The notes beneath the pieces are model-generated. The model worked only from the letters and a program-made list of their open reading frames with translations, was not told where the DNA came from and made no database searches. Positions 1 to 64,000 of a stretch of DNA of 64,000 bases are shown piece by piece. The stretch is from NCBI RefSeq assembly GCF_018141405.1, contig NZ_CP058648.1, positions 263,001 through 327,000 on the forward strand, in the 5' to 3' direction. The first letter of the stretch is position 1, and each line of letters starts with the position of its first letter. The DNA is from Serpentinicella alkaliphila. Lineage in GTDB: Bacteria > Bacillota > Clostridia > Peptostreptococcales > Natronincolaceae. The translations under genes and the position numbers were made by a program.

Positions 1-517
1 CAACACCCAATACATGGGCCTGAACTTCTAGACTATCTCCTAAAGAACTGGTGATGTCAATCATAATATTAATTGTATATGGCAATGCATAGATTATATG
101 TACCAAGATAACGCCAATTATACTATCTGCAATTCCCATTCGAATGAATACCACGTGTATGCCCATGGCGAATACCGTTCCAGGCACAATAATTGGTAAA
201 ACACTACCAAAAGAAAGAAATTTCTTACCCATAAAGTCATAAAATACCAGCGCTCGTGCAGTCATTGTACCAACTACTGCCGCAAGTACTGCAACAACTA
301 ATGAAAGTCCAATACTTGAAAACAGTACGGACATCACTCTAGAATGAGGTCCGAACAATTCTTCAACAGCTCGCATAGAGAACCCTTCTGGTATAAGACT
401 AGGCCAATGCCACCGACTAACAAAACTCCATACAACCAGAATCAAAATGGGTGTTAAAATAGAGAAGACCGATATATATAGAAACAGTTTGAACATTCTA
501 TACTTTCTAGATATCAT
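1..517 (-). CDS. ABC transporter permease, YnjC-like, partial (runs off left edge)
   Basis: Inner-membrane permease of an importer, visible for about 172 codons from an ATG at 517; the 3' end lies outside the window. The visible part has hydrophobic segments near residues 11-30, 70-95 and 108-155. The window ends in SSLGDSLEVQAHVLG, which resembles the EAA-type loop that contacts the ATPase. The ATG overlaps the end of the preceding permease gene by 11 bases, so the two are translationally coupled. With the upstream permease it probably forms a heterodimer; E. coli YnjC is instead one fused permease. The cognate ATPase is not seen and may lie beyond the edge. The substrate is unknown. Confidence 0.85.
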   Translation of the reverse strand, partial: MISRKYRMFKLFLYISVFSILTPILILVVWSFVSRWHWPSLIPEGFSMRAVEELFGPHSRVMSVLFSSIGLSLVVAVLAAVVGTMTARALVFYDFMGKKFLSFGSVLPIIVPGTVFAMGIHVVFIRMGIADSIIGVILVHIIYALPYTINIMIDITSSLGDSLEVQAHVLGV

Positions 518-1382
518 CCTTGTCACCACCGGTCTGAAAGATATTTTTTCGCACCATCCAGTAATAAAAGACTGCCATCGCCAGTGTAATTAGTAGCATG
601 ATGCTATTCATAGCCATTGCATAGGGTCTATGGCGCAAATCAGGATGCATGTACTCAACATAGGCCTGCACAGGCAGAGCCTTTGGCAAAGTCGGTCCCA
701 GCAGAAAAGGTATCTCATATGCTCCAAAGGAAAAAGCAAAAATAATTAGAAATGCTTTCTTTATAGCAGGCATACATAATGGTAGCGTAATGTAGAAGAA
801 AGTCTTTAATCTAGAAGCACCTAGGTTTTCTGCAGCTTCACCCAAGGTAGTATTGATACTGGCCATCAGTGCAAGTACAAAATACGCTACAAAAGGTATC
901 TCTTTCCATAAATAAGCAATTATAATACCTACATTATTTGTACTAAATAATAAGGTAGGAAAGTCTCCCTGTGTATCTAATAGCCCTAGTGCATACATAA
1001 TTCGAGCAAGCAAGCCGTTTTGAGACAAGATTGTAATAATGAATAATGCCACAATGGTATGGGGAATAAGAATCGGTAGCTTTATAATCTGCAAAACTTT
1101 CCCCCTAACATTACCAGTATAGACTAGGACAGCACAAAGCAATACCCCTAGAACTATCGCAAGCACTGATGAAACCAGGGCTATTACAAAACTGACTCGG
1201 ATAGAGTCTATAAACACTGGTTTTTGAAGGATCTCTTCGTAATACCGTAATGTAAAATCCATCATATCAAAAGCGGGGATATATCCGAAACTTTGTACCA
1301 ATGCATTACCAATTCCTAAAAGAAAAAGCAACCCCAACAAAATCATAGGTAAGAGCAAAAAATAAGGTGTCTGATTTTTCAC
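507..1382 (-). CDS. ABC transporter permease, YnjC-like N-terminal half
   Basis: Integral membrane subunit (291 aa, GTG start) of a binding-protein-dependent importer. About six membrane segments are visible, the first within residues 8-30. The sequence INTTLGEAAENLGASRLKTF around residue 177 is a good EAA motif, the cytoplasmic loop that docks the ATPase. The GTG start overlaps the TGA stop of a 53-codon remnant upstream, and the 3' end overlaps the next permease by 11 bases, so the operon is tightly coupled. YnjBCD is named from the adjacent binding protein; the permease alone would be called only a spermidine/thiamine/sulfate-class permease. Substrate unknown. Confidence 0.88.
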   Translation of the reverse strand: MKNQTPYFLLLPMILLGLLFLLGIGNALVQSFGYIPAFDMMDFTLRYYEEILQKPVFIDSIRVSFVIALVSSVLAIVLGVLLCAVLVYTGNVRGKVLQIIKLPILIPHTIVALFIITILSQNGLLARIMYALGLLDTQGDFPTLLFSTNNVGIIIAYLWKEIPFVAYFVLALMASINTTLGEAAENLGASRLKTFFYITLPLCMPAIKKAFLIIFAFSFGAYEIPFLLGPTLPKALPVQAYVEYMHPDLRHRPYAMAMNSIMLLITLAMAVFYYWMVRKNIFQTGGDKDDI

Positions 1383-1540
1383 AGATGGTTCACTCCTTCA
1401 GAAGCATGAAGCAAATTATCAATCCACCCATACTCCTTTGAAATTTCTTCGTAATGGTACGTCTCCACTGGTCGACCCATGGCATCCCCAATAGCTGCAC
1501 CAATCAGCGAGCCATAAACCTTATAATATAAACGGTCCAT
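1379..1540 (-). pseudogene. N-terminal remnant of an ADP-ribosylglycohydrolase (DraG/ARH family)
   Basis: A 53-codon reading frame in the ABC operon. Residues 9-26 read YGSLIGAAIGDAMGRPVE, the N-terminal signature of ADP-ribosylglycohydrolases (consensus like GALLGLAIGDALGAPVE), followed by EEISKEYGWID, which also fits the family. Full-length members are about 260-350 aa, so most of the enzyme, including the later metal-binding motifs, is gone; residues after about 43 look unrelated. Its ATG overlaps the binding-protein TAA (TAATG) and its TGA overlaps the permease GTG (GTGA), so it probably still serves as a translational bridge. It is best explained as an internal deletion that kept coupling intact. 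A functional short peptide cannot be excluded but is unlikely to be an enzyme. Confidence 0.75.
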
Positions 1541-2778
1541 TACTTACCTACAACTTCTTCCGCCCAAATTTCCTCAATTAGTGGGACTAACTTTGCAGGC
1601 ATTTCTGGTAATCGCTTAGAGAGCAATTCATCTTGAGGAATCGTTCCTTTACCAATATGTACCTTGTCAAATAATGCTTTCTCGTCATCCGTCAGCTTAT
1701 CATATTCCACCACAGGTAAAGACTTTAGGGCAGAGAATTGACTTGCCTGCAGTTCCACTGAAATGATTTCGTTAATCGCAACCATAGCGGCTGCCTTATT
1801 CGGGGAGTTTGCTGCAATGGCAATATAATTTGTATTACCTATCATACCATTGTCAAATATAAATGTACGGGCAGTATCAGGAACAATTCCCTTTTCAATA
1901 TCAACAGCTACGGAATAAGACTCATAGCTCATACTCATTACTAATTCACCATCGACAAACATGTTTTCTACCTTCGAAGAAGTGGCAGGAAAGGTTTTCC
2001 CCTCGTTCCAAAGATAAGGGTTAAGTTCTCTTAAGTAAGCTAGTGCAGGCTCGATGGCAGCTTTAACCTTATCTTTATCCACTTCCATATCAATAAACTG
2101 CTTATGCCCAACAATATCGTAGATAACATTTCGAACAAAAGCACTGCCAGTAAAATCTGGAGGTGCAGGATAAGTTACTTTTCCTTTGAGTTTTTTTGCA
2201 TACGCCAAAAGCTCGGCTGTATTTTTAGGTGTTTCAGATGTTACTGCACTATCATTGATTAGTACCATCTGCGCTTTACTATACGGTGCCTCGTACCCCT
2301 CAATAGGGTATCCAAAATCTTTTTGAATTTCTTCAGAGTTTATATCAATATTCTTCTGAAAATTAGGTAGTTTATCAGCAAAGGGCCCAAATAATAACCC
2401 ATTTTCTTTCGCAGAATAAAAGTTTTCTCCGTTGATCCAAATCATATCAATAGAGCCACTATCTTGTTCAGCTTGTTTTTCACCAGAAAGTTTGGCTAAA
2501 ATCTGATCTATATCCATAGGTACCCGCTCTAGGGTAATATCATACTTTTCTTTTAAAGCAGAGGCTACTATAGTATCAAGCCATTTGTTTCTCTGTTCAT
2601 CTCCACCCCAACCATAAAATCTCACCTTTGTTCCTTTTGCTTGTTCTATAATCGTGTCAAAACTAGCATTGTGATCAAATTTTACTTCAACCACATTGTT
2701 TCTCCCATTTGAACAACCTAGAAGTCCAGATAAGACCACCACTAGCATGATTAGTAAAGTAATTCCCTTCTTCATCAT
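1540..2778 (-). CDS. ABC transporter substrate-binding lipoprotein, YnjB family
   Basis: Extracytoplasmic solute-binding protein (412 aa) anchored by lipid: a hydrophobic signal peptide ends in the lipobox LSGLLGC with Cys near residue 22. Features of the YnjB family (COG4134) include YGWGGDEQRNKWLD after the signal, DMIWINGENF around residue 112, GYEAPYSKAQMVLIND and KGKVTYPAPPDFTGSAFVR. The length agrees with the family (about 390-410 aa). It is the first gene of the operon, has a strong ribosome site (GGAGGAAG) and overlaps the next frame by one base. The ligand of YnjB proteins is not established, so none is named. Transcription probably starts in the 130-bp gap upstream. Confidence 0.85.
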   Translation of the reverse strand: MMKKGITLLIMLVVVLSGLLGCSNGRNNVVEVKFDHNASFDTIIEQAKGTKVRFYGWGGDEQRNKWLDTIVASALKEKYDITLERVPMDIDQILAKLSGEKQAEQDSGSIDMIWINGENFYSAKENGLLFGPFADKLPNFQKNIDINSEEIQKDFGYPIEGYEAPYSKAQMVLINDSAVTSETPKNTAELLAYAKKLKGKVTYPAPPDFTGSAFVRNVIYDIVGHKQFIDMEVDKDKVKAAIEPALAYLRELNPYLWNEGKTFPATSSKVENMFVDGELVMSMSYESYSVAVDIEKGIVPDTARTFIFDNGMIGNTNYIAIAANSPNKAAAMVAINEIISVELQASQFSALKSLPVVEYDKLTDDEKALFDKVHIGKGTIPQDELLSKRLPEMPAKLVPLIEEIWAEEVVGK

Positions 2779-2908
2779 ATATTGCTTCCTCCTTATTACT
2801 TTCTTGATTAAATGATTACGATTATAAAAATTGGGCGCGTAAATTCTATCTTCTTAAAGGTTTCCTTTCCTATGTTATTAAGCATATATTCTTTAGCTTT
2901 TTTTGATG

Positions 2909-3427
2909 CTATAATAAATATCTAAATAGTATTCTCGTCCCTATATAGGTTCCTACGAACATAAATGCTCCAAATACCCAGCCATGAAGGGAAAATGAAG
3001 GTATTGCACTAAAATAGGAACCAATATTACAACCAAAGCTTAGTCTGCTTCCATACCCCATCATAAGGCCTCCTAGGAGCCCAAAAAATAACTGTTTCTT
3101 ATTTTTAATTTTTTTCAATTTAAACTCAGATGCGAGGAGTATAGCCATAAGCGCTCCTAGTATAACTGCTATATTAATCACTGAATAATTATTTATTAAA
3201 AATGTTTCTCCTGACTGATGACTATTATCATAAACGCGGAAGTAATACCAGTTTGAAACATCAATACCTAGTTTTCCAAGTGCATAGGCACCCCAATAAA
3301 AAAAACTATTGGTGACCTTCCAAGCATTGCCTGTAAGTGCTAAGATAATAATGTTGGAAAAGGCTAATATCAGTGCTCCAACCATATACGGCCAAGGTTT
3401 CTTAAATAACTTCTTATATAAGCTCAT
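2909..3427 (-). CDS. YeeE/YedE-family transporter, C-terminal half (split gene)
   Basis: Membrane protein (172 aa) with four to five hydrophobic segments, of the YeeE/YedE (TsuA) family that imports thiosulfate or related sulfur species. The diagnostic C-terminal motif is YGSRLSFGCNIGSYFSAIPS followed by SLHGW, containing the conserved Cys. The ATG at 3427 is chosen because it sits behind GGGGTGGG and starts after the TusA-like gene has ended; reading further upstream would overlap that gene. In many bacteria the protein is one chain; here it is divided between this gene and the one at 3686, with the TusA-like gene between. The three probably form one operon. Substrate inferred from family only. 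Confidence 0.85.
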   Translation of the reverse strand: MSLYKKLFKKPWPYMVGALILAFSNIIILALTGNAWKVTNSFFYWGAYALGKLGIDVSNWYYFRVYDNSHQSGETFLINNYSVINIAVILGALMAILLASEFKLKKIKNKKQLFFGLLGGLMMGYGSRLSFGCNIGSYFSAIPSFSLHGWVFGAFMFVGTYIGTRILFRYLL

Positions 3428-3437
3428 TGACCCACCC

Positions 3438-3665
3438 CTATCTACTTTTCTCAATATATATCTCCCATTCCCCATCACTAATCTCTGCATAGTCCACATC
3501 GTGCCCCTGTTTTTTTGCCCAATCTATAACATTTATTATAGAGCATGTGTGATCTGTTTCCATAATCAGAACATCTCCTATAGCCATGTTCTCAAGCTTT
3601 TTTAGTGCTTTAATTAAAGGAATAGGGCATGCTTCATACATGCAATCAATTCTTTCAACAGCCAC
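3438..3665 (-). CDS. TusA/SirA-like sulfur carrier protein
   Basis: Small cytoplasmic protein (75 aa, GTG start behind GGAGGAAG) of the TusA/SirA/YedF fold, which carries persulfide sulfur on a conserved cysteine. The CPxP motif is present as CPIPLIKALKKLE, at about residues 14-26. YeeE/TsuA genes are very commonly paired with such a protein (TsuB/YeeD), which is thought to receive or process the imported sulfur compound. Here it lies between the two halves of the split YeeE transporter with only 10-20 bases on either side, a strong contextual link. No DNA-binding role is suggested. Confidence 0.9.
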   Translation of the reverse strand: MAVERIDCMYEACPIPLIKALKKLENMAIGDVLIMETDHTCSIINVIDWAKKQGHDVDYAEISDGEWEIYIEKSR

Positions 3666-3685
3666 AAGACTTCCTCCTTACCCCA

Positions 3686-4378
3686 TTAAACAGACATTAT
3701 GCTGTTCTTTTTGTCATACCAATCGGCTAATTTATATAAAACTATTAGAATGATAATCTGTATTGTCATTGACAAAGGTAGTCCAAGATATTTTGGGAAA
3801 TAAACTACTGGTGACTCCGAAATGCACATTTTATCCCAAAATTCAAAATCCTTCGCTCCAATTAAAGTTCCGCCAATAAATCCTATCAAGACCACTACCT
3901 GAAGTAAAAAACCTTCTCCAATTCTAATAAGAGTCCCACTTGCACACCCACCTGCTATTACCATTCCGATACCAAATAGTACTGCGCCTACAATTGTATG
4001 GATACCCACTGGTTTTATCTGACTGGGTATATTATCTAGACTTAATGTAGCGTCATTTAAATGAAGTGGCTGAATGATTCCAAATCCTATGGTTGAAATA
4101 ATAAACGCAATGATAATTGCTTTAAATAGGGATGTACTTCCAATCATAATAGGATCTCGAAAACTTGCGACAAAACAGAATCTTGATCTTTGCAGTGTGA
4201 ACCCTATAAGTAGTCCCACCATCCAGAGTAAGCTAAATGTCCTATTTGTAAGTGCAAAATATATAAAGATCACTAAGCATACCAGTAGAACTAACCAGCC
4301 ATACTTTACTTGACTGTTTTTATTTTTCTCTCTCTGCTGCCTACTTTTCTTTAATTCTTCAATTTTGCTATTTGACAA
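3686..4378 (-). CDS. YeeE/YedE-family transporter, N-terminal half (split gene)
   Basis: Membrane protein (230 aa) with a charged N-terminal tail and five to six hydrophobic segments. Family motifs are GFTLQRSRFCFVASFRDP (around residues 59-76) and AGGCASGTLIRIGEGF (around 142-157), each with one of the cysteines thought to relay thiosulfate across the membrane in TsuA/YeeE proteins. The remaining half, with the SFGC motif, is encoded at 2909. It is the first gene of the sulfur operon and is transcribed away from the nucleoside hydrolase, with a 247-bp AT-rich divergent promoter region between them. The functional unit is probably a two-chain transporter. Confidence 0.87.
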   Translation of the reverse strand: MSNSKIEELKKSRQQREKNKNSQVKYGWLVLLVCLVIFIYFALTNRTFSLLWMVGLLIGFTLQRSRFCFVASFRDPIMIGSTSLFKAIIIAFIISTIGFGIIQPLHLNDATLSLDNIPSQIKPVGIHTIVGAVLFGIGMVIAGGCASGTLIRIGEGFLLQVVVLIGFIGGTLIGAKDFEFWDKMCISESPVVYFPKYLGLPLSMTIQIIILIVLYKLADWYDKKNSIMSV

Positions 4379-4625
4379 TGTCTTCAGCTCCTTATAAAGG
4401 TCTATTATATGTTAAAATATAAACAAACCTTTAATTATAATTATACAACAATACTTATCCCTTAAATATACAGGATACTTATATAGGATAATAATTAATT
4501 ATAATATGCTTTACTTCCTATTATAACACAATTTGTGGTATAATTGTTAATATATAGGTAATTGAATTTATTGCGATCATTATATTTATTTGCTAACTTT
4601 TAATGTGAAATGGGGAGATTATGGC

Positions 4626-5495
4626 ATGCATAGAATTATTTATGATTGTGATAACACAATGGGTGTAAAAGAAAAGGATGTGGATGATGGCCTAACCCTT
4701 TTATATTTATTAGGAAGGGAAGATATAGAAATATTAGGAATAACAACTACTTATGGTAACAGCACTATAGAAGTGGTATATACCAACACTTTACAGATGA
4801 TTAAAGAACTTCACCTTCATCATATTCCTCTTTTGAAGGGAGGTCCTTCGTCAGAGAAAAGACAAAGTGATGCTGCTAGGTTCTTATGCGAGAAGGTGGC
4901 TTCGCATCCAAAAGAAATTACTATTGTTGCTACTGGCTCTCTTACAAACCTTTTAGGCGCCTACGAAATGGATATTCATTTTTTTGAAAACGTCAAAGAG
5001 ATTATTCTTATGGGTGGTATAACAGAACCTTTGATTATCAATGGTAAAAATTTAGATGAGCTTAATTTTTCTTGCGATGCCTATGCTGCCTACAAGGTTC
5101 TCACCTCTGGTGCAAAAATTACTGTAATCACAGGTCATATATGCTTACAAGCTCTTTTCGGAAAGCGGGAATATAAAAGGTTGATTGAAAACGAGGACAT
5201 AAAGATATATCAGTATATTAGGAATAAAACAATCCATTGGTTTGAGTTTATAAGGAATTATTTTGGTATAGATGGTTTTTATAATTGGGATATTGTTGCT
5301 GCTGTATATTTGTCTAATCCGGAACTTTTTAATAATAACATCATTCATTTGTCACCCACCCCTCAAGATTTAAAAACAGGATTTCTTAAACAATCTGACA
5401 AAGGATACCACATTAATATACCTACTGCTATAAAAGATATGGAGAAGTTTAACGAGATTATATTTGCTACATGGGCAAATATAAAATATAAATAG
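4626..5495 (+). CDS. Nucleoside hydrolase (inosine/uridine-preferring family)
   Basis: Cytoplasmic N-ribohydrolase-family protein (289 aa) that would cleave ribonucleosides to base and ribose. The N-terminal calcium site is present in the variant form YDCDNTMGVKEKDVDDGLTL, where the usual DxDxGxDD is stretched by an insertion. IVATGSLTNLL near residue 100 and ILMGGI near residue 127 are family core motifs. The ATG at 4626 is preferred over an upstream in-frame start at 4590 because it follows a GGGGA ribosome site. It stands alone between the sulfur genes. Nucleoside hydrolases and ADP-ribosylglycohydrolases often co-occur in salvage clusters, which may connect it to the remnant at 1379. Confidence 0.87.
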   Translation: MHRIIYDCDNTMGVKEKDVDDGLTLLYLLGREDIEILGITTTYGNSTIEVVYTNTLQMIKELHLHHIPLLKGGPSSEKRQSDAARFLCEKVASHPKEITIVATGSLTNLLGAYEMDIHFFENVKEIILMGGITEPLIINGKNLDELNFSCDAYAAYKVLTSGAKITVITGHICLQALFGKREYKRLIENEDIKIYQYIRNKTIHWFEFIRNYFGIDGFYNWDIVAAVYLSNPELFNNNIIHLSPTPQDLKTGFLKQSDKGYHINIPTAIKDMEKFNEIIFATWANIKYK

Positions 5496-5499
5496 TAAC

Positions 5500-5525
5500 G
5501 GGAAGCCTAGGGCTTCCCTTTATTA
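5500..5525 (+). terminator. Rho-independent terminator after nucleoside hydrolase
   Basis: Perfect 8-bp stem GGGAAGCC/GGCTTCCC with a 3-base loop followed by TTTATT, five bases after the stop codon. It also separates this gene from the convergent rhodanese gene. Confidence 0.9.
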
Positions 5526-5537
5526 TTATATACTTTA

Positions 5538-6452
5538 TTATTTTTCAATTTGTTCTCCGCTCACAGAGTATTCAAGCCATGATCCATCATAGTTCTTTAT
5601 ACTGTCATATCCTAAAAGCTCCTGAAGAACAAATAGTGTATGAGCAGCGCGTACTGCACTCTTACAATATGGCATGATCGCTTCTTTATCAGATGTGACT
5701 CCCTTTTCCTCATAAATGGTCTTTAGGTCATCAACAGATTTGAATGTACCATCTTGATTTATAGTATTTGTCCATTCAATCCAAACTGCTCCTGGGATAC
5801 GACCTTCCTTCCATTCATCTTCACTTCGGGTATCTAATACTAATAAATTCTTATTATTAAAGCTTTCCTTCACTGAATCTAAAGTAGCAAAAAGATTTTC
5901 ATTGGCTTCCTTAGCTTTATAAGTACTAGTCGCAACTTCTGCTGCTTTTCCTGTTTCATATCCAGCAGCCTTCCAAGCATCTCGGCCACCGTTTAATAAT
6001 TTTACATCTTTATGACCATAAACCTTTAGTGCCCACCAGATACGTGACGCCCACAGATTATTGGCTTCGTCATAGACTACAATTGTATCTTTTTCAGTTA
6101 TACCTAAAGAACCCATTAGCTCTTCAAAGTTTTCTTTATTAGGTAACATTCCCTTTACACCATTGACTTCTACACTTGTTGCATTTCTATCTATGTCTAT
6201 AGCTGTTGGTATAAATCCACCTAACAATTTGTTTTTACCATCTCGTGCATCCAATACCTTTACTTTACCATCATCAATTAGGTCTTTTAATTCCTCAGCT
6301 GAAACCAAACTTCCTGGATTAGAATACCCGTTCTCACTTGCTTGTGCTGGTTCTGAATCAGACTTGGTAGTAGTCTGGTTTGAACAGCCCACTACACTGA
6401 AGATAAGGGTAATTGCCAGAATAAAAACTAACATTAACTTTGGCTTAAACAT
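5538..6452 (-). CDS. Two-domain rhodanese (thiosulfate sulfurtransferase-like) lipoprotein
   Basis: Exported sulfurtransferase (304 aa) with a lipoprotein signal ending FSVVGC (Cys near residue 23), so it acts on the outer face of the membrane. Two rhodanese domains follow, roughly residues 48-170 and 185-300. The C-terminal domain has the active loop PYCKSAVRAAHT with catalytic Cys; in the N-terminal domain the equivalent loop reads VYDEANNLWASR and has no Cys, the normal situation in tandem rhodaneses, where the first domain is structural. Near the YeeE/TusA genes, it could supply or process thiosulfate or persulfide at the cell surface; that link is inference from position. Confidence 0.93.
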   Translation of the reverse strand: MFKPKLMLVFILAITLIFSVVGCSNQTTTKSDSEPAQASENGYSNPGSLVSAEELKDLIDDGKVKVLDARDGKNKLLGGFIPTAIDIDRNATSVEVNGVKGMLPNKENFEELMGSLGITEKDTIVVYDEANNLWASRIWWALKVYGHKDVKLLNGGRDAWKAAGYETGKAAEVATSTYKAKEANENLFATLDSVKESFNNKNLLVLDTRSEDEWKEGRIPGAVWIEWTNTINQDGTFKSVDDLKTIYEEKGVTSDKEAIMPYCKSAVRAAHTLFVLQELLGYDSIKNYDGSWLEYSVSGEQIEK

Positions 6453-6778
6453 TATAATCCCCCTTTTATCTAAATTATAGATAAATTACAAAACATCAAA
6501 TTCTATGTTAATAATTTATCTAACTACGATTATATTCTAAATGCCCAAAAAATGGAATAGCATATTACTCAATTCTGTCCCTGAAATGGCGTTTATAACA
6601 AAGATTTATATATATAAAGCCTTGTTATATTACAGTAGAATATCTTTTATTTGTATTATTACCAATGATTATAGTTGTAGTGGTGAAATACCCAATAATA
6701 TATAAGAACAGATATACAAGACTAAAAAAATAATCCAGTATGTAAAAGTATTAAATTCAATATCTTTGTCATTTCTGA
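6453..6778 (-). other. Intergenic stretch upstream of the rhodanese gene
   Basis: AT-rich, no convincing gene. It should hold the rhodanese promoter near 6460-6540. The right end (about 6752-6778) may be part of the decayed transpeptidase described next. Confidence 0.5.
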
Positions 6779-7168
6779 CAATGGTCACTATATAAAATTC
6801 TAAGTCATAATGATGTGGGTATCGTGTTGGTCGGTAAACCTTCCACTCCAACACCAAAGGGCTCTTTTAAAATTAAAAATAAAGCCCTAAATCCTGGTGG
6901 ACCCTTTGGAGCTCGGTGGATGGGATTAACAGCAACTGGGGGTAGCTACGGTATACATGGAACAAACAACCCAAATTCCATAGGCCATGCTGCTTCTGCT
7001 GGATGCGTTAGAATGTATAATCATGATGTAATTGAATTATACAATACTGTACCAATCGGAACTATTGTAAACATTTATTTTAATTTAGAAATAGCCCTAA
7101 TATCATATCTGATATTAAGGCTATTTTTATATGTCTTAGAACTTAAATTTAGCTATATTTTTTTGTAG
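6779..7168 (+). pseudogene. L,D-transpeptidase (YkuD) C-terminal fragment, decayed
   Basis: The reading frame carries the second half of a YkuD catalytic domain: [15 protein letters not shown], then [20 protein letters not shown] with the catalytic His and Cys, ending about [11 protein letters not shown]. There is no start, signal or substrate-binding part upstream. An adjacent frame at about 6752-6800 reads [12 protein letters not shown] followed by a stop, plausibly the missing strand after a frameshift. The normal stop is also lost: the frame runs through the chemoreceptor terminator hairpin (7089-7126) to 7168, adding about 25 unrelated residues. It is closely related to the intact transpeptidase at 40233, with the same GGPFG.RWM and GIHGTN.P.SIG patterns. 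A gene remnant rather than an active enzyme. Confidence 0.75.
7089..7126 (-). terminator. Bidirectional rho-independent terminator of the first chemoreceptor gene
   Basis: Long near-perfect inverted repeat (AAATAGCC, TAATATCA / TGATATTA, GGCTATTT with a 4-base loop) ten bases past the chemoreceptor stop codon; T-runs lie on both sides. Confidence 0.88.
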
Positions 7169-9157
7169 ACTTTCTGCTAATCCAGCTAACATTTCACTAG
7201 ATTGGGCGATTTCAGCCATGGCAGCTGTCTGTTCTTCAACTGATGCTGAAGTTTCTTCAGTACCTGCTGCATTTTCCTCAGATATAGCTGCTAAATTTTG
7301 CATTATATCTGCAAGATCATTTTTGTTTAAATACATTGCATCTACAGCATTCATAGATTTACTTAAAATCTCTTTTACAGATTCGATTTGTCGTGCTATA
7401 CCATCAAATTTTGTTTCTGTAATTCCAACACTTTGGACTTGCTCTTTAATAATTGTAATAACGTCTTCCATAATCGTAACAGCATTTTGTGAATTGTCTT
7501 GTAGTTTCGATAACATCATATCGATTTCTTTTGCTGAATTAGTTGATTGCTCAGCTAGTTTTCTAATTTCATCCGCAACTACAGCAAAACCTTTACCGGC
7601 CTCACCTGCCCTAGCTGATTCTATAGCCGCATTTAATGCTAATAGATTTGTTTGCTCTGCAATACCTCTAATTAATTGACTTGCCTCCCCTATTTTACGG
7701 GCGCTTTCATTAGTTTCAATTGTACCTTCATAAATAGTTTGAATTGCTTTATCACTATTTTTTGTTCTATGGGTTAATCCTTTAATTATTTCCACACCGC
7801 CGTCTTTAAGTGTTGTCAATTCTTCCATTGCCTTATTAATCTGTTTCATGTATTTTAAATCTTCTTCTATATTTTGATTTAACTCATCTGTCTTTTGAAC
7901 ACCTGTTTCAATGTCTTTCGCTTGTTCATTAGTACTCTTAGCAATTTCCTCAATAGATCTAGCCACTTCTTCAGCAGCTACTGCTGATTGTTGACTTGTT
8001 GCAGTCAATTGTTCAGCAGAAGAAGCTACTTGAGCTGATGTATCTACAACTTGTTTTAGAAATTCCCTTAAGTTAACTGTAATTGTTTGGAAAGCCATAG
8101 CTAAAGAACCAACTTCATCCTTTTTATCCAGTAGGTCTTTCGGTACATCCTCTGTAACATCTAAATCTGATATTTTTTTAGAGTGTCCTATTATGCTAAT
8201 AATTGGTTTTACAATTGAATTCCCTACAAAATAACAGACAATCATACTTACAAGCTGTACAATAATCGAATAGATAAGAATATTCCTTTGTAATGCTGGC
8301 AGAGCACTTAAAACCTCTGTTTCATCGGCAGTTATCGACATTATCCAGTCCGTTCCTTTTATAGGTGCATAACCTGCATACATTTTTCTACCGTTAAACT
8401 TGTAATTACTATACCCTCTTTTGTTACTTAGCATATTTTGAAACTCATCTGCAAGAGATTTTAAGCTCGGGTCATTTTCCACTTCTTTAATAGGATTAAA
8501 TTGGTTTAGTACTTTATCTGTGTCTCGATGTGCTATTAGAGTTCCTTCTCCATTTAAAATATATGCGTATCCACTATTACCGAAACCCATATCGCTAGAT
8601 AGTACATTTAAGAAGTCTGCATTTTTAACTGCAACTAATACCCCAATAATTTTTCTATTTTGATATATTGGTGTTGATAATGCCACAACTAGAGACCCAT
8701 TATCAGCTGGATTCACACTTATAGTTGGAGGTAGCATGCCCCTTCTTCCTGCCATAGAGTCGGTGAAATACTGTCTCGAATTAACATTAGTACCCTCTAT
8801 ATTTGTTCTGAATGAATCTGTAAAGTGAAGATAACCACTTGTATTTACAATCCCCATCCTAATAAAATCACTATTTCCATCTGTTATTTGATTCAAGTAT
8901 TCAAGTTTTTGTTCAAGTGTAATATCTTCATTGCTAATTAGTTCTCTACTAGCAATTCCTTCTAGAAATATGTACTCTGAATCAATTCTAGTATATATTA
9001 CCTTGCTTCCTTCTACAGCTAAAAGCTCTAGAGCCTTATCGACTTCTGCAGTAACTGCTTTACTAGTAGTATTTATCGATATAACTCCATAGGTAATTGA
9101 CACAAATAAAGTTACAATACAGAAATAAATAATAAGTTTAATTCTAATACTTTTCAT
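7136..9157 (-). CDS. Methyl-accepting chemotaxis protein with dCache sensor (copy 1)
   Basis: Membrane chemoreceptor (673 aa) that signals to CheA/CheW. Order: membrane segment 1 (about residues 7-29), extracellular double-Cache domain (about 35-285) with [15 protein letters not shown] at about 196-210, membrane segment 2 (about 290-312), HAMP (about 313-370), long helical signalling domain with the hairpin-tip sequence [20 protein letters not shown], and methylation-type Glu/Gln patches near the C-terminus. The ATG follows AAGGGGAG. Two close paralogs lie upstream in the same orientation. In this family the Cache domain usually binds amino acids or small organic acids; the ligand cannot be read from sequence. 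Confidence 0.96.
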
Positions 9158-9558
9158 TTTACTAACTCCCCTTATAAATTTTACTTATTTAAAACTCGTC
9201 ATATGTACATGCAAAATGGTATTTTGCTACGATTAATAAAAAAATTCAACCTAAGATATAAGTATTTTATTCTATATCTTCTGCTAATACACAGGCCTCC
9301 CTTTTGAAAATTTTAATATATTGTTTCATATTAAACCATATATTTCATACGGAAAATCTAAATACACATTTTAGAAAAGCAAGTGCTTACTCACTTGATT
9401 CCCAGTATTCTACTATTATATTTCTATACGTACTTATTGTCAATAAATGTTTCAACATGTATATTTTTGCTATATTTTCTTATATAAATTAGCTAATATT
9501 ATTTTATCTTACTGTTAGTTTTATAAAAATAAGTAAAAAGGCCTAGATGCATGTGCAT
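9158..9558. other. Intergenic stretch between chemoreceptor copy 1 and a transposase remnant
   Basis: About 400 AT-rich bases. The left end should contain the promoter of chemoreceptor copy 1. A strong hairpin lies at its right end (9535-9570). No gene is supported in it. Confidence 0.5.
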
Positions 9559-9570
9559 CTAGACCTTTTT
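9535..9570. terminator. Bidirectional terminator-like inverted repeat
   Basis: AAAAAGG, CCTAGATGCA and TGCATCTAG, CCTTTTT form a long hairpin with A-runs and T-runs on opposite sides. It overlaps the end of the transposase remnant, whose frame stops inside the stem, and may be the original boundary of an inserted element or an ordinary terminator. Confidence 0.7.
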
Positions 9571-9798
9571 GAATTTTACTAATATTGATTTCGATGCCAA
9601 AAGTACGTATTTTAAGAGGACGTGATGCTTTGTAATCGCTGTACAATACAGCAAATCTTTCTCATTGATTGCAGGAAAAACAACCTCTGAAAACCCCTTC
9701 GCGCAAGAGTTAAGGACAAATTTCTTGGTGCCATCATTTGACATCAAAAAATTATCATTTATATTTAATTGTTGATTTACATTTGGTTTAAAAGCCAT
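9559..9798 (-). pseudogene. IS1182-type transposase remnant (frameshifted N-terminus)
   Basis: A 79-codon frame with a good ribosome site (AGGTAGG) starting MAFKPNVNQQLNINDNF and continuing KKFVLNSCAKGFSEVVFPAINE, which resembles the N-terminus of IS1182-family transposases. After about residue 47 the frame is wrong: the neighbouring frame reads FAVLYSDYKASRP, the expected continuation (family pattern F.VLYSD..SRPN.PVN). A one-base indel near 9655-9662 therefore separates the halves. Homology stops about 15 codons later, and no catalytic DDE part follows. It is a dead fragment with no coding value, evidence of a lost insertion sequence. The family assignment is from recalled motif patterns. 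Confidence 0.7.
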
Positions 9799-9966
9799 AA
9801 TAACCTACCTTTCGCAATCACTCTAGATAGTGTTATTATACCATATAATTACATTGAAATCCATATGTTGCAACCTTTAGCGATATTGATCAAATAAATT
9901 TTGATGTGTTTTATATTTGAAGAAAAGTAATTGTAATTAGGGTGTCCTGAACTTTTGACACCTTAA

Positions 9967-11988
9967 TTAATATTTAAATTTAGAAATATTATTTTGCATA
10001 TTCTCAGCTAGCTGAGCTAATAACTCACTAGATTGAGCTATTTCCTCCATTGAAGCGGTTTGCTCTTCCACGGATGCGGAAACTTCCTCTGTTCCAGCTG
10101 CATTTTCTTCCGCTATAGCTGCTAAATTTTGCATAATACCAGCAAGCTCATTTTTATTCTTCTCCATAGTGGCTACAGAATTCATAGACTTAAGTACAGT
10201 TCCTTTTACTGACTCAATTTGTTCAGCAATTCCATCAAATTTACTCTCAGTTATAACTACACTTTCTACCTGCTCCTTTATTACTGATATAACCCCTTCC
10301 ATAATTTGCACTGCATTTTGAGAGTTGTCCTGTAACCTTTTAAGCATATCATCTATCTCTCTAGCAGAATTAGTTGATTGCTCAGCTAGTTTACGAATTT
10401 CATCTGCTACTACCGCAAAGCCCTTACCAGCTTCTCCTGCCCTAGCCGACTCTATAGCAGCATTTAGGGCTAATAGATTAGTTTGCTCTGCAATATCCCT
10501 AATAAGTTGGCTGGCTTCTCCAATTTTTCTAGCACTTTCATTGGTTTCCATTGTACCTTCATAAATAGTTTGTATTGCTTGGTTACTATTTTTTGTCTTA
10601 TTCGTTAATCCTTTTATTATTTGTACCCCATCATTTTTAAGATCCGTTAATGTTTCCATTGCAGAATTTATTAATTCCATATCCTTTAGATCTTCTCCAA
10701 TGATATTGCTTAATGTTTCTGTCTTAGCAACACCTATTTCAATATCCTTAGCTTGATCATTTGCACTTTTCGCTATTTCCTCTATAGCCCTAGCTACTTC
10801 TTCTGCTGCTGTTGACGACTGCTGACTAGTAGCTGTTAACTCCTCTGAAGAAGATGCTACCTGTGCAGCAGTTTCTTCTACTTCCTTTAGAAACTTCTTT
10901 AAATTATCTGTAATACTTTGAAATGCCTTAGCCAAGGATCCAACCTCATCTTTTCTACTAATGAATTCTTCAGGTACATTTTCTCTAATATCTAGACTAG
11001 CTATTTTTTTAGAATAACCAATAATTCCTGTTACGGGATTCGCAATTGAATTCCCAACAAAATAACAGAAAACCATACTTACCAGCTGTACTATTATACT
11101 ATATAGAATAATTTGTTTTTGTAAGGCAGGTAATGCCGTAAGCATCTCTTTTTCATTAGTTGTAATTGCTAATATCCAGTCTGTTCCTTTAATAGGTACG
11201 TACCCTGAATAAATAGTATTGCCTTGGAAAGTATAATTGTCTATACCCTCTTTATTATTTAGCATTTTTTCAAATTTTTCTGCTAATGACTTTAATGAAT
11301 TATCATTTTCAACTTCCTTAATAGGGTTAAACTGATTAAGTACCTTATCTCTTTCTGGATGTGCAATAATTGTGCCCTCTCCATTCATCATATAGGCATA
11401 GCCACTGTCACCAAAACCCATATCCTTAGAAATTGTACTTAGGAAATTTGCATCTGAAACCGCAACCAAAACACCTACAATACTATTTTCATAACGAATA
11501 GGGACAGAATAAACTACAATAAGCGCTCCGTTATCATCAGCATTTACACTTATTGCCGGTGGTAACAAACCTCGCTTTCCGGCTAAGGATGTATGGTAAT
11601 ACTATCTTGCTGATACATTTACAATTGAGCCTCTAATACCATAGGAGTCTGATAAATACAGGTTGCTATTCAGGTCACTTACACCAATTCTTAAATAACT
11701 TTCTGACTTATTAACTTCCTCAAGTAAATACTTCATTTTAGTCTGTAAATCTACTCCCGGGTTACTAATGATTTCTCTATTAGCTAACCCTTCTAAATAT
11801 GTATAATCAACTTCCATTTTAGCTTCTACTTGTTTACTTCCTTCACTCGCTAAGAGCTCTAGAGCTTGTTTAACCTCGTTAGTAACTGCATTTTTTAATG
11901 TGTTTATTGATAAAAAACCGTAAGTAGCTGATACAAATAATAATAAAATAGAAAAATAAATCATAAGTTTAGTTTTAATACTTTTCAT
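9967..11988 (-). pseudogene. Methyl-accepting chemotaxis protein (copy 2) interrupted by one in-frame TAG
   Basis: Complete chemoreceptor gene of 673 sense-equivalent codons from ATG 11988 (behind AGGGGGAG) to 9967, the same length and layout as its neighbours: membrane segment, dCache, membrane segment, HAMP and signalling domain with [20 protein letters not shown]. At 11602-11604 there is a single TAG, in frame; the text reads VSAR, stop, YYHTSLAGKRG. Copy 3 has [16 protein letters not shown] there with GAG for Glu, so one G-to-T change explains it. Everything downstream is intact with no frameshift, so the lesion is recent, or a sequencing error. As it stands a 128-residue sensor fragment would be made; restart at an internal ATG or readthrough is possible but not shown. 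Confidence 0.85.
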
Positions 11989-12209
11989 TTTTCTCCCCCT
12001 GTTTAATAAAAATGTAGTTACCAGAATAGCCATTAGAAGTTCCGTGAATTACTGTCTTTCTGCTCCCCCCATAAAAATACAAATTTAATTATTTAAATAT
12101 TTTCATGCACATATATATTATATCATGGCTTAAGTAAATATTTAACATATTTCTGCATCACCTTACATTTTTCTTTATTTTTATACTATTTTTTATATTG
12201 CAATAAAAA

Positions 12210-12245
12210 AAAAGACTAAATGCTCAATGAACAAATTAGCCTTTT
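12210..12245 (-). terminator. Rho-independent terminator of chemoreceptor copy 3
   Basis: Stem AAAAGACTAA/TTAGCCTTTT (one G-T wobble or mismatch) with a 16-base loop, a few bases past the stop codon, with a T-run (A-run on the shown strand) after it. Confidence 0.75.
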
Positions 12246-12251
12246 AATGCT

Positions 12252-14270
12252 TTAATATTTAAACTTTGAAATATTCTGTTTCATATTTTCAGCAAGTTGT
12301 GCCAACACTTCACTCGCCTGTGCTATTTCAATCATAGATGCTGTTTGTTCCTCTACAGACGCAGATGTCTCCTCTGTACTAGCGGCATTTTCCTCAGCTA
12401 TAGCAGCTAAGTTTTGCATAATATCTGCAAGCTCATTCTTATTGTTATACATAGTATTAACAGTCCCCATAGATTTACTTAATATAACTTTGACGGACTC
12501 TACTTGATCTGCTATACCATCAAATTTACTCTCGGTTATTTGTACACTCTCAACTTGCTCTCTAATTATAGTTATAACATCCTCCATAATTTTAACTGCA
12601 TTTTGTGAGTTCTCCTGTAATCTACTAAGCATATTATCTATCTCTTTAGCGGAATTAGTTGATTGTTCTGCTAACTTTCTAATCTCCTCAGCTACTACAG
12701 CAAAACCTCTACCAGCTTCCCCTGCTCTAGCCGACTCTATAGCAGCATTTAAAGCCAATAAATTAGTTTGTTCTGCTATTCCCCTAATAAGTTGACTTGC
12801 CTCCCCAATCTTTCTTGCGCTTTCGTTAGTTTCCATTGTACCTTCGTAAATTGTCTGTATGGCTTGATCACTATTCTTTGTTCTAGTTGTAAGCCCCTTT
12901 ATGATTTTCACACCATCATCCTTAAGGGAGGTTAATTGTTCCATGGCTTTGTTAATTTGCTCCATATACTTTAAGTCTTCTTCAATGTTTTGATTTAACT
13001 CATCGGTTTTTATAACCCCTGTTTCTATATCTTTTGCTTGCTCATTTGCACTTTTTGCTATCTCTTCAATTGCCCTAGCAACTTCATCAGCCGCAGATGC
13101 TGACTGTTGGCTAGTTAAAGTTAATTCTTCAGATGAGGTAGCAACTTGATTAGAAGTATCCGATACTTGTTTTACAAACTCCCTTAAATTAACTGTAATC
13201 GTTTGAAACGCCCCTGCTAAAGTACCTACCTCATCTCTTCTAGAAATGTATTCTTCCGGTACATCCTCTGTTAAATCTAGTTTAGAAAGCTTATCAGAGT
13301 GCTTAATAATACCATTTATAGGTTTTGAGATTGATGTTCCTATCAAGTATGTAATTAATATACTAATTAATAATATTATTAAACTTGTCCATATTATTCG
13401 TTTTCTTAAACTTGTTAAGGAGGATAGAACTTCATTTTCATTAGCAGTAATTGCTACTATCCAATCTGTACCTTCTATAGGTGCATATCCTGTATAAATT
13501 TCATTTCCTTCGAAAGTATAATTGCTTACACCGTTCTTATTATCAATCATTTTAGTAAACTCTTCTGCAACTGTTTTTAGCTGTGAATCACCTTCAGCCT
13601 CTTTAATTGGATTAAACTGATTTAAAACTCTACTACGATCAGGATGTGCTATTACCGTTCCTTCGCCGTTTATAATATAGGCGTAGCCCATATCCCCAAA
13701 GCCCATTCCATCTGCCAATAGATTTAAGAAATGTGCATCAGATACGGCTACAAGCACTCCTACAATTTGATTTTCATAGGTTATTGGTACAGAGTAAACA
13801 ACAATTAAGGCCCCATTATCATCTGGATTTACACTTATTGCAGGTGGAAGTAGTCCTCTTTTACCTGCTAATGATTGATGATAATACTCCCTTTGACTGA
13901 CGTCAACAATAGATCCTCTCATGCCATAGGAGTCGGATAAATATAGATTTCCATTTAAGTCTGAAACGCCAATTCTTAAATAGTTAGTTGATTTACTTAC
14001 CTCGTCTAATAAAATTGTCATTTTTGTTTTTAAATCAATTGATGGATTATTAATACTTTCTCTACTGGCAATGCCTTGCAGGTAAGTATAATCTACTTCC
14101 ATCCTTGCATTTATGATTCTACTACCTTCCCCAGCAAGCAGTTCAATTGCCTTTTCAACTTCACCTGTAACTGCACTTTTAGTGGTGTTAATAGATAAAA
14201 GCCCAAAGATGATTGATACTATTAAAACTAACACTGAAAAATAAAGAAGCTTGTGTTTTATACTATTCAT
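12252..14270 (-). CDS. Methyl-accepting chemotaxis protein with dCache sensor (copy 3)
   Basis: Membrane chemoreceptor (672 aa). Order as in copy 1: first membrane segment at about residues 8-28, dCache domain to about 285 with [17 protein letters not shown], second membrane segment (about 290-312), HAMP, then the signalling helices with [20 protein letters not shown]. The sensor half is much closer to copy 2 than to copy 1 (for example [10 protein letters not shown] against GIRGSIVNVS, and both have LLPPAISVN), so copies 2 and 3 are the later duplication. It is the first of the tandem series in the direction of transcription and has its own ribosome site (GGGGGGAAG) and terminator. Ligand unknown. 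Confidence 0.96.
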
Positions 14271-14486
14271 TATCTTCCCCCCATTTATTTTATTAGTTTT
14301 TACGTCTTCTACATATTTCTACAAAAAACTACATTTTTCCTTCTCGGGTAAAAACCAATTTTTAGCATTAAAAACAAGTAAATACTAAGTATAGAGTAAA
14401 TATATAAAGTAATTTGTAACTACAATTTTATAAATACATATTATGGTACTATAGTTTGTTATTTTATTAAGGAAGGAGAAATTAAG

Positions 14487-14999
14487 ATGAGTAAATTTGA
14501 AATTAAAAACTTCATTAAAATCGAACCCACTAAATCACAAATAGAACCTAGTAACAAGGAATTCGAAATAAACCCTAGGCTTGAACAGGATATAGCTGTA
14601 GAAAGTATTGAAGTCAAAGAATTACAAGATAATAATGTTGAATATAATACCACTGATGAGGTTTTAGCTGAAGCTACAACCCAAGATAATAATTTAGATG
14701 AGGAAGTGACTTTAGAACAAGAAGATGTAGAAGCCCTCGAAAATTCAGATACAATAGTTTGTAATATTGATTTAAATAATTTAATGAATAAATTTTTAAA
14801 TTTAGATGCTTTAAATTTAAGTTCTTTAAATTTAAATACCTTAAATCCTAACGAAGACATTAATAGCCAATTGACTACTATAACATCCAATCAACATAAC
14901 TTAATCGAAAAAATAGAAAAGCTTACGGAAAAAATCGATAATTTAGAAAATAGTATAATTAGGCATACATACAGAGGAGACACAAAAATATATTATTAA
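14487..14999 (+). CDS. Acidic hypothetical protein with LNLxx repeats and C-terminal coiled coil
   Basis: Unrecognised protein of 170 aa with no signal peptide or membrane segment, probably cytoplasmic. Residues 1-100 are acidic and low in aromatics. Residues about 101-121 hold a short run of five-residue units (LNLDA, LNLSS, LNLNT, LNPNE), encoded by near-identical 15-base units rich in TTTAAATTTAA. Residues about 125-155 look like a coiled coil (QLTTITSNQHNLIEKIEKL and on). The start has a strong site, AAGGAAGGAG, nine bases before ATG, and a terminator follows the stop, so the gene is real. The opposite strand is open too but has no ribosome site. It stands alone between the chemoreceptors and a nitroreductase; function unknown. 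Confidence 0.7.
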   Translation: MSKFEIKNFIKIEPTKSQIEPSNKEFEINPRLEQDIAVESIEVKELQDNNVEYNTTDEVLAEATTQDNNLDEEVTLEQEDVEALENSDTIVCNIDLNNLMNKFLNLDALNLSSLNLNTLNPNEDINSQLTTITSNQHNLIEKIEKLTEKIDNLENSIIRHTYRGDTKIYY

Positions 15000-15015
15000 A
15001 AAACTTATACAACCT

Positions 15016-15052
15016 ATAACACCATTACTATTATGTGATGGTGTTATTTTTA
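15016..15052 (+). terminator. Rho-independent terminator of the acidic repeat protein gene
   Basis: Stem ATAACACCAT/ATGGTGTTAT followed by a T-run, 16 bases after the stop codon. Confidence 0.9.
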
Positions 15053-15125
15053 TATTAATCCATATTTGGATACAATATGAAACAATGATATAATAAAACA
15101 ATAAATTCTATTTGGAGGTTTTTTT

Positions 15126-15734
15126 ATGGAATTAAACGATGCAATAAGACTTAGAAGGAGCATAAGAAAGTTTAAGAAAGATCCAATACCCGAATCATAT
15201 ATTTACGAATTATTAGATGCCGCTCGACTAGCCCCTTCGGCAACAAATCTTCAACCCTGGCGCTTTATAGTAGTAAAAACAGAGGAAGCCATACAAAAAT
15301 TATCAAAATGTACTCCACTACCCTTTGTTACCCAAGCACCCTTAGTTTTGATTTGTTGTATTGATCATGAGGCATTTAACGAAAGAGGTATCAGAGTCCA
15401 AGAACTCCAAGAATCTGGGGCTTTCGTAGATACCCCTCTAGACAATACAGATTCAACTAAATATATAAAACAAAGCCAGATGGATGAAGACACTGCAAAA
15501 GCCTATATGAATATGAATGCAGCTATTGCCATTGAGCATATTCTACTCAAAGCTACAGATTTAGGCCTAGGATCCTGTTGGGTTATGATGTTTAGCCAAC
15601 GGAAGTTAAAACAGACCTTCAACATAGAGGACAGATATACACCTTTCTCATTAATTCCGATCGGATACGCAGATCAACAACCTATTCAGAGACCTAGATT
15701 ATCTTTAGAAGAAATAATAATACATGAAGTTTAA
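15126..15734 (+). CDS. Nitroreductase-family flavoprotein
   Basis: FMN-dependent NAD(P)H oxidoreductase fold (202 aa), cytoplasmic, usually dimeric. Typical N-terminal features are LRRSIRKFKKDPIP (FMN phosphate-binding Arg pair near residues 8-12) and LLDAARLAPSATNLQPW at about residues 29-45. Later ILLKATDLGLGSCWV is the second FMN-contacting region, and IPIGYADQQP near the end is also common in the family. The length is normal. The ATG follows TTGGAGG. It is a single gene between two terminators. Physiological substrate cannot be told from the sequence; some family members act on nitroaromatics, quinones or flavins. Confidence 0.92.
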   Translation: MELNDAIRLRRSIRKFKKDPIPESYIYELLDAARLAPSATNLQPWRFIVVKTEEAIQKLSKCTPLPFVTQAPLVLICCIDHEAFNERGIRVQELQESGAFVDTPLDNTDSTKYIKQSQMDEDTAKAYMNMNAAIAIEHILLKATDLGLGSCWVMMFSQRKLKQTFNIEDRYTPFSLIPIGYADQQPIQRPRLSLEEIIIHEV

Positions 15735-15735
15735 T

Positions 15736-15761
15736 AAAAGCCGGTTTTTTAACCGGCTTTT
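15736..15761. terminator. Bidirectional terminator between nitroreductase and DUF368 genes
   Basis: Perfect 11-bp inverted repeat AAAAGCCGGTT/AACCGGCTTTT with a 4-T loop, between convergent genes; the DUF368 stop codon overlaps the stem. Confidence 0.93.
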
Positions 15762-16509
15762 AAAATTCCTTATCACTCCAAATCCAAACCGTTGAAAATC
15801 CAACCAAAAATAGTATAATTACTAGAAGATTCATTTGAGACGGCAATATTCCTCGGGCGGAACCAACTATTAATCCTGCAAAAAAATATGAAATAAGTGC
15901 TTTATACTTCTCATACAACTTACCTAAAATATTTAATAGAGAGTATATCCCAATGACACTCCCAAGTCCAAAAACTAATAAATTAGGCATATTAAAATCG
16001 CTGATTGAAAATATTATTACATCATATATTCCAAATAAAATTAGAACAGAGCTCCCAGGTATACCTGGTATTATCATAGCAGCACTTGATAATATTCCAC
16101 CTATAAACAATGTTAAATAACTTATTTCTTCAGTTTCCACTAATACACCCAGTGGCTCTGTTACGATTAATAGTCCGATTAAAAGGCCTAGAAATATCAT
16201 AATTATTCTACCTTTAGTTACTTCAGGGCACTCTTTAAGAACAGGCTTAACGGAAGCTAATAAGCATCCTAACAAAAATGCCACAGTAAAATCCCTGTAA
16301 TTCTCGAAAAACATAGCAAAAGCAAAAGCACTTAGAAATATCCCTATTATAACTCCGATAATCAAGGGTATATAAGGTTTTAAGTTTAGCTTTAATATAT
16401 CTTTAACTATATCTTCATAAATCCCGAATATAAGAAATACCGTTCCACCACTCATTCCAGGCAAAACTATTACAAAACCCAATATAATTCCCTTTATAAA
16501 CAGTGCCAT
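15760..16509 (-). CDS. DUF368 membrane protein, candidate undecaprenyl-phosphate translocase (PopT type)
   Basis: Polytopic membrane protein (249 aa, about eight hydrophobic segments). DUF368 features are the N-terminal GFVIVLPGMSGGTVFLIFG (residues about 11-29) and the repeated internal form IIPGIPGSSVLILFGIYD around residues 145-162, the two related loops expected of a pseudo-symmetric transporter. Some DUF368 proteins (PopT) have been shown to recycle undecaprenyl phosphate across the membrane, redundantly with DedA proteins; that role is transferred from family knowledge. The ATG follows GGAGGA. It is a single gene convergent with the nitroreductase. Confidence 0.88.
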   Translation of the reverse strand: MALFIKGIILGFVIVLPGMSGGTVFLIFGIYEDIVKDILKLNLKPYIPLIIGVIIGIFLSAFAFAMFFENYRDFTVAFLLGCLLASVKPVLKECPEVTKGRIIMIFLGLLIGLLIVTEPLGVLVETEEISYLTLFIGGILSSAAMIIPGIPGSSVLILFGIYDVIIFSISDFNMPNLLVFGLGSVIGIYSLLNILGKLYEKYKALISYFFAGLIVGSARGILPSQMNLLVIILFLVGFSTVWIWSDKEF

Positions 16510-16723
16510 TTTTTCCTCCTTAGAAGTTTAACTTTATATTATTTTTCCTCTAATCTACATAATAACTCAGCTTTATGAACTAAATATTAACTTCTATTCT
16601 TTGTTAAGGGCAATGATTTTATATGAGGCAGTCACTATGAGTCACACAATTCTCCAAAACTCATAATATAATCATATAATTAATTTTTCAATATTTTATA
16701 CTGTCTTCGAGGGGAGGATGCTA

Positions 16724-17482
16724 ATGAAGGCTATTTTGGAAATTAGAAATATGTCTAAGACCTATCACACTTTAGATGGTGAAACGAAAGCACTATATAA
16801 CTTATCCTTTAATGTAAATCATGGTGAAATAGTATCGATAGTGGGTCCTAGTGGTTGTGGAAAATCTACTATATTATCTATAATCGCTGGTCTTATAAAA
16901 CCAACCACAGGGGAAATAGTATTTCATAATAAAAACAAGGACATAGGATATATGTTTCAAAGTGATCATTTGTTTAATTGGCGTACTATTATGGACAATG
17001 TTTTGATTGGTTTAGAAATACAAAAAAAAGTCAGTGATGAGAGTAAAAGTCGAGTCTCAAATCTATTAGACACTTATGGATTAGGGGACTTTAAAAATCA
17101 TTATCCGAATCAACTTTCAGGGGGAATGAGACAAAGGGTAGCATTAATCAGAACTCTAGCTACAGAACCAGATTTATTACTCTTAGACGAACCTTTTTCT
17201 GCTTTAGATTATCAAAGCCGTTTAAAGGTTAGTGATGATATTGCTAAAATTATTAGGCAGGAGAAAAAGACAGCTATAATGGTAACTCACGACATTGCTG
17301 AAGCTATAAGCATGTCCAGTCGAGTCATAGTGCTATCTAACAGGCCAGCTAAAATTAAAAGTATCCATGATATAAAACTTACATGTAACGAAGGAACATC
17401 CCCAATAAAATGTAGAGAAGCTCCAGAATTTAAGGACTATTTTAATCGGATTTGGAAGGAGCTTGATATTTATGTTAAATAA
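16724..17482 (+). CDS. ABC transporter ATP-binding protein (SsuB/TauB/ThiZ class)
   Basis: Cytoplasmic ATPase subunit (252 aa) of an importer. Walker A GPSGCGKST at about residues 43-51, Q-loop GYMFQSDHLF near 84, signature LSGGMRQRVALIRTLA near 133-148, Walker B LLLLDEPFSALD near 155-166 and the switch His in MVTHDIAEA. Sequence style matches the nitrate/sulfonate/taurine and pyrimidine-precursor transporters. The start is placed at ATG 16724, seven bases after GGGGAGG; the ATG at 16718 overlaps that site. The stop overlaps the permease gene by 11 bases. No binding-protein gene is nearby, so the substrate is open. Confidence 0.92.
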   Translation: MKAILEIRNMSKTYHTLDGETKALYNLSFNVNHGEIVSIVGPSGCGKSTILSIIAGLIKPTTGEIVFHNKNKDIGYMFQSDHLFNWRTIMDNVLIGLEIQKKVSDESKSRVSNLLDTYGLGDFKNHYPNQLSGGMRQRVALIRTLATEPDLLLLDEPFSALDYQSRLKVSDDIAKIIRQEKKTAIMVTHDIAEAISMSSRVIVLSNRPAKIKSIHDIKLTCNEGTSPIKCREAPEFKDYFNRIWKELDIYVK

Positions 17483-18296
17483 ATCAAAAATAGAAAATTC
17501 AGCTTATTCTAAAAGCCACTTAGAATATTTAAATTCTGTTAGAAAACATTTTTTGAAAATAAGACTCTCTCAAATTGGTTTATTAGTTGTTTTCTTATTA
17601 ATTTGGGAAGTTGCTGCCACCTTAAGATGGGTTGACCCATTTTTCTTTAGTAAGCCATCATCAATTTTTCATTTAATTGTTCGACTTACAAGAGATGGTT
17701 CATTGATTAAGCATACATCCATATCTGTTTTTGAAACTATTGTAGGTTTTGTTTTAGGTACAATAATAGGAACCATTGCAGCTATTATATTATGGTGGTC
17801 AGACTTTTTAGCAAAAGTGCTAGATCCTTACTTAGTTGTTTTAAATGCTCTACCTAAAATTGCACTTGGACCTATTATAATTATATGGGCAGGTGCAGGT
17901 ATGAGAGGTATAATTGTAACCGCCTTAGCTATATCTTTAATTGTAACTATTTTAGCAACATATAATGGCTTTAAAGAAGTAGACAATGAAAAAATTAAGA
18001 TGTTAATGACCTTTGGAGCCACAAAATTTCAAGTGCTCCAAAAGGTTGTATTTCCTTCTAATGTGCCTAATATGGTAAATACAATGAAAATAAATCTAGG
18101 GATGTCTTGGGTAGGGGTTATCGTCGGAGAATTCTTGGTATCCAAAGCTGGATTAGGCTATTTGATTGTATACGGTGGGCAAGTTTTTAGACTAGATATT
18201 GTAATGGCCGGGGTAATAATTTTAGCAATTGCTACATTCATTATGTACCAATTAATAGCTTATGTAGAAAATAAGTTTTTAAAATGGCGACAATAA
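17472..18296 (+). CDS. ABC transporter permease (SsuC/TauC/ThiX class)
   Basis: Membrane subunit (274 aa) with about six membrane segments, starting near residues 31-50. The ATPase-docking loop reads EKIKMLMTFGATKFQVLQKV, a normal EAA-type motif for this class. The ATG at 17472 has GGAAGGAG about ten bases upstream, inside the ATPase gene, so translation is coupled. Together with the ATPase it makes two of the three expected importer parts; the third, a binding lipoprotein, is absent both upstream and downstream. A terminator closes the pair. Confidence 0.92.
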   Translation: MLNKSKIENSAYSKSHLEYLNSVRKHFLKIRLSQIGLLVVFLLIWEVAATLRWVDPFFFSKPSSIFHLIVRLTRDGSLIKHTSISVFETIVGFVLGTIIGTIAAIILWWSDFLAKVLDPYLVVLNALPKIALGPIIIIWAGAGMRGIIVTALAISLIVTILATYNGFKEVDNEKIKMLMTFGATKFQVLQKVVFPSNVPNMVNTMKINLGMSWVGVIVGEFLVSKAGLGYLIVYGGQVFRLDIVMAGVIILAIATFIMYQLIAYVENKFLKWRQ

Positions 18297-18323
18297 ATAA
18301 TTAACTGATTTATAGCAATCTAT

Positions 18324-18360
18324 AAAACAAAAAGGCCAAATAAATAGGCCTTTTTGTTTT
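18324..18360. terminator. Bidirectional terminator between ABC permease and carB
   Basis: Perfect 14-bp inverted repeat AAAACAAAAAGGCC/GGCCTTTTTGTTTT with a 9-base loop between convergent genes. Confidence 0.95.
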
Positions 18361-18368
18361 ATTCTATA

Positions 18369-21300
18369 TTAAAATATTTTCTTTACTTTATAATTATAGT
18401 TTTTCAAATACTCAATACAAGATACATATTGTAGTGCAGTATCTATAGATGTAAAGCAAGGTATATTATAATCTACAGACTTTCTTCTTAGCTTAAACCC
18501 GTATCTATCAGAATATTTTCCCTTTGTCGGAGTATTAATAGTCATAACAATGGAATATTCCTTGAATATTTTTCCAAGGTCATCTTCGCTAGATAAAACT
18601 TTTGTAATAGGTATATTGTTTTCCGAGTAGAAATTTGCAGTTTTCTCGGTTGCTATTATTTTAAAGCCAAGCTCAATAATTTTCTTAGCTATTTGTAATG
18701 ACTCATGCTTATCCCTATCTGATATGGATAGTAGTACTCCACCGGAACTCGGAATTTTTAGGCCGACTCCTTCAAAAGCTTTGAGCATTGCCTCAGAGTA
18801 ATTTTCCCCAACACCCATAACTTCACCTGTGGATTTCATCTCCGGACTTAAGACGATATCCACATCTGCAAGCTTCTCTAAACAGAAAACTGGAGCTTTA
18901 ACGATAACATATGGTGGATAGTTTGCCACACCCGTATTGTAGCCTAATTCTAATAATGTTTTGCCTAACATTATTTCAGTTGCAACTGCAACCATAGGCA
19001 CTCCAGTAACCTTAGATACTATAGGCACAGTTCTTGATGCTCTAGGATTAGCCTCAAGCACTAATACATCTTCACCCTTAACTACAAATTGAATATTTAT
19101 TAGTCCTTTGATATCCAAGGCCCTAGCAATTTTTATTGTATAATCAACAATCTTTTCTTTAATAGAATCCGTAACATCCTGTATTGGATATACGCTCATA
19201 CTATCCCCAGAGTGCACACCTGCCCTTTCAATATGTTCCATAATAGCAGGTATAAAAACATCTTTTCCATCACTAATTCCATCTATTTCAACTTCTTTTC
19301 CTTCTATATATTGATCTACTAAAATAGGATAGTCGTCTCCAAATATTTGAAAGTTCTCAACATAATTAACTAGTTGTTCTTCATTCCAAACAATCTCCAT
19401 AGATTGCCCACCAATAACATATGATGGTCTAACAACTAATGGAAAGCCTAATACTTTACTTACTTCTTTAGCTTCAGTAATACCTTTAATTGTACTACCC
19501 TTAGTCTGAGGAATATTTAAACTATTAAGCAACTCAGAAAACTTTTTACGATCTTCCGCCTTATCAATATCTTCTGGGGCAGTACCTAATATATTTATTC
19601 CTTTTTCATATAAAGGCTTAACTAAATTTATCGCTGTCTGACCGCCAAATTGAACAATAACCCCATTTGCCTTTTCCTTTTCAACTATATTAATTACATC
19701 CTCGCTCGTTAAAGGCTCAAAGTACAATTTATCTGAAGTGTCAAAATCTGTACTAACAGTCTCTGGATTATTATTTATTATAATAGTCTCTACCCCTATG
19801 TTTTTAAGAGCCCATGCACCGTGGACACTACAATAATCAAACTCTATTCCTTGGCCTATTCTTATGGGGCCTGAGCCTAGAATAACAACTTTATTTTTTT
19901 CAGTTACCTCTACTTCGCAATCTTCCTCATAGGTTGAATAAAAATATGGGGTTGAAGATTCAAATTCTCCGGCACATGTATCTACAAGCTTGTATACTGG
20001 TTTTAAATCAATTTCTTTTCTAAAATCTAAAACTTCATCAGGTGTAATTCCTAATATATTAGATATATATACATCACTAAAGCCTAGTTTTTTGCAATTG
20101 CTGATTGTGTTTATATCTAACCGGTTTTCTCTTAACTCTTGTTCCATATTTACGATATTTTCTATTTTTGACAAAAACCATTTATCAATACGAGTCATAT
20201 CATGTATTTCATCTATAGAGTATCCTTTTCTCAGAGCATTAAATATCGCAAATAACCTTTGGTCATTTGGAATCTTTAGCTTATTTTCTATATCATCAAC
20301 GTCTCTAAATAAAGCGGTTTTATTTACACCTTCCAAACTTCTAACCGCTTTTAATAAGGCCCCTTCAAATACTCTATCAATAGCCATTACTTCTCCAGTA
20401 GCCTTCATTTGTGTACCGAGCTTTCTATCCGCAGTATAAAATTTATCAAAAGGCCATTGTGGTATTTTAACAACTATATAATCCAAACTTGGCTCAAATA
20501 ATGCTGAGGTTTTACCTGTAACAGGATTCACAATTTCATCTAATGTTAAGCCGATAGCTATTTTTGCAGCAATTTTAGCTATAGGGTAACCTGTTGCTTT
20601 AGAGGCTAGGGCACTGGATCTACTTACCCTCGGATTAACTTCTATAACTATATACTCCATACTAAAGGGATTTAAAGCAAACTGAATATTACATCCACCT
20701 TCAATTTTAAGTTCTCTTATTATATCTATAGAAGCACTTCTTAGCATTTGATGCTCTACATCTCTTAATGTTTGTGAAGGTGCAACAACAATACTATCCC
20801 CCGTATGAACTCCTACGGGATCAAAATTTTCCATATTACATATAGTAATACAGTTATCGTTTTTATCACGCATTACTTCATACTCTATCTCTTTCCAGTT
20901 TAGAACACTTCTCTCTATTAATGCCTGACCTATCATACTAAGGCGCAAGCCCTTTTCTAAAACTATGTTTAGCTCTTCTTCGTTATCAACAAACCCCCCA
21001 CCAGTTCCACCTAAAGTATATGCTGGTCTAATAATTAACGGATAACCAACCTCTCTAGCAAAACTAATTCCTTCATCCATTGTACTTACAATTCTACTTG
21101 GTGGAATAGGTTGCCCTATACTTTCCATAGTTTCTTTAAAAAGTTTTCTATCCTCTGCTCTTTTAACAGCCTCTACCGAGGTGCCTAAAAGCTTAACATT
21201 ATATTTATCCAATATTCCTTGCTCAAACAGTTCTATTGCTAAATTTAATCCCGTCTGTCCACCTAAAGTTGGCAGAATACCCTGTGGTCTTTCTATTTCT

Positions 21301-21533
21301 ATTATTTTCTCTAAGCTTTTAGTATTAAGTGGCTCAATATATACATGGTCCGCAATGTTTTTATCAGTCATAATAGTGGCTGGATTACTGTTTACTAGAA
21401 CAACTTCTATTCCTTCCTCTTTAAGGGACTTACATGCTTGAGTTCCTGCATAATCGAATTCTGCCGCTTGACCTATAATAATTGGCCCTGAACCTATAAC
21501 TAAGACTTTATTTATTGATGTGTCTTTTGCCAC
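18369..21533 (-). CDS. carB: Carbamoyl-phosphate synthase large subunit
   Basis: Synthetase subunit (about 1054 aa) making carbamoyl phosphate from bicarbonate, ammonia and two ATP for arginine and pyrimidine synthesis. Duplicated ATP-grasp halves are visible: [20 protein letters not shown] at the start and [20 protein letters not shown] near residue 555, each followed by carboxylate-binding Glu/Asn segments ([20 protein letters not shown] and [20 protein letters not shown]). The C-terminal 140 residues are the allosteric domain. GTG 21533 is preferred to the GTG at 21542, because GAGGGAG lies eight bases before the former and overlaps the latter. It is the last gene of the arg-car operon, right after carA. 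Confidence 0.97.
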
Positions 21534-21547
21534 CCATATCACTCCCT

Positions 21548-22630
21548 CTACACTGCTTTTTCTTTTACATTTAAATAGCTTAAAAATTGTTCAAATAAAT
21601 ATTTTGATTGCATTGGTCCAGGACTAGCCTCTGGATGAAATTGAACACTGAATATAGGTAGATATTTATGTTTAATTCCTTCTACTGTTCCATCATTTAA
21701 ATTTTTATGTGTTACAATTAATTGATCATAATTAATTGTACTTTCATCCACAGCATATCCATGATTTTGCGAAGTTATATACACTTTATTAGTTAACAAA
21801 TCTTTTACTGGATGATTTCCTCCCCTATGACCAAACTTCAATTTATATGTTTTTGCACCATTGGCTAATGCCAATAATTGATGTCCCATACAAATTCCAA
21901 ACATAGGCTTATAGTTAATTAATTTCTTTATAGTGTCTACTGAAGCCGTAAGGTTTTCTGGATTTCCCGGGCCATTTGATAGAAATACCCCATCAAAATT
22001 ACCTTTCATTATTTCATCCGCTTTTGTATCATAAGGAAAAACAGTTATATCACAATCAAAGGATTTTAAAATTCTTAATATATTAAGCTTTAGACCAAAA
22101 TCCATTACTGCAATTCTAGGACCATTACCTTCAAGACGATAAATTTCTTTAGTTGATACATCTATAGTGTAATTTTTCTTAGAGATATCTTCTGTCTTTA
22201 ATCTTTCTAAAATTAAATCATATCTACTTAAATCCGTAGTTATTACTGAGTTCATAGTACCCTTATCTCTAAGATGTTTAACTAATTTACGGGTATCTAC
22301 ACCTTCAATACCCATAATATCGTTTCGTTTAAAATATGTTTCGAGATCCATTTCATTTTTCCAGTTACTCGGCTTTCTACAATATTCCCTAACGATTAAA
22401 CCATTTATTGAAGGCTTTGCTGATTCAACATCTAAATTATTGAAGCCATAGTTCCCTATCATCGGATAAGTCATAACTAATATTTGACCATTATATGAGT
22501 AATCAGTGAAAATCTCCTGGTAGCCCGTCATTGACGTATTGAACACAACTTCTCCACTTTCTTCCTTTATACTCCCGAAAGCTTTTCCTTGGAATTTTGA
22601 ACCGTCTTCCAATATTAAATATGCATTCAC
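21548..22630 (-). CDS. carA: Carbamoyl-phosphate synthase small subunit (glutamine amidotransferase)
   Basis: Glutaminase subunit (360 aa) that supplies ammonia to CarB. N-terminal domain begins [15 protein letters not shown], with [20 protein letters not shown] near residues 26-45. The class I amidotransferase domain (about residue 168 on) has the nucleophile Cys in [13 protein letters not shown] and the His-Glu pair in [10 protein letters not shown]. The GTG start shares one base with the argD stop codon, so it is coupled to argD. Position inside an arginine operon suggests this is the arginine-regulated copy of the enzyme; a pyrimidine-linked copy may exist elsewhere. Confidence 0.97.
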
Positions 22631-23829
22631 TATACTCCCCCCATTTCACTAAATATCTCATCTAAAACCGCCACTAACTTATTTACTTCCTCCTTACTAA
22701 TTGTTAAAGGTGGTAAAAATCTTAGCACCGTTGAAGATGTACAATTGATTAAAACTCCTTTTTCTAAGGCCTTTTCAACATATGGAGCTCCTTCTACTTC
22801 AAGCTCTAATCCAGCAATAAAGCCTTTTCCTTTAACCTGTTTTACAAATGAATATTTATTCACTAGCTCTCTTAGCTTTTCTGCAAGATACCCTCCAATT
22901 AATTCAGCATTTTCCCATAGCTTCTCGTTAATAACAGTCTCCATTGCAGCTATTCCAACTGCACATGTAAATGGGTTTCCGCCAAAAGTAGTGCCATGAT
23001 CCCCAGGCTCGAAGGATTTAGCAACCTCATCCTTTGCTAATACCGCACCTACTGGAATACCACCAGCTAAAGCTTTTGCTAAGGTCATAATGTCTGGCTC
23101 AATTCCATAATTCTCATAGCCAAATAATTTACCTGTTCTACCTATTCCAACTTGCACCTCATCCATAATTAGTAAAATATCTTTTTCTGAGCATAATTTT
23201 TTTATATTAGTCATAAAATCTTTATCCGCAGGAGTTACTCCACCCTCACCTTGAACAGGCTCTATAATAATTGCGCAGGTGTTTTCAGTAACTGCCTCTA
23301 ATACAGTTTCAAAGTCGTTGAACACTGCTTGCTTAAATCCTGTAGGAATTGGAGCATAGCCCTCTTGATATTTTTTATTAGCAGTTATACTTAAGGTTGC
23401 CATTGTTCTTCCGTGGAAAGAACCAGTCATAGAAATAATTTCATTTCTTCCCTCACCATAATTTTTATATGAATATTTTCTTGCTAACTTTATAGCGCCT
23501 TCATTAGCTTCGGCCCCACTATTACAGAAAAAGGCTTTATCTGCAAAAGAGTTTTCCACTAGAATTTTTCCTAACTTTACTTGATTTTCAATCCAATATA
23601 AGTTTGAAGTGTGTAAAAGCTTCTCTGCTTGAACTTTTATTGCATTTACAACTGCTGGATGCGAATGACCTAAAGCAGAAACTGCTAATCCGCCCACCAT
23701 ATCTAAATAGGTTTTTCCCTCCGTATCTGTTAAATATGCACCTTTTCCTTCTGTAAATGCTATAGGAATTCTTTTGTAAGTATTCATTAAATACTCTTTA
23801 CCTTCTTTTATAATTACATTTATACTCAT
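22630..23829 (-). CDS. argD: Acetylornithine aminotransferase
   Basis: PLP-dependent class III aminotransferase (399 aa) converting N-acetylglutamate semialdehyde to N-acetylornithine. Visible features: FCNSGAEANEGAIKLARKY near residues 101-119 (cofactor phosphate site), IIEPVQGEGGV near 191, IMDEVQVGIGRTG near 220-232, and the Schiff-base Lys in TLAKALAGGIPVGA near 250. Length and order in the operon (after argB, before carA) fit ArgD. An ornithine or GABA aminotransferase is less likely given this context. Confidence 0.95.
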   Translation of the reverse strand: MSINVIIKEGKEYLMNTYKRIPIAFTEGKGAYLTDTEGKTYLDMVGGLAVSALGHSHPAVVNAIKVQAEKLLHTSNLYWIENQVKLGKILVENSFADKAFFCNSGAEANEGAIKLARKYSYKNYGEGRNEIISMTGSFHGRTMATLSITANKKYQEGYAPIPTGFKQAVFNDFETVLEAVTENTCAIIIEPVQGEGGVTPADKDFMTNIKKLCSEKDILLIMDEVQVGIGRTGKLFGYENYGIEPDIMTLAKALAGGIPVGAVLAKDEVAKSFEPGDHGTTFGGNPFTCAVGIAAMETVINEKLWENAELIGGYLAEKLRELVNKYSFVKQVKGKGFIAGLELEVEGAPYVEKALEKGVLINCTSSTVLRFLPPLTISKEEVNKLVAVLDEIFSEMGGV

Positions 23830-23844
23830 AATTTTATCCTCCTC

Positions 23845-24699
23845 TTATTCTGTAATCATCGTTCCAATTCCATCATCTGTAAATATCTCTAAAAGAATAG
23901 AATGTGGTTTTCTACCATCTATAATATGGGCTCTTTCAACGCCTTTACTTACAGCCTCTAAACAACATTTTATTTTAGGAATCATTCCGCCTTGTATTAC
24001 TCCATTCTCTATATAACCATTAATCTCATGGGACTTAATTTTTGAAATAATCGTCTCAGGATTTTTATAATCCATCATTACTCCCTGAACGTCTGTAATT
24101 AAAACTAGCTTTTTTGCTTGAAGTGCAGCAGCTAAATTTCCCGCTACCTCATCAGCATTAATATTATATGTCTCTCCGTTTTCACCTACTCCGATTGGTG
24201 ATATTACTGGTATATACCCTTTTTGAGTAACAGTTTCGATAATTTCCGTATCAATAAAATCTATCTCTCCTACTAAGCCTAGTTTAGGATCTTTCTGCTT
24301 AGCCTTTATCATGTTCCCATCTTTACCACTAATACCGATGCACTTTACTCCATTAAGGTTTATTAACGAAACAATTTCACGACTTACTTTACCAACCAAT
24401 GCCATCTCTGTAATTTCCATAGTCTCTTTATCAGTTACCCTTAAGCCATCTACAAACTCAGGTTCTTTACCGAAAACCTTCATCAAATCTGTTATTTCAG
24501 GCCCCCCACCATGGACTACAACTGGATTCATTCCTACAAATTTCATTAGTACAATATCTTGTATTACTGTTCTTTTTAACTCTTCATTTATCATTGCATT
24601 CCCACCATACTTAATAACTACTGTTTGGTTGTAGAAGGATTTAATATATGGTAATGCCTCTATTAATACATCTGCTTTTTGACACGGCGTTATATTCAA
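23845..24699 (-). CDS. argB: Acetylglutamate kinase
   Basis: Amino-acid kinase fold enzyme (284 aa) phosphorylating N-acetylglutamate. VIKYGGNAMINEEL near residues 28-41 is the ATP-phosphate Lys/Gly loop; VVVHGGGPEITDLM near 59-72 binds substrate; NINADEVAGNLAAALQAKKL near 174-193 and GGMIPKIKCCLEAV near 234 are typical of ArgB. Whether the enzyme is feedback-inhibited cannot be settled; the N-terminal segment (MNITPCQKADVLIEALPYIK) is the helix that supports hexamers in arginine-sensitive forms. Spaced 12-15 bases from both neighbours. Confidence 0.96.
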   Translation of the reverse strand: MNITPCQKADVLIEALPYIKSFYNQTVVIKYGGNAMINEELKRTVIQDIVLMKFVGMNPVVVHGGGPEITDLMKVFGKEPEFVDGLRVTDKETMEITEMALVGKVSREIVSLINLNGVKCIGISGKDGNMIKAKQKDPKLGLVGEIDFIDTEIIETVTQKGYIPVISPIGVGENGETYNINADEVAGNLAAALQAKKLVLITDVQGVMMDYKNPETIISKIKSHEINGYIENGVIQGGMIPKIKCCLEAVSKGVERAHIIDGRKPHSILLEIFTDDGIGTMITE

Positions 24700-24711
24700 C
24701 CTAAATCCCCC

Positions 24712-25932
24712 TTAAGATCTATATGAACCATTGATTTTTACATAATCGTAGGATAAATCACATCCCCAACCAATAGCCTTCTCATTCCCTAAATTAAAAT
24801 CTATTAAAACCTGTATTTCCTTAAATTTAAGTATCTTTGCTACATCTTCTTCTTCATACACGGCTCCTTGACCTTGCTCAAATATTTTCACTGTGCCACC
24901 TTCACTTTTTAATGTAACATCTGTTTTATCAACATCGAAGTTGGCATCCGAATAACCAACAGCAGCTACAATTCTTCCCCAATTTCCGTCTTCCCCAAAG
25001 AAAGCGGTTTTAACCAAATTAGAAGTTAGAACACTTTTGATAGCCATTCGTGCATCTTCTTTAGTTAGGCTATTTACAACTTCAACTTCTATAAATTTAG
25101 TTGCCCCTTCTCCGTCATATACAATAGATTTAGCTAAGTAGGCATTAACATATTTAAATGCGTCAATAAACTTTTCAACCTCAGCATGATCTTTATTAAT
25201 TTCACTATTGTCAGCAACACCATTAGCCATTACACAGACCATATCGTTTGTACTTGTATCTCCATCTACTGTTATCATGTTATATGTGTCCTTAGTAATC
25301 TCTTTTAACAGTTCATTTAAAAATGTCCCGTCTATTTTTACATCACTAGTTATAAATCCTAGCATTGTTGCCATATTTGGATGTATCATACCAGAACCCT
25401 TAGCGATACCACCAATAGTTACCTTCTTACCATCTATCTCTAGTTCAACAGCTATATTCTTTTTACACAAATCAGTTGTTAATATGGCCTCAGCAGCATC
25501 TTGCCCACCATCATAATTTAAAACATCCGCTGCTAACTCAATACCTTTGATTACATTCTCCATTGGTAGAGCTACACCAATTACTCCAGTAGATGAAACT
25601 ATAACATCCTCTTTAGATATATTAAGTACTTCAGCTGTTTTTTCAACCATTTTTAGTGCATCCTTTAACCCTACATCACCAGTACATGCATTTGCATTTC
25701 CACTATTAACTATGATTGCTTGAATTTTTCCGTTTTTTATATGCTCCTTTGAAATTGTTACGGGTGCTGCACATACTTTATTTTTAGTAAAAACTGCTGC
25801 CCCATTTGCTAAAACATCACTATATATAATAGTCATATCACTCTTTATTTTCTTTTTTATTCCCGCATATACTCCACTTGCTTTAAAGCCCTTAGGTGAA
25901 GTTACATCTCCATTAAATATATTAAACTGCAT
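24712..25932 (-). CDS. argJ: Bifunctional glutamate N-acetyltransferase / ornithine acetyltransferase
   Basis: Acetyl-recycling enzyme of the cyclic arginine pathway (406 aa from ATG 25932, chosen because AAGGAGAAAAAT lies just upstream and it begins after the argC stop region). ArgJ proteins cut themselves at a conserved Thr; here the site is PNMATMLGFITSDV with nucleophile Thr in ATMLG near residue 185. FTKNKVCAAPV near residue 48 and VNSGNANACTG near 83 are other family landmarks. Presence of ArgJ explains the absence of argA and argE here. Next to argC, which it overlaps only if an upstream start is used. Confidence 0.96.
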   Translation of the reverse strand: MQFNIFNGDVTSPKGFKASGVYAGIKKKIKSDMTIIYSDVLANGAAVFTKNKVCAAPVTISKEHIKNGKIQAIIVNSGNANACTGDVGLKDALKMVEKTAEVLNISKEDVIVSSTGVIGVALPMENVIKGIELAADVLNYDGGQDAAEAILTTDLCKKNIAVELEIDGKKVTIGGIAKGSGMIHPNMATMLGFITSDVKIDGTFLNELLKEITKDTYNMITVDGDTSTNDMVCVMANGVADNSEINKDHAEVEKFIDAFKYVNAYLAKSIVYDGEGATKFIEVEVVNSLTKEDARMAIKSVLTSNLVKTAFFGEDGNWGRIVAAVGYSDANFDVDKTDVTLKSEGGTVKIFEQGQGAVYEEEDVAKILKFKEIQVLIDFNLGNEKAIGWGCDLSYDYVKINGSYRS

Positions 25933-25952
25933 ATTTTTCTCCTTCCTTTCTA

Positions 25953-26993
25953 TTAAGGCCAAATTGGCACTATATTTAAACCCTCGTTTTCTTTTAGCCC
26001 GAACATAATATTCATATTTTGAATTGCCTGCCCTGCAGCACCTTTAACCAAATTGTCTATAGCACTTACAATTATTATTGTGTTTGTTCTTTTATCTATA
26101 GTAAATCCAATGTCACAGAAGTTTGATCCGTACACTGCCTTGGTTTGCGGAAATTCATTATTATTTAACATTCTTATAAAAAACTTATCTTTATAATAAT
26201 CTTCATATATAGACTTTATATCATCATAATCTAAGTATTTTGTATTCTTAATGTATATAGTACTTAGGATACCCCGAGTCATTGGAGTCAAATGCGGAGT
26301 AAACTGAACCATTACCTGTCTCGTAGCCGCTGCTGATAATTCCTGTTCTATTTCTGGGGTATGTCTATGCTTCCCTAGACTATAGGCTTTTATATTTTCA
26401 TTACATAATGCATAAAGATTTGCCTCTGAGGGTGTTCTACCTGCTCCAGATACCCCGGATTTTGAGTCAACTATTATTACATCATCCTTTATAACATTTT
26501 CCTTTAAGAGTGGATATAAAGGTATAATTATACTAGTAGGATAACAACCGGGATTAGCTATTAAATTTGCCTCTTTGATATCTTGCGAATAAATTTCACT
26601 TAAACCATATATAGCGGACTCAAGATCATCCTTAGCCTTATGTTCCACTCCATACCAATCCGCATATACATCCGCATCCTTTATTCTAAAGTCTGCAGAT
26701 AAATCAATTACCTTTATCCCTTTTTCCAGTGCTTTTTTTACTGGTTCTTGGCTTAAACCATGGGGTAAGGCACAAAATATCAAATCTACGTTGTCTAAGT
26801 CACTATCTAAATCAACTGAAATACATTTGGCATTTATATAAGTCCTCAGGTTTGGATAAACCGTTGAATAATCTATATCTTTATAACTCCTGGAATCTAA
26901 AAATGTAATTTCAACTCCCGGATGATTTACTAATAACCTTATAAGCTCAGCTCCAACAAAACCTGTGGCTCCAAGTATACCTACACGAATCAT
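25953..26993 (-). CDS. argC: N-acetyl-gamma-glutamyl-phosphate reductase
   Basis: NADPH-dependent dehydrogenase (346 aa) acting after ArgB. The N-terminal nucleotide fold begins VGILGATGFVGAELIRLL; the catalytic Cys is in ANPGCYPTSIIIPLYPLL near residues 147-164; GVSGAGRTPSEANLY and KHRHTPEIEQEL follow, all typical. ATG 26993 is favoured over the GTG at 27002 because the latter overlaps the GAGGTG ribosome site. It is the first gene of argCJBD-carAB and has a promoter with an ARG box immediately upstream. Confidence 0.96.
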   Translation of the reverse strand: MIRVGILGATGFVGAELIRLLVNHPGVEITFLDSRSYKDIDYSTVYPNLRTYINAKCISVDLDSDLDNVDLIFCALPHGLSQEPVKKALEKGIKVIDLSADFRIKDADVYADWYGVEHKAKDDLESAIYGLSEIYSQDIKEANLIANPGCYPTSIIIPLYPLLKENVIKDDVIIVDSKSGVSGAGRTPSEANLYALCNENIKAYSLGKHRHTPEIEQELSAAATRQVMVQFTPHLTPMTRGILSTIYIKNTKYLDYDDIKSIYEDYYKDKFFIRMLNNNEFPQTKAVYGSNFCDIGFTIDKRTNTIIIVSAIDNLVKGAAGQAIQNMNIMFGLKENEGLNIVPIWP

Positions 26994-27026
26994 AATCTTC
27001 ACCTCAATTTATATTTATAATATACT

Positions 27027-27073
27027 ATGAATATTTATTCATTTATAATACACTATTTTTTATATTAACTCAA
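27027..27073 (-). promoter_or_regulatory. arg operon promoter with ArgR operator (ARG box)
   Basis: On the minus strand TTGAGT (27068-27073) and TATTAT (27045-27050) are 17 bases apart, a good vegetative promoter. Directly downstream at 27027-27042 is ATGAATATTTATTCAT as printed, a perfect 7-base inverted repeat around 2 bases that matches the ArgR/AhrC consensus (TGAATwwwwATTCA). The operator covers the likely start point, so arginine-bound ArgR would block initiation. It lies about 35 bases before the argC ATG. No argR gene is in the window. Confidence 0.85.
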
Positions 27074-27110
27074 TGCCTTTTTTGAAGTTTTTTGAATATT
27101 TTTATAAAGA

Positions 27111-27137
27111 AAAAAGATCTGTAAATTAACAGATCCC
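27111..27137 (-). terminator. Rho-independent terminator after the DUF948 gene
   Basis: Perfect stem GATCTGT/ACAGATC with a 6-base loop, followed on the minus strand by a run of six T; about 20 bases after the stop codon. Confidence 0.9.
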
Positions 27138-27156
27138 CACATACTTTTAGTCTACT

Positions 27157-27558
27157 TTATTTGCTTTTAAATATACCCTTTTTCTTAGGCCTGCCAACTA
27201 CATCCTTCACAACAGATATAATATCTAGTACGTCTTTAATTGGTTCGAGAATATCCTCACTAACAATTTGCATAGCAGAAGCAGTATATTCCGTTGTTTC
27301 ATCTATATTTCTAAATGCCTCTTTAATGCTTTTCATTTCACCATTAATTTCTTTAGTTATTTCTTCAACATTATTAAGTATCTTAGGCATACTTTTCAGT
27401 GACTCATCAATATTGCTTTCATTTCTATGCAAAATTCCCTTTAGAATATTCAATGTTTCATTTACTCTTAATAAACCTATAATAACTAAAACTAAGGCAC
27501 CTAAACTTACTAAGGCAAATAGAAACCAAACTACACTAGAAGATATTGTAAATTCCAT
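27157..27558 (-). CDS. DUF948 (YtxG-like) membrane protein
   Basis: Small protein (133 aa) with one N-terminal membrane segment (about residues 8-28, FLFALVSLGALVLVIIGLL) and a helical cytoplasmic part that looks coiled-coil (residues 30-100, many Glu/Lys and hydrophobic heptads). This layout is that of DUF948/YtxG proteins, general-stress-linked in Bacillus and commonly paired with YtxH. The C-terminus is basic (GRPKKKGIFKSK). It follows the YtxH-like gene by 28 bases. Biochemical function is unknown. Confidence 0.82.
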   Translation of the reverse strand: MEFTISSSVVWFLFALVSLGALVLVIIGLLRVNETLNILKGILHRNESNIDESLKSMPKILNNVEEITKEINGEMKSIKEAFRNIDETTEYTASAMQIVSEDILEPIKDVLDIISVVKDVVGRPKKKGIFKSK

Positions 27559-27586
27559 CTTATCCCACCCTTTATATGTTATCTAA

Positions 27587-27979
27587 TTAAAAGTCTTCCA
27601 ATTCCTCATCAACACAAACTTCACTAAATGAAGTATCAGCATTTCCCTTATCTTTAAACGCAATAATCTTATTCTCGATTACTTCCTTTTTATCCTCATA
27701 TATTTCCGAAAGCTTTTCTTTGCCCTCTTCAATACCTACCTCTAAATTCCCCTTTAGCCTGTCCAGCTCTTCCTTAGTCTTTTTTCTTGTATTAGCCCCT
27801 GTATCTGGTGCAAATAATACTCCAACTAATCCACCAATTATAGACCCTAGAATAAGGCCATTTCTAACACCACGTCTTCTCTCTCTTTCTCTTTCAATCA
27901 TTCTTATTTCATCATATCTGTTATAATCTAACAAATTCCTTAGGTTTTCAGCCCTTCTTTGTAATTTTCTTATATCCAT
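27587..27979 (-). CDS. YtxH-domain protein
   Basis: Small protein (130 aa) with the YtxH signature GLILGSIIGGLVGVLFAPDT at about residues 38-57: a short glycine-zipper-like hydrophobic helix ending in FAP-TG and then a charged helical tail (TRKKTKEELDRLKGNLEVG). YtxH proteins are membrane-associated and often stress-induced; no enzymatic role is known. Together with the DUF948 gene it forms a two-gene operon with one terminator. The ATG follows GGAGGGGATA. Confidence 0.85.
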   Translation of the reverse strand: MDIRKLQRRAENLRNLLDYNRYDEIRMIERERERRRGVRNGLILGSIIGGLVGVLFAPDTGANTRKKTKEELDRLKGNLEVGIEEGKEKLSEIYEDKKEVIENKIIAFKDKGNADTSFSEVCVDEELEDF

Positions 27980-28077
27980 ATTATCCCCTCCTATATATCC
28001 ATAATTTTCATATATGCCTAATTATACCCTAATATTTTATATGAAATCAACAATTTCAAAAAATGGTGATTTTAAGA

Positions 28078-28113
28078 AAAAAAGCTAAGGTATGAAAATT
28101 CATCCTTAGCCTT
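28078..28113 (-). terminator. Rho-independent terminator after glutamine synthetase
   Basis: Stem GCTAAGG/CCTTAGC extended by ATG/CAT, preceded (minus strand: followed) by a run of A (T), 8 bases past the stop codon. Confidence 0.9.
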
Positions 28114-28120
28114 CAGATAT

Positions 28121-30079
28121 TTAGCTTAATCTTACAGTATCATAACCATTTTCTTCTTCAATCATATTTCTTCTATAGGTTGCATATAAAGACTTCAGTG
28201 TAGAAATCTTACCAGACATTTCTACTTGTAATTTAGACGCTAAATTATAGTCTTTTGCTTCTACGGCTTCTCTAATTTTTGTAAATAATGATTTAGTTTC
28301 TAAACTATCTTTCATTAGATGGTTTCTTAAGCTATTTACTTTCTCCCATGTAACTACATCTAAATCAGTAACATTTTCTGTATCATGAAGTTTTTTGTAG
28401 CTTCTTACAAGCTTCATGTTATTTACTATAATTCTTCCTAATAATTCTTTTTCCCATTGATCAACTGTCGCTAGTACATAAGAATTAATAATTTCTTTTG
28501 TGAAAACTCCACCTGCTACTAGGATTTCTTTTTTATCTTCGCTATTGTTAAATTTCACAATATTTTCCCAAACTGTTGCTGGTGGGATTCCAAATAATTT
28601 ATTTCTTTCATCTTCTGAGTAATCGTCAAATACGTCATGCTCACTTCTATATTGTCTATCTTTTTCTAAATAGAATTTTTCTTCTCCTGCTTCTTTAGAA
28701 AATTCTGCTTCTAATTGTTTGCTATCTAATTTACTTTCTACAGCAGCTTTTATACCATCAAGCATAGCTTGGTATGAAGCTGCTATACATAGGTAAGTAT
28801 TAGTTGTTGGGTTTGGTGCTCTTAATTCAAATCTAGTAGCTAAAGGATTTTCATCTCTAACTAAACCAATTAATACAGTACGGTTTCTTGCAGGAACCTC
28901 AGTAGTGTGTCCAACAGAACCAACAATACAAATTGGAGCCTCAAATCCTGGCTTTAATCTATTAAATGCATCATTAGTGGAAGTTACAAAAGGATTAACT
29001 ACCTCATAATTTTTAAGTATTCCCATTAAAGCTCCCCAACCTACAGAGCTTAAGAAATCTTTTTTCATATCCTTAGGTGCGAATATATTCACAGGTTTTC
29101 CATTCTTTAATGTTAAGCTTACTCCCATATGAGTATGCTCTCCACTTCCTGCTACCCCTTCAATTGGTTTTGCTTGGAATGTTACTTGTAAGCCATGAAG
29201 TTCAAATACTTCATCAATTAATTCTCTCATAAATAATTCGTTGTCTGCACTTTGCATAGCCGAATCATACTTCCAGTCAATTTCTAATTGCTCCATTACA
29301 TGGTTTAGTTTACCTGATAGACCAACTTTAGCAGTAATACCACCTACTTCTTTATGTCCCATCTCTGGACCAACACCATATTTATCCATAAGGATAATCG
29401 TTTCTTCTAATGCTGTTCTTACAGTACCTTTTGTTCTTTTCCAATATTGTTCTTTTAAAATTTGTGAAGTTGAAAGTTTCTCTTCATTCGCTTTATCTTG
29501 TGGAGTTCTTACCCAAAACTCTAATTCAGTAGCAGCAGTTAAATTTACTTTTTCAATATCATCAAATGAAGCTATATTAAACTCATTTAAAAGTTCAGGA
29601 TGTTTCTTGAACAACGCTAAAATTTCAGCTTCAAAATGTTCTACTGTTCTTTTAAGAACCGATCTAGAGTCAACCATTTTACTATTATGCTCTAGGAAAG
29701 CAGGAATTCTTAACGTTCCTATTGGTAAACCAGTATCTTCATGTAAATGTTCGTAGTTGTAATCTACAAACCAATTTACGCTTAAATCTGGTCTTAAATC
29801 TACTTTTGCATTGTTTAAAGTAGCAATCTCATGTAACATAACGCTAGAACCATCAGTTTGTACTCCGGCAGTTAAAAAACTATCCATATCTTCTATAAAT
29901 AAAGATATAGGAATTTTCTCATCAGTATTGTTTCCTCTTAAGTCTAATGCTCCAAAAGAAACAAACTGTATACATGGATGAGCTTCTAAAATTTTAGTTA
30001 AAGTTTCTTTGTCATGTGTCCATGCAGGTAAAGTGTAAATCATTGGTTCAGATAATAATTGTTCAAGACTCTTTTTCAT
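28121..30079 (-). CDS. Glutamine synthetase family protein, long form
   Basis: Cytoplasmic ATP-dependent glutamate-ammonia ligase family member of 652 aa, clearly longer than ordinary GSI-type enzymes (about 440-470 aa). N-terminal beta-grasp region (VSFGALDLRGN near residue 40) and TDGSSVMLHEI near 94-104 match the family. The catalytic part has AGSGEHTHMGVSL near 310, and RNRTVLIGL plus RFELRAPNPTTNTYL near 395-430, the ATP and glutamate-binding segments. Residues after about 470 form an extra, mostly helical C-terminal extension of about 180 aa. It does not look like GSIII. It is a single gene. The tail may regulate the enzyme or its oligomer; the substrate is most likely glutamate, but gamma-glutamyl ligases of amines share this fold. 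Confidence 0.85.
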   Translation of the reverse strand: MKKSLEQLLSEPMIYTLPAWTHDKETLTKILEAHPCIQFVSFGALDLRGNNTDEKIPISLFIEDMDSFLTAGVQTDGSSVMLHEIATLNNAKVDLRPDLSVNWFVDYNYEHLHEDTGLPIGTLRIPAFLEHNSKMVDSRSVLKRTVEHFEAEILALFKKHPELLNEFNIASFDDIEKVNLTAATELEFWVRTPQDKANEEKLSTSQILKEQYWKRTKGTVRTALEETIILMDKYGVGPEMGHKEVGGITAKVGLSGKLNHVMEQLEIDWKYDSAMQSADNELFMRELIDEVFELHGLQVTFQAKPIEGVAGSGEHTHMGVSLTLKNGKPVNIFAPKDMKKDFLSSVGWGALMGILKNYEVVNPFVTSTNDAFNRLKPGFEAPICIVGSVGHTTEVPARNRTVLIGLVRDENPLATRFELRAPNPTTNTYLCIAASYQAMLDGIKAAVESKLDSKQLEAEFSKEAGEEKFYLEKDRQYRSEHDVFDDYSEDERNKLFGIPPATVWENIVKFNNSEDKKEILVAGGVFTKEIINSYVLATVDQWEKELLGRIIVNNMKLVRSYKKLHDTENVTDLDVVTWEKVNSLRNHLMKDSLETKSLFTKIREAVEAKDYNLASKLQVEMSGKISTLKSLYATYRRNMIEEENGYDTVRLS

Positions 30080-30543
30080 AATACATCCTCCTTTTATAAA
30101 CTGTATTTTTCCATATTCTCTTTAGCAAAGTTCGTACAAGCACGAATTATATAGTGGAATATTTTAATATTATAATGATTATACACGAATTATAATTTGA
30201 TGTAAATAACAAAATATTAAATATTATCGAATTTGTTAGAAAATTCTAAAAACTACCTACGTATTTTCGCACATAACATATTCTAACACCTTAGTTCTTA
30301 TATAGCAATTAAGTTAAAATAAAAAGTATCTTTTATTTAGGTTATCAAAAAAATCAACAAAACATACTTAAATATAAATAGTTTAATATATTTATTTTTA
30401 TTACAAGCATTTCCGAACTATTGTACCTCCCCATTCTTAAATTATACGCTAATAACAAAATTTTAGTATAATTATATATTATTAGCTTATACATACAAAA
30501 ATGGTGCAATAATATTAAAAATACTATAGCACCAGAAAGTATA
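30080..30543. other. Intergenic stretch between glutamine synthetase and PP2C regulator genes
   Basis: About 460 very AT-rich bases. The left part must hold the glutamine synthetase promoter; the right end has the regulator's terminator (30503-30533). I saw no riboswitch, tRNA or convincing small gene. Confidence 0.5.
30503..30533 (-). terminator. Rho-independent terminator after the PP2C regulator
   Basis: Imperfect stem GGTGC...GCACC with inner AATATT/ATAcTAT pairing, followed on the minus strand by ATTTTTG. Confidence 0.7.
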
Positions 30544-31764
30544 TTAAATAAACTTTACCCACTTCATTTCGAGTACTGTCAAATCATCTCTTACTTTTTT
30601 GTTACTTATCCACTTGATTAAATTAGAAGTTAATAAGTGGCTATTGTGCTGCATCTCAGTTTCTAAATACTTTATAATTTCATTTAAGCTTATCATTTTT
30701 CCATTTTCGTCTTCAATTTCTAATAATCCGTCTGTATAAATTACAAGATTATCTCCAGAATCAAGATTTATTGTTCCCTCTTCATATCCTTCCTTAAAGG
30801 CAAACCCTACTGGGGTACCATAGGCATCTAATTCAGAAATTTCCCCGTTAATTCTAAATAATATTGGTGCAGGATGTGCAGCCCTCACGTATTTTATTAC
30901 ACCAGTCTTTACATTCATTACCATATAGAAGATTGTAAAATAATGATTATATTTTGTGAAAGGGAATCTTTTATTTAAGTATTCTACCACCTGAATTGGA
31001 GTTAGAATCTCATAATACGGGGGAGTATTAGTTTTTCTTTTTAGTGGAGAACCTCTATCTACATCCGTGATTAAAAACTCTGATAAGGCGACTGCAAGCA
31101 TCGATGAAGCAACTCCGTGTCCCATTACGTCTATCATATATAAACCCATGTATTCTTCATCTAGCATAAATACATCAAATATATCTCCGCCTACTTTGCC
31201 TGAAGGCTTAAATTTCCATTCAAATGAACAATTAGGTATATTTCCAATAGTTTTAGGAATTAAAGCCTCTTGTATTTTTGCGGCTAAAGTTAAGTTATCA
31301 TCTAACTCCTTTTTTTGACTATTTACGATGAGTAGACTTTCTTCTAGGGCCTGAATCGAAAGATTTAGCTGTTTTTGTAATTCTCCAACCTTTAGAAGCT
31401 TATTAATCTTATGTACAAAAGCATTGGATTCGAATGGAAATCTTAAATAATCATCTATGTCCAAATCTATAAACTGACTTTTATAATTATTATTGAGTCC
31501 GTATAGTAGTACCATTATTGGGACTGTAGACAGTCGTATATCACTTTTTAATTCTTTAACTACTTTTAATGATATATTTTCATCATCAAAACTATTGACT
31601 ATAATTACATGAGGCATTAAAGCAGTAATTTTATCAATAGAGCAATCGGTCACAACCTCTTTTTTTACCTCTAAGCCGCATTTTCTTAATATGTCTATTA
31701 TTAATCGAGAGGACTTTTTTTCATGCTCCAGAATTAAAATTCTATTAGATATTATGACCGTCAC
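30544..31764 (-). CDS. Receiver-like domain fused to PP2C (SpoIIE/RsbU-type) phosphatase
   Basis: Cytoplasmic regulator (406 aa, GTG start). Residues about 7-125 have the receiver fold, but key positions look changed: the phospho-Asp position reads PHVIIVN (Asn), the acidic pair reads ILEHE, and the usual KPF reads RFPF. A short coiled linker (QKQLNLSIQALEESLL) leads to the PP2C domain (about 185-405): SGKVGGDIFDVFML and MGLYMIDVMGHGVASSMLAV carry the metal-binding Asp residues, and LVIYTDGLLE and RDDLTVLEM complete the active site. Such proteins usually dephosphorylate anti-sigma-factor antagonists. No partner genes are adjacent. The receiver probably works without phosphorylation or by partner binding. 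Confidence 0.88.
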   Translation of the reverse strand: MTVIISNRILILEHEKKSSRLIIDILRKCGLEVKKEVVTDCSIDKITALMPHVIIVNSFDDENISLKVVKELKSDIRLSTVPIMVLLYGLNNNYKSQFIDLDIDDYLRFPFESNAFVHKINKLLKVGELQKQLNLSIQALEESLLIVNSQKKELDDNLTLAAKIQEALIPKTIGNIPNCSFEWKFKPSGKVGGDIFDVFMLDEEYMGLYMIDVMGHGVASSMLAVALSEFLITDVDRGSPLKRKTNTPPYYEILTPIQVVEYLNKRFPFTKYNHYFTIFYMVMNVKTGVIKYVRAAHPAPILFRINGEISELDAYGTPVGFAFKEGYEEGTINLDSGDNLVIYTDGLLEIEDENGKMISLNEIIKYLETEMQHNSHLLTSNLIKWISNKKVRDDLTVLEMKWVKFI

Positions 31765-31964
31765 CTTCTTTCGTTCTTCTCTTTAATAATATTTTAACTT
31801 TTAAAGTAAATATTTTCAATTACAATTTTACAATATATTCTATATTTCTTCATGAGTCGACAGTTTTACTTTAAATTCCTAATTCTTAACTAATTTTTAA
31901 TATTATTTAGACAAACAACTTTTCTCAAATAATAACACTATTTTATTAAAATAGGTAGTAAAAT

Positions 31965-31990
31965 GTCTATAAGCAAAAATGCCTATAGAC
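31965..31990 (-). terminator. Rho-independent terminator after the MgtC-family gene
   Basis: Stem GTCTATAAGC/GCCTATAGAC (one mismatch) around AAAAAT, 8 bases past the stop; T-rich on the minus strand afterwards. Confidence 0.75.
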
Positions 31991-31997
31991 TATTAAT

Positions 31998-32708
31998 TTA
32001 ACTTTTATTATTAATTATTTCAACATCATCCCACTTGACTGTACTAATTCCTCTAACATTATTTAAGTCATTGTATAGTGCAAACCTATCTAACTTTACT
32101 GGAGTCTTTATATAAAAAGTGAGCTGAATTTCCCCAACATAGACATCATCATCATCGTTATAGTTATCGATTTGAACATTTTTAATGCTAATATAGTGTT
32201 TACCAAAAACAGTACCTATCTCACCAACAAAACCAGGACGACCAATACCATTTATCTTAATTTCAGAATAACGCCTCATCCTAGAAAAACGTTTCTCCAT
32301 AATTTGAACACTCATAAGAGAACCTATAGAAAGTAATGTTGTCATTACTGCCGCTTCATAAAAACCCATTCCTATTGCTAAGCCAATTCCTCCACAAATC
32401 CATATACTAGCAGCCGTAGTAAGCCCTCTTACATTAGTTCCCTCTCTCATAATAGTCCCTGCCCCAAGAAAACCAATTCCGCTTACAACCTGTGCTGCTA
32501 ATCTTGCTGGATCACTCCCCTTACCCGCTGGGCCAAAACCACTAAATCCATATATAGATAAAATCATAATAAGACATGCACCTAATGTAACCAATATATG
32601 GGTACGAAATCCTGCTGGACGATTATTTACTTCCCTCTCAAAACCAATTAAACCACCTAATAGTGTAGACATTAACAATCTTAATAATAAATCTCCTGTC
32701 GAAATCAA
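31998..32708 (-). CDS. MgtC/SapB family membrane protein
   Basis: Membrane protein (236 aa, probably TTG start six bases after GGGG) with about four to five membrane segments. Family signature: GLIGFEREVNNRPAGFRTHIL near residues 18-38 and GIGFLGAGTIMREGTNVRGL near 74-94, the invariant Arg/Glu region. The C-terminal 90 residues form an ACT-like soluble domain. MgtC proteins affect magnesium or phosphate homeostasis and ATP synthase in some bacteria; many members have other, unknown roles, so only the family is claimed. A Mg-sensing leader was looked for upstream and not seen. Confidence 0.9.
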   Translation of the reverse strand: MISTGDLLLRLLMSTLLGGLIGFEREVNNRPAGFRTHILVTLGACLIMILSIYGFSGFGPAGKGSDPARLAAQVVSGIGFLGAGTIMREGTNVRGLTTAASIWICGGIGLAIGMGFYEAAVMTTLLSIGSLMSVQIMEKRFSRMRRYSEIKINGIGRPGFVGEIGTVFGKHYISIKNVQIDNYNDDDDVYVGEIQLTFYIKTPVKLDRFALYNDLNNVRGISTVKWDDVEIINNKS

Positions 32709-32905
32709 AATATCCCCGCCTAATTAATAATTTAAACTTTCTCTTATTAAAAAGTATATCATATTACGCTTTTTTTATATATTTTTTTTAAAACTTTAGC
32801 AGTATAACATAACTAAATATAAGTTATATTTTTATTGATTTAAATTGTGAATAAAGTGATATAATTTTAATATACATAAATCAGTTAAAGATGGAGGGTG
32901 ACATT

Positions 32906-34540
32906 ATGAAAATTCAGTTTCTAGGTGCTTCTAAAATTGTAACAGGGTCAAACATACTAATTACTACTGGAAATAATAAAATACTGATTGATTGTGGTAT
33001 GTTTCAAGGTAGTGAGGAATTAGAACAATTAAACAACGAGCCTTTTGAGTTTGATCCAAAGGAAATAGACTATTTATTTTTATCTCATGCCCATATAGAC
33101 CATAGTGGACGTATTCCCAAACTTGTCAAAGAAGGGTTTAAAGGTAAAATCTACTGTACAAAAGCTACTAAGGAACTTGCAGAAATAATGCTTGTTGATA
33201 GTGGCCATATACAAGAATCTGACGTTACATGGGAAAACCGTAAACGAAAAAGATCCGGAAAGCCTCCCCTAGAGCCTCTTTATACTGTAGAAGATGCTAG
33301 AAATAGCTTAAGATACTTTGAATCAGCCTTATATAATCAAAAGTTATACATTAATCCAAGCATTTCAATCCGCTTTAGAGATGCTGGACATATTTTAGGA
33401 TCATCAATCATTGAAATATGGATTACAGAAAACAAAAATCAAACAGTTAAAATAGTATTCTCAGGGGATTTGGGCAGTAAGGATAAGCCAATTATTAAAA
33501 ACTTTGAGTATATTGAAGATGCGGATTACCTTATAATGGAGTCAACATACGGAAATAGATTACATGAAAGCAAGGAACAAAGAGTAGAGAAACTAATTAG
33601 TATTATTAACGAAACCGTTTTAAAGGGCGGCTCAGTAATTATACCATCCTTTGCCGTAGGCAGGACACAGGAATTAATATATGAACTAAATAAATATTAT
33701 GAATATAACCAGGACATTGAAATGTTTTTAAGAGTTCCAATTTATATTGATAGCCCTATGGCAATCGCTGCCACCGAAGTATTTAAAAACAATTCTTATT
33801 GCTTTAATGAAGAAACTAAAAACTTAATTCTAAGCGGTGACAATCCCCTAGTTTTTGAAAACCTTCATTATGTACGAAGTCATGAAGAATCTATGCGTTT
33901 AAATGAAGTTAATTTTCCAAAGGTTGTAATTTCAGCTAGTGGTATGTGTACTGCTGGTAGAATTAGACACCACCTTAAACATAATCTATGGAAGGCGAAT
34001 AATAGTGTAGTATTCGTTGGTTATCAGGCAAATGGAACTTTAGGTCGTATATTAAAGGATGGTGCTAAAAAAGTAAAACTATTAGGCGAGGAAATAGCTG
34101 TTCTAGCTAATATTTATAGTATTGAGGGCTTCTCTGGTCACGCAGATCAACAAGAGCTTTTAGATTGGCTAAGTGGTTTTAAGAAAATGCCTTCAAGAGT
34201 TTTTTTAGTTCATGGTGAAGAAGAATCAACAACCACTTTGTCAAAGCTTATCGAAGAAAAATATAAAACTAAGACTATTATTCCAAATATGGGCTATACC
34301 TTCCAAATAGAAGATGAGGTCTTAAAATCTTACTCTGGGGAACTTTTAGAGCCTGTAGAAAGAAAAGAAAACATAAAAAAAGAACTTCAGCAAGTATACG
34401 ACCAGTTTGAAAGCTTAGTAGATAAAACCGATCGCATTATTGATGAAAAGATATTAAATAAAGAATATGATAGTATAAAAAATAAGTTGCTTCAGCTTCA
34501 AAAAGAGTTATTAGACCTAAATATACACTTAGGGGAATAA
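32906..34540 (+). CDS. Metallo-beta-lactamase-fold beta-CASP RNase-like protein
   Basis: Two-metal hydrolase (544 aa) of the beta-CASP group that processes RNA. Motifs in order: SHAHIDHSGRIPKL (Zn ligands His/Asp, about residue 60), DAGHILGSSIIEI (about 155), FSGDLGSKDKP (about 187), ESTYGNRLH (about 210), SGMCTAGRIRHHL (beta-CASP, about 347), GFSGHADQQEL (about 410) and VFLVHGEEEST (RMMBL, about 437). A helical C-terminal tail of about 70 residues follows. The start is ATG 32906 behind GGAGGGTGA; the in-frame ATG at 32891 overlaps that site. It is a single gene. It is similar in plan to CPSF-type bacterial exonucleases rather than RNase J. Confidence 0.9.
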   Translation: MKIQFLGASKIVTGSNILITTGNNKILIDCGMFQGSEELEQLNNEPFEFDPKEIDYLFLSHAHIDHSGRIPKLVKEGFKGKIYCTKATKELAEIMLVDSGHIQESDVTWENRKRKRSGKPPLEPLYTVEDARNSLRYFESALYNQKLYINPSISIRFRDAGHILGSSIIEIWITENKNQTVKIVFSGDLGSKDKPIIKNFEYIEDADYLIMESTYGNRLHESKEQRVEKLISIINETVLKGGSVIIPSFAVGRTQELIYELNKYYEYNQDIEMFLRVPIYIDSPMAIAATEVFKNNSYCFNEETKNLILSGDNPLVFENLHYVRSHEESMRLNEVNFPKVVISASGMCTAGRIRHHLKHNLWKANNSVVFVGYQANGTLGRILKDGAKKVKLLGEEIAVLANIYSIEGFSGHADQQELLDWLSGFKKMPSRVFLVHGEEESTTTLSKLIEEKYKTKTIIPNMGYTFQIEDEVLKSYSGELLEPVERKENIKKELQQVYDQFESLVDKTDRIIDEKILNKEYDSIKNKLLQLQKELLDLNIHLGE

Positions 34541-34682
34541 CTCACTCTAACAAGTATAAGCTATCCCTATGTTTTAAAAATTACAATGGGCGTCTCAAAA
34601 TAGATAAATTAATCTAGGCTGAGTAGCCCTTTTGACTACAAATTATCTAGATAAATTTTTCATAGCCGTATAATCAGATAGT

Positions 34683-35750
34683 CTAATACTTTAACCAACT
34701 AGGCTTCTCTTTAATATAAGGTCTAATCCCATGTTTCTTCTCATGAGTCTCCAATATTTCATCTCTTGTACTTTTACAATCTAATATTTTATTAATATTT
34801 TCTTCTGGTATATTTTCACTCAAGGGACAGCTAGCCAAACAGATACCACAATCTGTTCCTAGCATCCTCCATCTTCTATAGCATTCTTCAGAATTAATTT
34901 TCCAACGCTTCTCTCCTTCAATATCTTCCTGTAGACCTGCAGGTATAGCTTTACCTGGACAAGTTTTTACACACTTCTCACATTCAACGCAGAACTGACT
35001 GATACCAAAATTTATTGGGCTATCTGTAACTAGGGGAAGATTTGTTGTAACTACTCCTAATCTTACCCTAGGACCATATTTTTTAGTAATTAACAATCCA
35101 TTTCTTCCGATTTCACCTAGGCCTGCATCCTTTGCAATTAGTGGTGCAACTACTAGATAATTACCATCCATATGATTTCTTGCATCATATCCAAGCTCCC
35201 TAATGTAATAAGATAAAACCATACCTATGATTGCTGTGTCAATATAACCCTTTGTCGTTGCTATGGCTTCAGAAAGTTGAGGGGCTCTATAGATCATTTC
35301 CTTATCCATTTCCACTGCGAATACAATTCCATACTTATGGGTTTTATCGATTACTTCACCATAGTTTTCTTTATGTCTACCCCTATGAGAATAATAATGA
35401 TATTCCTTCATTTCTGTAACTCCCACAAGTTTAGCATTATATAACTTTCCAATCCCTTTAATTTGTTCTGTAATATCCTCAATATTAATAGGGGTATTAT
35501 TACATTGTTGTTTTTCTCCTTCAGAATACTTCTTTATATCACCTAGAAAACGAAAACAAGCATCTACAATAGGCGAACTTATAGGGCTATACGTTGCTGT
35601 TCCTTCACTTCCCATCTGAGGCATAGATCGGAGAGTATCATCGATTTCTTTCATATGCGGATTGCGATTGTAGTAGTCAATATATTCTGGCGCGCCTTTT
35701 TCATAATTCATCCTAGAAAAAATTACATCCCTCTCATCTATCCTTTTCAT
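34683..35750 (-). CDS. Soluble reductive-dehalogenase-like / QueG-like 4Fe-4S protein
   Basis: Cytoplasmic iron-sulfur protein (355 aa) without Tat or Sec signal. The core has VAPLIAKDAGLGEIGRNGLL followed by ITKKYGPRVRLGVVTTNLP, a pattern shared by corrinoid-binding reductive dehalogenases and epoxyqueuosine reductase (QueG). Two 4Fe-4S motifs follow: CVECEKCVKTCPGKAIP and CGICLASCP, separated by a segment (WKINSEECYRRW) that looks more RdhA-like than QueG-like. QueG proteins carry a C-terminal HEAT-like part that is absent. No membrane-anchor gene (RdhB) is adjacent. Likely a cobamide-dependent reductase of unknown substrate; corrinoid binding is inferred. Confidence 0.75.
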   Translation of the reverse strand: MKRIDERDVIFSRMNYEKGAPEYIDYYNRNPHMKEIDDTLRSMPQMGSEGTATYSPISSPIVDACFRFLGDIKKYSEGEKQQCNNTPINIEDITEQIKGIGKLYNAKLVGVTEMKEYHYYSHRGRHKENYGEVIDKTHKYGIVFAVEMDKEMIYRAPQLSEAIATTKGYIDTAIIGMVLSYYIRELGYDARNHMDGNYLVVAPLIAKDAGLGEIGRNGLLITKKYGPRVRLGVVTTNLPLVTDSPINFGISQFCVECEKCVKTCPGKAIPAGLQEDIEGEKRWKINSEECYRRWRMLGTDCGICLASCPLSENIPEENINKILDCKSTRDEILETHEKKHGIRPYIKEKPSWLKY

Positions 35751-35901
35751 CCAATATACCCCCTATATTTAACAGCTAAATGCAATCTTGTAAATTATTA
35801 CTAGCTCATAAATTTTACTATACAACCAAACTAATTCCAATAACAACTATCTATTTACCATAGTAACAATTACGTAGTATTCTGACAGTTTTTTGCAAAT
35901 A

Positions 35902-35919
35902 AAAAGGGGGCACCCTTTT
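35902..35919 (-). terminator. Possible terminator of the methionine operon
   Basis: Short stem AAAAGGG/CCCTTTT with 4-base loop, T-rich on the minus side, about 40 bases beyond the metF stop. Confidence 0.5.
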
Positions 35920-35956
35920 CCAACGACTAATTAAATAGTTTTGAAATAGCCCCATT

Positions 35957-36826
35957 TTATTTTAATTTGCTTTGTTCAATTATTTCTATAACCATATTTG
36001 TATCCCCTAATGGCATTATGTGAATACCCTTGGATATATTTTTTAAATCTTTAACCAATTCAGCAGCGATCTTAACTCCTTCTGCTCTTCCACCGGACTC
36101 CATTCTTTTTTGTGTCCACTCAGGTATATTAATTCCTGGGATGTTATTTGATACATGTTGAGTCATTTTGTAGCTTTTAAGTGGTAGAATTCCTGCTAGT
36201 ACAGGTACTTTAAAGTATTTAATTTTGTCCATAAAAATCGCTAAATCTTCAGGATTATAAACAGGTTGGGTTTGAATAAAGTCTACTCCCTTTTCTATTT
36301 TCTCATGAAGCCGTTCAATTTCAAGGTTTAAGTTTAATGCAGTAGGATTGGCTGCAACCCCAACAGCAAAATTTGTTTTTTCATTCAAACTAGTTCCTGC
36401 CATATCATAACCTTTATTAAGGGTATTCACTATTCCAACTAAACCTACAGAATCCACTTCAAATACCGGTGTTGCCTTAGGATGATCACCTCTTTTAGGT
36501 TCGTCCCCGGTCAATATTAATAAATTGTTAATACCAAGAACCCCTGCTCCTAAAAGTTCTGATTGAAGAGCAATAACATTTCTATCCCTACACGTTAAAT
36601 GAAAAATTGCGTCTATATCTGTTTCTTTTTTTATCTTATAGCTAAGTGCAATTGCACTTGTTCTCATATTTGCCATTGGTCCATCTGTTATATTTACTGC
36701 ATCAACAATACCTTTTAATTGATTTACTGACTCAATTAGCTTTTCAGTATTTATTCCCTTTGGTGGTTCTAGCTCTACAGTTACTAAGAACTGCTTTGAT
36801 AATAATTTTTCTTTGAATCTATTCAT
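35957..36826 (-). CDS. metF: Methylenetetrahydrofolate reductase
   Basis: TIM-barrel flavoprotein (289 aa) reducing 5,10-methylene-THF to 5-methyl-THF, the methyl donor for the next enzyme. Landmarks: FLVTVELEPPKG at the start (active-site Glu), LTCRDRNVIALQSELLGAG near 82-100, LLILTGDEPKRGDHP near 107, and GVDFIQTQPVYNPEDL near 188 with PVLAGILPL near 216. It is the last gene of the SAM-riboswitch-controlled operon, 21 bases after metH. In acetogen-like anaerobes MetF may also serve the Wood-Ljungdahl pathway; here the operon points to methionine synthesis. Confidence 0.93.
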   Translation of the reverse strand: MNRFKEKLLSKQFLVTVELEPPKGINTEKLIESVNQLKGIVDAVNITDGPMANMRTSAIALSYKIKKETDIDAIFHLTCRDRNVIALQSELLGAGVLGINNLLILTGDEPKRGDHPKATPVFEVDSVGLVGIVNTLNKGYDMAGTSLNEKTNFAVGVAANPTALNLNLEIERLHEKIEKGVDFIQTQPVYNPEDLAIFMDKIKYFKVPVLAGILPLKSYKMTQHVSNNIPGINIPEWTQKRMESGGRAEGVKIAAELVKDLKNISKGIHIMPLGDTNMVIEIIEQSKLK

Positions 36827-36847
36827 TAAAACTCCCCCATTTTTCTT

Positions 36848-39244
36848 TTACTTGTTAATAATTAATTTAGCTTGTTTTACAGCTCCTATTGCATCTGAAG
36901 AATAAAAGGCGCCAATTGTATTAGCATATTCTTCTGTTACTACTGCTCCTCCAATTAAAACGGGAATAGATAGTCCTTTACTTTTTAAGCTTTCCGTAAC
37001 TATTTTCATTTCATTCATAGTGGTTGTCATAAGTGCGCTTAGACCTATAATATCAGCCTCTTCTTTTAAAGCACATTCTATTATCCTGTCTGAATCCACA
37101 TCTTTACCTAAATCTATAACCTTAAACCCATGATTTTGTAGCATTATTGAAACAATATTTTTACCTATATCATGAATGTCGCCCTTTACCGTAGCTAGAA
37201 CTATTGTTCCAACATTGCTTACTGTACTTCTATTTAACTCCTCTTTAAGTTCATTAAAAGCCTTTTGGGCTGCCTCAGCTGAAAGTAAAAGCTGCGGTAA
37301 AAAATATATCTGTTTCTCATATTTATTTCCTACATCTTCAAGAGCAGGAATTATACAATTATTTACTAAATCTAAAGCCCTAAATCCATTAGCCTTTAGT
37401 TCATCTATAAATAAAGGAACACTATTTTTATCCCCAGAAACAATTGCCTTTGTTAACTTATCAATGATCTTTACTTCATTAACTTCAATAGTTTTTTCTA
37501 CAACCTTTTCATCATTAAATGATTCAACAAATATTTTTGCATTAAGGTCCTTACCAGTTAAAACATCAGCACTTTTTATAACTTCCCACATTTTATCTAT
37601 ATATGGATTCATAATAGGCATATCAAGTCCCGCATTTAATGCCATTCCTAAAAATGTGCTATTTAAAATAGCTCTATTAGGCAACCCATGGGATATATTA
37701 CTTATACCTAAAACCGTTTTTACCCCTAGCTCTTTCTTAACTAATTGTATAGCTTTTATTGTCTCTAATGCGTACTGTTGTTGAGCCCCTGCTGTTAATA
37801 CCAAAGTATCAATAAAAATATCTTGTCTTTTTAATCCATACTCTAATGCCCTATTAACTATACGCTCTGCAATCACAAACCTTTCCTCTGCCTTTTTTGG
37901 AATACCCTTTTCATCCAAAGTTAGACCTAAAATTGCTGCACCATATCGCTTCGCTAGTCTTAGCACTTTATCTAAATGCCTTTCTTCTCCATTAGTAGAG
38001 TTTATCAATGGCTTACCGGCACATGCCTTTAGACCTTCTTCCATCGCTTCGAAATTTACAGTATCTATTGAGAGGGGTGCATCAATGACTCTTTGTATTT
38101 CATATACTGCGTTTCTCATTACGCTACTTTCCTCTGTTAGATTTACCCCTACATTCACATCAATTATATTTGCATTAGACTCTACCTGTTTAATAGCCTC
38201 TTCACATAGCAAGCTAAGGTTATTATCTTTAATCGCCTGTGCTAAATATTTTTTAGCAGTGGGGTTAATACATTCACCGATTACTCTAGTCGGAAGTTCC
38301 TCTGTAATAATTAAGGTTTTCGTTACACTTGCTAGCTTTGTAAATTGTTTTTCTTCTTTAACTATAGGTCTAAGATTTTTAACTTTATCCTTTATTATCT
38401 TCATATGTTCCGGAGTGGTACCACAACAGCCACCAATTATATTGGCGCCGGCATTAATTAAGTCTTCAACGTAGCTAGCCATTTTTTCTGGAGTCAAATC
38501 ATAGTAAGTTATACCATCTATATATTTAGGTAATCCTGCATTAGGTTGAGCAATAATATATTTATCCGTTACACTACTCATCCTTCTTACTATGTCTATC
38601 ATCATATCCGGCCCAAAACCACAGTTCACACCTAGTATATCTACTCCCAACGCTTCTAAAACTGTTGCTACAGTTTCAGGATCAGAACCAGTTAAAGTCC
38701 TCATCTCAGTATTGAATGTTAAAGTACAAATAATAGGTACATCCCCAGCATCCTTAACTGCTATTATTGCTGCTCTAGCTTCCTGTATATCTGAAATTGT
38801 TTCTATATTAATTATATTAACTCCAGATTCTATTAATACTTTGGCCTGCTCATAAAAAACTTCGTACGCCTCGTCGAAACTTAGATCGCCTACTGGATAC
38901 ATAAGTTTACCCGTAGGCCCTATATCACCGGCTACTAAAACTTCCTCTCCTGCCATTTCCTTGACTAATTTAACTGCTGCTCTGTTAATTTCCTCTACTT
39001 TGGACTGTAAATTATATTCTGCTAATTTAATTCTGTTTGCTCCGAAGGTATTTGTTTGAATAATGTTACATCCAGCATTTACATATTCCTTATGTATTCT
39101 TTTAATAACTTTCCTTTTATCTAAATTGAATTCTTCAGGGCAACCTGTTGTTAAGCCGTTCTTCTGAAGCATCGTTCCCATCGCTCCGTCGAAAACTAAA
39201 ATCTTTTCATTAAGTAAATCGTACAACTTTTGTCTTTTCACCAT
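36848..39244 (-). CDS. metH: Cobalamin-dependent methionine synthase core (no activation domain)
   Basis: Homocysteine methyltransferase (798 aa). Domains: homocysteine-binding barrel (about 1-290) with VLVAGDIGPTG, VNCGFGP and the zinc motif IGGCCGTTPEH; pterin-binding barrel (about 315-570) with GECINPTAKK and IDVNVG; cobalamin cap and Rossmann domain (about 595-798) with GDIHDIGKNIV, whose His is the lower cobalt ligand, and IGLSALMTTTM. The C-terminal SAM-dependent reactivation domain of E. coli MetH (about 1227 aa) is missing and is supplied by the adjacent gene. Twelve bases separate it from that gene. Regulated by the S-box upstream. Confidence 0.95.
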   Translation of the reverse strand: MVKRQKLYDLLNEKILVFDGAMGTMLQKNGLTTGCPEEFNLDKRKVIKRIHKEYVNAGCNIIQTNTFGANRIKLAEYNLQSKVEEINRAAVKLVKEMAGEEVLVAGDIGPTGKLMYPVGDLSFDEAYEVFYEQAKVLIESGVNIINIETISDIQEARAAIIAVKDAGDVPIICTLTFNTEMRTLTGSDPETVATVLEALGVDILGVNCGFGPDMMIDIVRRMSSVTDKYIIAQPNAGLPKYIDGITYYDLTPEKMASYVEDLINAGANIIGGCCGTTPEHMKIIKDKVKNLRPIVKEEKQFTKLASVTKTLIITEELPTRVIGECINPTAKKYLAQAIKDNNLSLLCEEAIKQVESNANIIDVNVGVNLTEESSVMRNAVYEIQRVIDAPLSIDTVNFEAMEEGLKACAGKPLINSTNGEERHLDKVLRLAKRYGAAILGLTLDEKGIPKKAEERFVIAERIVNRALEYGLKRQDIFIDTLVLTAGAQQQYALETIKAIQLVKKELGVKTVLGISNISHGLPNRAILNSTFLGMALNAGLDMPIMNPYIDKMWEVIKSADVLTGKDLNAKIFVESFNDEKVVEKTIEVNEVKIIDKLTKAIVSGDKNSVPLFIDELKANGFRALDLVNNCIIPALEDVGNKYEKQIYFLPQLLLSAEAAQKAFNELKEELNRSTVSNVGTIVLATVKGDIHDIGKNIVSIMLQNHGFKVIDLGKDVDSDRIIECALKEEADIIGLSALMTTTMNEMKIVTESLKSKGLSIPVLIGGAVVTEEYANTIGAFYSSDAIGAVKQAKLIINK

Positions 39245-39256
39245 TTCACATCCTTC

Positions 39257-39949
39257 TTATCTTTTAAGACAGCTATTTTCATACCTATATATACAGTCAT
39301 TTTTATTACAAGTATTACATTTATTATTAGTTTTAATAATCTTATTACCTTTTGTCCAACCAACTATAGCTGTAACAGACTTCCTTGGAATCATAATATT
39401 TGTTTCTGTTACATGTATCCCAAAGTTATCTGCCTTAAGGTTTAATAATAACTGTTTTTGAAAATCTAAAGTAAAATCCCCATAACCAGGGCTAAATCTA
39501 TCTGTCAGTATATATTCTTGTTCCGAAGCTTCTAATATAATGAGTTGGTTTACATATTCAGTAGCCTGTTCCGCAGCATCAGAGCCAATAGCGTCAAATA
39601 TCAATGCCTCTGTATACTCACCATGGCTGAAACATAAATCAATATGGTTTTGTATATCATTACCTATTGTTACTGCCAAAATTGAAGCATAGTCACAACC
39701 CTTTAGAAGTGTAGCTATATCCTCCGAATGTATTTTAAAATCAAATTCATCAAACAAAATATTACTTCCCTTAATCCCTTTAATCCTACTCGTCCTATAT
39801 TCTCCGACTGGCTCAATTAGCTCATATGAATTACTGATAGATTTATCTATTAACTCATCTAAATGTATAGGAATGTCCATTCCGTTTTTGTAACCTAAAT
39901 ATCTTAATATCTCATCCTTATTAAGCTGAATATTAAATTTATGCGACAC
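39257..39949 (-). CDS. Methionine synthase reactivation-domain protein
   Basis: Stand-alone version (230 aa) of the AdoMet-binding domain that remethylates inactive cobalamin on MetH. Typical sequence: EPVGEYRTSRIKG near residue 40, SDAAEQATEYVNQL near 125, DRFSPGYGDFTLDFQ near 152-166 (SAM-binding RxxPGY region) and GIHVTETNIMIPRKSVTAIVG near 180. It ends in a small Cys cluster, NKCNTCNKNDCIYRYENSCL (residues about 209-228), probably metal-binding, which is common in the stand-alone form. It is the first gene of the operon after the SAM riboswitch. Confidence 0.92.
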   Translation of the reverse strand: MSHKFNIQLNKDEILRYLGYKNGMDIPIHLDELIDKSISNSYELIEPVGEYRTSRIKGIKGSNILFDEFDFKIHSEDIATLLKGCDYASILAVTIGNDIQNHIDLCFSHGEYTEALIFDAIGSDAAEQATEYVNQLIILEASEQEYILTDRFSPGYGDFTLDFQKQLLLNLKADNFGIHVTETNIMIPRKSVTAIVGWTKGNKIIKTNNKCNTCNKNDCIYRYENSCLKR

Positions 39950-40015
39950 TTTTTATTCACCACACTTGTTCTATTAAGTATTATTGATTTTTTCTCTTGT
40001 TAATATAAATAATAA

Positions 40016-40168
40016 AGCTACCTTTCCCAGGGAAAAGTAGCTCGAGCTTATATCCTCCCTCATCTTCCAGAACTTATAGTTCTGCTGGAATTAGCACCTT
40101 TCATTGAAATCAATGTAGGTTGCCGGGTTTCGTCGGGCCAGTCCCTCCACCTCTCTGGATAAGAATTA
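40016..40168 (-). promoter_or_regulatory. SAM-I (S-box) riboswitch with intrinsic terminator
   Basis: On the minus strand the segment 40164 down to about 40045 carries the S-box core: CTTATCCAGAGAGGTGGAGG, then GACTGGCCCGACGAAACCCG and GCAACC, with the P3/P4 helices after it. The terminator follows at 40042-40016: AGCTAC...GTAGCT stem containing TTTTCCC/GGGAAAg, then a T-rich tract. High SAM should favour the terminator and switch off the methionine synthase operon. The first gene starts about 65 bases downstream. Confidence 0.96.
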
Positions 40169-40195
40169 AATTCTAATTGTTTGATTATTTATAAT

Positions 40196-40224
40196 ATTCT
40201 AATATATTAACGTATATTAGTCAA
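40196..40224 (-). promoter_or_regulatory. Promoter of the S-box/methionine operon
   Basis: TTGACT (40219-40224) and TAGAAT (40196-40201) are separated by exactly 17 bases on the minus strand and lie about 30 bases before the aptamer begins, consistent with a vegetative promoter. Confidence 0.6.
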
Positions 40225-40232
40225 ATCTTTTT

Positions 40233-41075
40233 TTAAGGCTCTCTAACATCAAAATATTGATCTCTGGCTAGTATTAGGGCATCATAAGTATCCACTCCTG
40301 TAATTCCATCAGCCACTAAATTAAAATCTCTCTGGAAATTCCTAACTGCCTCTTGAGTAGCCTGGTCATATACACCATCAACCTCACCCTCATAATACCC
40401 TAGTGTGCGTAATATAGATTTTACTTCAAATACATCTGGTCCCGGGGAACTATCAACGTCTAAAATTCTCCCTGTAAAAACCTCTCCTGTAATTTTTACA
40501 GGTGTTCCAAGAGGCACAATATCGTAAAGTTCATTTACTTGTTCATTAAACATCCTTATACAACCTCTACTAGCAGCCTGCCCAATAGATTCAGGATCGT
40601 TTGTTCCATGAATTCCATAGCCACCCCAAGGCACATTTAATCTCATCCACCTAGTACCAAATGGGCCCCCTGGGTTTCTAGTTTTCTGTATAATTTGCCA
40701 ATCCCCTACAGGTGTTGGTGTAGATGGTGCACCAACAGCAACCCTGTATGCGTTAATAATTTCTGTAAATCTTTTTAAAGTAAGTACCTTTCTATCTAAA
40801 TCAATCTCTATTGAATACCCCTCAGGTGGTATAGGGTACTGTCTCTCAGGACTAAGGCCTATAGCATTCCAAGTATCGGGGTCAACTATTCCATCTGGAT
40901 TTAGTCCATATTCTGTCTGAAATGCTTTTACACTTTCATATATATCCTCATCATAAATCATATCAATAGGTCCATCGTAAAAACCTAGTTCTGTTAGCCG
41001 CTCCTGTACATGCATTACGTCTGGACCTTCCATGTACGGTAGAAGCAACCTTAAATATCTACTACTTACCTTCAT
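40233..41075 (-). CDS. L,D-transpeptidase with two peptidoglycan-binding domains
   Basis: YkuD-type enzyme (280 aa). Order: peptidoglycan-binding domain (about 12-75, GPDVMHVQERLTELGFYDGP), YkuD catalytic domain (about 87-205) with GIHGTNDPESIGQAASRGCI holding the catalytic His and Cys, and a second peptidoglycan-binding domain (about 218-275, SILRTLGYYEGEVDGVYDQ). Such enzymes form 3-3 cross-links or act on spore or envelope peptidoglycan. No signal peptide is visible: the N-terminus MKVSSRYLRLLLPYMEGPDV is not hydrophobic enough, which is odd for a wall enzyme and may mean forespore or mother-cell use, or non-classical export. Relative of the decayed copy at 6779. Confidence 0.92.
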   Translation of the reverse strand: MKVSSRYLRLLLPYMEGPDVMHVQERLTELGFYDGPIDMIYDEDIYESVKAFQTEYGLNPDGIVDPDTWNAIGLSPERQYPIPPEGYSIEIDLDRKVLTLKRFTEIINAYRVAVGAPSTPTPVGDWQIIQKTRNPGGPFGTRWMRLNVPWGGYGIHGTNDPESIGQAASRGCIRMFNEQVNELYDIVPLGTPVKITGEVFTGRILDVDSSPGPDVFEVKSILRTLGYYEGEVDGVYDQATQEAVRNFQRDFNLVADGITGVDTYDALILARDQYFDVREP

Positions 41076-41132
41076 TTCGCACCCCTCCTTATATTATATA
41101 GTACGTGACAAAATTTAAAAGTTTACAAAATA

Positions 41133-41169
41133 TAAAGTGAGCATTGCTAAATTAGCAATGCTCACTTTA
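41133..41169 (-). terminator. Terminator after the FAD reductase lipoprotein
   Basis: Perfect inverted repeat TAAAGTGAGCATTGCTAA/TTAGCAATGCTCACTTTA with a 1-base centre, between the transpeptidase promoter region and the reductase stop codon. Confidence 0.88.
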
Positions 41170-41187
41170 AGGGGAGTAACTATATTA

Positions 41188-42588
41188 TTATTTTAAAGCT
41201 GCATTTCTTCCTGCTATTTTACCAAATACAATGTTTTCTGTCGTATTATTCCCTGCCACACGTCCTGAACCGTATAGTCCACCAACTATTTCTCCTGCAG
41301 CATATAGCCCTGGAATAGCTACACCATTAGTATCTGTTACCTGCGCGTTTTCATTAATTGTAATACCAGCCATTGTATAATGTGACGATGGTCTAACTTC
41401 TACACCATAGAAAGGCCCAACAGTAACTTTTCCTACAGTTCCTCTTCCAAACTCATCAACTCCATCATTAAATGATTTAATTGATTCTACTACAACTGCT
41501 GGATCTAGCTCAAGCTTTTGAGCTAATTCTTCGATAGTTTCCGCTTGAATCATTCTGCCCTTTTCAATGGCTGCCTTTCCATTACTAGTTTCTGCAACTT
41601 CAGAATCGAAAATTACATATCCTACTCTGTCTTTTTGTGCTAACACTTGTGGTACTAAATCTAATGGTTTAAGTGTTTCATTTGTAAATCTTACACCATC
41701 TTTATTTAGTAATACTCCGCCACCTTCAGCATTTATTACAGATTCTCTAATCCAGTAACCTGGAGTTGCTAAAGGTCTCATTTGATGGAACTCCATATCT
41801 CTAGTTCCTGCACCTAGTTCTACTGCCATTCTAAATCCATCTCCCGTTGGTCCAGCAGTACTCATTACATTATGAGCATTTGCATACTTAGGATTGTATT
41901 CTCCAATAAGATCTGTTGCATTACCAAAACCACCTGTAGCAAGTATTACAGATTTAGCCTCAATAACAGACTCATTTCCATCCTTATCCACTACCTTTGC
42001 TCCTACTACTATTCCATCTTCAACAACTAATTCTGTTGCCGTTGTATTTACCCTAACATCTACTCCAAGCCTTTGAGCTTCCTTTTGATAAGCACCAACT
42101 AATAAAGATCCAAAATGACCTTCTGATGGAATTATCCACCATGGCTCTTTTTCATTAAGCTTATAGCTTAAACCTAGTGAAACTAACCATTCATAAGCTT
42201 CATTACTATTTTCAGCTAAAATTCTTACTAGATTTTCATCTGGTAAATTATTTCCTGTCTCCATAGTTCTTTTTATATGATCTTCAACTGTAAACGGTAC
42301 TCCTGCTTCTTCATGTAATTCTGTATCCGATGCAGTTAATCCAGTAGCAGAAATTATTGTATTTCCACCAATCATAGGCATCTTTTCAACTAAAATAACT
42401 TTAGCTCCATTTTCTGCTGCTGTTATTGCAGAAACTAATCCAGCCCCACCGCCACCATTAACTAGAACATCTGCACTATTACTAACTTCTGGTTTATTAC
42501 TAGCCGGTTGTTTGTTACTAGAACAACCTACTACGATTAATGAAAAAACTAAAATTAACGATATTAATAAAACTGACTTCTTTTTCAT
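41188..42588 (-). CDS. Extracytosolic FAD-dependent reductase lipoprotein (flavocytochrome-c/FrdA-like)
   Basis: Lipoprotein (466 aa; lipobox IVVGC near residue 22) of the fumarate-reductase/succinate-dehydrogenase flavoprotein group. FAD binding: DVLVNGGGGAGLVSAITAAE near 45-64 and GGNTIISATG near 78. Substrate region: DMEFHQMRPLATPG near 259, GVRFTNETLKPLD near 298, SSHYTMAGITINE near 406 and GGLYGSGRVAGNNTTENI near 437. The His and Arg of the last two motifs match fumarate reductases, but QMRP replaces the usual QxHP, and the proton-relay Arg expected after FxNE is not evident. The reductant is likely the FMN lipoprotein encoded three genes upstream. The substrate is probably not fumarate; unknown. 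Confidence 0.88.
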   Translation of the reverse strand: MKKKSVLLISLILVFSLIVVGCSSNKQPASNKPEVSNSADVLVNGGGGAGLVSAITAAENGAKVILVEKMPMIGGNTIISATGLTASDTELHEEAGVPFTVEDHIKRTMETGNNLPDENLVRILAENSNEAYEWLVSLGLSYKLNEKEPWWIIPSEGHFGSLLVGAYQKEAQRLGVDVRVNTTATELVVEDGIVVGAKVVDKDGNESVIEAKSVILATGGFGNATDLIGEYNPKYANAHNVMSTAGPTGDGFRMAVELGAGTRDMEFHQMRPLATPGYWIRESVINAEGGGVLLNKDGVRFTNETLKPLDLVPQVLAQKDRVGYVIFDSEVAETSNGKAAIEKGRMIQAETIEELAQKLELDPAVVVESIKSFNDGVDEFGRGTVGKVTVGPFYGVEVRPSSHYTMAGITINENAQVTDTNGVAIPGLYAAGEIVGGLYGSGRVAGNNTTENIVFGKIAGRNAALK

Positions 42589-42717
42589 TTTACTATTCCT
42601 CCCATAAGTAGTTTTTACTCTAACTCTTGTTAGTTAATTAACTGTCATATATGTTATATAATTATCATACTATGATCAAAACTATTGTCATACTGTCATA
42701 TGTCCTTTATTAATTAT

Positions 42718-42743
42718 AAAAGTCCCTTAGAAAAGGGACTTTT
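42718..42743 (-). terminator. Terminator after the response regulator gene
   Basis: Stem AAAAGTCCCTT/AAGGGACTTTT with a 4-base loop, overlapping the stop codon of the response regulator. Confidence 0.88.
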
Positions 42744-43362
42744 GTCTCGACCAGTATATAGCAGCTTCAGTTCTGTTATTAACATTTATTTTTTTCATAA
42801 TTTTTGTAACATTATTCCTAACTGTTTTTTCAGCAATAAAAAGCCTTTCTGAAATTTCTTTGTTCGTTTTACCCTCACAAATCAAATCCAAAATCTTTTT
42901 TTCTTGATTCGAAAGCACATTATCAAACTCATTATTCTGACGTACAGCAGAAATAACTTTATTTATAACAGCTGAATCATAAATTGATTTTCCCAAAGAG
43001 ACATCATGTATAGCTGATATTATCTTATTACTATCAATATTTTTTAAAAGAAAACCGTCAGCCCCTGCCCTTATGGACTCTACAATAATCTGATCATCAC
43101 CATAGGCTGTTAAGATCATTACTTTGACATTAGGTAAAATAGCCTTCATTTTCCTACACCCTGTTACGCCATCACCATCAGGTAATTTTAAATCAAGAAT
43201 AACTATATCAGGCATTAAATCCTTTACTTTTTCATAAGCATCTTCAAGGGTTTCTGCCTCGGCACAAACTATATATTTGGGATTTCTTTCAATAACAGAT
43301 TTAATGCCCCATCTTACAACCGCGTGGTCATCAACTAAAAGTATCTTTGTTATATCACTCAT
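42727..43362 (-). CDS. NarL/LiaR-type response regulator
   Basis: Two-component transcription regulator (211 aa). Receiver domain about residues 5-120: LLVDDHAVVRWGI (acidic pair), PDIVILDLKLPDGDGV (phospho-Asp near residue 56), LTAYGD and the conserved Lys in FLLKN near residue 106. LuxR-type DNA-binding domain about 145-205: LSNQEKKILDLICEGKTNKE and AEKTVRNNVTKIMKKI. All phosphorylation residues are intact. Its ATG overlaps the end of the sensor kinase gene by four bases. Located between the FAD reductase and FMN lipoprotein genes, it very likely controls them. Confidence 0.95.
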   Translation of the reverse strand: MSDITKILLVDDHAVVRWGIKSVIERNPKYIVCAEAETLEDAYEKVKDLMPDIVILDLKLPDGDGVTGCRKMKAILPNVKVMILTAYGDDQIIVESIRAGADGFLLKNIDSNKIISAIHDVSLGKSIYDSAVINKVISAVRQNNEFDNVLSNQEKKILDLICEGKTNKEISERLFIAEKTVRNNVTKIMKKINVNNRTEAAIYWSRQKSLF

Positions 43363-44762
43363 AATAAGTTCGCTCCCCTTGGAATGTTTAGTATCACTTC
43401 TGTTCCCCTGCTACTACTATTTATTATTAATTTACTGCTTATAGATATAGCCCTTTCTTTCATAGTTATTAAACCATAACAGTTTTCTGAAAAAACCTTA
43501 TCTACATCAAAACCTTTACCATTGTCTTTGATAAGCGCAATAATTTGTTTTGCCTTAGGAGTAATTGATATTTCAATTATAGATGCATCAGAATGCTTTA
43601 TAGAGTTACTCACAGCTTCCTGGACAATATAGTATAATTGGGTTAGTTTTAGGGCTGAAATATCATTAATAATAATATCTGAGATTTCAAAATTAAGTTT
43701 AATTGAAATACCTGTAATACTCTCATATTTTACAATCATATCCTGTAGCTTTATATATAGCCCTTCAATACTGTCACTCTTAGATGAAAACTCCTTGATA
43801 AAACCTCTTACCTGCTCTATTGTATAATTAAGGTTTTCTTTAACTAATAGCAAATCCTTTACTTGTTGCTCTACTTCGACTGATTCAATTATATTCTCAA
43901 TATGAAGGCCTGTAGCAAATAGATTCTGTATAACTACATCGTGTAGTTCCTGGCCTAATTTCTTTCTTTCGTCGCTAATAATATTTTGTTTAGATAGTTT
44001 TGTCATTATTTCATTAGACTCCCACTTAATTAAATCAATAATTGATATAAATAGTATTGTAATAGCAAGAGCGGATAAGGCCCTACCTAATTCAACTGGA
44101 AACCCGAATAAGCTTTTGAACAACTCTTTATTTATAATATTTGCAGGAAAAAAACTTCTTTTTTCTACTACTAAGCCAGCTAATACTCCATATGTTGCAA
44201 ATGGAATGGCTAAAGCATAGTATTTTCTCACAACATTTTTAATAGGTAGGTTTAGAAGCTCTCTAGCATTTCTAACAAGAGCCCAAGCCGTAACCATGCC
44301 ACCTGGAAACCCTATAAAGTATCTAGCAGCAATATCATCGATTATTAAATAATATATAAAATTATTCTTAGAAGTTGTAAACGTTGCAATAAATGCTACT
44401 ATCCATAGAGCTAATAATATATAGGGTATCTTTTCAAAAATTCTATAGTATTTACCCCTAGATTCAATTAATTTTATTCCAAATATAAGAAGAAAAACAA
44501 ATGATATAGCATTTAAGAATATTGCTAATATTAACAAATATAACCTTCCGGTAGTATCCATGAGTGCAATCCTAATCATTACAACCCACTCCATAATCCC
44601 ATGTATAACCCCAAAGCATCCTAAATATTTTATATGTATAGCAATATTTAGTTTACTACCTGTAGTAGCATTTTGCTGTAGGGCTGAAATACCCATTGAA
44701 AAAAATGCTAGCCCATAGATAAAAAATATAAAAACATATGTGTTATTAAAATTAAACTCCAT
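43359..44762 (-). CDS. Membrane sensor histidine kinase (HisKA_3 / NarX-DegS class)
   Basis: Sensor kinase (467 aa). The N-terminal half (about residues 8-255) holds about seven membrane segments and no large extracellular domain, so it probably senses a membrane or redox signal. The dimerisation helix has the phospho-His in ERKKLGQELHDVVIQNLFAT near 268-287. The ATPase domain has QEAVSNSIKHSDASIIEISI (N box) near 388 and LIKDNGKGFDVDKV (G1 box) near 413, then GLITMKERA. It is transcribed with and overlaps the response regulator. The ligand is unknown; the neighbours suggest an electron acceptor or the flavin redox state. Confidence 0.94.
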   Translation of the reverse strand: MEFNFNNTYVFIFFIYGLAFFSMGISALQQNATTGSKLNIAIHIKYLGCFGVIHGIMEWVVMIRIALMDTTGRLYLLILAIFLNAISFVFLLIFGIKLIESRGKYYRIFEKIPYILLALWIVAFIATFTTSKNNFIYYLIIDDIAARYFIGFPGGMVTAWALVRNARELLNLPIKNVVRKYYALAIPFATYGVLAGLVVEKRSFFPANIINKELFKSLFGFPVELGRALSALAITILFISIIDLIKWESNEIMTKLSKQNIISDERKKLGQELHDVVIQNLFATGLHIENIIESVEVEQQVKDLLLVKENLNYTIEQVRGFIKEFSSKSDSIEGLYIKLQDMIVKYESITGISIKLNFEISDIIINDISALKLTQLYYIVQEAVSNSIKHSDASIIEISITPKAKQIIALIKDNGKGFDVDKVFSENCYGLITMKERAISISSKLIINSSSRGTEVILNIPRGANLL

Positions 44763-44835
44763 AAAAACACCTCAAGGTTAAGTCTTACGTATATTTAATA
44801 ACAAAATTCTTTAGAAGACAAGTACATAGAAAATA

Positions 44836-44875
44836 AAAAAATCCTACCTAATTTCTATTAGGTAAGATTTTTTGA
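44836..44875 (-). terminator. Terminator after the FMN-binding lipoprotein gene
   Basis: AAAAAATC, TACCTAAT / ATTAGGTA, GATTTTTT with TTCT loop; strong hairpin flanked by T-runs, separating this gene from the two-component pair. Confidence 0.9.
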
Positions 44876-44885
44876 ATAGTTATTA

Positions 44886-45626
44886 TTATCTTGTAGCTTT
44901 TTCTAAAGCTCTTTCAACAGCTTGCTTCCATTGTACGCTTGATCCAGTAGCTCCTGTGAAAGTATCTACTTCAGGACCATTAGCTTCTACGAATCTAGCT
45001 GCCATTTCTACAGCTGCTTCATGGAAAGTAGCATATGGGTACTCTTCATTTTTAAATACTTCTTTTGGCACATCATCTTTAGTGAAAGTAGTAGCTAATA
45101 ATTTAACTTCTACTATTTTATCGTCTTCAATTGTTACTAAAGCAACTGAACGACCTTTATCTGTAGCATCAGATACACCATAGAATGTTCCGTTAAATAA
45201 CGTAGTTGCTGAAGCTGGCTCAACTAAAGCCTTTTCTAAAGCTCTCTCTACAGCAAGAATCCAGTTACTTGAAGAACCAGTTGCACCAGATACTGTTTCA
45301 ACATCAGTTCCATTTGCCTCTACAAATCTTCCTGGCATCTCAGCTTTAGCCGTATGGAATGCCTCATAAGTATATGCTTCGCCTTTTTCTACTCCAATTC
45401 CATTAAACTCAGTTACTTGTACATCAACAATAACATCATTTTCAATTGTTACTTCAACCATACCATAACCTTTGTCTGTACCATTACCGAAAGCTACGTA
45501 TGTACCGTCGTTGTATTTGTTCGTTGTTGGTGTTGGTGCATTAGTTGATGGTTGCTCTGTCTTTGTACATCCAACAACAGCAAGCATCGTTACCATTGCT
45601 AAAACTAAAGCTATAATTTTTTTCAT
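44886..45626 (-). CDS. Lipoprotein with two covalent-FMN-binding domains
   Basis: Secreted lipoprotein (246 aa; lipobox LAVVGC, Cys 20), then a Thr/Pro/Ser-rich linker (21-37) and two FMN_bind domains (about 38-130 and 143-246). Each ends in a flavinylation motif: SGATGS at residues 113-118 and TGATGS at 224-229, matching the [ST]GA[ST]x[ST] sequence to which ApbE links FMN through a phosphoester, here on Ser. Both domains also share the DKG-V-ED--I-V pattern. It should be an outer-face electron carrier with two flavins. It has its own terminator and promoter region; apbE is transcribed divergently. Confidence 0.93.
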   Translation of the reverse strand: MKKIIALVLAMVTMLAVVGCTKTEQPSTNAPTPTTNKYNDGTYVAFGNGTDKGYGMVEVTIENDVIVDVQVTEFNGIGVEKGEAYTYEAFHTAKAEMPGRFVEANGTDVETVSGATGSSSNWILAVERALEKALVEPASATTLFNGTFYGVSDATDKGRSVALVTIEDDKIVEVKLLATTFTKDDVPKEVFKNEEYPYATFHEAAVEMAARFVEANGPEVDTFTGATGSSVQWKQAVERALEKATR

Positions 45627-46110
45627 TTTACTTCCTCCCCTTTGTTAAATAAATAATTATTATGTACAATATAATTATAATCCAAATCCCCATTATTTTC
45701 AATAGTAAACAAGAGTTGTTGTTAGTTAATATAAAATGTTTATATTTTCTAAATATTTTTAAATCAAATATACTTAAGTCCATAAGAGAATTACATCTAA
45801 TTTCCTAATTTTCACTTAATTAATAAAATAAAAATATTTTGGGTTATAAACAAAATAAATTAAATAATAATAATTACTAATTAATTTTAACCATTTACAT
45901 TTAATTATTGTTTGCTACTCATAATATGATATAATTATTTAGGTTATAGTAGTATATATGAAAACAGTTGGAATCTACGTGACCTGTAACTATATCACTA
46001 AAGTAGTTTCTATAATATTTTGAATACTATCAGAAAGTGAGGTGAACAGCGGTAAGTCTATTTGTCTTTAAGTCATGGATAAAAAGACAATAACTTTTGC
46101 CGCGATACCC
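45627..46110. other. Divergent intergenic region between the FMN lipoprotein and apbE
   Basis: About 480 bases, very AT-rich to 45940 and less so from 45950 to 46070. It must hold the promoters of both divergent genes and is the obvious site for the NarL-type regulator. An untranslated leader of unusual composition precedes apbE; I could not match it to a known riboswitch class. Confidence 0.5.
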
Positions 46111-47154
46111 ATGAAAAATACATTAAAAAAAATTACAATATTAACTTTAGTACTTCTTTTTTTACTTTATGGCTGCAAATCAAATGATTCGCAAAATTCT
46201 CTAAAGCTTGTTAAAGAAGTGGATTTTGTATTAGGTACAATGGGCAGGATAAATGTTTTGTCAGAGTCAGAAGAGGATGGACGAAGGGCTATTGCAAAAG
46301 CCTTTGATAGAGTCCGTGAAATTGAAAATAAGATGAGTACTTCCATAGCAGGTAGTGATGTATATCTACTTAACGAAAATGCCGGAAATAATTATATAAC
46401 AGTTGATAAAGAAACTCTTTATGTAATTAATAAAGGTCTAGAATACTATGAACTAACTGGTGGGGACTTTAATATTTCTATAGGGGCACTAATTAATTTA
46501 TGGGGTATTGGAAAAACAAATAAGGTTCCATCACAAGAAAATATTCATGCTGCAATGGAAAATATAGATATAAATGCAATAAACATTGACAATCAATCTG
46601 TAAGAATAGATATTCCAAATGTACAAATAGATTTAGGCGGAATTGCTAAAGGATACGCAGTAGATGAAGCAATAAAAGTTTTAAGAGAAAATGGAATTAA
46701 AAGTGGTCTGGTTGATTTAGGTGGGGATATATATGCCTTTGGTAAAAAGGCTGATGACAGCTCATGGAATGTTGGAATTCAGGACCCTGAAAAGGGTGCA
46801 AATCCGATTGCAAGTATTCCTCTTACTGATAAGTCTATAGTTACTTCAGGTGATTATGAACGTTTTTTCATGGAGGATAATATAAGATATCATCATATAA
46901 TAGATCCAAAGACTGGATATCCTGTACGTAATGACCTTAGAAGTGTAACGATCATTTCTGACTTATCAATCGATGGGGATGTACTATCAACAGCTGTTTT
47001 TATAATGGGATTAGAAAAGGGCATGTCCTTAATTGAATCTCTTGATGGTGTTGAAACCTTAATAATTACCAATGATAAAAAAATATATACTAGTTCAGGT
47101 CTAAAGGACCAGTTAAATATATTAAATGATAGCTATGAGGAAAGGGAGTTGTAG
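46111..47154 (+). CDS. apbE: FAD:protein FMN transferase lipoprotein
   Basis: ApbE-family enzyme (347 aa from ATG 46111) that transfers FMN from FAD to Ser/Thr in flavinylation motifs outside the cytoplasm. A signal peptide with lipobox LLYGC precedes the enzyme. Family sequence: GTMGRINVLSE near the start, GGDFNISIGALINLWGIG near residue 127-144, VQIDLGGIAKGYAVDEAIKV near 170-190, GLVDLGGDIYAFG near 201 and TSGDYERFF near 246 with HHIIDPKTGYPV; the Mg-binding Asp and Thr near the end are in DGDVLSTAVFIMG. A start at 46075 is possible, but the one used gives a clean lipoprotein signal; neither has a strong ribosome site. Its target is probably the adjacent double-FMN lipoprotein. Confidence 0.93.
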   Translation: MKNTLKKITILTLVLLFLLYGCKSNDSQNSLKLVKEVDFVLGTMGRINVLSESEEDGRRAIAKAFDRVREIENKMSTSIAGSDVYLLNENAGNNYITVDKETLYVINKGLEYYELTGGDFNISIGALINLWGIGKTNKVPSQENIHAAMENIDINAINIDNQSVRIDIPNVQIDLGGIAKGYAVDEAIKVLRENGIKSGLVDLGGDIYAFGKKADDSSWNVGIQDPEKGANPIASIPLTDKSIVTSGDYERFFMEDNIRYHHIIDPKTGYPVRNDLRSVTIISDLSIDGDVLSTAVFIMGLEKGMSLIESLDGVETLIITNDKKIYTSSGLKDQLNILNDSYEEREL

Positions 47155-47171
47155 TCTCCCTTTCTTTTTTT
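47141..47171 (+). terminator. Rho-independent terminator of apbE
   Basis: Stem AAAGGGAG/CTCCCTTT followed by C and a T-run; the apbE stop codon is in the loop. Confidence 0.92.
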
Positions 47172-47899
47172 TATAATATTTCTACATCTGCTGACATCTT
47201 ATATATTGTATCTTTACGTTCAATAATAACTGTTGTTTTTGCAACTAATTCTGGATCTTTCTTTATATTTGTAATAAGTTCTTTAGCCGGATTAATAGCA
47301 GTTGGGTGAGCTACAAGTTTTAACATTGATAAGTCTCCATTTGTATCGCCATATGCATAGCTTTTGCTCAAATCTATATTATACTTACCAACAAAATCTA
47401 TAATCGCATCATGCTTACTACAAGAGTCCCACATTTGCACTATTTCTCCAGTAAATATGTTATTTTCATCTACTAAGTAGCTAGTACCTCTAAAATCAGT
47501 TACGTCATATTTTTTTGCCATTCTTGCTACTAAAAAATCTGGGCTTCCAGAAATAAAAATTACTTTATGACCTTGTTCCTTATGCCATTTTATTCTATCC
47601 CTAGTAAATCTATATACTCGATCACCTTTACTATCAATTACTTGATTAGATACAAATTCTATATGGTCCTTTCTCATTCCCTTCATCGACTGTAAATAAA
47701 CCTCTGCTACCTCTAATAAATAATCCTCAAAATTACCCATACGTTTATCCCAGTTTTGAAAGGTTTTTTTCGCTATATTATGCCATATAACAGGATCTAT
47801 AACTTCATCGTTTATTAGTTTTTTAAAATGTTCCATCATAAGTGAGTCCCTGTGCAAGGTACCATCAATATCGAAAAAAGCCCCTATATTTTTTGTCAT
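47171..47899 (-). CDS. HAD-superfamily phosphatase, subfamily IB (SerB-like)
   Basis: Cytoplasmic phosphohydrolase (242 aa). Motif I FFDIDGTLHRDSLM with the nucleophile Asp near residue 8; motif II FISGSPDFLV near 125; motif III Lys in CSKHDAIIDF near 172 and motif IV YGDTNGDLSMLKL near 193. The helical cap between motifs I and II has about 100 residues, as in subfamily IB enzymes such as phosphoserine phosphatase. The start, a bare DIDGT at the extreme N-terminus, and the context give no clue to substrate. It is a single gene convergent with apbE. Confidence 0.88.
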   Translation of the reverse strand: MTKNIGAFFDIDGTLHRDSLMMEHFKKLINDEVIDPVIWHNIAKKTFQNWDKRMGNFEDYLLEVAEVYLQSMKGMRKDHIEFVSNQVIDSKGDRVYRFTRDRIKWHKEQGHKVIFISGSPDFLVARMAKKYDVTDFRGTSYLVDENNIFTGEIVQMWDSCSKHDAIIDFVGKYNIDLSKSYAYGDTNGDLSMLKLVAHPTAINPAKELITNIKKDPELVAKTTVIIERKDTIYKMSADVEIL

Positions 47900-47995
47900 A
47901 TCTGCCCACCTCTTTTTACTTAGTTTATATATATATTATTCTTAATATATATGATAACTATTAAAACTACAATACTATTAAATCTTATAAAATAT

Positions 47996-48026
47996 AAAAA
48001 ATAAGCCTAAGGTTGACTTATTTTTT
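47996..48026 (-). terminator. Terminator after cphA
   Basis: Stem AAAAATAAG/CTTATTTTT with an 11-base loop and T-run, about 40 bases past the stop. Confidence 0.75.
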
Positions 48027-48067
48027 ATATTTCAATTCTATATTTTACATTTTTGTTTTAGTATTTC

Positions 48068-50698
48068 TTATATAACTTCTGACTGGATTTGTTTAACTTC
48101 ATTATTTTGATACCTTTTTATTGCTTCTAGTAATGGATAGTATTTTTCATAAAACACTATTATTATATCATCTTTACTCGCCTGTTCCATAGCCCTTTCC
48201 AATGCTGTGACCTCACAAAGCTCGATTGTAGTACAACTTTCTACGGCTCCGCCAATAGCACATCCTTTTCTAAGAATGTTGGCAACTTCTCCAATTTTTC
48301 TACCTCTCGTATCCTTATCCTCTTTAACATAAATATAATCTAAATACTTTCCACATATTTCACCGATTTTTAGTATACTTATATCTGTTCTATCACCTGG
48401 TGTTCCGATTACACCAATTGCTTTATTCTGCTTTATTTTATCAATAGCACTTAAAACTGTATTTATTCCATCAATATTATGCCCATAATCTAAAATTACT
48501 TTAAAGTCCCTAACGTCAAATATATTAAATCTTCCTTGATTACTTTTTTCATCAGTAGTAAATTTCCTCAATGCTTGACGGATTACATCAATATCAACTC
48601 CATGAGCGTAAGTAGCTGCAATTGATGCTAGGCTGTTTTGAACATTATGTTTAAGTAATCCATTTAAGGTTGCAGGGATTTCATTGATTTTCATTAAATT
48701 GATTTCTCCGATACCATCATAAATTATTACAACATTGTTTTTTAAATAAACTGCTAATCCTTTATTTTCTATATGATTTTGAATAATAGGATTTTCGAAA
48801 CTCTCTGAGAAATATATGATATTACTTTTTACTCTAGATACAATTTGTGGGGTAAATTTATCATCTGCGTTTAACACAGCATATCCCTCTTTTTTTACGG
48901 CTTCAACAACAAGACTTTTTACATCTGCCATTTCCTCTAATGTATTTACACCATCTATCCCTAAATGATCATCACTAATGTTCGTGATAATACCAATATC
49001 CGCTTTATCATAGGCTAAACCTCTGTTAATCAAACCACCTCTAGCTGTTTCTAATACAGCAACATCAACACGGTTATCCATCAATATGGCTTGGGCACTT
49101 CTAGGCCCTGTAGTATCTCCAGGGACTATTAATTCACCATCAATATATACTCCACCAGTGCTTGTCATTCCAACAATTTTCTTATCTTCTTTCATTATTT
49201 TTTCAATTATGCGAGTCGTAGTTGTCTTACCATTAGTACCAGTAATTGCAAATATTGGAATGCTATGGCTTGCACCTTCAGGATATAGCATGTTTACTAT
49301 TTCTTTTGCTACATTTCTCTCAATTCCTTTTGAAGGAAAATGATGCATTCTTATTCCTGGGCATGCATTTACTTCGATTACTGCACCACCGTATTCTCTA
49401 ATTGGCTTAGATATATCAATAGCTACCATATCAACTCCAGCAATATCTAATCCAATAGCATTAACTGCATTAATAGCTAATCTAATATTTTCTGGATGTA
49501 TTTCTTCTGTCGCATCTATAGCAGTTCCACCTGTACTTAAATTATCATTCTCTCTCAAATATACAACTTCACCAAAAGGTGGGACATGCTCTAGGTTAAT
49601 ACCATTTTTATCTAATAAAAGCATCATTACATCATCAATTTTTATTTTAGTTAAAGGCTTCTCATGGCCCTCTCCTCTAAGTGGATTTTGATTTTCACGA
49701 TCAATTAACTGTTTTAAAGTACTTTTACCATCTCCAATAACATTTGCACAAATCCTTTTAGAAACAGCGACTACTTTATCATTCACCACTGCTATTCTAT
49801 AATTTTGACCAATAATAAATCTTTCTACTAGCACTTTATCACTGTATTGCAAAGCAATATTAAAAGCAGTTTCAGCATCTTTAAAATTATTTATCCCTAA
49901 AGAAACACCTTTGCCTTGATTTCCATTATAGGGTTTAATAACTACTGGAAACCGAAGTTTATCAATAAACTCACGAGCTTCAGCAAATGTATAAAAGCTT
50001 TCTCCTTCTGGCACTGGAATTCCTTTTATTGACAATATATAGTTTGTTAATTCCTTATTACATGCGGTGTCAACAGCAATACAGCTAGTTTTATCAGATA
50101 GCGTAGCTTGGATTTTTCTATTGTATTTTCCATATCCTAATTGTATTAAACTATCGTTTCCTATTCTAGTTATTGGTATTTTTCTTTTTCTTGCTTCATC
50201 AATTATGGCCTTTGTACTTGGACCTAGTTCATTTTCTTTCATTTTATTTCTAATAATGTCAAAGTTCTTCTCTATATTTACTCCCTTATTATTCAAAATT
50301 GAGTCTAGTATGTTAAATGCTAGCATCCCACTTTCATAACCAGCAATCTCATTTATATACTCAAAAACAACATAATAAATCGTTTCTTTTTCTAAAAATC
50401 TGGCTTTTCCAAAACTTACATCAAACCCTAATTGCTTTTGTATTTCCAAAGAAGCGTGCTCCATTATATGAGCTAAATAGGTACCTTTTTCAAGTCTGTC
50501 TAAAAATCCTCCAACATATCCTCTGCTACATTTATGCTCCCTTAATCCAGGCAGCATGGCTATTAATTTATCATTAAATCCTGGAATATCACAAGTGGGT
50601 ATATCCATGTATTCACCTAAGTCAACAATTACTCTTACTACAGGAAAGTGAGCATATATATTTCGCCCTGGATATGCCACTATGTTTATTAGATTCAT
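48068..50698 (-). CDS. cphA: Cyanophycin synthetase
   Basis: Enzyme (876 aa) polymerising aspartate and arginine into multi-L-arginyl-poly-L-aspartate. Order: N-terminal domain (1-160), ATP-grasp domain (about 170-480; FPVVIKPYNGNQGKGVSLGI near 252-271, then the metal-binding AVIEVNACPGIRMHHFPSKG), then a Mur-ligase-like domain with ITGTNGKTTTTRIIEKI near 485-501 and ILDYGHNIDG near 735. Both ATP-using centres are intact, and the length is normal for CphA. It lies 29 bases after cphB and is closed by a terminator, so the two form an operon. Arginine supply could come from the operon at 18-27 kb. Confidence 0.96.
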   Translation of the reverse strand: MNLINIVAYPGRNIYAHFPVVRVIVDLGEYMDIPTCDIPGFNDKLIAMLPGLREHKCSRGYVGGFLDRLEKGTYLAHIMEHASLEIQKQLGFDVSFGKARFLEKETIYYVVFEYINEIAGYESGMLAFNILDSILNNKGVNIEKNFDIIRNKMKENELGPSTKAIIDEARKRKIPITRIGNDSLIQLGYGKYNRKIQATLSDKTSCIAVDTACNKELTNYILSIKGIPVPEGESFYTFAEAREFIDKLRFPVVIKPYNGNQGKGVSLGINNFKDAETAFNIALQYSDKVLVERFIIGQNYRIAVVNDKVVAVSKRICANVIGDGKSTLKQLIDRENQNPLRGEGHEKPLTKIKIDDVMMLLLDKNGINLEHVPPFGEVVYLRENDNLSTGGTAIDATEEIHPENIRLAINAVNAIGLDIAGVDMVAIDISKPIREYGGAVIEVNACPGIRMHHFPSKGIERNVAKEIVNMLYPEGASHSIPIFAITGTNGKTTTTRIIEKIMKEDKKIVGMTSTGGVYIDGELIVPGDTTGPRSAQAILMDNRVDVAVLETARGGLINRGLAYDKADIGIITNISDDHLGIDGVNTLEEMADVKSLVVEAVKKEGYAVLNADDKFTPQIVSRVKSNIIYFSESFENPIIQNHIENKGLAVYLKNNVVIIYDGIGEINLMKINEIPATLNGLLKHNVQNSLASIAATYAHGVDIDVIRQALRKFTTDEKSNQGRFNIFDVRDFKVILDYGHNIDGINTVLSAIDKIKQNKAIGVIGTPGDRTDISILKIGEICGKYLDYIYVKEDKDTRGRKIGEVANILRKGCAIGGAVESCTTIELCEVTALERAMEQASKDDIIIVFYEKYYPLLEAIKRYQNNEVKQIQSEVI

Positions 50699-50727
50699 TA
50701 AACTATCCTCCTCAAAATAACCAACCT

Positions 50728-51540
50728 TTATTTTTCATCAATAATGGTTTTTCTATTTATTAGGCTATATCTATAGCCTTCAGGTAATATATGAACTTTT
50801 ACACCAGTTATAGCTAATGGTTCATGCTGATTTTGTTCAGAAATATTAGTATAAGTAATTTCTTTTCCATCAACGATTGTTATTACACCAGAGCCTATTA
50901 CTTCAATTTCCTCTTTGTCATTCATAATTATAGCAGTATCCTCGTCTATACCTATGCCTAAGGCATATGGATTTTGTGCTACTGCTCCAAGTAATCTTCC
51001 TATTCTTCCTCTTTGATTAAAGTGTTGATCAATAATAACACCTTTTATAAATCCCATCCCTGGTGCCAATTTTACAGTACTCTTTCTTGGCGCCTCTTCA
51101 TCATCTCCAGCTACTACCATGACCTCACTCATCATTGAGGCACCAGCACTTGTACCAGCAACTATTAAGTCTTTCTTTATTCTCTGCTGAATATATCTAT
51201 GAAACTCAGTTCCACCTAATATACTCGATATCCTTAATTGATCCCCACCAGTGAAAAATAAACACTTTATATCTTCTAGGTTTCGAAGTAGATGTTTATT
51301 ATTCGCTTCTTTTCTTGATTCTATATTTAAGGTATCTACTAAATTAGCCCCAATATCATAAAAAATCCTTTTATATTGTTCCCCTACTTCTAAGGGATAA
51401 TTCGTAGCTGTAGTAATAATTGCTATATTGGCATCTTTTCCACCGGATAAACGAACTACATCCTCTAAAATTTCCATATGAGCGTTTTTGTCTTCTCCAC
51501 CACCAATAATAATTAAAGAAACTCTACTGTCCTTTTCCAT
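50728..51540 (-). CDS. cphB: Cyanophycinase
   Basis: Serine exopeptidase of family S51 (270 aa) that cuts cyanophycin to beta-Asp-Arg dipeptides, in the cytoplasm. The nucleophile elbow reads VAGTSAGASMMSEVM near residues 127-141; FFTGGDQLRISSILG near 95 and KGVIIDQHFNQRGRIGRLLG near 170-190 are other conserved parts, and LGIGIDEDTAIIM near 198 follows. A typical S51 length and direct coupling to cphA leave little doubt. It is the first gene of the cphBA operon, so synthesis and breakdown enzymes are made together and control is probably post-translational or by substrate. Confidence 0.95.
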   Translation of the reverse strand: MEKDSRVSLIIIGGGEDKNAHMEILEDVVRLSGGKDANIAIITTATNYPLEVGEQYKRIFYDIGANLVDTLNIESRKEANNKHLLRNLEDIKCLFFTGGDQLRISSILGGTEFHRYIQQRIKKDLIVAGTSAGASMMSEVMVVAGDDEEAPRKSTVKLAPGMGFIKGVIIDQHFNQRGRIGRLLGAVAQNPYALGIGIDEDTAIIMNDKEEIEVIGSGVITIVDGKEITYTNISEQNQHEPLAITGVKVHILPEGYRYSLINRKTIIDEK

Positions 51541-51651
51541 AAATTACCCCTTTCAATAAAACTATCTATATTTTTAACCTTTCATAATTTAAATATTCAG
51601 TTTTATCATGAAAAAACTCAATCTATAATTATTATTGATTAAACAAAACAA

Positions 51652-51688
51652 AAAAAATACAAACCGTAATTAGTGGTTTGTATTTTTT
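51652..51688 (-). terminator. Terminator after the Na/Pi cotransporter gene
   Basis: Perfect 14-bp stem AAAAAATACAAACC/GGTTTGTATTTTTT with a 9-base loop, 12 bases past the stop. Confidence 0.92.
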
Positions 51689-51700
51689 GTTTATATACAT

Positions 51701-53320
51701 TTATTTATTTTTTTTCTTTTTCTCATGATCTAGTATAGGCATTACAATGTTAGAAGCATGATCCGCTATTCTTTCTAAATTACTTATTAAATCTAGGAAA
51801 ATTACTCCTGAAGAAGGAACACATTTGTTTGTATTTAATCTCTCTATATGACTAGCTCTAAGTCTTCTTTCTAGCACATCTACCTCTTCTTCCATTGCTG
51901 TAACTTTTCTTGCTAAGTCATAATTATAAGATGTTAAAACTGTTAAGGAATCAGTATATGCTTCCATAACTATTCCAGAAATATGTTTTAACTCTTCAAC
52001 TGCGTCTTCAGTAAATGCTAAATCATTTTCTAACATATATTCGGCAAGTTCAGCAACGTTTTCCGCGTGATCTCCTACCCTTTCAATATCATTAATTGTA
52101 CTGAAAAGCCCATCAACTACTTCCCTATCTTGGGCAGATATATTAGTATTTGAAAGTTTAACTAAATATTTTGAAATTTCTCTTTCTAGTTCGTTTACAA
52201 TCTTCTCAATACGTTTTGTTTCCTCAATCTTTTTATAGTCTCTTTCTATTAATGCCTCTAAAGAGTTTTTATATGAATCCTTCGCAACATTACCCATATG
52301 AAGCGTTTCTTTAACAACACTACTTAAGGCAATCGATGGAGTCTCCAAAATACGTTCATCAATATATTTGATACCCTCTGCTGCCTCTTCTTCTCCAGGT
52401 ACAATTCTTTTAGCAATCTTAACTAATAATCCAGCAAAAGGTAAAAGTAGAATAGTACTAGTTACGTTAAATATAGTATGGGCATTTGCTATTTGTCTAG
52501 GCACATCACCAGGACTAATAACATTAATAATTCTATATAATGGTATTCTTAAAATAAATATAAATATAATTGTACCTATGAAGTTAAATAAAAAGTGAAA
52601 TGCAGCAGCCCTTTTAGCTGTAATATTTGCTCCAATACTTGAAATAATTGCAGTAATGGTTGTCCCCATATTAATACCAAATAAAATAGGTAATCCTGAG
52701 CTAATAGGGATTAAACCTTCCATAGCTAGAGCTAACAATATACCTGTTGAAGCTGAACTACTCTGTACTGCTACAGTAATTGCAAATCCAGCTAAAATAC
52801 CAAGAAACGGATGTTCACCAAAACTAACTAGCAAATCTTTAAAAGGTTGATACGCTCTTAAAGGTCTTAAAGCATCCCCCATAAATTTCATACCTATAAA
52901 TAAAATACCAAAACCTATAAATGCCTCAGCAATCTGTTTAACTTTTCTATTTGACGTAAATAGCCAAACCCCAACAGATATACCTACAATTATAGGGGCA
53001 TATTTGTCTATTTTAAATGTAATAACTTGTGCAGTTATAGTTGTACCTATATTAGCACCCATTATTAACCCAACTGCTTGAGTCAGCTTCATCATTCCAG
53101 CATTTACGAAACCTACTACCATTACAGTTGTTGCACTACTACTTTGAACAATTGCAGTTACCCCAGCACCAACTAAAACCGACATTATTTTACTACTTGT
53201 TAATAGGCTTATAATCGATTTAAGTTTATCACCAGCAGCTTTTTGCAATCCTGTACTCATTACATTCATTCCGTATAGGAACAAACCGAGTCCACCAAGA
53301 ACTCCAAACAACATTTCCAT
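51701..53320 (-). CDS. Na+/phosphate cotransporter family protein with PhoU-like domain
   Basis: Membrane protein (539 aa). Residues 1-310 hold about eight membrane segments with the family's two repeated QSSSA motifs: TAIVQSSSATTVMVVGF near residue 52-68 and TVAVQSSSASTGILLALAME near 180-199. Residues about 330-535 form a cytoplasmic four-helix PhoU-like domain (ERVGDHAENVAEL and LERIADHASNIV carry the metal-binding pattern). The ATG at 53320 is chosen; the ATG at 53335 overlaps the GAGGAGG ribosome site. It is a single gene. It could import phosphate with Na+, as expected for a sodium-cycling anaerobe. Confidence 0.92.
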   Translation of the reverse strand: MEMLFGVLGGLGLFLYGMNVMSTGLQKAAGDKLKSIISLLTSSKIMSVLVGAGVTAIVQSSSATTVMVVGFVNAGMMKLTQAVGLIMGANIGTTITAQVITFKIDKYAPIIVGISVGVWLFTSNRKVKQIAEAFIGFGILFIGMKFMGDALRPLRAYQPFKDLLVSFGEHPFLGILAGFAITVAVQSSSASTGILLALAMEGLIPISSGLPILFGINMGTTITAIISSIGANITAKRAAAFHFLFNFIGTIIFIFILRIPLYRIINVISPGDVPRQIANAHTIFNVTSTILLLPFAGLLVKIAKRIVPGEEEAAEGIKYIDERILETPSIALSSVVKETLHMGNVAKDSYKNSLEALIERDYKKIEETKRIEKIVNELEREISKYLVKLSNTNISAQDREVVDGLFSTINDIERVGDHAENVAELAEYMLENDLAFTEDAVEELKHISGIVMEAYTDSLTVLTSYNYDLARKVTAMEEEVDVLERRLRASHIERLNTNKCVPSSGVIFLDLISNLERIADHASNIVMPILDHEKKKKNK

Positions 53321-53492
53321 AATTGTCCTCCTCATTAATAATGGGTAGCTTATCTACAAAATCCCATAGTTTAGTATGTTTAGTATTAGTTATAAATTAT
53401 ATTTTCTACAATTTTCGACTAAAACGCCGTTTTTTATTATATCAAAATTAATATTATAAATCTAGAATAAAAAATTACTTTTATTAATAGTT

Positions 53493-54200
53493 TTAACTAT
53501 TAATTTTCGCTAGCTTCACGGATTCACTTGCAAGTACCGTTAAGGGGTCTATTAATGGCAAATCTATATCCGATTGCTTTAAAACAAAACCTACTTCGGT
53601 ACAACCTGCAATAATTGCTTCGACACCTTCAGCTTCCGTCAACTCTAATACAATTTTTTTTAACCGATCGACTATTTCTTGCGATGTGTTACCAAATTTT
53701 ATTCCGTTATTACCATATATTATATCCATTACTTCATCCTGCAAAGCACTATTAGGCACTATAATTTTATTTTCTACCAAATATTTCTGAAATAATCCAG
53801 CATAAACGGTTCCAGAAGTTGCAAGCAAGCCGATTCTATTTATATTTTTATACTTCTCTTCAATATATTGTTTTGTTAATTCAATTGCATCTAAAATAGG
53901 TACGTTTACAAAGCTTTGAACCTCACTAATAAACCTATGTGCTGTCATACACGGAATTATAATAAAATCTGCTCCTGCCCCTACTAGATTCTTCGCTGTT
54001 GATACCATTTCCTCAACAGGGCTATGTCCATTATGTAAAATAGCCTTTGTTCTGTCTGGAATTTTAGGATTATTATCAATAATTATTCTTAAATGCTCAG
54101 AATCACTTTTTGCTCCGGTTAATTTTATTATTCTCCTAAACATTTCACATGTAGCCTCTGGACCCATACCACCCAAAATACCCACTATTTTTTCTTTCAT
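53493..54200 (-). CDS. Aspartate/glutamate racemase family protein
   Basis: Cofactor-independent racemase fold (235 aa). GILGGMGPEATCEMFRRII at the N-terminus and the two catalytic cysteines, IIPCMTAHRF near residue 83 and IAGCTEVGFVL near 198, are present, so a two-Cys (aspartate-racemase-type) mechanism is expected rather than the Thr-containing variant. DSEHLRIIIDNNPKIPDR near 34 binds the substrate carboxylate in relatives. It is a single gene, upstream of the Na/Pi transporter and in the same broad region as the cyanophycin genes, whose breakdown ends in aspartate. D-aspartate use in peptidoglycan is another possibility. Confidence 0.9.
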   Translation of the reverse strand: MKEKIVGILGGMGPEATCEMFRRIIKLTGAKSDSEHLRIIIDNNPKIPDRTKAILHNGHSPVEEMVSTAKNLVGAGADFIIIPCMTAHRFISEVQSFVNVPILDAIELTKQYIEEKYKNINRIGLLATSGTVYAGLFQKYLVENKIIVPNSALQDEVMDIIYGNNGIKFGNTSQEIVDRLKKIVLELTEAEGVEAIIAGCTEVGFVLKQSDIDLPLIDPLTVLASESVKLAKINS

Positions 54201-54420
54201 TTATCCTACACCTCTCGGAATTATATATTCTACAATATAATTTTTCTATACTTGGACCTTTGTATACAGACATTTTTTTATTCATAAATATACTCACTGA
54301 AATTATATTAAGCGCTTATAAGTTAAATTCAAATAATTAATTTCTATCAAATGCCGACTATCATTATATCATAATTTAGCTAAAAAAATTATTAGACTTT
54401 ATTATATATTTAGACAAGTT

Positions 54421-54448
54421 ACCAAACCCAGCTATATTACATATGTTA
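54421..54448 (+). promoter_or_regulatory. Candidate sigma-K-type promoter for the MPGMGYP-repeat gene
   Basis: AC at 54421-54422, a 17-base spacer and CATATGTTA at 54440-54448 match the sigma-K pattern (AC, 16-17 bases, CATAnnnTA). It lies about 40 bases before the ATG of a protein that resembles a coat component. The pattern is short, so a chance match in AT-rich DNA is possible. Confidence 0.45.
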
Positions 54449-54490
54449 GTATAAAGTAACTAATACAATAAAATATTAGGAGGATAATAA

Positions 54491-54904
54491 ATGGAAACTC
54501 AAAACGGTAGAATCATGCCCCCAATAGATGAAGGATTAATGCCAGGTATGCCTGGTATCGGATACCCTGGAATGCCTGGTATGGGATACCCTGCTATGCC
54601 TGGAATGGGATATCCGGGAATGCCTGGTATGCCTACAATGCCGCTAATGCCTGATATGGGCTATCCGGGAATGCCTGGTATGCCTGGTATGGGATACCCT
54701 GGAATGCCTGCTCCATGTCCACCAATCATGCCGATAATTGATGATATGCATGACCATGAAAAAACATATTATATGTATATGTATATGGCAGCAATGTATA
54801 AAGCAGAGGCATACAGACATAAGATGATGCACCATCCAACACATCCACACCCATGCCATCCTACGCCTCAACCTTGTCATCCAGAACCCCATCCATGTAA
54901 ATAA
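54491..54904 (+). CDS. Met-Pro-Gly-Tyr repeat protein, candidate spore coat/exosporium component
   Basis: Unrecognised protein (137 aa) with a strong ribosome site (AGGAGG, seven bases before ATG). Residues 17-75 are tandem variants of GMPGMGYP, mirrored in DNA as near-identical repeats (ATGCCTGGTATGGGATACCC and relatives). Residues 83-112 form a Met/Tyr-rich segment ([20 protein letters not shown]), and residues 113-137 are rich in His, Pro and Cys ([18 protein letters not shown]). No signal peptide or membrane segment. Similar composition is seen in Bacillus/Clostridium coat proteins, and a sigma-K-like promoter sits upstream, so a late mother-cell coat role is suggested; this is inference. 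The stop codon abuts the group II intron. Confidence 0.72.
54535..54712 (+). repeat. Short tandem repeats encoding GMPGMGYP units
   Basis: Repeating units of about 12-24 bases, such as GGAATGCCTGGTATGGGATA, occur several times with small changes. Expect length variation between strains. Confidence 0.8.
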
Positions 54905-54989
54905 TCGAGTAGGAGGTAGATAATTATTTTATCTACCGACCTCTCACACCACCAAGCATACCGTTCGGTACTTGGCGGTTCATTAGGAT

Positions 54990-56396
54990 CTAATGTATTA
55001 ACTGATAGCGCTTACTAATACTTTTATAACCTAGCTTTTCTAGGCGAGTATTGGTAAGCGTTCTTTGTAGAATTGGGCTTTTGGATATTCTCCAATAACC
55101 TTTTCTTGTGTTTGCATATTCCCAAGATTTTTGTTTATCAACACCCAACTTCTTTAGGTTTATAAACTTCGTTTTAATCTTTTTCCATTGTTTCCATATA
55201 CATGCCCTCAATCGTCGTCTTATCCATTCTTCAAGACTTCTAATTCTTGCCTTCGCTTTCGCGATACTGAAATAGTTAATCCAACCGACTGTGATTTCAT
55301 TTAGTCTTTTAAGGCGATACTCCATACTTATACCTTTATTACGATTCGTTATTTCTCGAATCTTCTCCTTAAATCTCCTATATGATTTTTCATGTATTCT
55401 TACTTGGACTCCATTTCTATTGAAGTAAAATGAAAACCCTAGAAATTTTCTTCTAGTTACTAAGTCTACCTTGCTCTTTTCTCTGTTGACTTTTAGCTTT
55501 AGCTTTCCTTCTAGCAATCTTGTCATACTCTCCATGACCCTAATTCCTGCCTTTTTGCTTTTAACATAGATATTACAATCATCCGCGAAGCGGCAGAATC
55601 TGTGTCCTCGACCTTCTAATTCTTTATCTATTTCATCAAGCATTATATTTGAAAGTAGTGGACTAAGGGGTCCACCTTGAGGTGTGCCTTCTTCGCTACT
55701 TACTTTTAAACCTTCTATCATAATGCCACTCTCTAGATATTTCCTTATTAGTCTAATGACTCTCTTATCTTTGATTCTTCTTGACAGGCGTTCCATAAGT
55801 ATGTCATGATTAACTTTATCGAAAAACTTCTCCAAGTCCATATCTACGACCCAACGATTCCCTTCGTTAATGTATTCTTTTGCCTTTGAGATAGCCATAT
55901 GTGCATGTCGGAATCCATAGCTACGCTCTGAGAAGGTTGGTTCGTAGATTTTGTTAAGCTCTCGTGCTATCGCCTGTTGTATCATTCGGTCTAGCACCGT
56001 AGGTATCCCTAGTAATCTTGTTCCTCCATCAGGTTTCGGTATTTCTACTCTCCTAACGGGGGAGGGAATATACTTTCCTTCTAGTAACCTTGTCTTTATA
56101 TTCAGCCAATGATTGACGACAAATCCACGAAGTTCATCGTATCTCATGCCGTCAACACCATGACTTCCTTTATTGGCAATTACTCGTTTCATAGCCATTA
56201 ACATATTATCTCTGGCTAGAATTCTATCGAGTAGGTCACTAGTATCAACTAATCTATCGTTTTCTCTTTCTCTCTTTGAGTTTCCAAGGACATCACTCAG
56301 CGCCCCTTGATTACCTCGAAGTTCCACTTCTACTTGCTCAAGGCGACCTAAATATTTAGTTGTCTGCTTTCTCTGTGATTGTTCTAAGTCTTTCAA
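54990..56396 (-). CDS. ltrA: Group II intron reverse transcriptase/maturase
   Basis: Intron-encoded protein (468 aa) that splices the intron and copies it into DNA. RT blocks visible: RRVEIPKPDGGTRLLGIPTV near residue 116, AYGFRH-like SYGFRHAHMAI near 161, VVDMDLEKFFDKVNHDIL near 184, GTPQGGPLSPLLSNIMLDEI near 236-255 and the catalytic FADD (CRFADDCNIYV) near 272. The maturase X domain follows (RRKFLGFSFYFN near 315), then INYFS and a C-terminal DNA-binding region. There is no endonuclease (HNH) domain, as in class C. The reading frame is uninterrupted. It is encoded inside the intron, starting about 400 bases from its 5' end. Confidence 0.95.
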   Translation of the reverse strand: MKDLEQSQRKQTTKYLGRLEQVEVELRGNQGALSDVLGNSKRERENDRLVDTSDLLDRILARDNMLMAMKRVIANKGSHGVDGMRYDELRGFVVNHWLNIKTRLLEGKYIPSPVRRVEIPKPDGGTRLLGIPTVLDRMIQQAIARELNKIYEPTFSERSYGFRHAHMAISKAKEYINEGNRWVVDMDLEKFFDKVNHDILMERLSRRIKDKRVIRLIRKYLESGIMIEGLKVSSEEGTPQGGPLSPLLSNIMLDEIDKELEGRGHRFCRFADDCNIYVKSKKAGIRVMESMTRLLEGKLKLKVNREKSKVDLVTRRKFLGFSFYFNRNGVQVRIHEKSYRRFKEKIREITNRNKGISMEYRLKRLNEITVGWINYFSIAKAKARIRSLEEWIRRRLRACIWKQWKKIKTKFINLKKLGVDKQKSWEYANTRKGYWRISKSPILQRTLTNTRLEKLGYKSISKRYQLIH

Positions 56397-56801
56397 AGTT
56401 GAAAACCTCCTAACGTTCAGTCCTTCACTTAAAGGTTCATGACCCTTTAGCTAATATGACCTCTGCTGACTTCTCATGATAAATCTTGTTTCAACCATGT
56501 TTCGAATTTCATCTTCACATGTCCATGAGACCTCCCCAGGTAAGAGCGTGCACTTTCACACCATGTAACCGCCACATTTACTCTTCAAGTTTCGGGTAGT
56601 TATTGGACTTTGGTTTGTTGCGCAACCTCATCCACTCGAATGAGCCTCGAATGTGATTCGTGTACCTCGGTTCGGTGCTTTGCCTCCAGCTTCCTTCAGA
56701 TTCCACCTCACGATGGACACCCTTGCTCTTGGCTAACGGTTGGCACTACCAGCCCCCGTACTGGACTTTCACCAGCAAGTTCACGCCCATGCTGGGCGCA
56801 C
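56397..56801 (-). ncRNA. Group II intron 5' RNA domains (I-III)
   Basis: Non-protein part of the intron between its 5' end and the reverse transcriptase start. It includes the typical segment GGTGAAAGTCCAGTACGGGG, near 56740-56775 on the minus strand. No gene is present here. Confidence 0.8.
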
Positions 56802-56809
56802 GCATAGAA

Positions 56810-56848
56810 AAGCGGCGAGTTGATTAAAATTTTCGCCGCTTTTTTATT
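56810..56848. terminator. Bidirectional terminator between Asp23 gene and intron
   Basis: AAAAGCGGCGA and TCGCCGCTTTTTT form a GC-rich stem, at the end of the Asp23 gene on the minus strand. It was probably shared with the convergent repeat-protein gene before the intron came between them, and it is the likely intron target site. Confidence 0.93.
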
Positions 56849-57206
56849 CTACCTCTATGTCTTGTATGTAAACATTCACCCTAGATACCTTAATTTCTGT
56901 CATAGCTTCAATAGCAGCTTTTACTTTTTGTTGTACTTCCTTAACTACATCTGGTATCTTAACTCCATACTTTATAACAAGAGCTACGTTTATTGCTATT
57001 TGTGATTCTTCATTTTGAATTTTAACGCCTTTCTTAGTTGTGGTTTTTTTAGAGAAAACATCTACAATACCACCAGGTATACCTCCGCTAATAGACACTA
57101 TCCCTTTAACTTCCGTAGCAATATGTCTTGCAATTGTCATAACAATATCATGGGATATTTTAATTCTACCACCATCACATGCTATCTCCATTGGATCAGT
57201 AGCCAT
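56844..57206 (-). CDS. Asp23/Gls24 family envelope-stress protein (AmaP partner type)
   Basis: Small protein (120 aa) of the Asp23/YloU family, membrane-associated via partners in some Firmicutes. Typical segments: GGRIKISHDIVMTIARHIAT near residues 14-33, EVKGIVSISGG, then AINVALVIKYGVKIPDVVKE near 78-97 and VNVYIQDIEVE at the end. ATG 57206 is chosen for its spacing after GAGGAG; a GTG lies nine bases further up. It is the last gene before the terminator used by the intron, and follows an unknown gene by about 25 bases. Function is stress-related; the molecular role is not known. Confidence 0.92.
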   Translation of the reverse strand: MATDPMEIACDGGRIKISHDIVMTIARHIATEVKGIVSISGGIPGGIVDVFSKKTTTKKGVKIQNEESQIAINVALVIKYGVKIPDVVKEVQQKVKAAIEAMTEIKVSRVNVYIQDIEVE

Positions 57207-57231
57207 TCTTCTCACTCCTCATTTAATTAAT

Positions 57232-57741
57232 CTAACCAACCATAACATCTAAATTAGAACCATATCTTTCATAATTGCCTTTTTTGTAATTATTATACCT
57301 TAATGCCTGCTTTGGCCATGAGAAAAGTTGTCTTTCTAATTTAAGTTGTTTAGGCTCTAAATCTTTATTTACGTTATTAATTTGATCAATTTTATCTAAA
57401 ATGGTTTCAATATCTAAAGAGGAAAATACATGTTTTTGAACAAAAACACTTTTATTTTTATCATATTTATATTTGCATAGTTTTAAATTATGTTTAAACT
57501 CTTCATAGTCATTGTTTAATACAATAGATTGTTTTAAACTGTTCATTAAATTAGCTCTTTCATAGGCAATCTTAGGCGTATATTCTTCATTTGGTACAGA
57601 CTCTTTTTTATAAACCGAACCCATAATCGATGAAAAATCAGTATGTTTTCTAGATCCTATTCTTTCCTTATTTTTATTATCATACTGTCCTTTTACTACC
57701 TTAGTGTTTATCAATTCATAAATAGGCAGAGCAGTCACCAA
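57232..57741 (-). CDS. Hypothetical protein upstream of Asp23
   Basis: Unrecognised protein (169 aa), basic and hydrophilic with no signal peptide or membrane segment. The N-terminal 60 residues look flexible; residues about 60-130 are helical with SLDIETILDKIDQINNVNKD, possibly coiled. A TTG at 57741 or GTG at 57738 could be the start, both behind GGGGTGA; I use the first. It is followed by the Asp23-family gene after about 25 bases and may be in the same operon. No family could be assigned. The gene seems real because it has a ribosome site and no competing frame. Confidence 0.6.
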   Translation of the reverse strand: MVTALPIYELINTKVVKGQYDNKNKERIGSRKHTDFSSIMGSVYKKESVPNEEYTPKIAYERANLMNSLKQSIVLNNDYEEFKHNLKLCKYKYDKNKSVFVQKHVFSSLDIETILDKIDQINNVNKDLEPKQLKLERQLFSWPKQALRYNNYKKGNYERYGSNLDVMVG

Positions 57742-57840
57742 AAAATATCACCCCTTTAGCTAATTACAGTACTATTATATCATATATACTTAACATATTT
57801 TAAGGTTTTTACCAATACATAGCATATTTTTTAATATAAA

Positions 57841-57872
57841 AAAACCTTACCATATTTATTATGATAAGGTTA
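57841..57872 (-). terminator. Terminator after the Cys-rich CopZ-like gene
   Basis: Stem AACCTTA/TAAGGTT with T-run on the minus strand, about 15 bases past the stop codon. Confidence 0.8.
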
Positions 57873-57885
57873 TAACAAACCTTTT

Positions 57886-58176
57886 TTAGTTACCACAGCA
57901 ACCGCCACTTTTATTGCATCCATTCTTTTGATTATTGCAACCACAACCCGATTGTTCATCTATATCTGCAAATAGATTTACATCCTCAAGTAAAAATATT
58001 TTTTCCATATCTTTATTAAAAAAGACTACTTCACATATAGAATTACTACAAAAGTAATAGCTTTCATCAATGATCAAATGCTTTAACTCTTCTCTTACAA
58101 TCTTCCTTAATGGTTTATTTTTCGCTTCATTTGAATCACTTTTACATAGTGGACATTTTATATTTTCTAAACTCAT
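57886..58176 (-). CDS. Zinc-binding CopZ-N-like domain protein with Cys-rich tail
   Basis: Small cytoplasmic protein (96 aa). Residues 5-55 match the N-terminal zinc domain found in CopZ-type copper chaperones: KCPLCKSDSNEAKNKPLRKI near 7-26 and YYFCSNSICEVVFFN near 40-54, giving four Cys ligands (two CxxC-like pairs). The usual heavy-metal domain is absent. Residues 76-96 are a Cys/Gly/Asn-rich tail (CGCNNQKNGCNKSGGCCGN) that could hold further metal. It is next to a DUF1893 gene with 23 bases between. A metal or redox role is likely, but its partner is unknown. Confidence 0.72.
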   Translation of the reverse strand: MSLENIKCPLCKSDSNEAKNKPLRKIVREELKHLIIDESYYFCSNSICEVVFFNKDMEKIFLLEDVNLFADIDEQSGCGCNNQKNGCNKSGGCCGN

Positions 58177-58199
58177 ATTTACTCCTTTATACTGTAATT

Positions 58200-58628
58200 T
58201 TACTTTCTAGTCTGCTTTGATATAAAATTCAAAACTGCTTTATGAGCATCCTCTGGCACTTCAATGTTTTCTACCAACTTTTCCATCGGACACTTATCAT
58301 TACCTTCTCTATTTATTATATATGGCACAACTCTATTTGACTCTACCCTTACGCCGTTTTTTTGCAAAATTTCTTTAGCACAATCACTTAGGGTATGGGC
58401 ATAAACCTCTTTTATACCTCCATAAATACATAATAAAGCGGCTGCTTTTCCAATTATTTTATCCGCAAGAATTGCCCCTTTAATCTCTTCTCTATATTCT
58501 GCTAATGCAACCATAATTGGTTTTAAGCCTTTTTCTTTTGAGGTCATTATTATTTTTCCATCCTTATATATTACCAAAGAATAAGCCTCTTTTATTAGTA
58601 AATCCTTAGCTATGTTAAACTCAGTCAT
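58200..58628 (-). CDS. DUF1893 protein (cytidine-deaminase-like fold)
   Basis: Small cytoplasmic protein (142 aa). DUF1893 landmarks are SLVIYKDGKIIMTSKEKGLK near residues 17-36, GAILADKIIGKAAALLCIYG near 52-71 and VYAHTLSDCAKEILQKNGV near 75-93; the region after residue 100 (NREGNDKCPMEKLVE) has a Cys-Pro pair as in deaminase folds. The family is known from genome projects, with an uncertain reaction. The ATG is preceded by GGAGGCAAGG. It is the first of two genes, followed by the CopZ-N-like protein. Confidence 0.88.
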   Translation of the reverse strand: MTEFNIAKDLLIKEAYSLVIYKDGKIIMTSKEKGLKPIMVALAEYREEIKGAILADKIIGKAAALLCIYGGIKEVYAHTLSDCAKEILQKNGVRVESNRVVPYIINREGNDKCPMEKLVENIEVPEDAHKAVLNFISKQTRK

Positions 58629-58717
58629 CCCTTGCCTCCTCCAATTTAAATAGAATCCAAATTTAATCCTATTAGTCTTATTATATCAAATAATTTTTTT
58701 TTGTCACTAATATTAAA

Positions 58718-58736
58718 TGGAGCCTAAAAGGCTCCA
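58718..58736 (-). terminator. Terminator-like hairpin after the anti-sigma gene
   Basis: Perfect 8-bp stem TGGAGCCT/AGGCTCCA with a 3-base loop, but only a weak T-run on the minus side (ATTTAATATT). Confidence 0.6.
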
Positions 58737-58745
58737 ACTATAATA

Positions 58746-60185
58746 CTATTTAATTTTTATTCTAAATGGCGCTTTTATTGTTTTAGGATAATTCGTAAGT
58801 TTAAAAGTTATTTTCCTTCCAAGACCTTCAACCCTATCAAACCTATTATATATAGTATAAATATGTTTTCCTTCAGTACTAGTTGCAGATGATCCACTAT
58901 TACGTGGTGTATACTCAACTCCACGCTCATCAGTAAATGTATGAGAAAGCTCTACTCCTATAAATCTATTCATTTGATCTACTGGCACTTCATACTCATA
59001 TTTTACCTCTATACCAATGGTATTATCTATAATATTCTCAACAAGATTCGATAGTTCAAATCTACCATCAGGCTGCTCTATAATTATTTGATCTTCTAAA
59101 TCAATAACTACTTTATTTTTTGATTTATCTAACGCCCTTAAGGTACTCCCTTCTAAATATAATTCTTTTGGGTGCTTAAAGAAGTTACTTTGTAAATAAA
59201 GTCTTATTCCATCCTCTCCTATATAGGATGCTGTTATACCATTTGTTATACTCGAAAATTCATTACCACTTTTATCAACTATTCTTAAGTCCTCAAAGCC
59301 ATATATTTTCATTGTGTTTTTTTCATCATAACTTATACCAATCTCAGTCCTAGAGGGATAAATTGAGACTCTCTGAACAATAAATTTTTGACCTTCAACC
59401 CATACTTCTTTTTTAAGCTCGTATACTTCTTTTAGGTTCTCATATTTTTCTGTATCCACATTAAAGTTAATTTTAAATAATCCATTAACCTCTCTATCCC
59501 AAAGAGGTTTATGAACACTACTGAAGTAGCTATCTATATCATTTATATTTCTCTCTACCATCTCTTTGTTTTTTTCATTAATTACTAAATTACATATCAT
59601 AGTAAGATTATTGGTTATTTTTGTCTCTTCATTAAAACTTATATCAATCGTCCCCTTAAAACTTTTATTTTCTTGTTCAAAAATGGGTGGTGAATAAACA
59701 AATCCAGCCCTTAGATGTTCCCCACTACCATTTAAGAACTCAATTTCATGTAAATAAATATCTGCATTTTCCTCCTGCGTTTGAATGTTATAAAAAACTA
59801 TCATTCTAGACTCATCTATTACTACTCCTTCGACTGTAAGCTTTGTGCCATCATGTTCATCAGAGACATTAATAACTTGTATAAAATCGTTTTCCAAAGC
59901 TGCTTGAATTCCTTTATCATAATTAAAAAAATTCATAAAATAGCCTATTCCAGGGATTCTACTTGCGAAATCTGCAAAAGCAGGAGATATTACAATAGAA
60001 GTAATAAATATAATTATTAATAAAGATGCAGCTAAAGAAATCATCTTTCTTGTTTTTACATTATTTTCAGAAAATTGACCTTTTTTTATACCCTTAATAA
60101 TAAAATCATCTAAATTTTGGGGAATTTCAATATTATCATAGTTTTCTTTTAACTTATATAACTTTTTCTCTTCATCATGAAACAT
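58746..60185 (-). CDS. Membrane anti-sigma factor (DUF4179-type)
   Basis: Anti-sigma factor (479 aa from ATG 60185). Residues 1-48 are cytoplasmic and should bind the sigma factor; one membrane segment lies at about 49-72 (LAASLLIIIFITSIVISPAF). The remainder is extracytoplasmic with a DUF4179 part (RIPGIGYFMNFFNYDKGI near residue 76) and a longer beta-rich C-terminal part of about 300 residues. ATG 60185 overlaps the sigma-gene TGA as TGATG, the usual coupling for such pairs. An upstream in-frame start would overlap the sigma gene by 57 bases and is disfavoured. The signal is not known. Confidence 0.88.
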   Translation of the reverse strand: MFHDEEKKLYKLKENYDNIEIPQNLDDFIIKGIKKGQFSENNVKTRKMISLAASLLIIIFITSIVISPAFADFASRIPGIGYFMNFFNYDKGIQAALENDFIQVINVSDEHDGTKLTVEGVVIDESRMIVFYNIQTQEENADIYLHEIEFLNGSGEHLRAGFVYSPPIFEQENKSFKGTIDISFNEETKITNNLTMICNLVINEKNKEMVERNINDIDSYFSSVHKPLWDREVNGLFKINFNVDTEKYENLKEVYELKKEVWVEGQKFIVQRVSIYPSRTEIGISYDEKNTMKIYGFEDLRIVDKSGNEFSSITNGITASYIGEDGIRLYLQSNFFKHPKELYLEGSTLRALDKSKNKVVIDLEDQIIIEQPDGRFELSNLVENIIDNTIGIEVKYEYEVPVDQMNRFIGVELSHTFTDERGVEYTPRNSGSSATSTEGKHIYTIYNRFDRVEGLGRKITFKLTNYPKTIKAPFRIKIK

Positions 60186-60700
60186 CAATGACCACCCTCC
60201 TTTATGATTGTTCTTAATTCGTTCAGTGCTTTGTTTAGCCAAGTTTTCACTGTACCTTCAGGACATTCTAGTATTAAAGCTATATCCTGTATCCTTAAGT
60301 CCTCGAAGTACTTTAGTATAATTATGTCTCGATACTTTGGTAACAATTTGTCAATAGCCCATTCCATATCTAATCTATCATTATTCATTTCCTGGGAAAT
60401 TTCTTTGTCATTCAACATAGGAAGACATTTTTTTTGCCTTTTTAATTCGTCAAAACAATAATTAATTAATATCCTAACTAACCATGTTTTAAAGAATTGA
60501 GGTTCTTTAAGTTTTTTTAACTTAGTATAAGCCCTATATGTAGTTTCTTGTATTGCCTCTAGGGAATCTTCTTCATTTTTTAAATAGGTATACGCTATTC
60601 TATATAGCTTAACTTTATTTAGTTTCATAAGTTCATAAAAAGCATTGTCATCACCTTCTTGAGAAGCAATTACTAAATCTTCAAATTCCAAAGTTCCCAC
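60185..60700 (-). CDS. ECF-type RNA polymerase sigma factor
   Basis: Small sigma factor (171 aa). Region 2: FYELMKLNKVKLYRIAYTYL near residues 21-40 and EDSLEAIQETTYRAYTKLKK near 44-63 for core and -10 recognition. Region 4: LPKYRDIIILKYFEDLRIQD near 122-141 and IALILECPEGTVKTWLNKAL near 142-161 for -35 recognition. The length is typical of the ECF group. It overlaps the anti-sigma gene at the stop codon. It is likely to be autoregulated, but I could not find a clear matching promoter pair. Confidence 0.93.
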   Translation of the reverse strand: MGTLEFEDLVIASQEGDDNAFYELMKLNKVKLYRIAYTYLKNEEDSLEAIQETTYRAYTKLKKLKEPQFFKTWLVRILINYCFDELKRQKKCLPMLNDKEISQEMNNDRLDMEWAIDKLLPKYRDIIILKYFEDLRIQDIALILECPEGTVKTWLNKALNELRTIIKEGGH

Positions 60701-60787
60701 CTCATTTTTTCATCGCCATTTCAATATCTTATTTATTAGACTATGTCAAATACAATAAAGTTTTGCTATTTATAAAATATATTAAAA

Positions 60788-60816
60788 AAGAATAGAATGC
60801 AAATCACTCTATTCTT
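60788..60816 (-). terminator. Terminator after the hydrogenase gene
   Basis: Stem AAGAATAGA/TCTATTCTT with 12-base loop, followed on the minus strand by TTTTTTAAT; 10 bases past the stop. Confidence 0.88.
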
Positions 60817-60825
60817 CCTTATATA

Positions 60826-62568
60826 TTATATTCTCTCTTTTGGTCTATATCTTGTATGCAGCAGCTCATGGGCTAGCTTTCCATATGGTTGTCCTAAATA
60901 GTTTTCATAAAGCTCTAAAATCTCTTTATTTTTGTGGGATTGTCTTACTTTTTTGTTTTTATCTTCTTTATATAAGGCCTCTTGTCTTTTCTTTATTACA
61001 TCCTCATTGCCATGATGGAAAGGTTGTCCACCACCACCTATACAGCCCCCTGGACATGCCATAATTTCAATAGCATGATATTTCGATTTTCCACTTCTAA
61101 TTTCCTCAAGTAATTGTCTTGCATTCCCTAAGCCATGGGCAATACCAATTCTAATTTCCTCACCATTTATTGGAATAGCTGCCTCTCTTATGCCTTCCAA
61201 TCCTCTTAATTGTTTAAATTCTACTTTTTTCAATTCTTCACCAGTTAACCACTCATAAGCAGTCCTCATAGTTGCTTCAATAACTCCACCAGTTGTACCG
61301 AAGATTACAGAGGCTCCTGAGGTTTCTCCTAATGGATGATCAAAGTCTTCATCTTGAAGCTTATCAAAATCTATACCAGCCTCTTTTATCATTGCTGCTA
61401 ATTCTCTAGTGGTAATTACTATATCTACATTATTAACATCATCTATAGAAAGCTCTGTTCTTGCAGCCTCTGCCTTTTTAGCTATACAAGGCATTATCGA
61501 CACAACAGTAACTTTACTTGGCTCTATATTTAGTTTTTTTGCTAAAAATGTATTAGCAATGGTTCCAAACATAATGTGAGGTGATTTGCATGTTGAAGGT
61601 ACATCAACTAGATCAGGAAACTGATGCTCTATAAAGCTAACCCAGGCAGGGCAGCAACTCGTAAGCATAGGTAATCTTCCACCATGCTCTATTCTGTGTA
61701 TGAGCTCCTTAGCTTCTTCCATTACAGTTAAATCTGCACCAAAATCTGTATCAAAAACTCTATCAAAGCCAAGCTTTCTTAAAGCAGCAACAAGTTTACC
61801 AGTAACTATACTACCCGCAGGCATATTAAATAGTTCTCCAATAGCCACCCTAATAGCAGGTGCTGTTTGAACTACTACAAATTTTTCAGGGTCATTTAAT
61901 GCCTCCCATACTTTTGGTACATGGTTAACTTCTGTTAGAGCGGCCGTTGGACAAACCGCTACGCATTGACCACAATAGGTACAGGATGTATGAACCATTG
62001 GTAAATTAAAGGCAGGCCCAACTATGGTTTCAAAACCCCTATTTAGAGCTGATAGAATTCCACAGGTTTGTATTTCATTACAAGCAGTTTCACATCTTCT
62101 ACATAAAATACACTTATTTTGATTTCTAACTAATGACTGGCTAGAAGTGTCCAGATGTGTAGTCATAGCCGTCCCTGTATATTTAATTTCTCTTACACTT
62201 AAACGTTGTGCTAGTTCCTGCAACTCACAATGTAGATTTTTAGGACAAATTAAACAATCAGTAGGATGATTAGAAAGTAAAAATTCCACAGCCATCCTCC
62301 TCGCAGTGATTGCCTTCAGTGTATCTGTCTTAATTACCATACCATCTCTAATTGGTGTAGCACAGGCTGGTGCTAGGTTTGGCTGTCCTTCTACCTCTAC
62401 CATACATACACGACATGATGCAGTTCTATTTACAAACTTTAAATCGTGTAAATCTAGATGACAAAGGGTAGGTATCATAACTCCAGCCTCTTTGGCTGCA
62501 TCTAATACAGTATACTCCCTAGGAACCTTTACTTCCGTTTCGTTAATTTTTATCTTTACTTTACTCAT
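60826..62568 (-). CDS. hydA: [FeFe] hydrogenase catalytic subunit (HydA / HndD type)
   Basis: Iron-only hydrogenase (580 aa). N-terminal 2Fe-2S domain (about 1-78, with VMIPTLCHLDLH and CRVCMVEVEG), a His-ligated 4Fe-4S segment (HPTDCLICPKNLHCELQ near 95), two ferredoxin 4Fe-4S motifs (CILCRRCETACNEIQTCG and CTYCGQCVAVCPT near 145-200), then the H-cluster domain: TSCCPAWVSFIE (L1, near 298), MPCIAKKAEA (L2, near 355) and MACPGGCIGGGGQP (L3, near 500). All H-cluster cysteines are present. The C-terminal small-subunit segment (YENYLGQP) is fused. With the NuoF-like gene 15 bases upstream it is of the multimeric NAD(P)-linked, often electron-bifurcating, type. Confidence 0.97.
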   Translation of the reverse strand: MSKVKIKINETEVKVPREYTVLDAAKEAGVMIPTLCHLDLHDLKFVNRTASCRVCMVEVEGQPNLAPACATPIRDGMVIKTDTLKAITARRMAVEFLLSNHPTDCLICPKNLHCELQELAQRLSVREIKYTGTAMTTHLDTSSQSLVRNQNKCILCRRCETACNEIQTCGILSALNRGFETIVGPAFNLPMVHTSCTYCGQCVAVCPTAALTEVNHVPKVWEALNDPEKFVVVQTAPAIRVAIGELFNMPAGSIVTGKLVAALRKLGFDRVFDTDFGADLTVMEEAKELIHRIEHGGRLPMLTSCCPAWVSFIEHQFPDLVDVPSTCKSPHIMFGTIANTFLAKKLNIEPSKVTVVSIMPCIAKKAEAARTELSIDDVNNVDIVITTRELAAMIKEAGIDFDKLQDEDFDHPLGETSGASVIFGTTGGVIEATMRTAYEWLTGEELKKVEFKQLRGLEGIREAAIPINGEEIRIGIAHGLGNARQLLEEIRSGKSKYHAIEIMACPGGCIGGGGQPFHHGNEDVIKKRQEALYKEDKNKKVRQSHKNKEILELYENYLGQPYGKLAHELLHTRYRPKERI

Positions 62569-62583
62569 TCGTTCACCACCTTA

Positions 62584-64000
62584 TTATTTTGCAATAGCAT
62601 TAAATTTACAGGCTTCAAAACACGCTCCACATTTAATACATTTTTCCGGATCTATTTTATGGGCCTCTTTCGTATTTCCCTCTATACATTCAACTGGACA
62701 AACCTTCTTACATAGTGTACAACCTTTACAATTATCAGACATTATTTCATACTTTTTAAGTGCTGTGCATACCCCCGCAGGACAATGCTTATTAAATACA
62801 TGTTGCTCATATTCATTATAGAAATACTTTAGAGTGCTTAGAACTGGATTCGGCGAGCTTTGTCCTAGGCCACAAAGGGAGCTTATTTTAATCATTTCAC
62901 CAAGACGTTTTAAATCCTCTAAATCCTCTTTAGTACCTTTGCCTTCAGTTATCTTTATTAAGATTTCATGTAATCTTCGATTACCTATTCTACATGGTGT
63001 ACATTTACCACAGGACTCTTCCTCTGTAAATTCAAGATAAAACTTAGCTATATTTACCATGCAATCATCTTCATCCATTACAATCATTCCACCAGACCCC
63101 ATCATAGAACCAATTTCCTTTAAGCTTTCAAAGTCAATGGCAGTATCTAAAAGCTCTTCAGGAATACAACCACCTGAGGGCCCGCCTGTTTGCACAGCTT
63201 TAAATTTCTTACCATCTCTTATGCCACCGCCTATATCAAATATAACCTCTCGCATCTTAATTCCCATCGGCACTTCAATAAGTCCAACATTGTTTACTTT
63301 CCCAGCCAGCGCAAATACCTTTGTACCTCTGCTCTTCTCCGTACCAATCTTATTAAACCATTCAGGTCCATTTAAAAGAATTGGTGGAACATTCGCAAAG
63401 GTTTCCACGTTATTAACACAGGTTGGCCTATTCCACAGCCCACTTTCTGCAGGGAATGGTGGTTTTGCATTAGGTTCCCCTCTTCCCCCTTCTATAGAAT
63501 TTAGCAGTGCGGTTTCTTCACCGCAAACAAAGGCTCCTGCACCATATTTAAGCTCTATATCAAAATTGAATTTTGTCCCAAAAACCCCTTCTCCTAGGAA
63601 TCCATATTTTCTAGCCTGTTCTATAGCAATCTTTAATCTATGTATAGCCAATGGATACTCTGCCCTAATATAGACATATCCTTTTTCTGCGCCAATAGCA
63701 TATGCTCCAATTGCCATAGCCTCAAGTACACTATGAGGATCCCCTTCTAAAATACTTCTATCCATAAATGCACCAGGGTCCCCTTCATCTGCATTGCAAA
63801 TAATAAACTTTAAGTCATTTTTATTATTATATGTCAGCTCCCACTTGTAGCCAGTTGAGAAACCACCACCGCCTCTTCCCCTAAGTCCGCTATCTTTAAC
63901 AAGCTTTATTACTTCTTCCTGCTTCATTTCTGTTAATGCCTTACCAAGAGCTAAATATCCATCAACAGCAATATACTCCCTTATGTCCTCTGGGTTAATT
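62584..64000 (-). CDS. hydB: NuoF-like hydrogenase subunit (HydB / HndC type), partial at right edge
   Basis: Flavin- and NAD(P)-binding subunit, 5' end missing: the frame stays open to the window edge (INPEDIREYIAVDGYLALGK before the visible RGRGGGGFSTGYKW). FMN/NAD region RGRGGGGFSTGYKW, then ADEGDPGAFMDRSILEGDPH and GAFVCGEETALLNSIEG; a 4Fe-4S motif SCGKCTPCRIGNRRL; and two C-terminal ferredoxin motifs, CKGCTLCKKVCPVECI and CIKCGACFEACKFNAI. About 472 codons are visible against about 600 for HydB, so the missing part is the N-terminal thioredoxin-like 2Fe-2S domain. The HydC-like (NuoE) gene is expected beyond the edge. Confidence 0.95.
   Translation of the reverse strand, partial: INPEDIREYIAVDGYLALGKALTEMKQEEVIKLVKDSGLRGRGGGGFSTGYKWELTYNNKNDLKFIICNADEGDPGAFMDRSILEGDPHSVLEAMAIGAYAIGAEKGYVYIRAEYPLAIHRLKIAIEQARKYGFLGEGVFGTKFNFDIELKYGAGAFVCGEETALLNSIEGGRGEPNAKPPFPAESGLWNRPTCVNNVETFANVPPILLNGPEWFNKIGTEKSRGTKVFALAGKVNNVGLIEVPMGIKMREVIFDIGGGIRDGKKFKAVQTGGPSGGCIPEELLDTAIDFESLKEIGSMMGSGGMIVMDEDDCMVNIAKFYLEFTEEESCGKCTPCRIGNRRLHEILIKITEGKGTKEDLEDLKRLGEMIKISSLCGLGQSSPNPVLSTLKYFYNEYEQHVFNKHCPAGVCTALKKYEIMSDNCKGCTLCKKVCPVECIEGNTKEAHKIDPEKCIKCGACFEACKFNAIAK

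Follow-up and report, generated by a model that had tools for sequence, protein, structure and literature searches.

The locus at positions 41188-47154 of the window (the whole 64,000-nucleotide stretch of Serpentinicella alkaliphila DNA that was analysed) probably encodes a module for flavin-based electron transfer outside the cytosol, governed by a dedicated two-component system and working through the steps proposed below. Its kinase/regulator pair looks like a dedicated, so far undescribed switch for flavin-based respiration. The initial annotation had proposed a module of this kind with its own two-component system, a proposal strengthened by a kinase/regulator link that is kept across many genera and by a conserved promoter element. 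The five genes are present as annotated, and profile matches allowed us to assign all five proteins. They are listed here with the motifs and the hairpin predicted from the sequence:

41188..42588, minus strand: RED, FAD-dependent oxidoreductase lipoprotein (PF00890), predicted to be extracytosolic, from profile matches and lipobox VVGC with Cys22
42727..43362, minus strand: RR, response regulator of the NarL/LuxR type (Response_reg and GerE), with Asp57 as the putative phospho-acceptor
43359..44762, minus strand: HK, 7-TM histidine kinase, HisKA_3 (His274) and HATPase_c following a 7-TM sensor domain (residues 1-255)
44836..44873, minus strand: hairpin resembling an intrinsic terminator, between CAR and HK
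44886..45626, minus strand: CAR, lipoprotein with two FMN_bind domains (two matching stretches), proposed two-flavin electron carrier
45273..45290, minus strand: first ApbE motif in CAR, SGATGS, with Thr116 as the putative flavinylated residue
44940..44957, minus strand: second ApbE motif in CAR, TGATGS, with Thr227 as the putative flavinylated residue
46075..47154, plus strand: ApbE, lipoprotein, FAD:protein FMN transferase (PF02424, E 2e-91), whose start may be at 46111

We surveyed 297 genomes of the order. RED was found in 12 genomes and the sensor kinase in 24, including all 12 with RED (hypergeometric 3e-15, shared ancestry being ignored in this value), and RED adjoins the kinase in 11 of the 12. 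The association of RED with the kinase is far from chance. Named hosts include Natronincola, Alkaliphilus, Anaerovirgula, Geosporobacter, Anaerosolibacter, Sedimentibacter, Alkalibaculum, Tindallia and Anoxynatronum. Among 35 evaluable kinase copies, 29 stand beside RED or an FMN-type lipoprotein, one further copy is accompanied by a RED remnant, and five have no flavin neighbour. A single clade of 41 in the kinase tree (support 1.00) contains every one of the 34 flavin-linked kinases.

The five genes had been described as a set of neighbours, and the survey bore this out in part: the whole set is not conserved, but HK-RR-RED or HK-RR-FMN carrier arrangements are kept. In many RED loci no carrier gene adjoins RED, and many kinase loci harbour an FMN lipoprotein (FMN3 and one-domain types) but no reductase. 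An ApbE gene beside the cluster was found only here and in one other of the loci surveyed (L232); judging from these gene neighbourhoods, the adjacent ApbE is incidental and not a conserved feature of the module. The lack of a conserved five-gene order and the five kinase copies devoid of flavin neighbours would fit a chance neighbourhood, with a two-component system that regulates something else. This explanation is nearly excluded by the co-occurrence and adjacency across the order, by the single kinase clade, and by an operator that stays with the partner gene at unlinked sites too.

This operator is a tandem element (GGACAWWTGTCC / GGACATWTGACA) of inverted-repeat boxes separated by ~21 bp, found before the partner genes and located 24-25 bp ahead of the -10. 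The elements identified upstream of RED are:

42661..42669, minus strand: -10-like element TATGATAAT, assigned to the RED promoter and lying 24 bp past the operator
42686..42691, minus strand: weak -35-like ATGACA adjoining the operator, such matches being equally common in shuffles
42694..42705, minus strand: predicted RR operator, box 2, GGACATATGACA, from sequence comparison
42736..42747, minus strand: outer, degenerate repeat AGACAAAAGTCC resembling the operator, located where the RR gene ends

The sequence GGACAWWTGACA has a single exact occurrence in the 3.26-Mb genome, at box 2 upstream of RED. Sigma-70 promoter matches are no commoner in the region than in shuffles, and for the promoter call we used only the match with the conserved operator spacing; this spacing of 24-25 bp to the -10 is the same in most orthologous loci. 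At two mismatches or fewer, the operator was found in 28 of 31 loci with a partner and in one of five partnerless loci, proportions to be read with the fact that the consensus was first derived from the same loci later scored, a circularity that the cross-class, unlinked and rearranged cases lessen but do not remove. Specifically, the operator is kept ahead of a RED gene unlinked to the kinase in one genome (G007) and ahead of both RED and CAR in a rearranged locus (L231). With operator and linkage established by comparison, we propose that phosphorylated RR would bind the tandem operator just ahead of the RED -10 and turn RED on. No operator precedes CAR, HK or ApbE in the window, and CAR may therefore not belong to the regulon here; the idea that the pair controls the window's own carrier was not upheld.

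The two regulatory proteins display the NarL/DesK-type layout, with a HisKA_3 and HATPase_c kinase and an adjacent Response_reg-GerE regulator. The N-terminus of HK folds into seven long helices in an AlphaFold2 model (pLDDT 93), in agreement with the seven-TM kinase first described, and the model shows no large domain of HK outside the cytosol. Residues 1-262 match no Pfam family at E <= 0.1. Against the NarX/NarQ, MctS and MadS equivalogs HK scores 46-86 bits versus 500-700, with only the kinase core aligning, and the equivalog cut-offs of NarX, NarL and TtrR are not reached. Comparisons of the sensor with GPCR-like 7-TM folds gave a best Foldseek E of 2e-3 and VIA-align Z values of 11-14 (rmsd 4-6), such as helical bundles without kinship also give; the matches being generic to 7-TM proteins, we treat the domain as a helical bundle and do not read them as kinship with GPCRs. 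As in NarXL, DcuSR, TorSR and TtrSR, a respiratory enzyme would be placed under a dedicated kinase/regulator pair with, here too, a NarL-like regulator, but the sensor is a 7-TM domain outside known families and the putative targets are flavin lipoproteins. We found no paper on this kinase family in the open-access literature.

Four residues of the sensor domain, H54, E58, R147 and R227, are invariant. Kinases whose neighbours differ widely, some of them multihaem cytochromes, have these residues in common. This points to a shared cue rather than to the substrate of each reductase, and leaves the acceptor-controlled expression suggested earlier unsupported in that form. We propose that the 7-TM kinase senses a cue in the membrane or envelope, probably of a general nature and tied to the redox or electron-acceptor state, and would then phosphorylate the NarL-type RR. 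A quinone was considered as the cue and not adopted: the sole UbiA-family protein of the genome resembles decaprenyl-phosphate phosphoribose synthase in sequence and neighbours, which makes menaquinone doubtful.

RED matches FAD_binding_2 (E 9e-68) and scores 304 bits with TIGR01813 (flavocytochrome c / fumarate reductase-like), above the curated cut-off of 285; its L231 orthologue scores 273 bits, below it. Its closest matches, in sequence and structure sets alike, are urocanate reductase and the soluble fumarate reductases of the flavocytochrome c type. RED shares the fold family of Fcc3 (1qjd, 1d4c) and urocanate reductase (6t85-6t88), with the FAD domain aligned over its full length (E 1e-67, 6e-55), but unlike them its chain harbours no haem or FMN domain. 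Mapping of the active site showed that the Fcc3 proton donor Arg402 and His365 are absent, with Pro308 and Arg271 in their places, and that Thr377 and Arg381 are replaced by Arg281 and Ile285. The Arg402-equivalent position is variable among REDs (P/R/T/I), and Arg411 of urocanate reductase, which corresponds to Arg402, likewise has no equivalent in RED. In contrast, His504 and Arg544 of Fcc3, which hold the substrate carboxylate, are retained as His403 and Arg443 and conserved among the REDs aligned. The reductase had been left unassigned, rightly so, as it reaches no equivalog cut-off and lacks canonical active-site residues. A tblastn search of plasmids with RED returned only distant flavocytochrome c matches, at ~38% identity or less. 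Another protein of the same genome (L082) keeps both Arg402 and His365.

Without Arg402 and His365, RED may not be an enoate-type reductase. These losses, and the dehydrogenase models of the superfamily that score next after flavocytochrome c, would suit an extracytosolic dehydrogenase or scavenging oxidoreductase, akin to the PF00890 ketosteroid and tricarballylate dehydrogenases, that passes substrate electrons to CAR and inward, the module being an electron input instead of a terminal reductase. We regard this as unlikely, given that the top matches of RED are the reductases named above, that the His504 and Arg544 equivalents are kept, and that the host is an anaerobe, such lipoproteins usually serving outside acceptors (PMC8238504). 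In our preferred reading, RED would reduce an outside substrate without the usual proton-donor arginine. This substrate is probably anionic, because R271, R/K281 and H403/R443 line the carboxylate-holding site of fumarate reductase. RED represents a class of surface oxidoreductases with an altered active site and perhaps, therefore, a new electron acceptor.

Lipobox cysteines in RED, CAR and ApbE are consistent with the earlier claim that the redox parts are lipid-anchored outside the membrane. CAR carries a lipobox and two FMN_bind stretches with (S/T)GA(S/T) motifs, as predicted for an exported ApbE substrate, and both reported ApbE sites were located. The catalytic motifs of ApbE are present (DLGGIAKGYAVD, HHIIDP and DGDVLSTA). 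From the motifs and the enzyme we infer that ApbE, outside the membrane, would load CAR with FMN at the threonines of its two (S/T)GAT motifs. The cluster encodes no membrane electron donor, and Rnf and NQR-like B-F genes lie elsewhere in the genome; CAR would draw electrons from such a donor, most likely an Rnf or NQR-like complex, and hand them to RED, whose sole redox domain of its own is FAD.

Flavinylated extracytosolic reductases, namely Listeria FrdA and Shewanella UrdA, were reportedly described by Light in 2019. Like them, the present module combines an outside PF00890 enzyme, FMN_bind domains predicted to be loaded by ApbE and a membrane donor encoded elsewhere; unlike them, it has its FMN carrier as a separate two-domain protein, a RED without the Arg402/His365 equivalents, and its own two-component system. 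With PplA and Gram-positive extracellular electron transfer it shares a two-FMN_bind lipoprotein and a lipid-anchored ApbE, but CAR scores 18.6 bits against a cut-off of 325 with the NCBIfam PplA model, and there are no Ndh2 or Eet genes within the cluster. A screen has mapped flavinylated extracytosolic electron transfer and found it to be widespread (Meheust 2021, PMC8238504); the terms histidine kinase and response regulator are absent from that article. In the open-access literature, we found no paper on how flavinylated electron-transfer genes are switched on, a question that becomes directly testable here, where regulator, operator and partner genes can be named.

Approximately five partner lipoproteins, of a 350-residue type, have (S/T)GAT motifs yet are not recognised as FMN_bind; the AlphaFold2 model of this type (FMNLP) has a pLDDT of 42. 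The FMN lipoprotein might chiefly be a signalling partner that senses the outside redox state and signals to the 7-TM kinase, with RED as an optional output, as the many kinase loci with an FMN lipoprotein but no reductase and the lack of a large extracytosolic domain in the kinase would suggest. This appears improbable: within the order, several RED loci lack an FMN lipoprotein as neighbour, cytochrome-bearing relatives have in its place a multihaem cytochrome, a protein type that usually carries electrons, and the operator precedes the partner gene, marking the partner as a target.

Non-flavin relatives of the kinase place the module in a broader context. Cytochrome density within the same loci, near versus further from the kinase (69/702 versus 23/390 genes), gave a weak contrast, and we therefore compared independent control regions: multihaem cytochromes lie within four genes of the kinase in 14 of 34 Firmicutes loci, as against none of 20 control regions. 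This adjacency argues for a family that regulates electron transfer outside the cytosol and acquired its flavin partners in Clostridia. We lean, by a small measure, towards an undescribed two-component family, defined by the 7-TM sensor and its four invariant residues, that acts as a general regulator of extracytosolic electron carriers. In cytochrome-bearing phyla these carriers would be multihaem cytochromes; in Clostridia, following a single switch on the kinase tree, they would be flavinylated lipoproteins, joined by a new class of surface flavin oxidoreductases. The output would pass through a shared operator of the GGACAWWTGTCC type. That this sensor also occurs next to multihaem cytochromes lends support to the notion that, within one respiratory strategy, flavins and haems can stand in for each other.

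All five genes that the initial annotation had proposed as one block at 41188-47154 were confirmed there. Four are transcribed from the minus strand in the order CAR, HK, RR, RED, with a terminator-like hairpin between CAR and HK.

Genes of the block (window positions)
45626-44886, minus strand: CAR, 246-residue lipoprotein with two FMN_bind stretches
44762-43359, minus strand: HK, 467-residue seven-TM histidine kinase
43362-42727, minus strand: RR, 211-residue NarL-type response regulator
42588-41188, minus strand: RED, 466-residue PF00890 flavoenzyme lipoprotein
46075-47154, plus strand: ApbE, FAD:protein FMN transferase lipoprotein, divergent from the other four

RED, CAR and ApbE each have one lipobox cysteine, and CAR harbours the motifs SGATGS and TGATGS; judged by such sequence features, the module would belong to flavinylation-based electron transfer. 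The host genome, a single contig of 3.26 Mb, has a second ApbE, 13 FMN_bind matches and four complete PF00890 proteins, of which two are FMN_bind fusions. Another PF00890 protein, found as fragments in two short frames next to kinase- and dehydrogenase-like genes (L083:7374-7945, host C1:2467394-2467945), has the appearance of a broken gene. By eye, the window also harbours a reverse transcriptase/maturase-like ORF, probably that of a group II intron (54990-56396), and two YeeE/YedE-like membrane proteins with a rhodanese-like lipoprotein, a possible sulfur-transport set (2909-6452).

Across 297 genomes of the order, RED (cut-off E <= 1e-130) was found in 12 and the sensor kinase (E <= 1e-20) in 24, at 37 places. 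All 12 RED genomes have the kinase (hypergeometric probability 3.4e-15, without a correction for common ancestry), and RED adjoins it in 11 of them. Two places run into a contig end; at 29 of the 35 evaluable ones, RED or an FMN-type lipoprotein adjoins the kinase, approximately 24 being certain RED or FMN_bind proteins and five belonging to a 350-residue type with (S/T)GAT motifs yet no FMN_bind recognition. Five places have neither, and one, a decaying locus (L062:7465-7656 of genome G003), has a kinase without its regulator followed by a C-terminal RED remnant only. Among the named loci that the kinase alignment picked out of 84,980 species genomes, the order HK-RR-RED is found in Sedimentibacter and in Natronincola, Alkaliphilus and Anaerovirgula, of the same GTDB family as the host, and HK-RR-CAR-RED in Geosporobacter and Anaerosolibacter; Tindallia, Anoxynatronum and Alkalibaculum combine HK-RR with another motif-bearing lipoprotein. 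ApbE adjoins the cluster only in the window and at locus L232. The module is real and the proposed neighbourhood holds for HK-RR with a flavin-type partner but not for ApbE; the stress laid on the two-component system was justified and is the best-supported part.

The 350-370-residue lipoproteins beside kinase pairs (L093:5794-6843, L094:10189-11283, with kin at L092, L097, L225 and L232) lack recognised domains and share two conserved SGAT motifs, which often read SGATRTV and ISGATVR; they may represent a new type of ApbE substrate. Carriers with at least three FMN_bind-like repeats (L070:9332-10633, L261:1496-3970), which adjoin paralogous kinase pairs, look like multi-flavinylated proteins.

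Outside the order but within the phylum, four of the 40 loci read are flavin-linked, including L231 (RED-HK-RR-CAR), whose RED is 71% identical. A tree of 136 kinases (FastTree, midpoint root) placed all 34 flavin-linked ones in one clade of 41 (support 1.00); none of the 95 outside it is flavin-linked.

A conserved element lies between RR and the partner gene, the one beside HK-RR: GGGACAWWTGTCC, ~20-22 bp, GGACATWTGACA, 24-25 bp, TATGATAA. No more than 200 bp from the RR stop (330 bp at two loci), the box word GGACAWWTGTCC of the predicted tandem operator occurs with at most two mismatches in 28/31 partner loci versus 1/5 partnerless loci and scores above 95% of the locus's own shuffles in 28/31 partner loci, counts that are partly circular because the word was derived from those loci. 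Three observations are free of that circularity. In genome G007, RED and HK-RR are on separate contigs and RED is still preceded by both boxes and a -10; in L231, with its different gene order, boxes precede RED and CAR, and none precedes HK; the host genome has a single exact box, upstream of RED (42694-42705). No box was found upstream of the window's CAR, HK or ApbE. The position of the predicted operator, directly upstream of a poor -35, would fit activation.

RED aligns along its full length with flavocytochrome c fumarate reductases (E 1.7e-67) and with urocanate reductase (6e-55), and it lies just over the cut-off of the flavocytochrome c model (304 vs 285 bits), under which one orthologue scores. 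Mapping onto the flavocytochrome c fumarate reductase Fcc3 showed that the proton donor Arg402 is replaced by Pro308, His365 by Arg271, Thr377 by Arg281 and Arg381 by Ile285; His504 and Arg544 are retained as His403 and Arg443. In a set of 14 distinct REDs, Arg271 never varies, position 281 carries R or K, and the residue at the Arg402 site is P, R, T or I. Urocanate reductase requires the Arg402 equivalent (PMC7921117). By this mapping, RED falls outside fumarate and urocanate reductases proper. The canonical residues are kept in L082, another lipoprotein of the host. RED is thus a separate class, whose substrate known signatures do not give; we infer that it reduces rather than oxidises it. 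In genome G001, either a frameshift or an assembly error divides RED between two frames (L061:9462-10801; residues 21-126 in one, 124-464 in the other).

Regarding the donor, for which Rnf, NQR or NDH had been suggested, the host genome encodes a full Rnf set (C, D, G and B among its members) and NQR-like B-F at other places. As its only UbiA-family protein has no likeness to MenA, Rnf or NQR most likely supplies CAR with electrons. In the NQR-like operon (L078:6314-10262; B, C, D, E and F-like), no nearby NqrA was seen.

HK residues 1-262 gave no Pfam match at E 0.1. A model from 53 aligned sequences has seven long helices in a confident fold (pLDDT 93), and structural searches returned generic 7-TM bundles, nothing more specific; the sensor domain and its regulon are undescribed so far. 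Invariant residues include F14, Y16-F20, G24, H54, E58, R147, N211 and R227. Since sensor residues are common to kinases with differing partners, a shared cue is likelier than recognition of each acceptor. 'Acceptor-controlled' expression, as initially proposed, goes beyond the evidence, as does a 'new respiratory system'.

Kinases outside the flavin clade occur in Moorella-type Firmicutes, Chloroflexi, Nitrospirae, Omnitrophota and others. Multihaem c-type cytochromes adjoin 51 of 102 such loci, a set that takes in seven flavin-clade members without a partner; some kinases adjoin an NrfD/ferredoxin/cytochrome c3 set, or DoxD. In Firmicutes, proteins with at least three CxxCH motifs are coded within four genes of the kinase at 14/34 loci versus 0/20 control regions taken from some of these genomes (Fisher 8e-4; counted by gene, 17/260 vs 0/233, 1.7e-5). 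Meheust et al. (PMC8238504) described an interchange of flavins and cytochromes, to which this is a parallel at the regulator level. At five Firmicutes loci (L230, L234, L259, L267 and L268), a DoxD/DoxX-like membrane protein follows the sensor-kinase pair, in a conserved order downstream of seryl-tRNA-synthetase-like genes.
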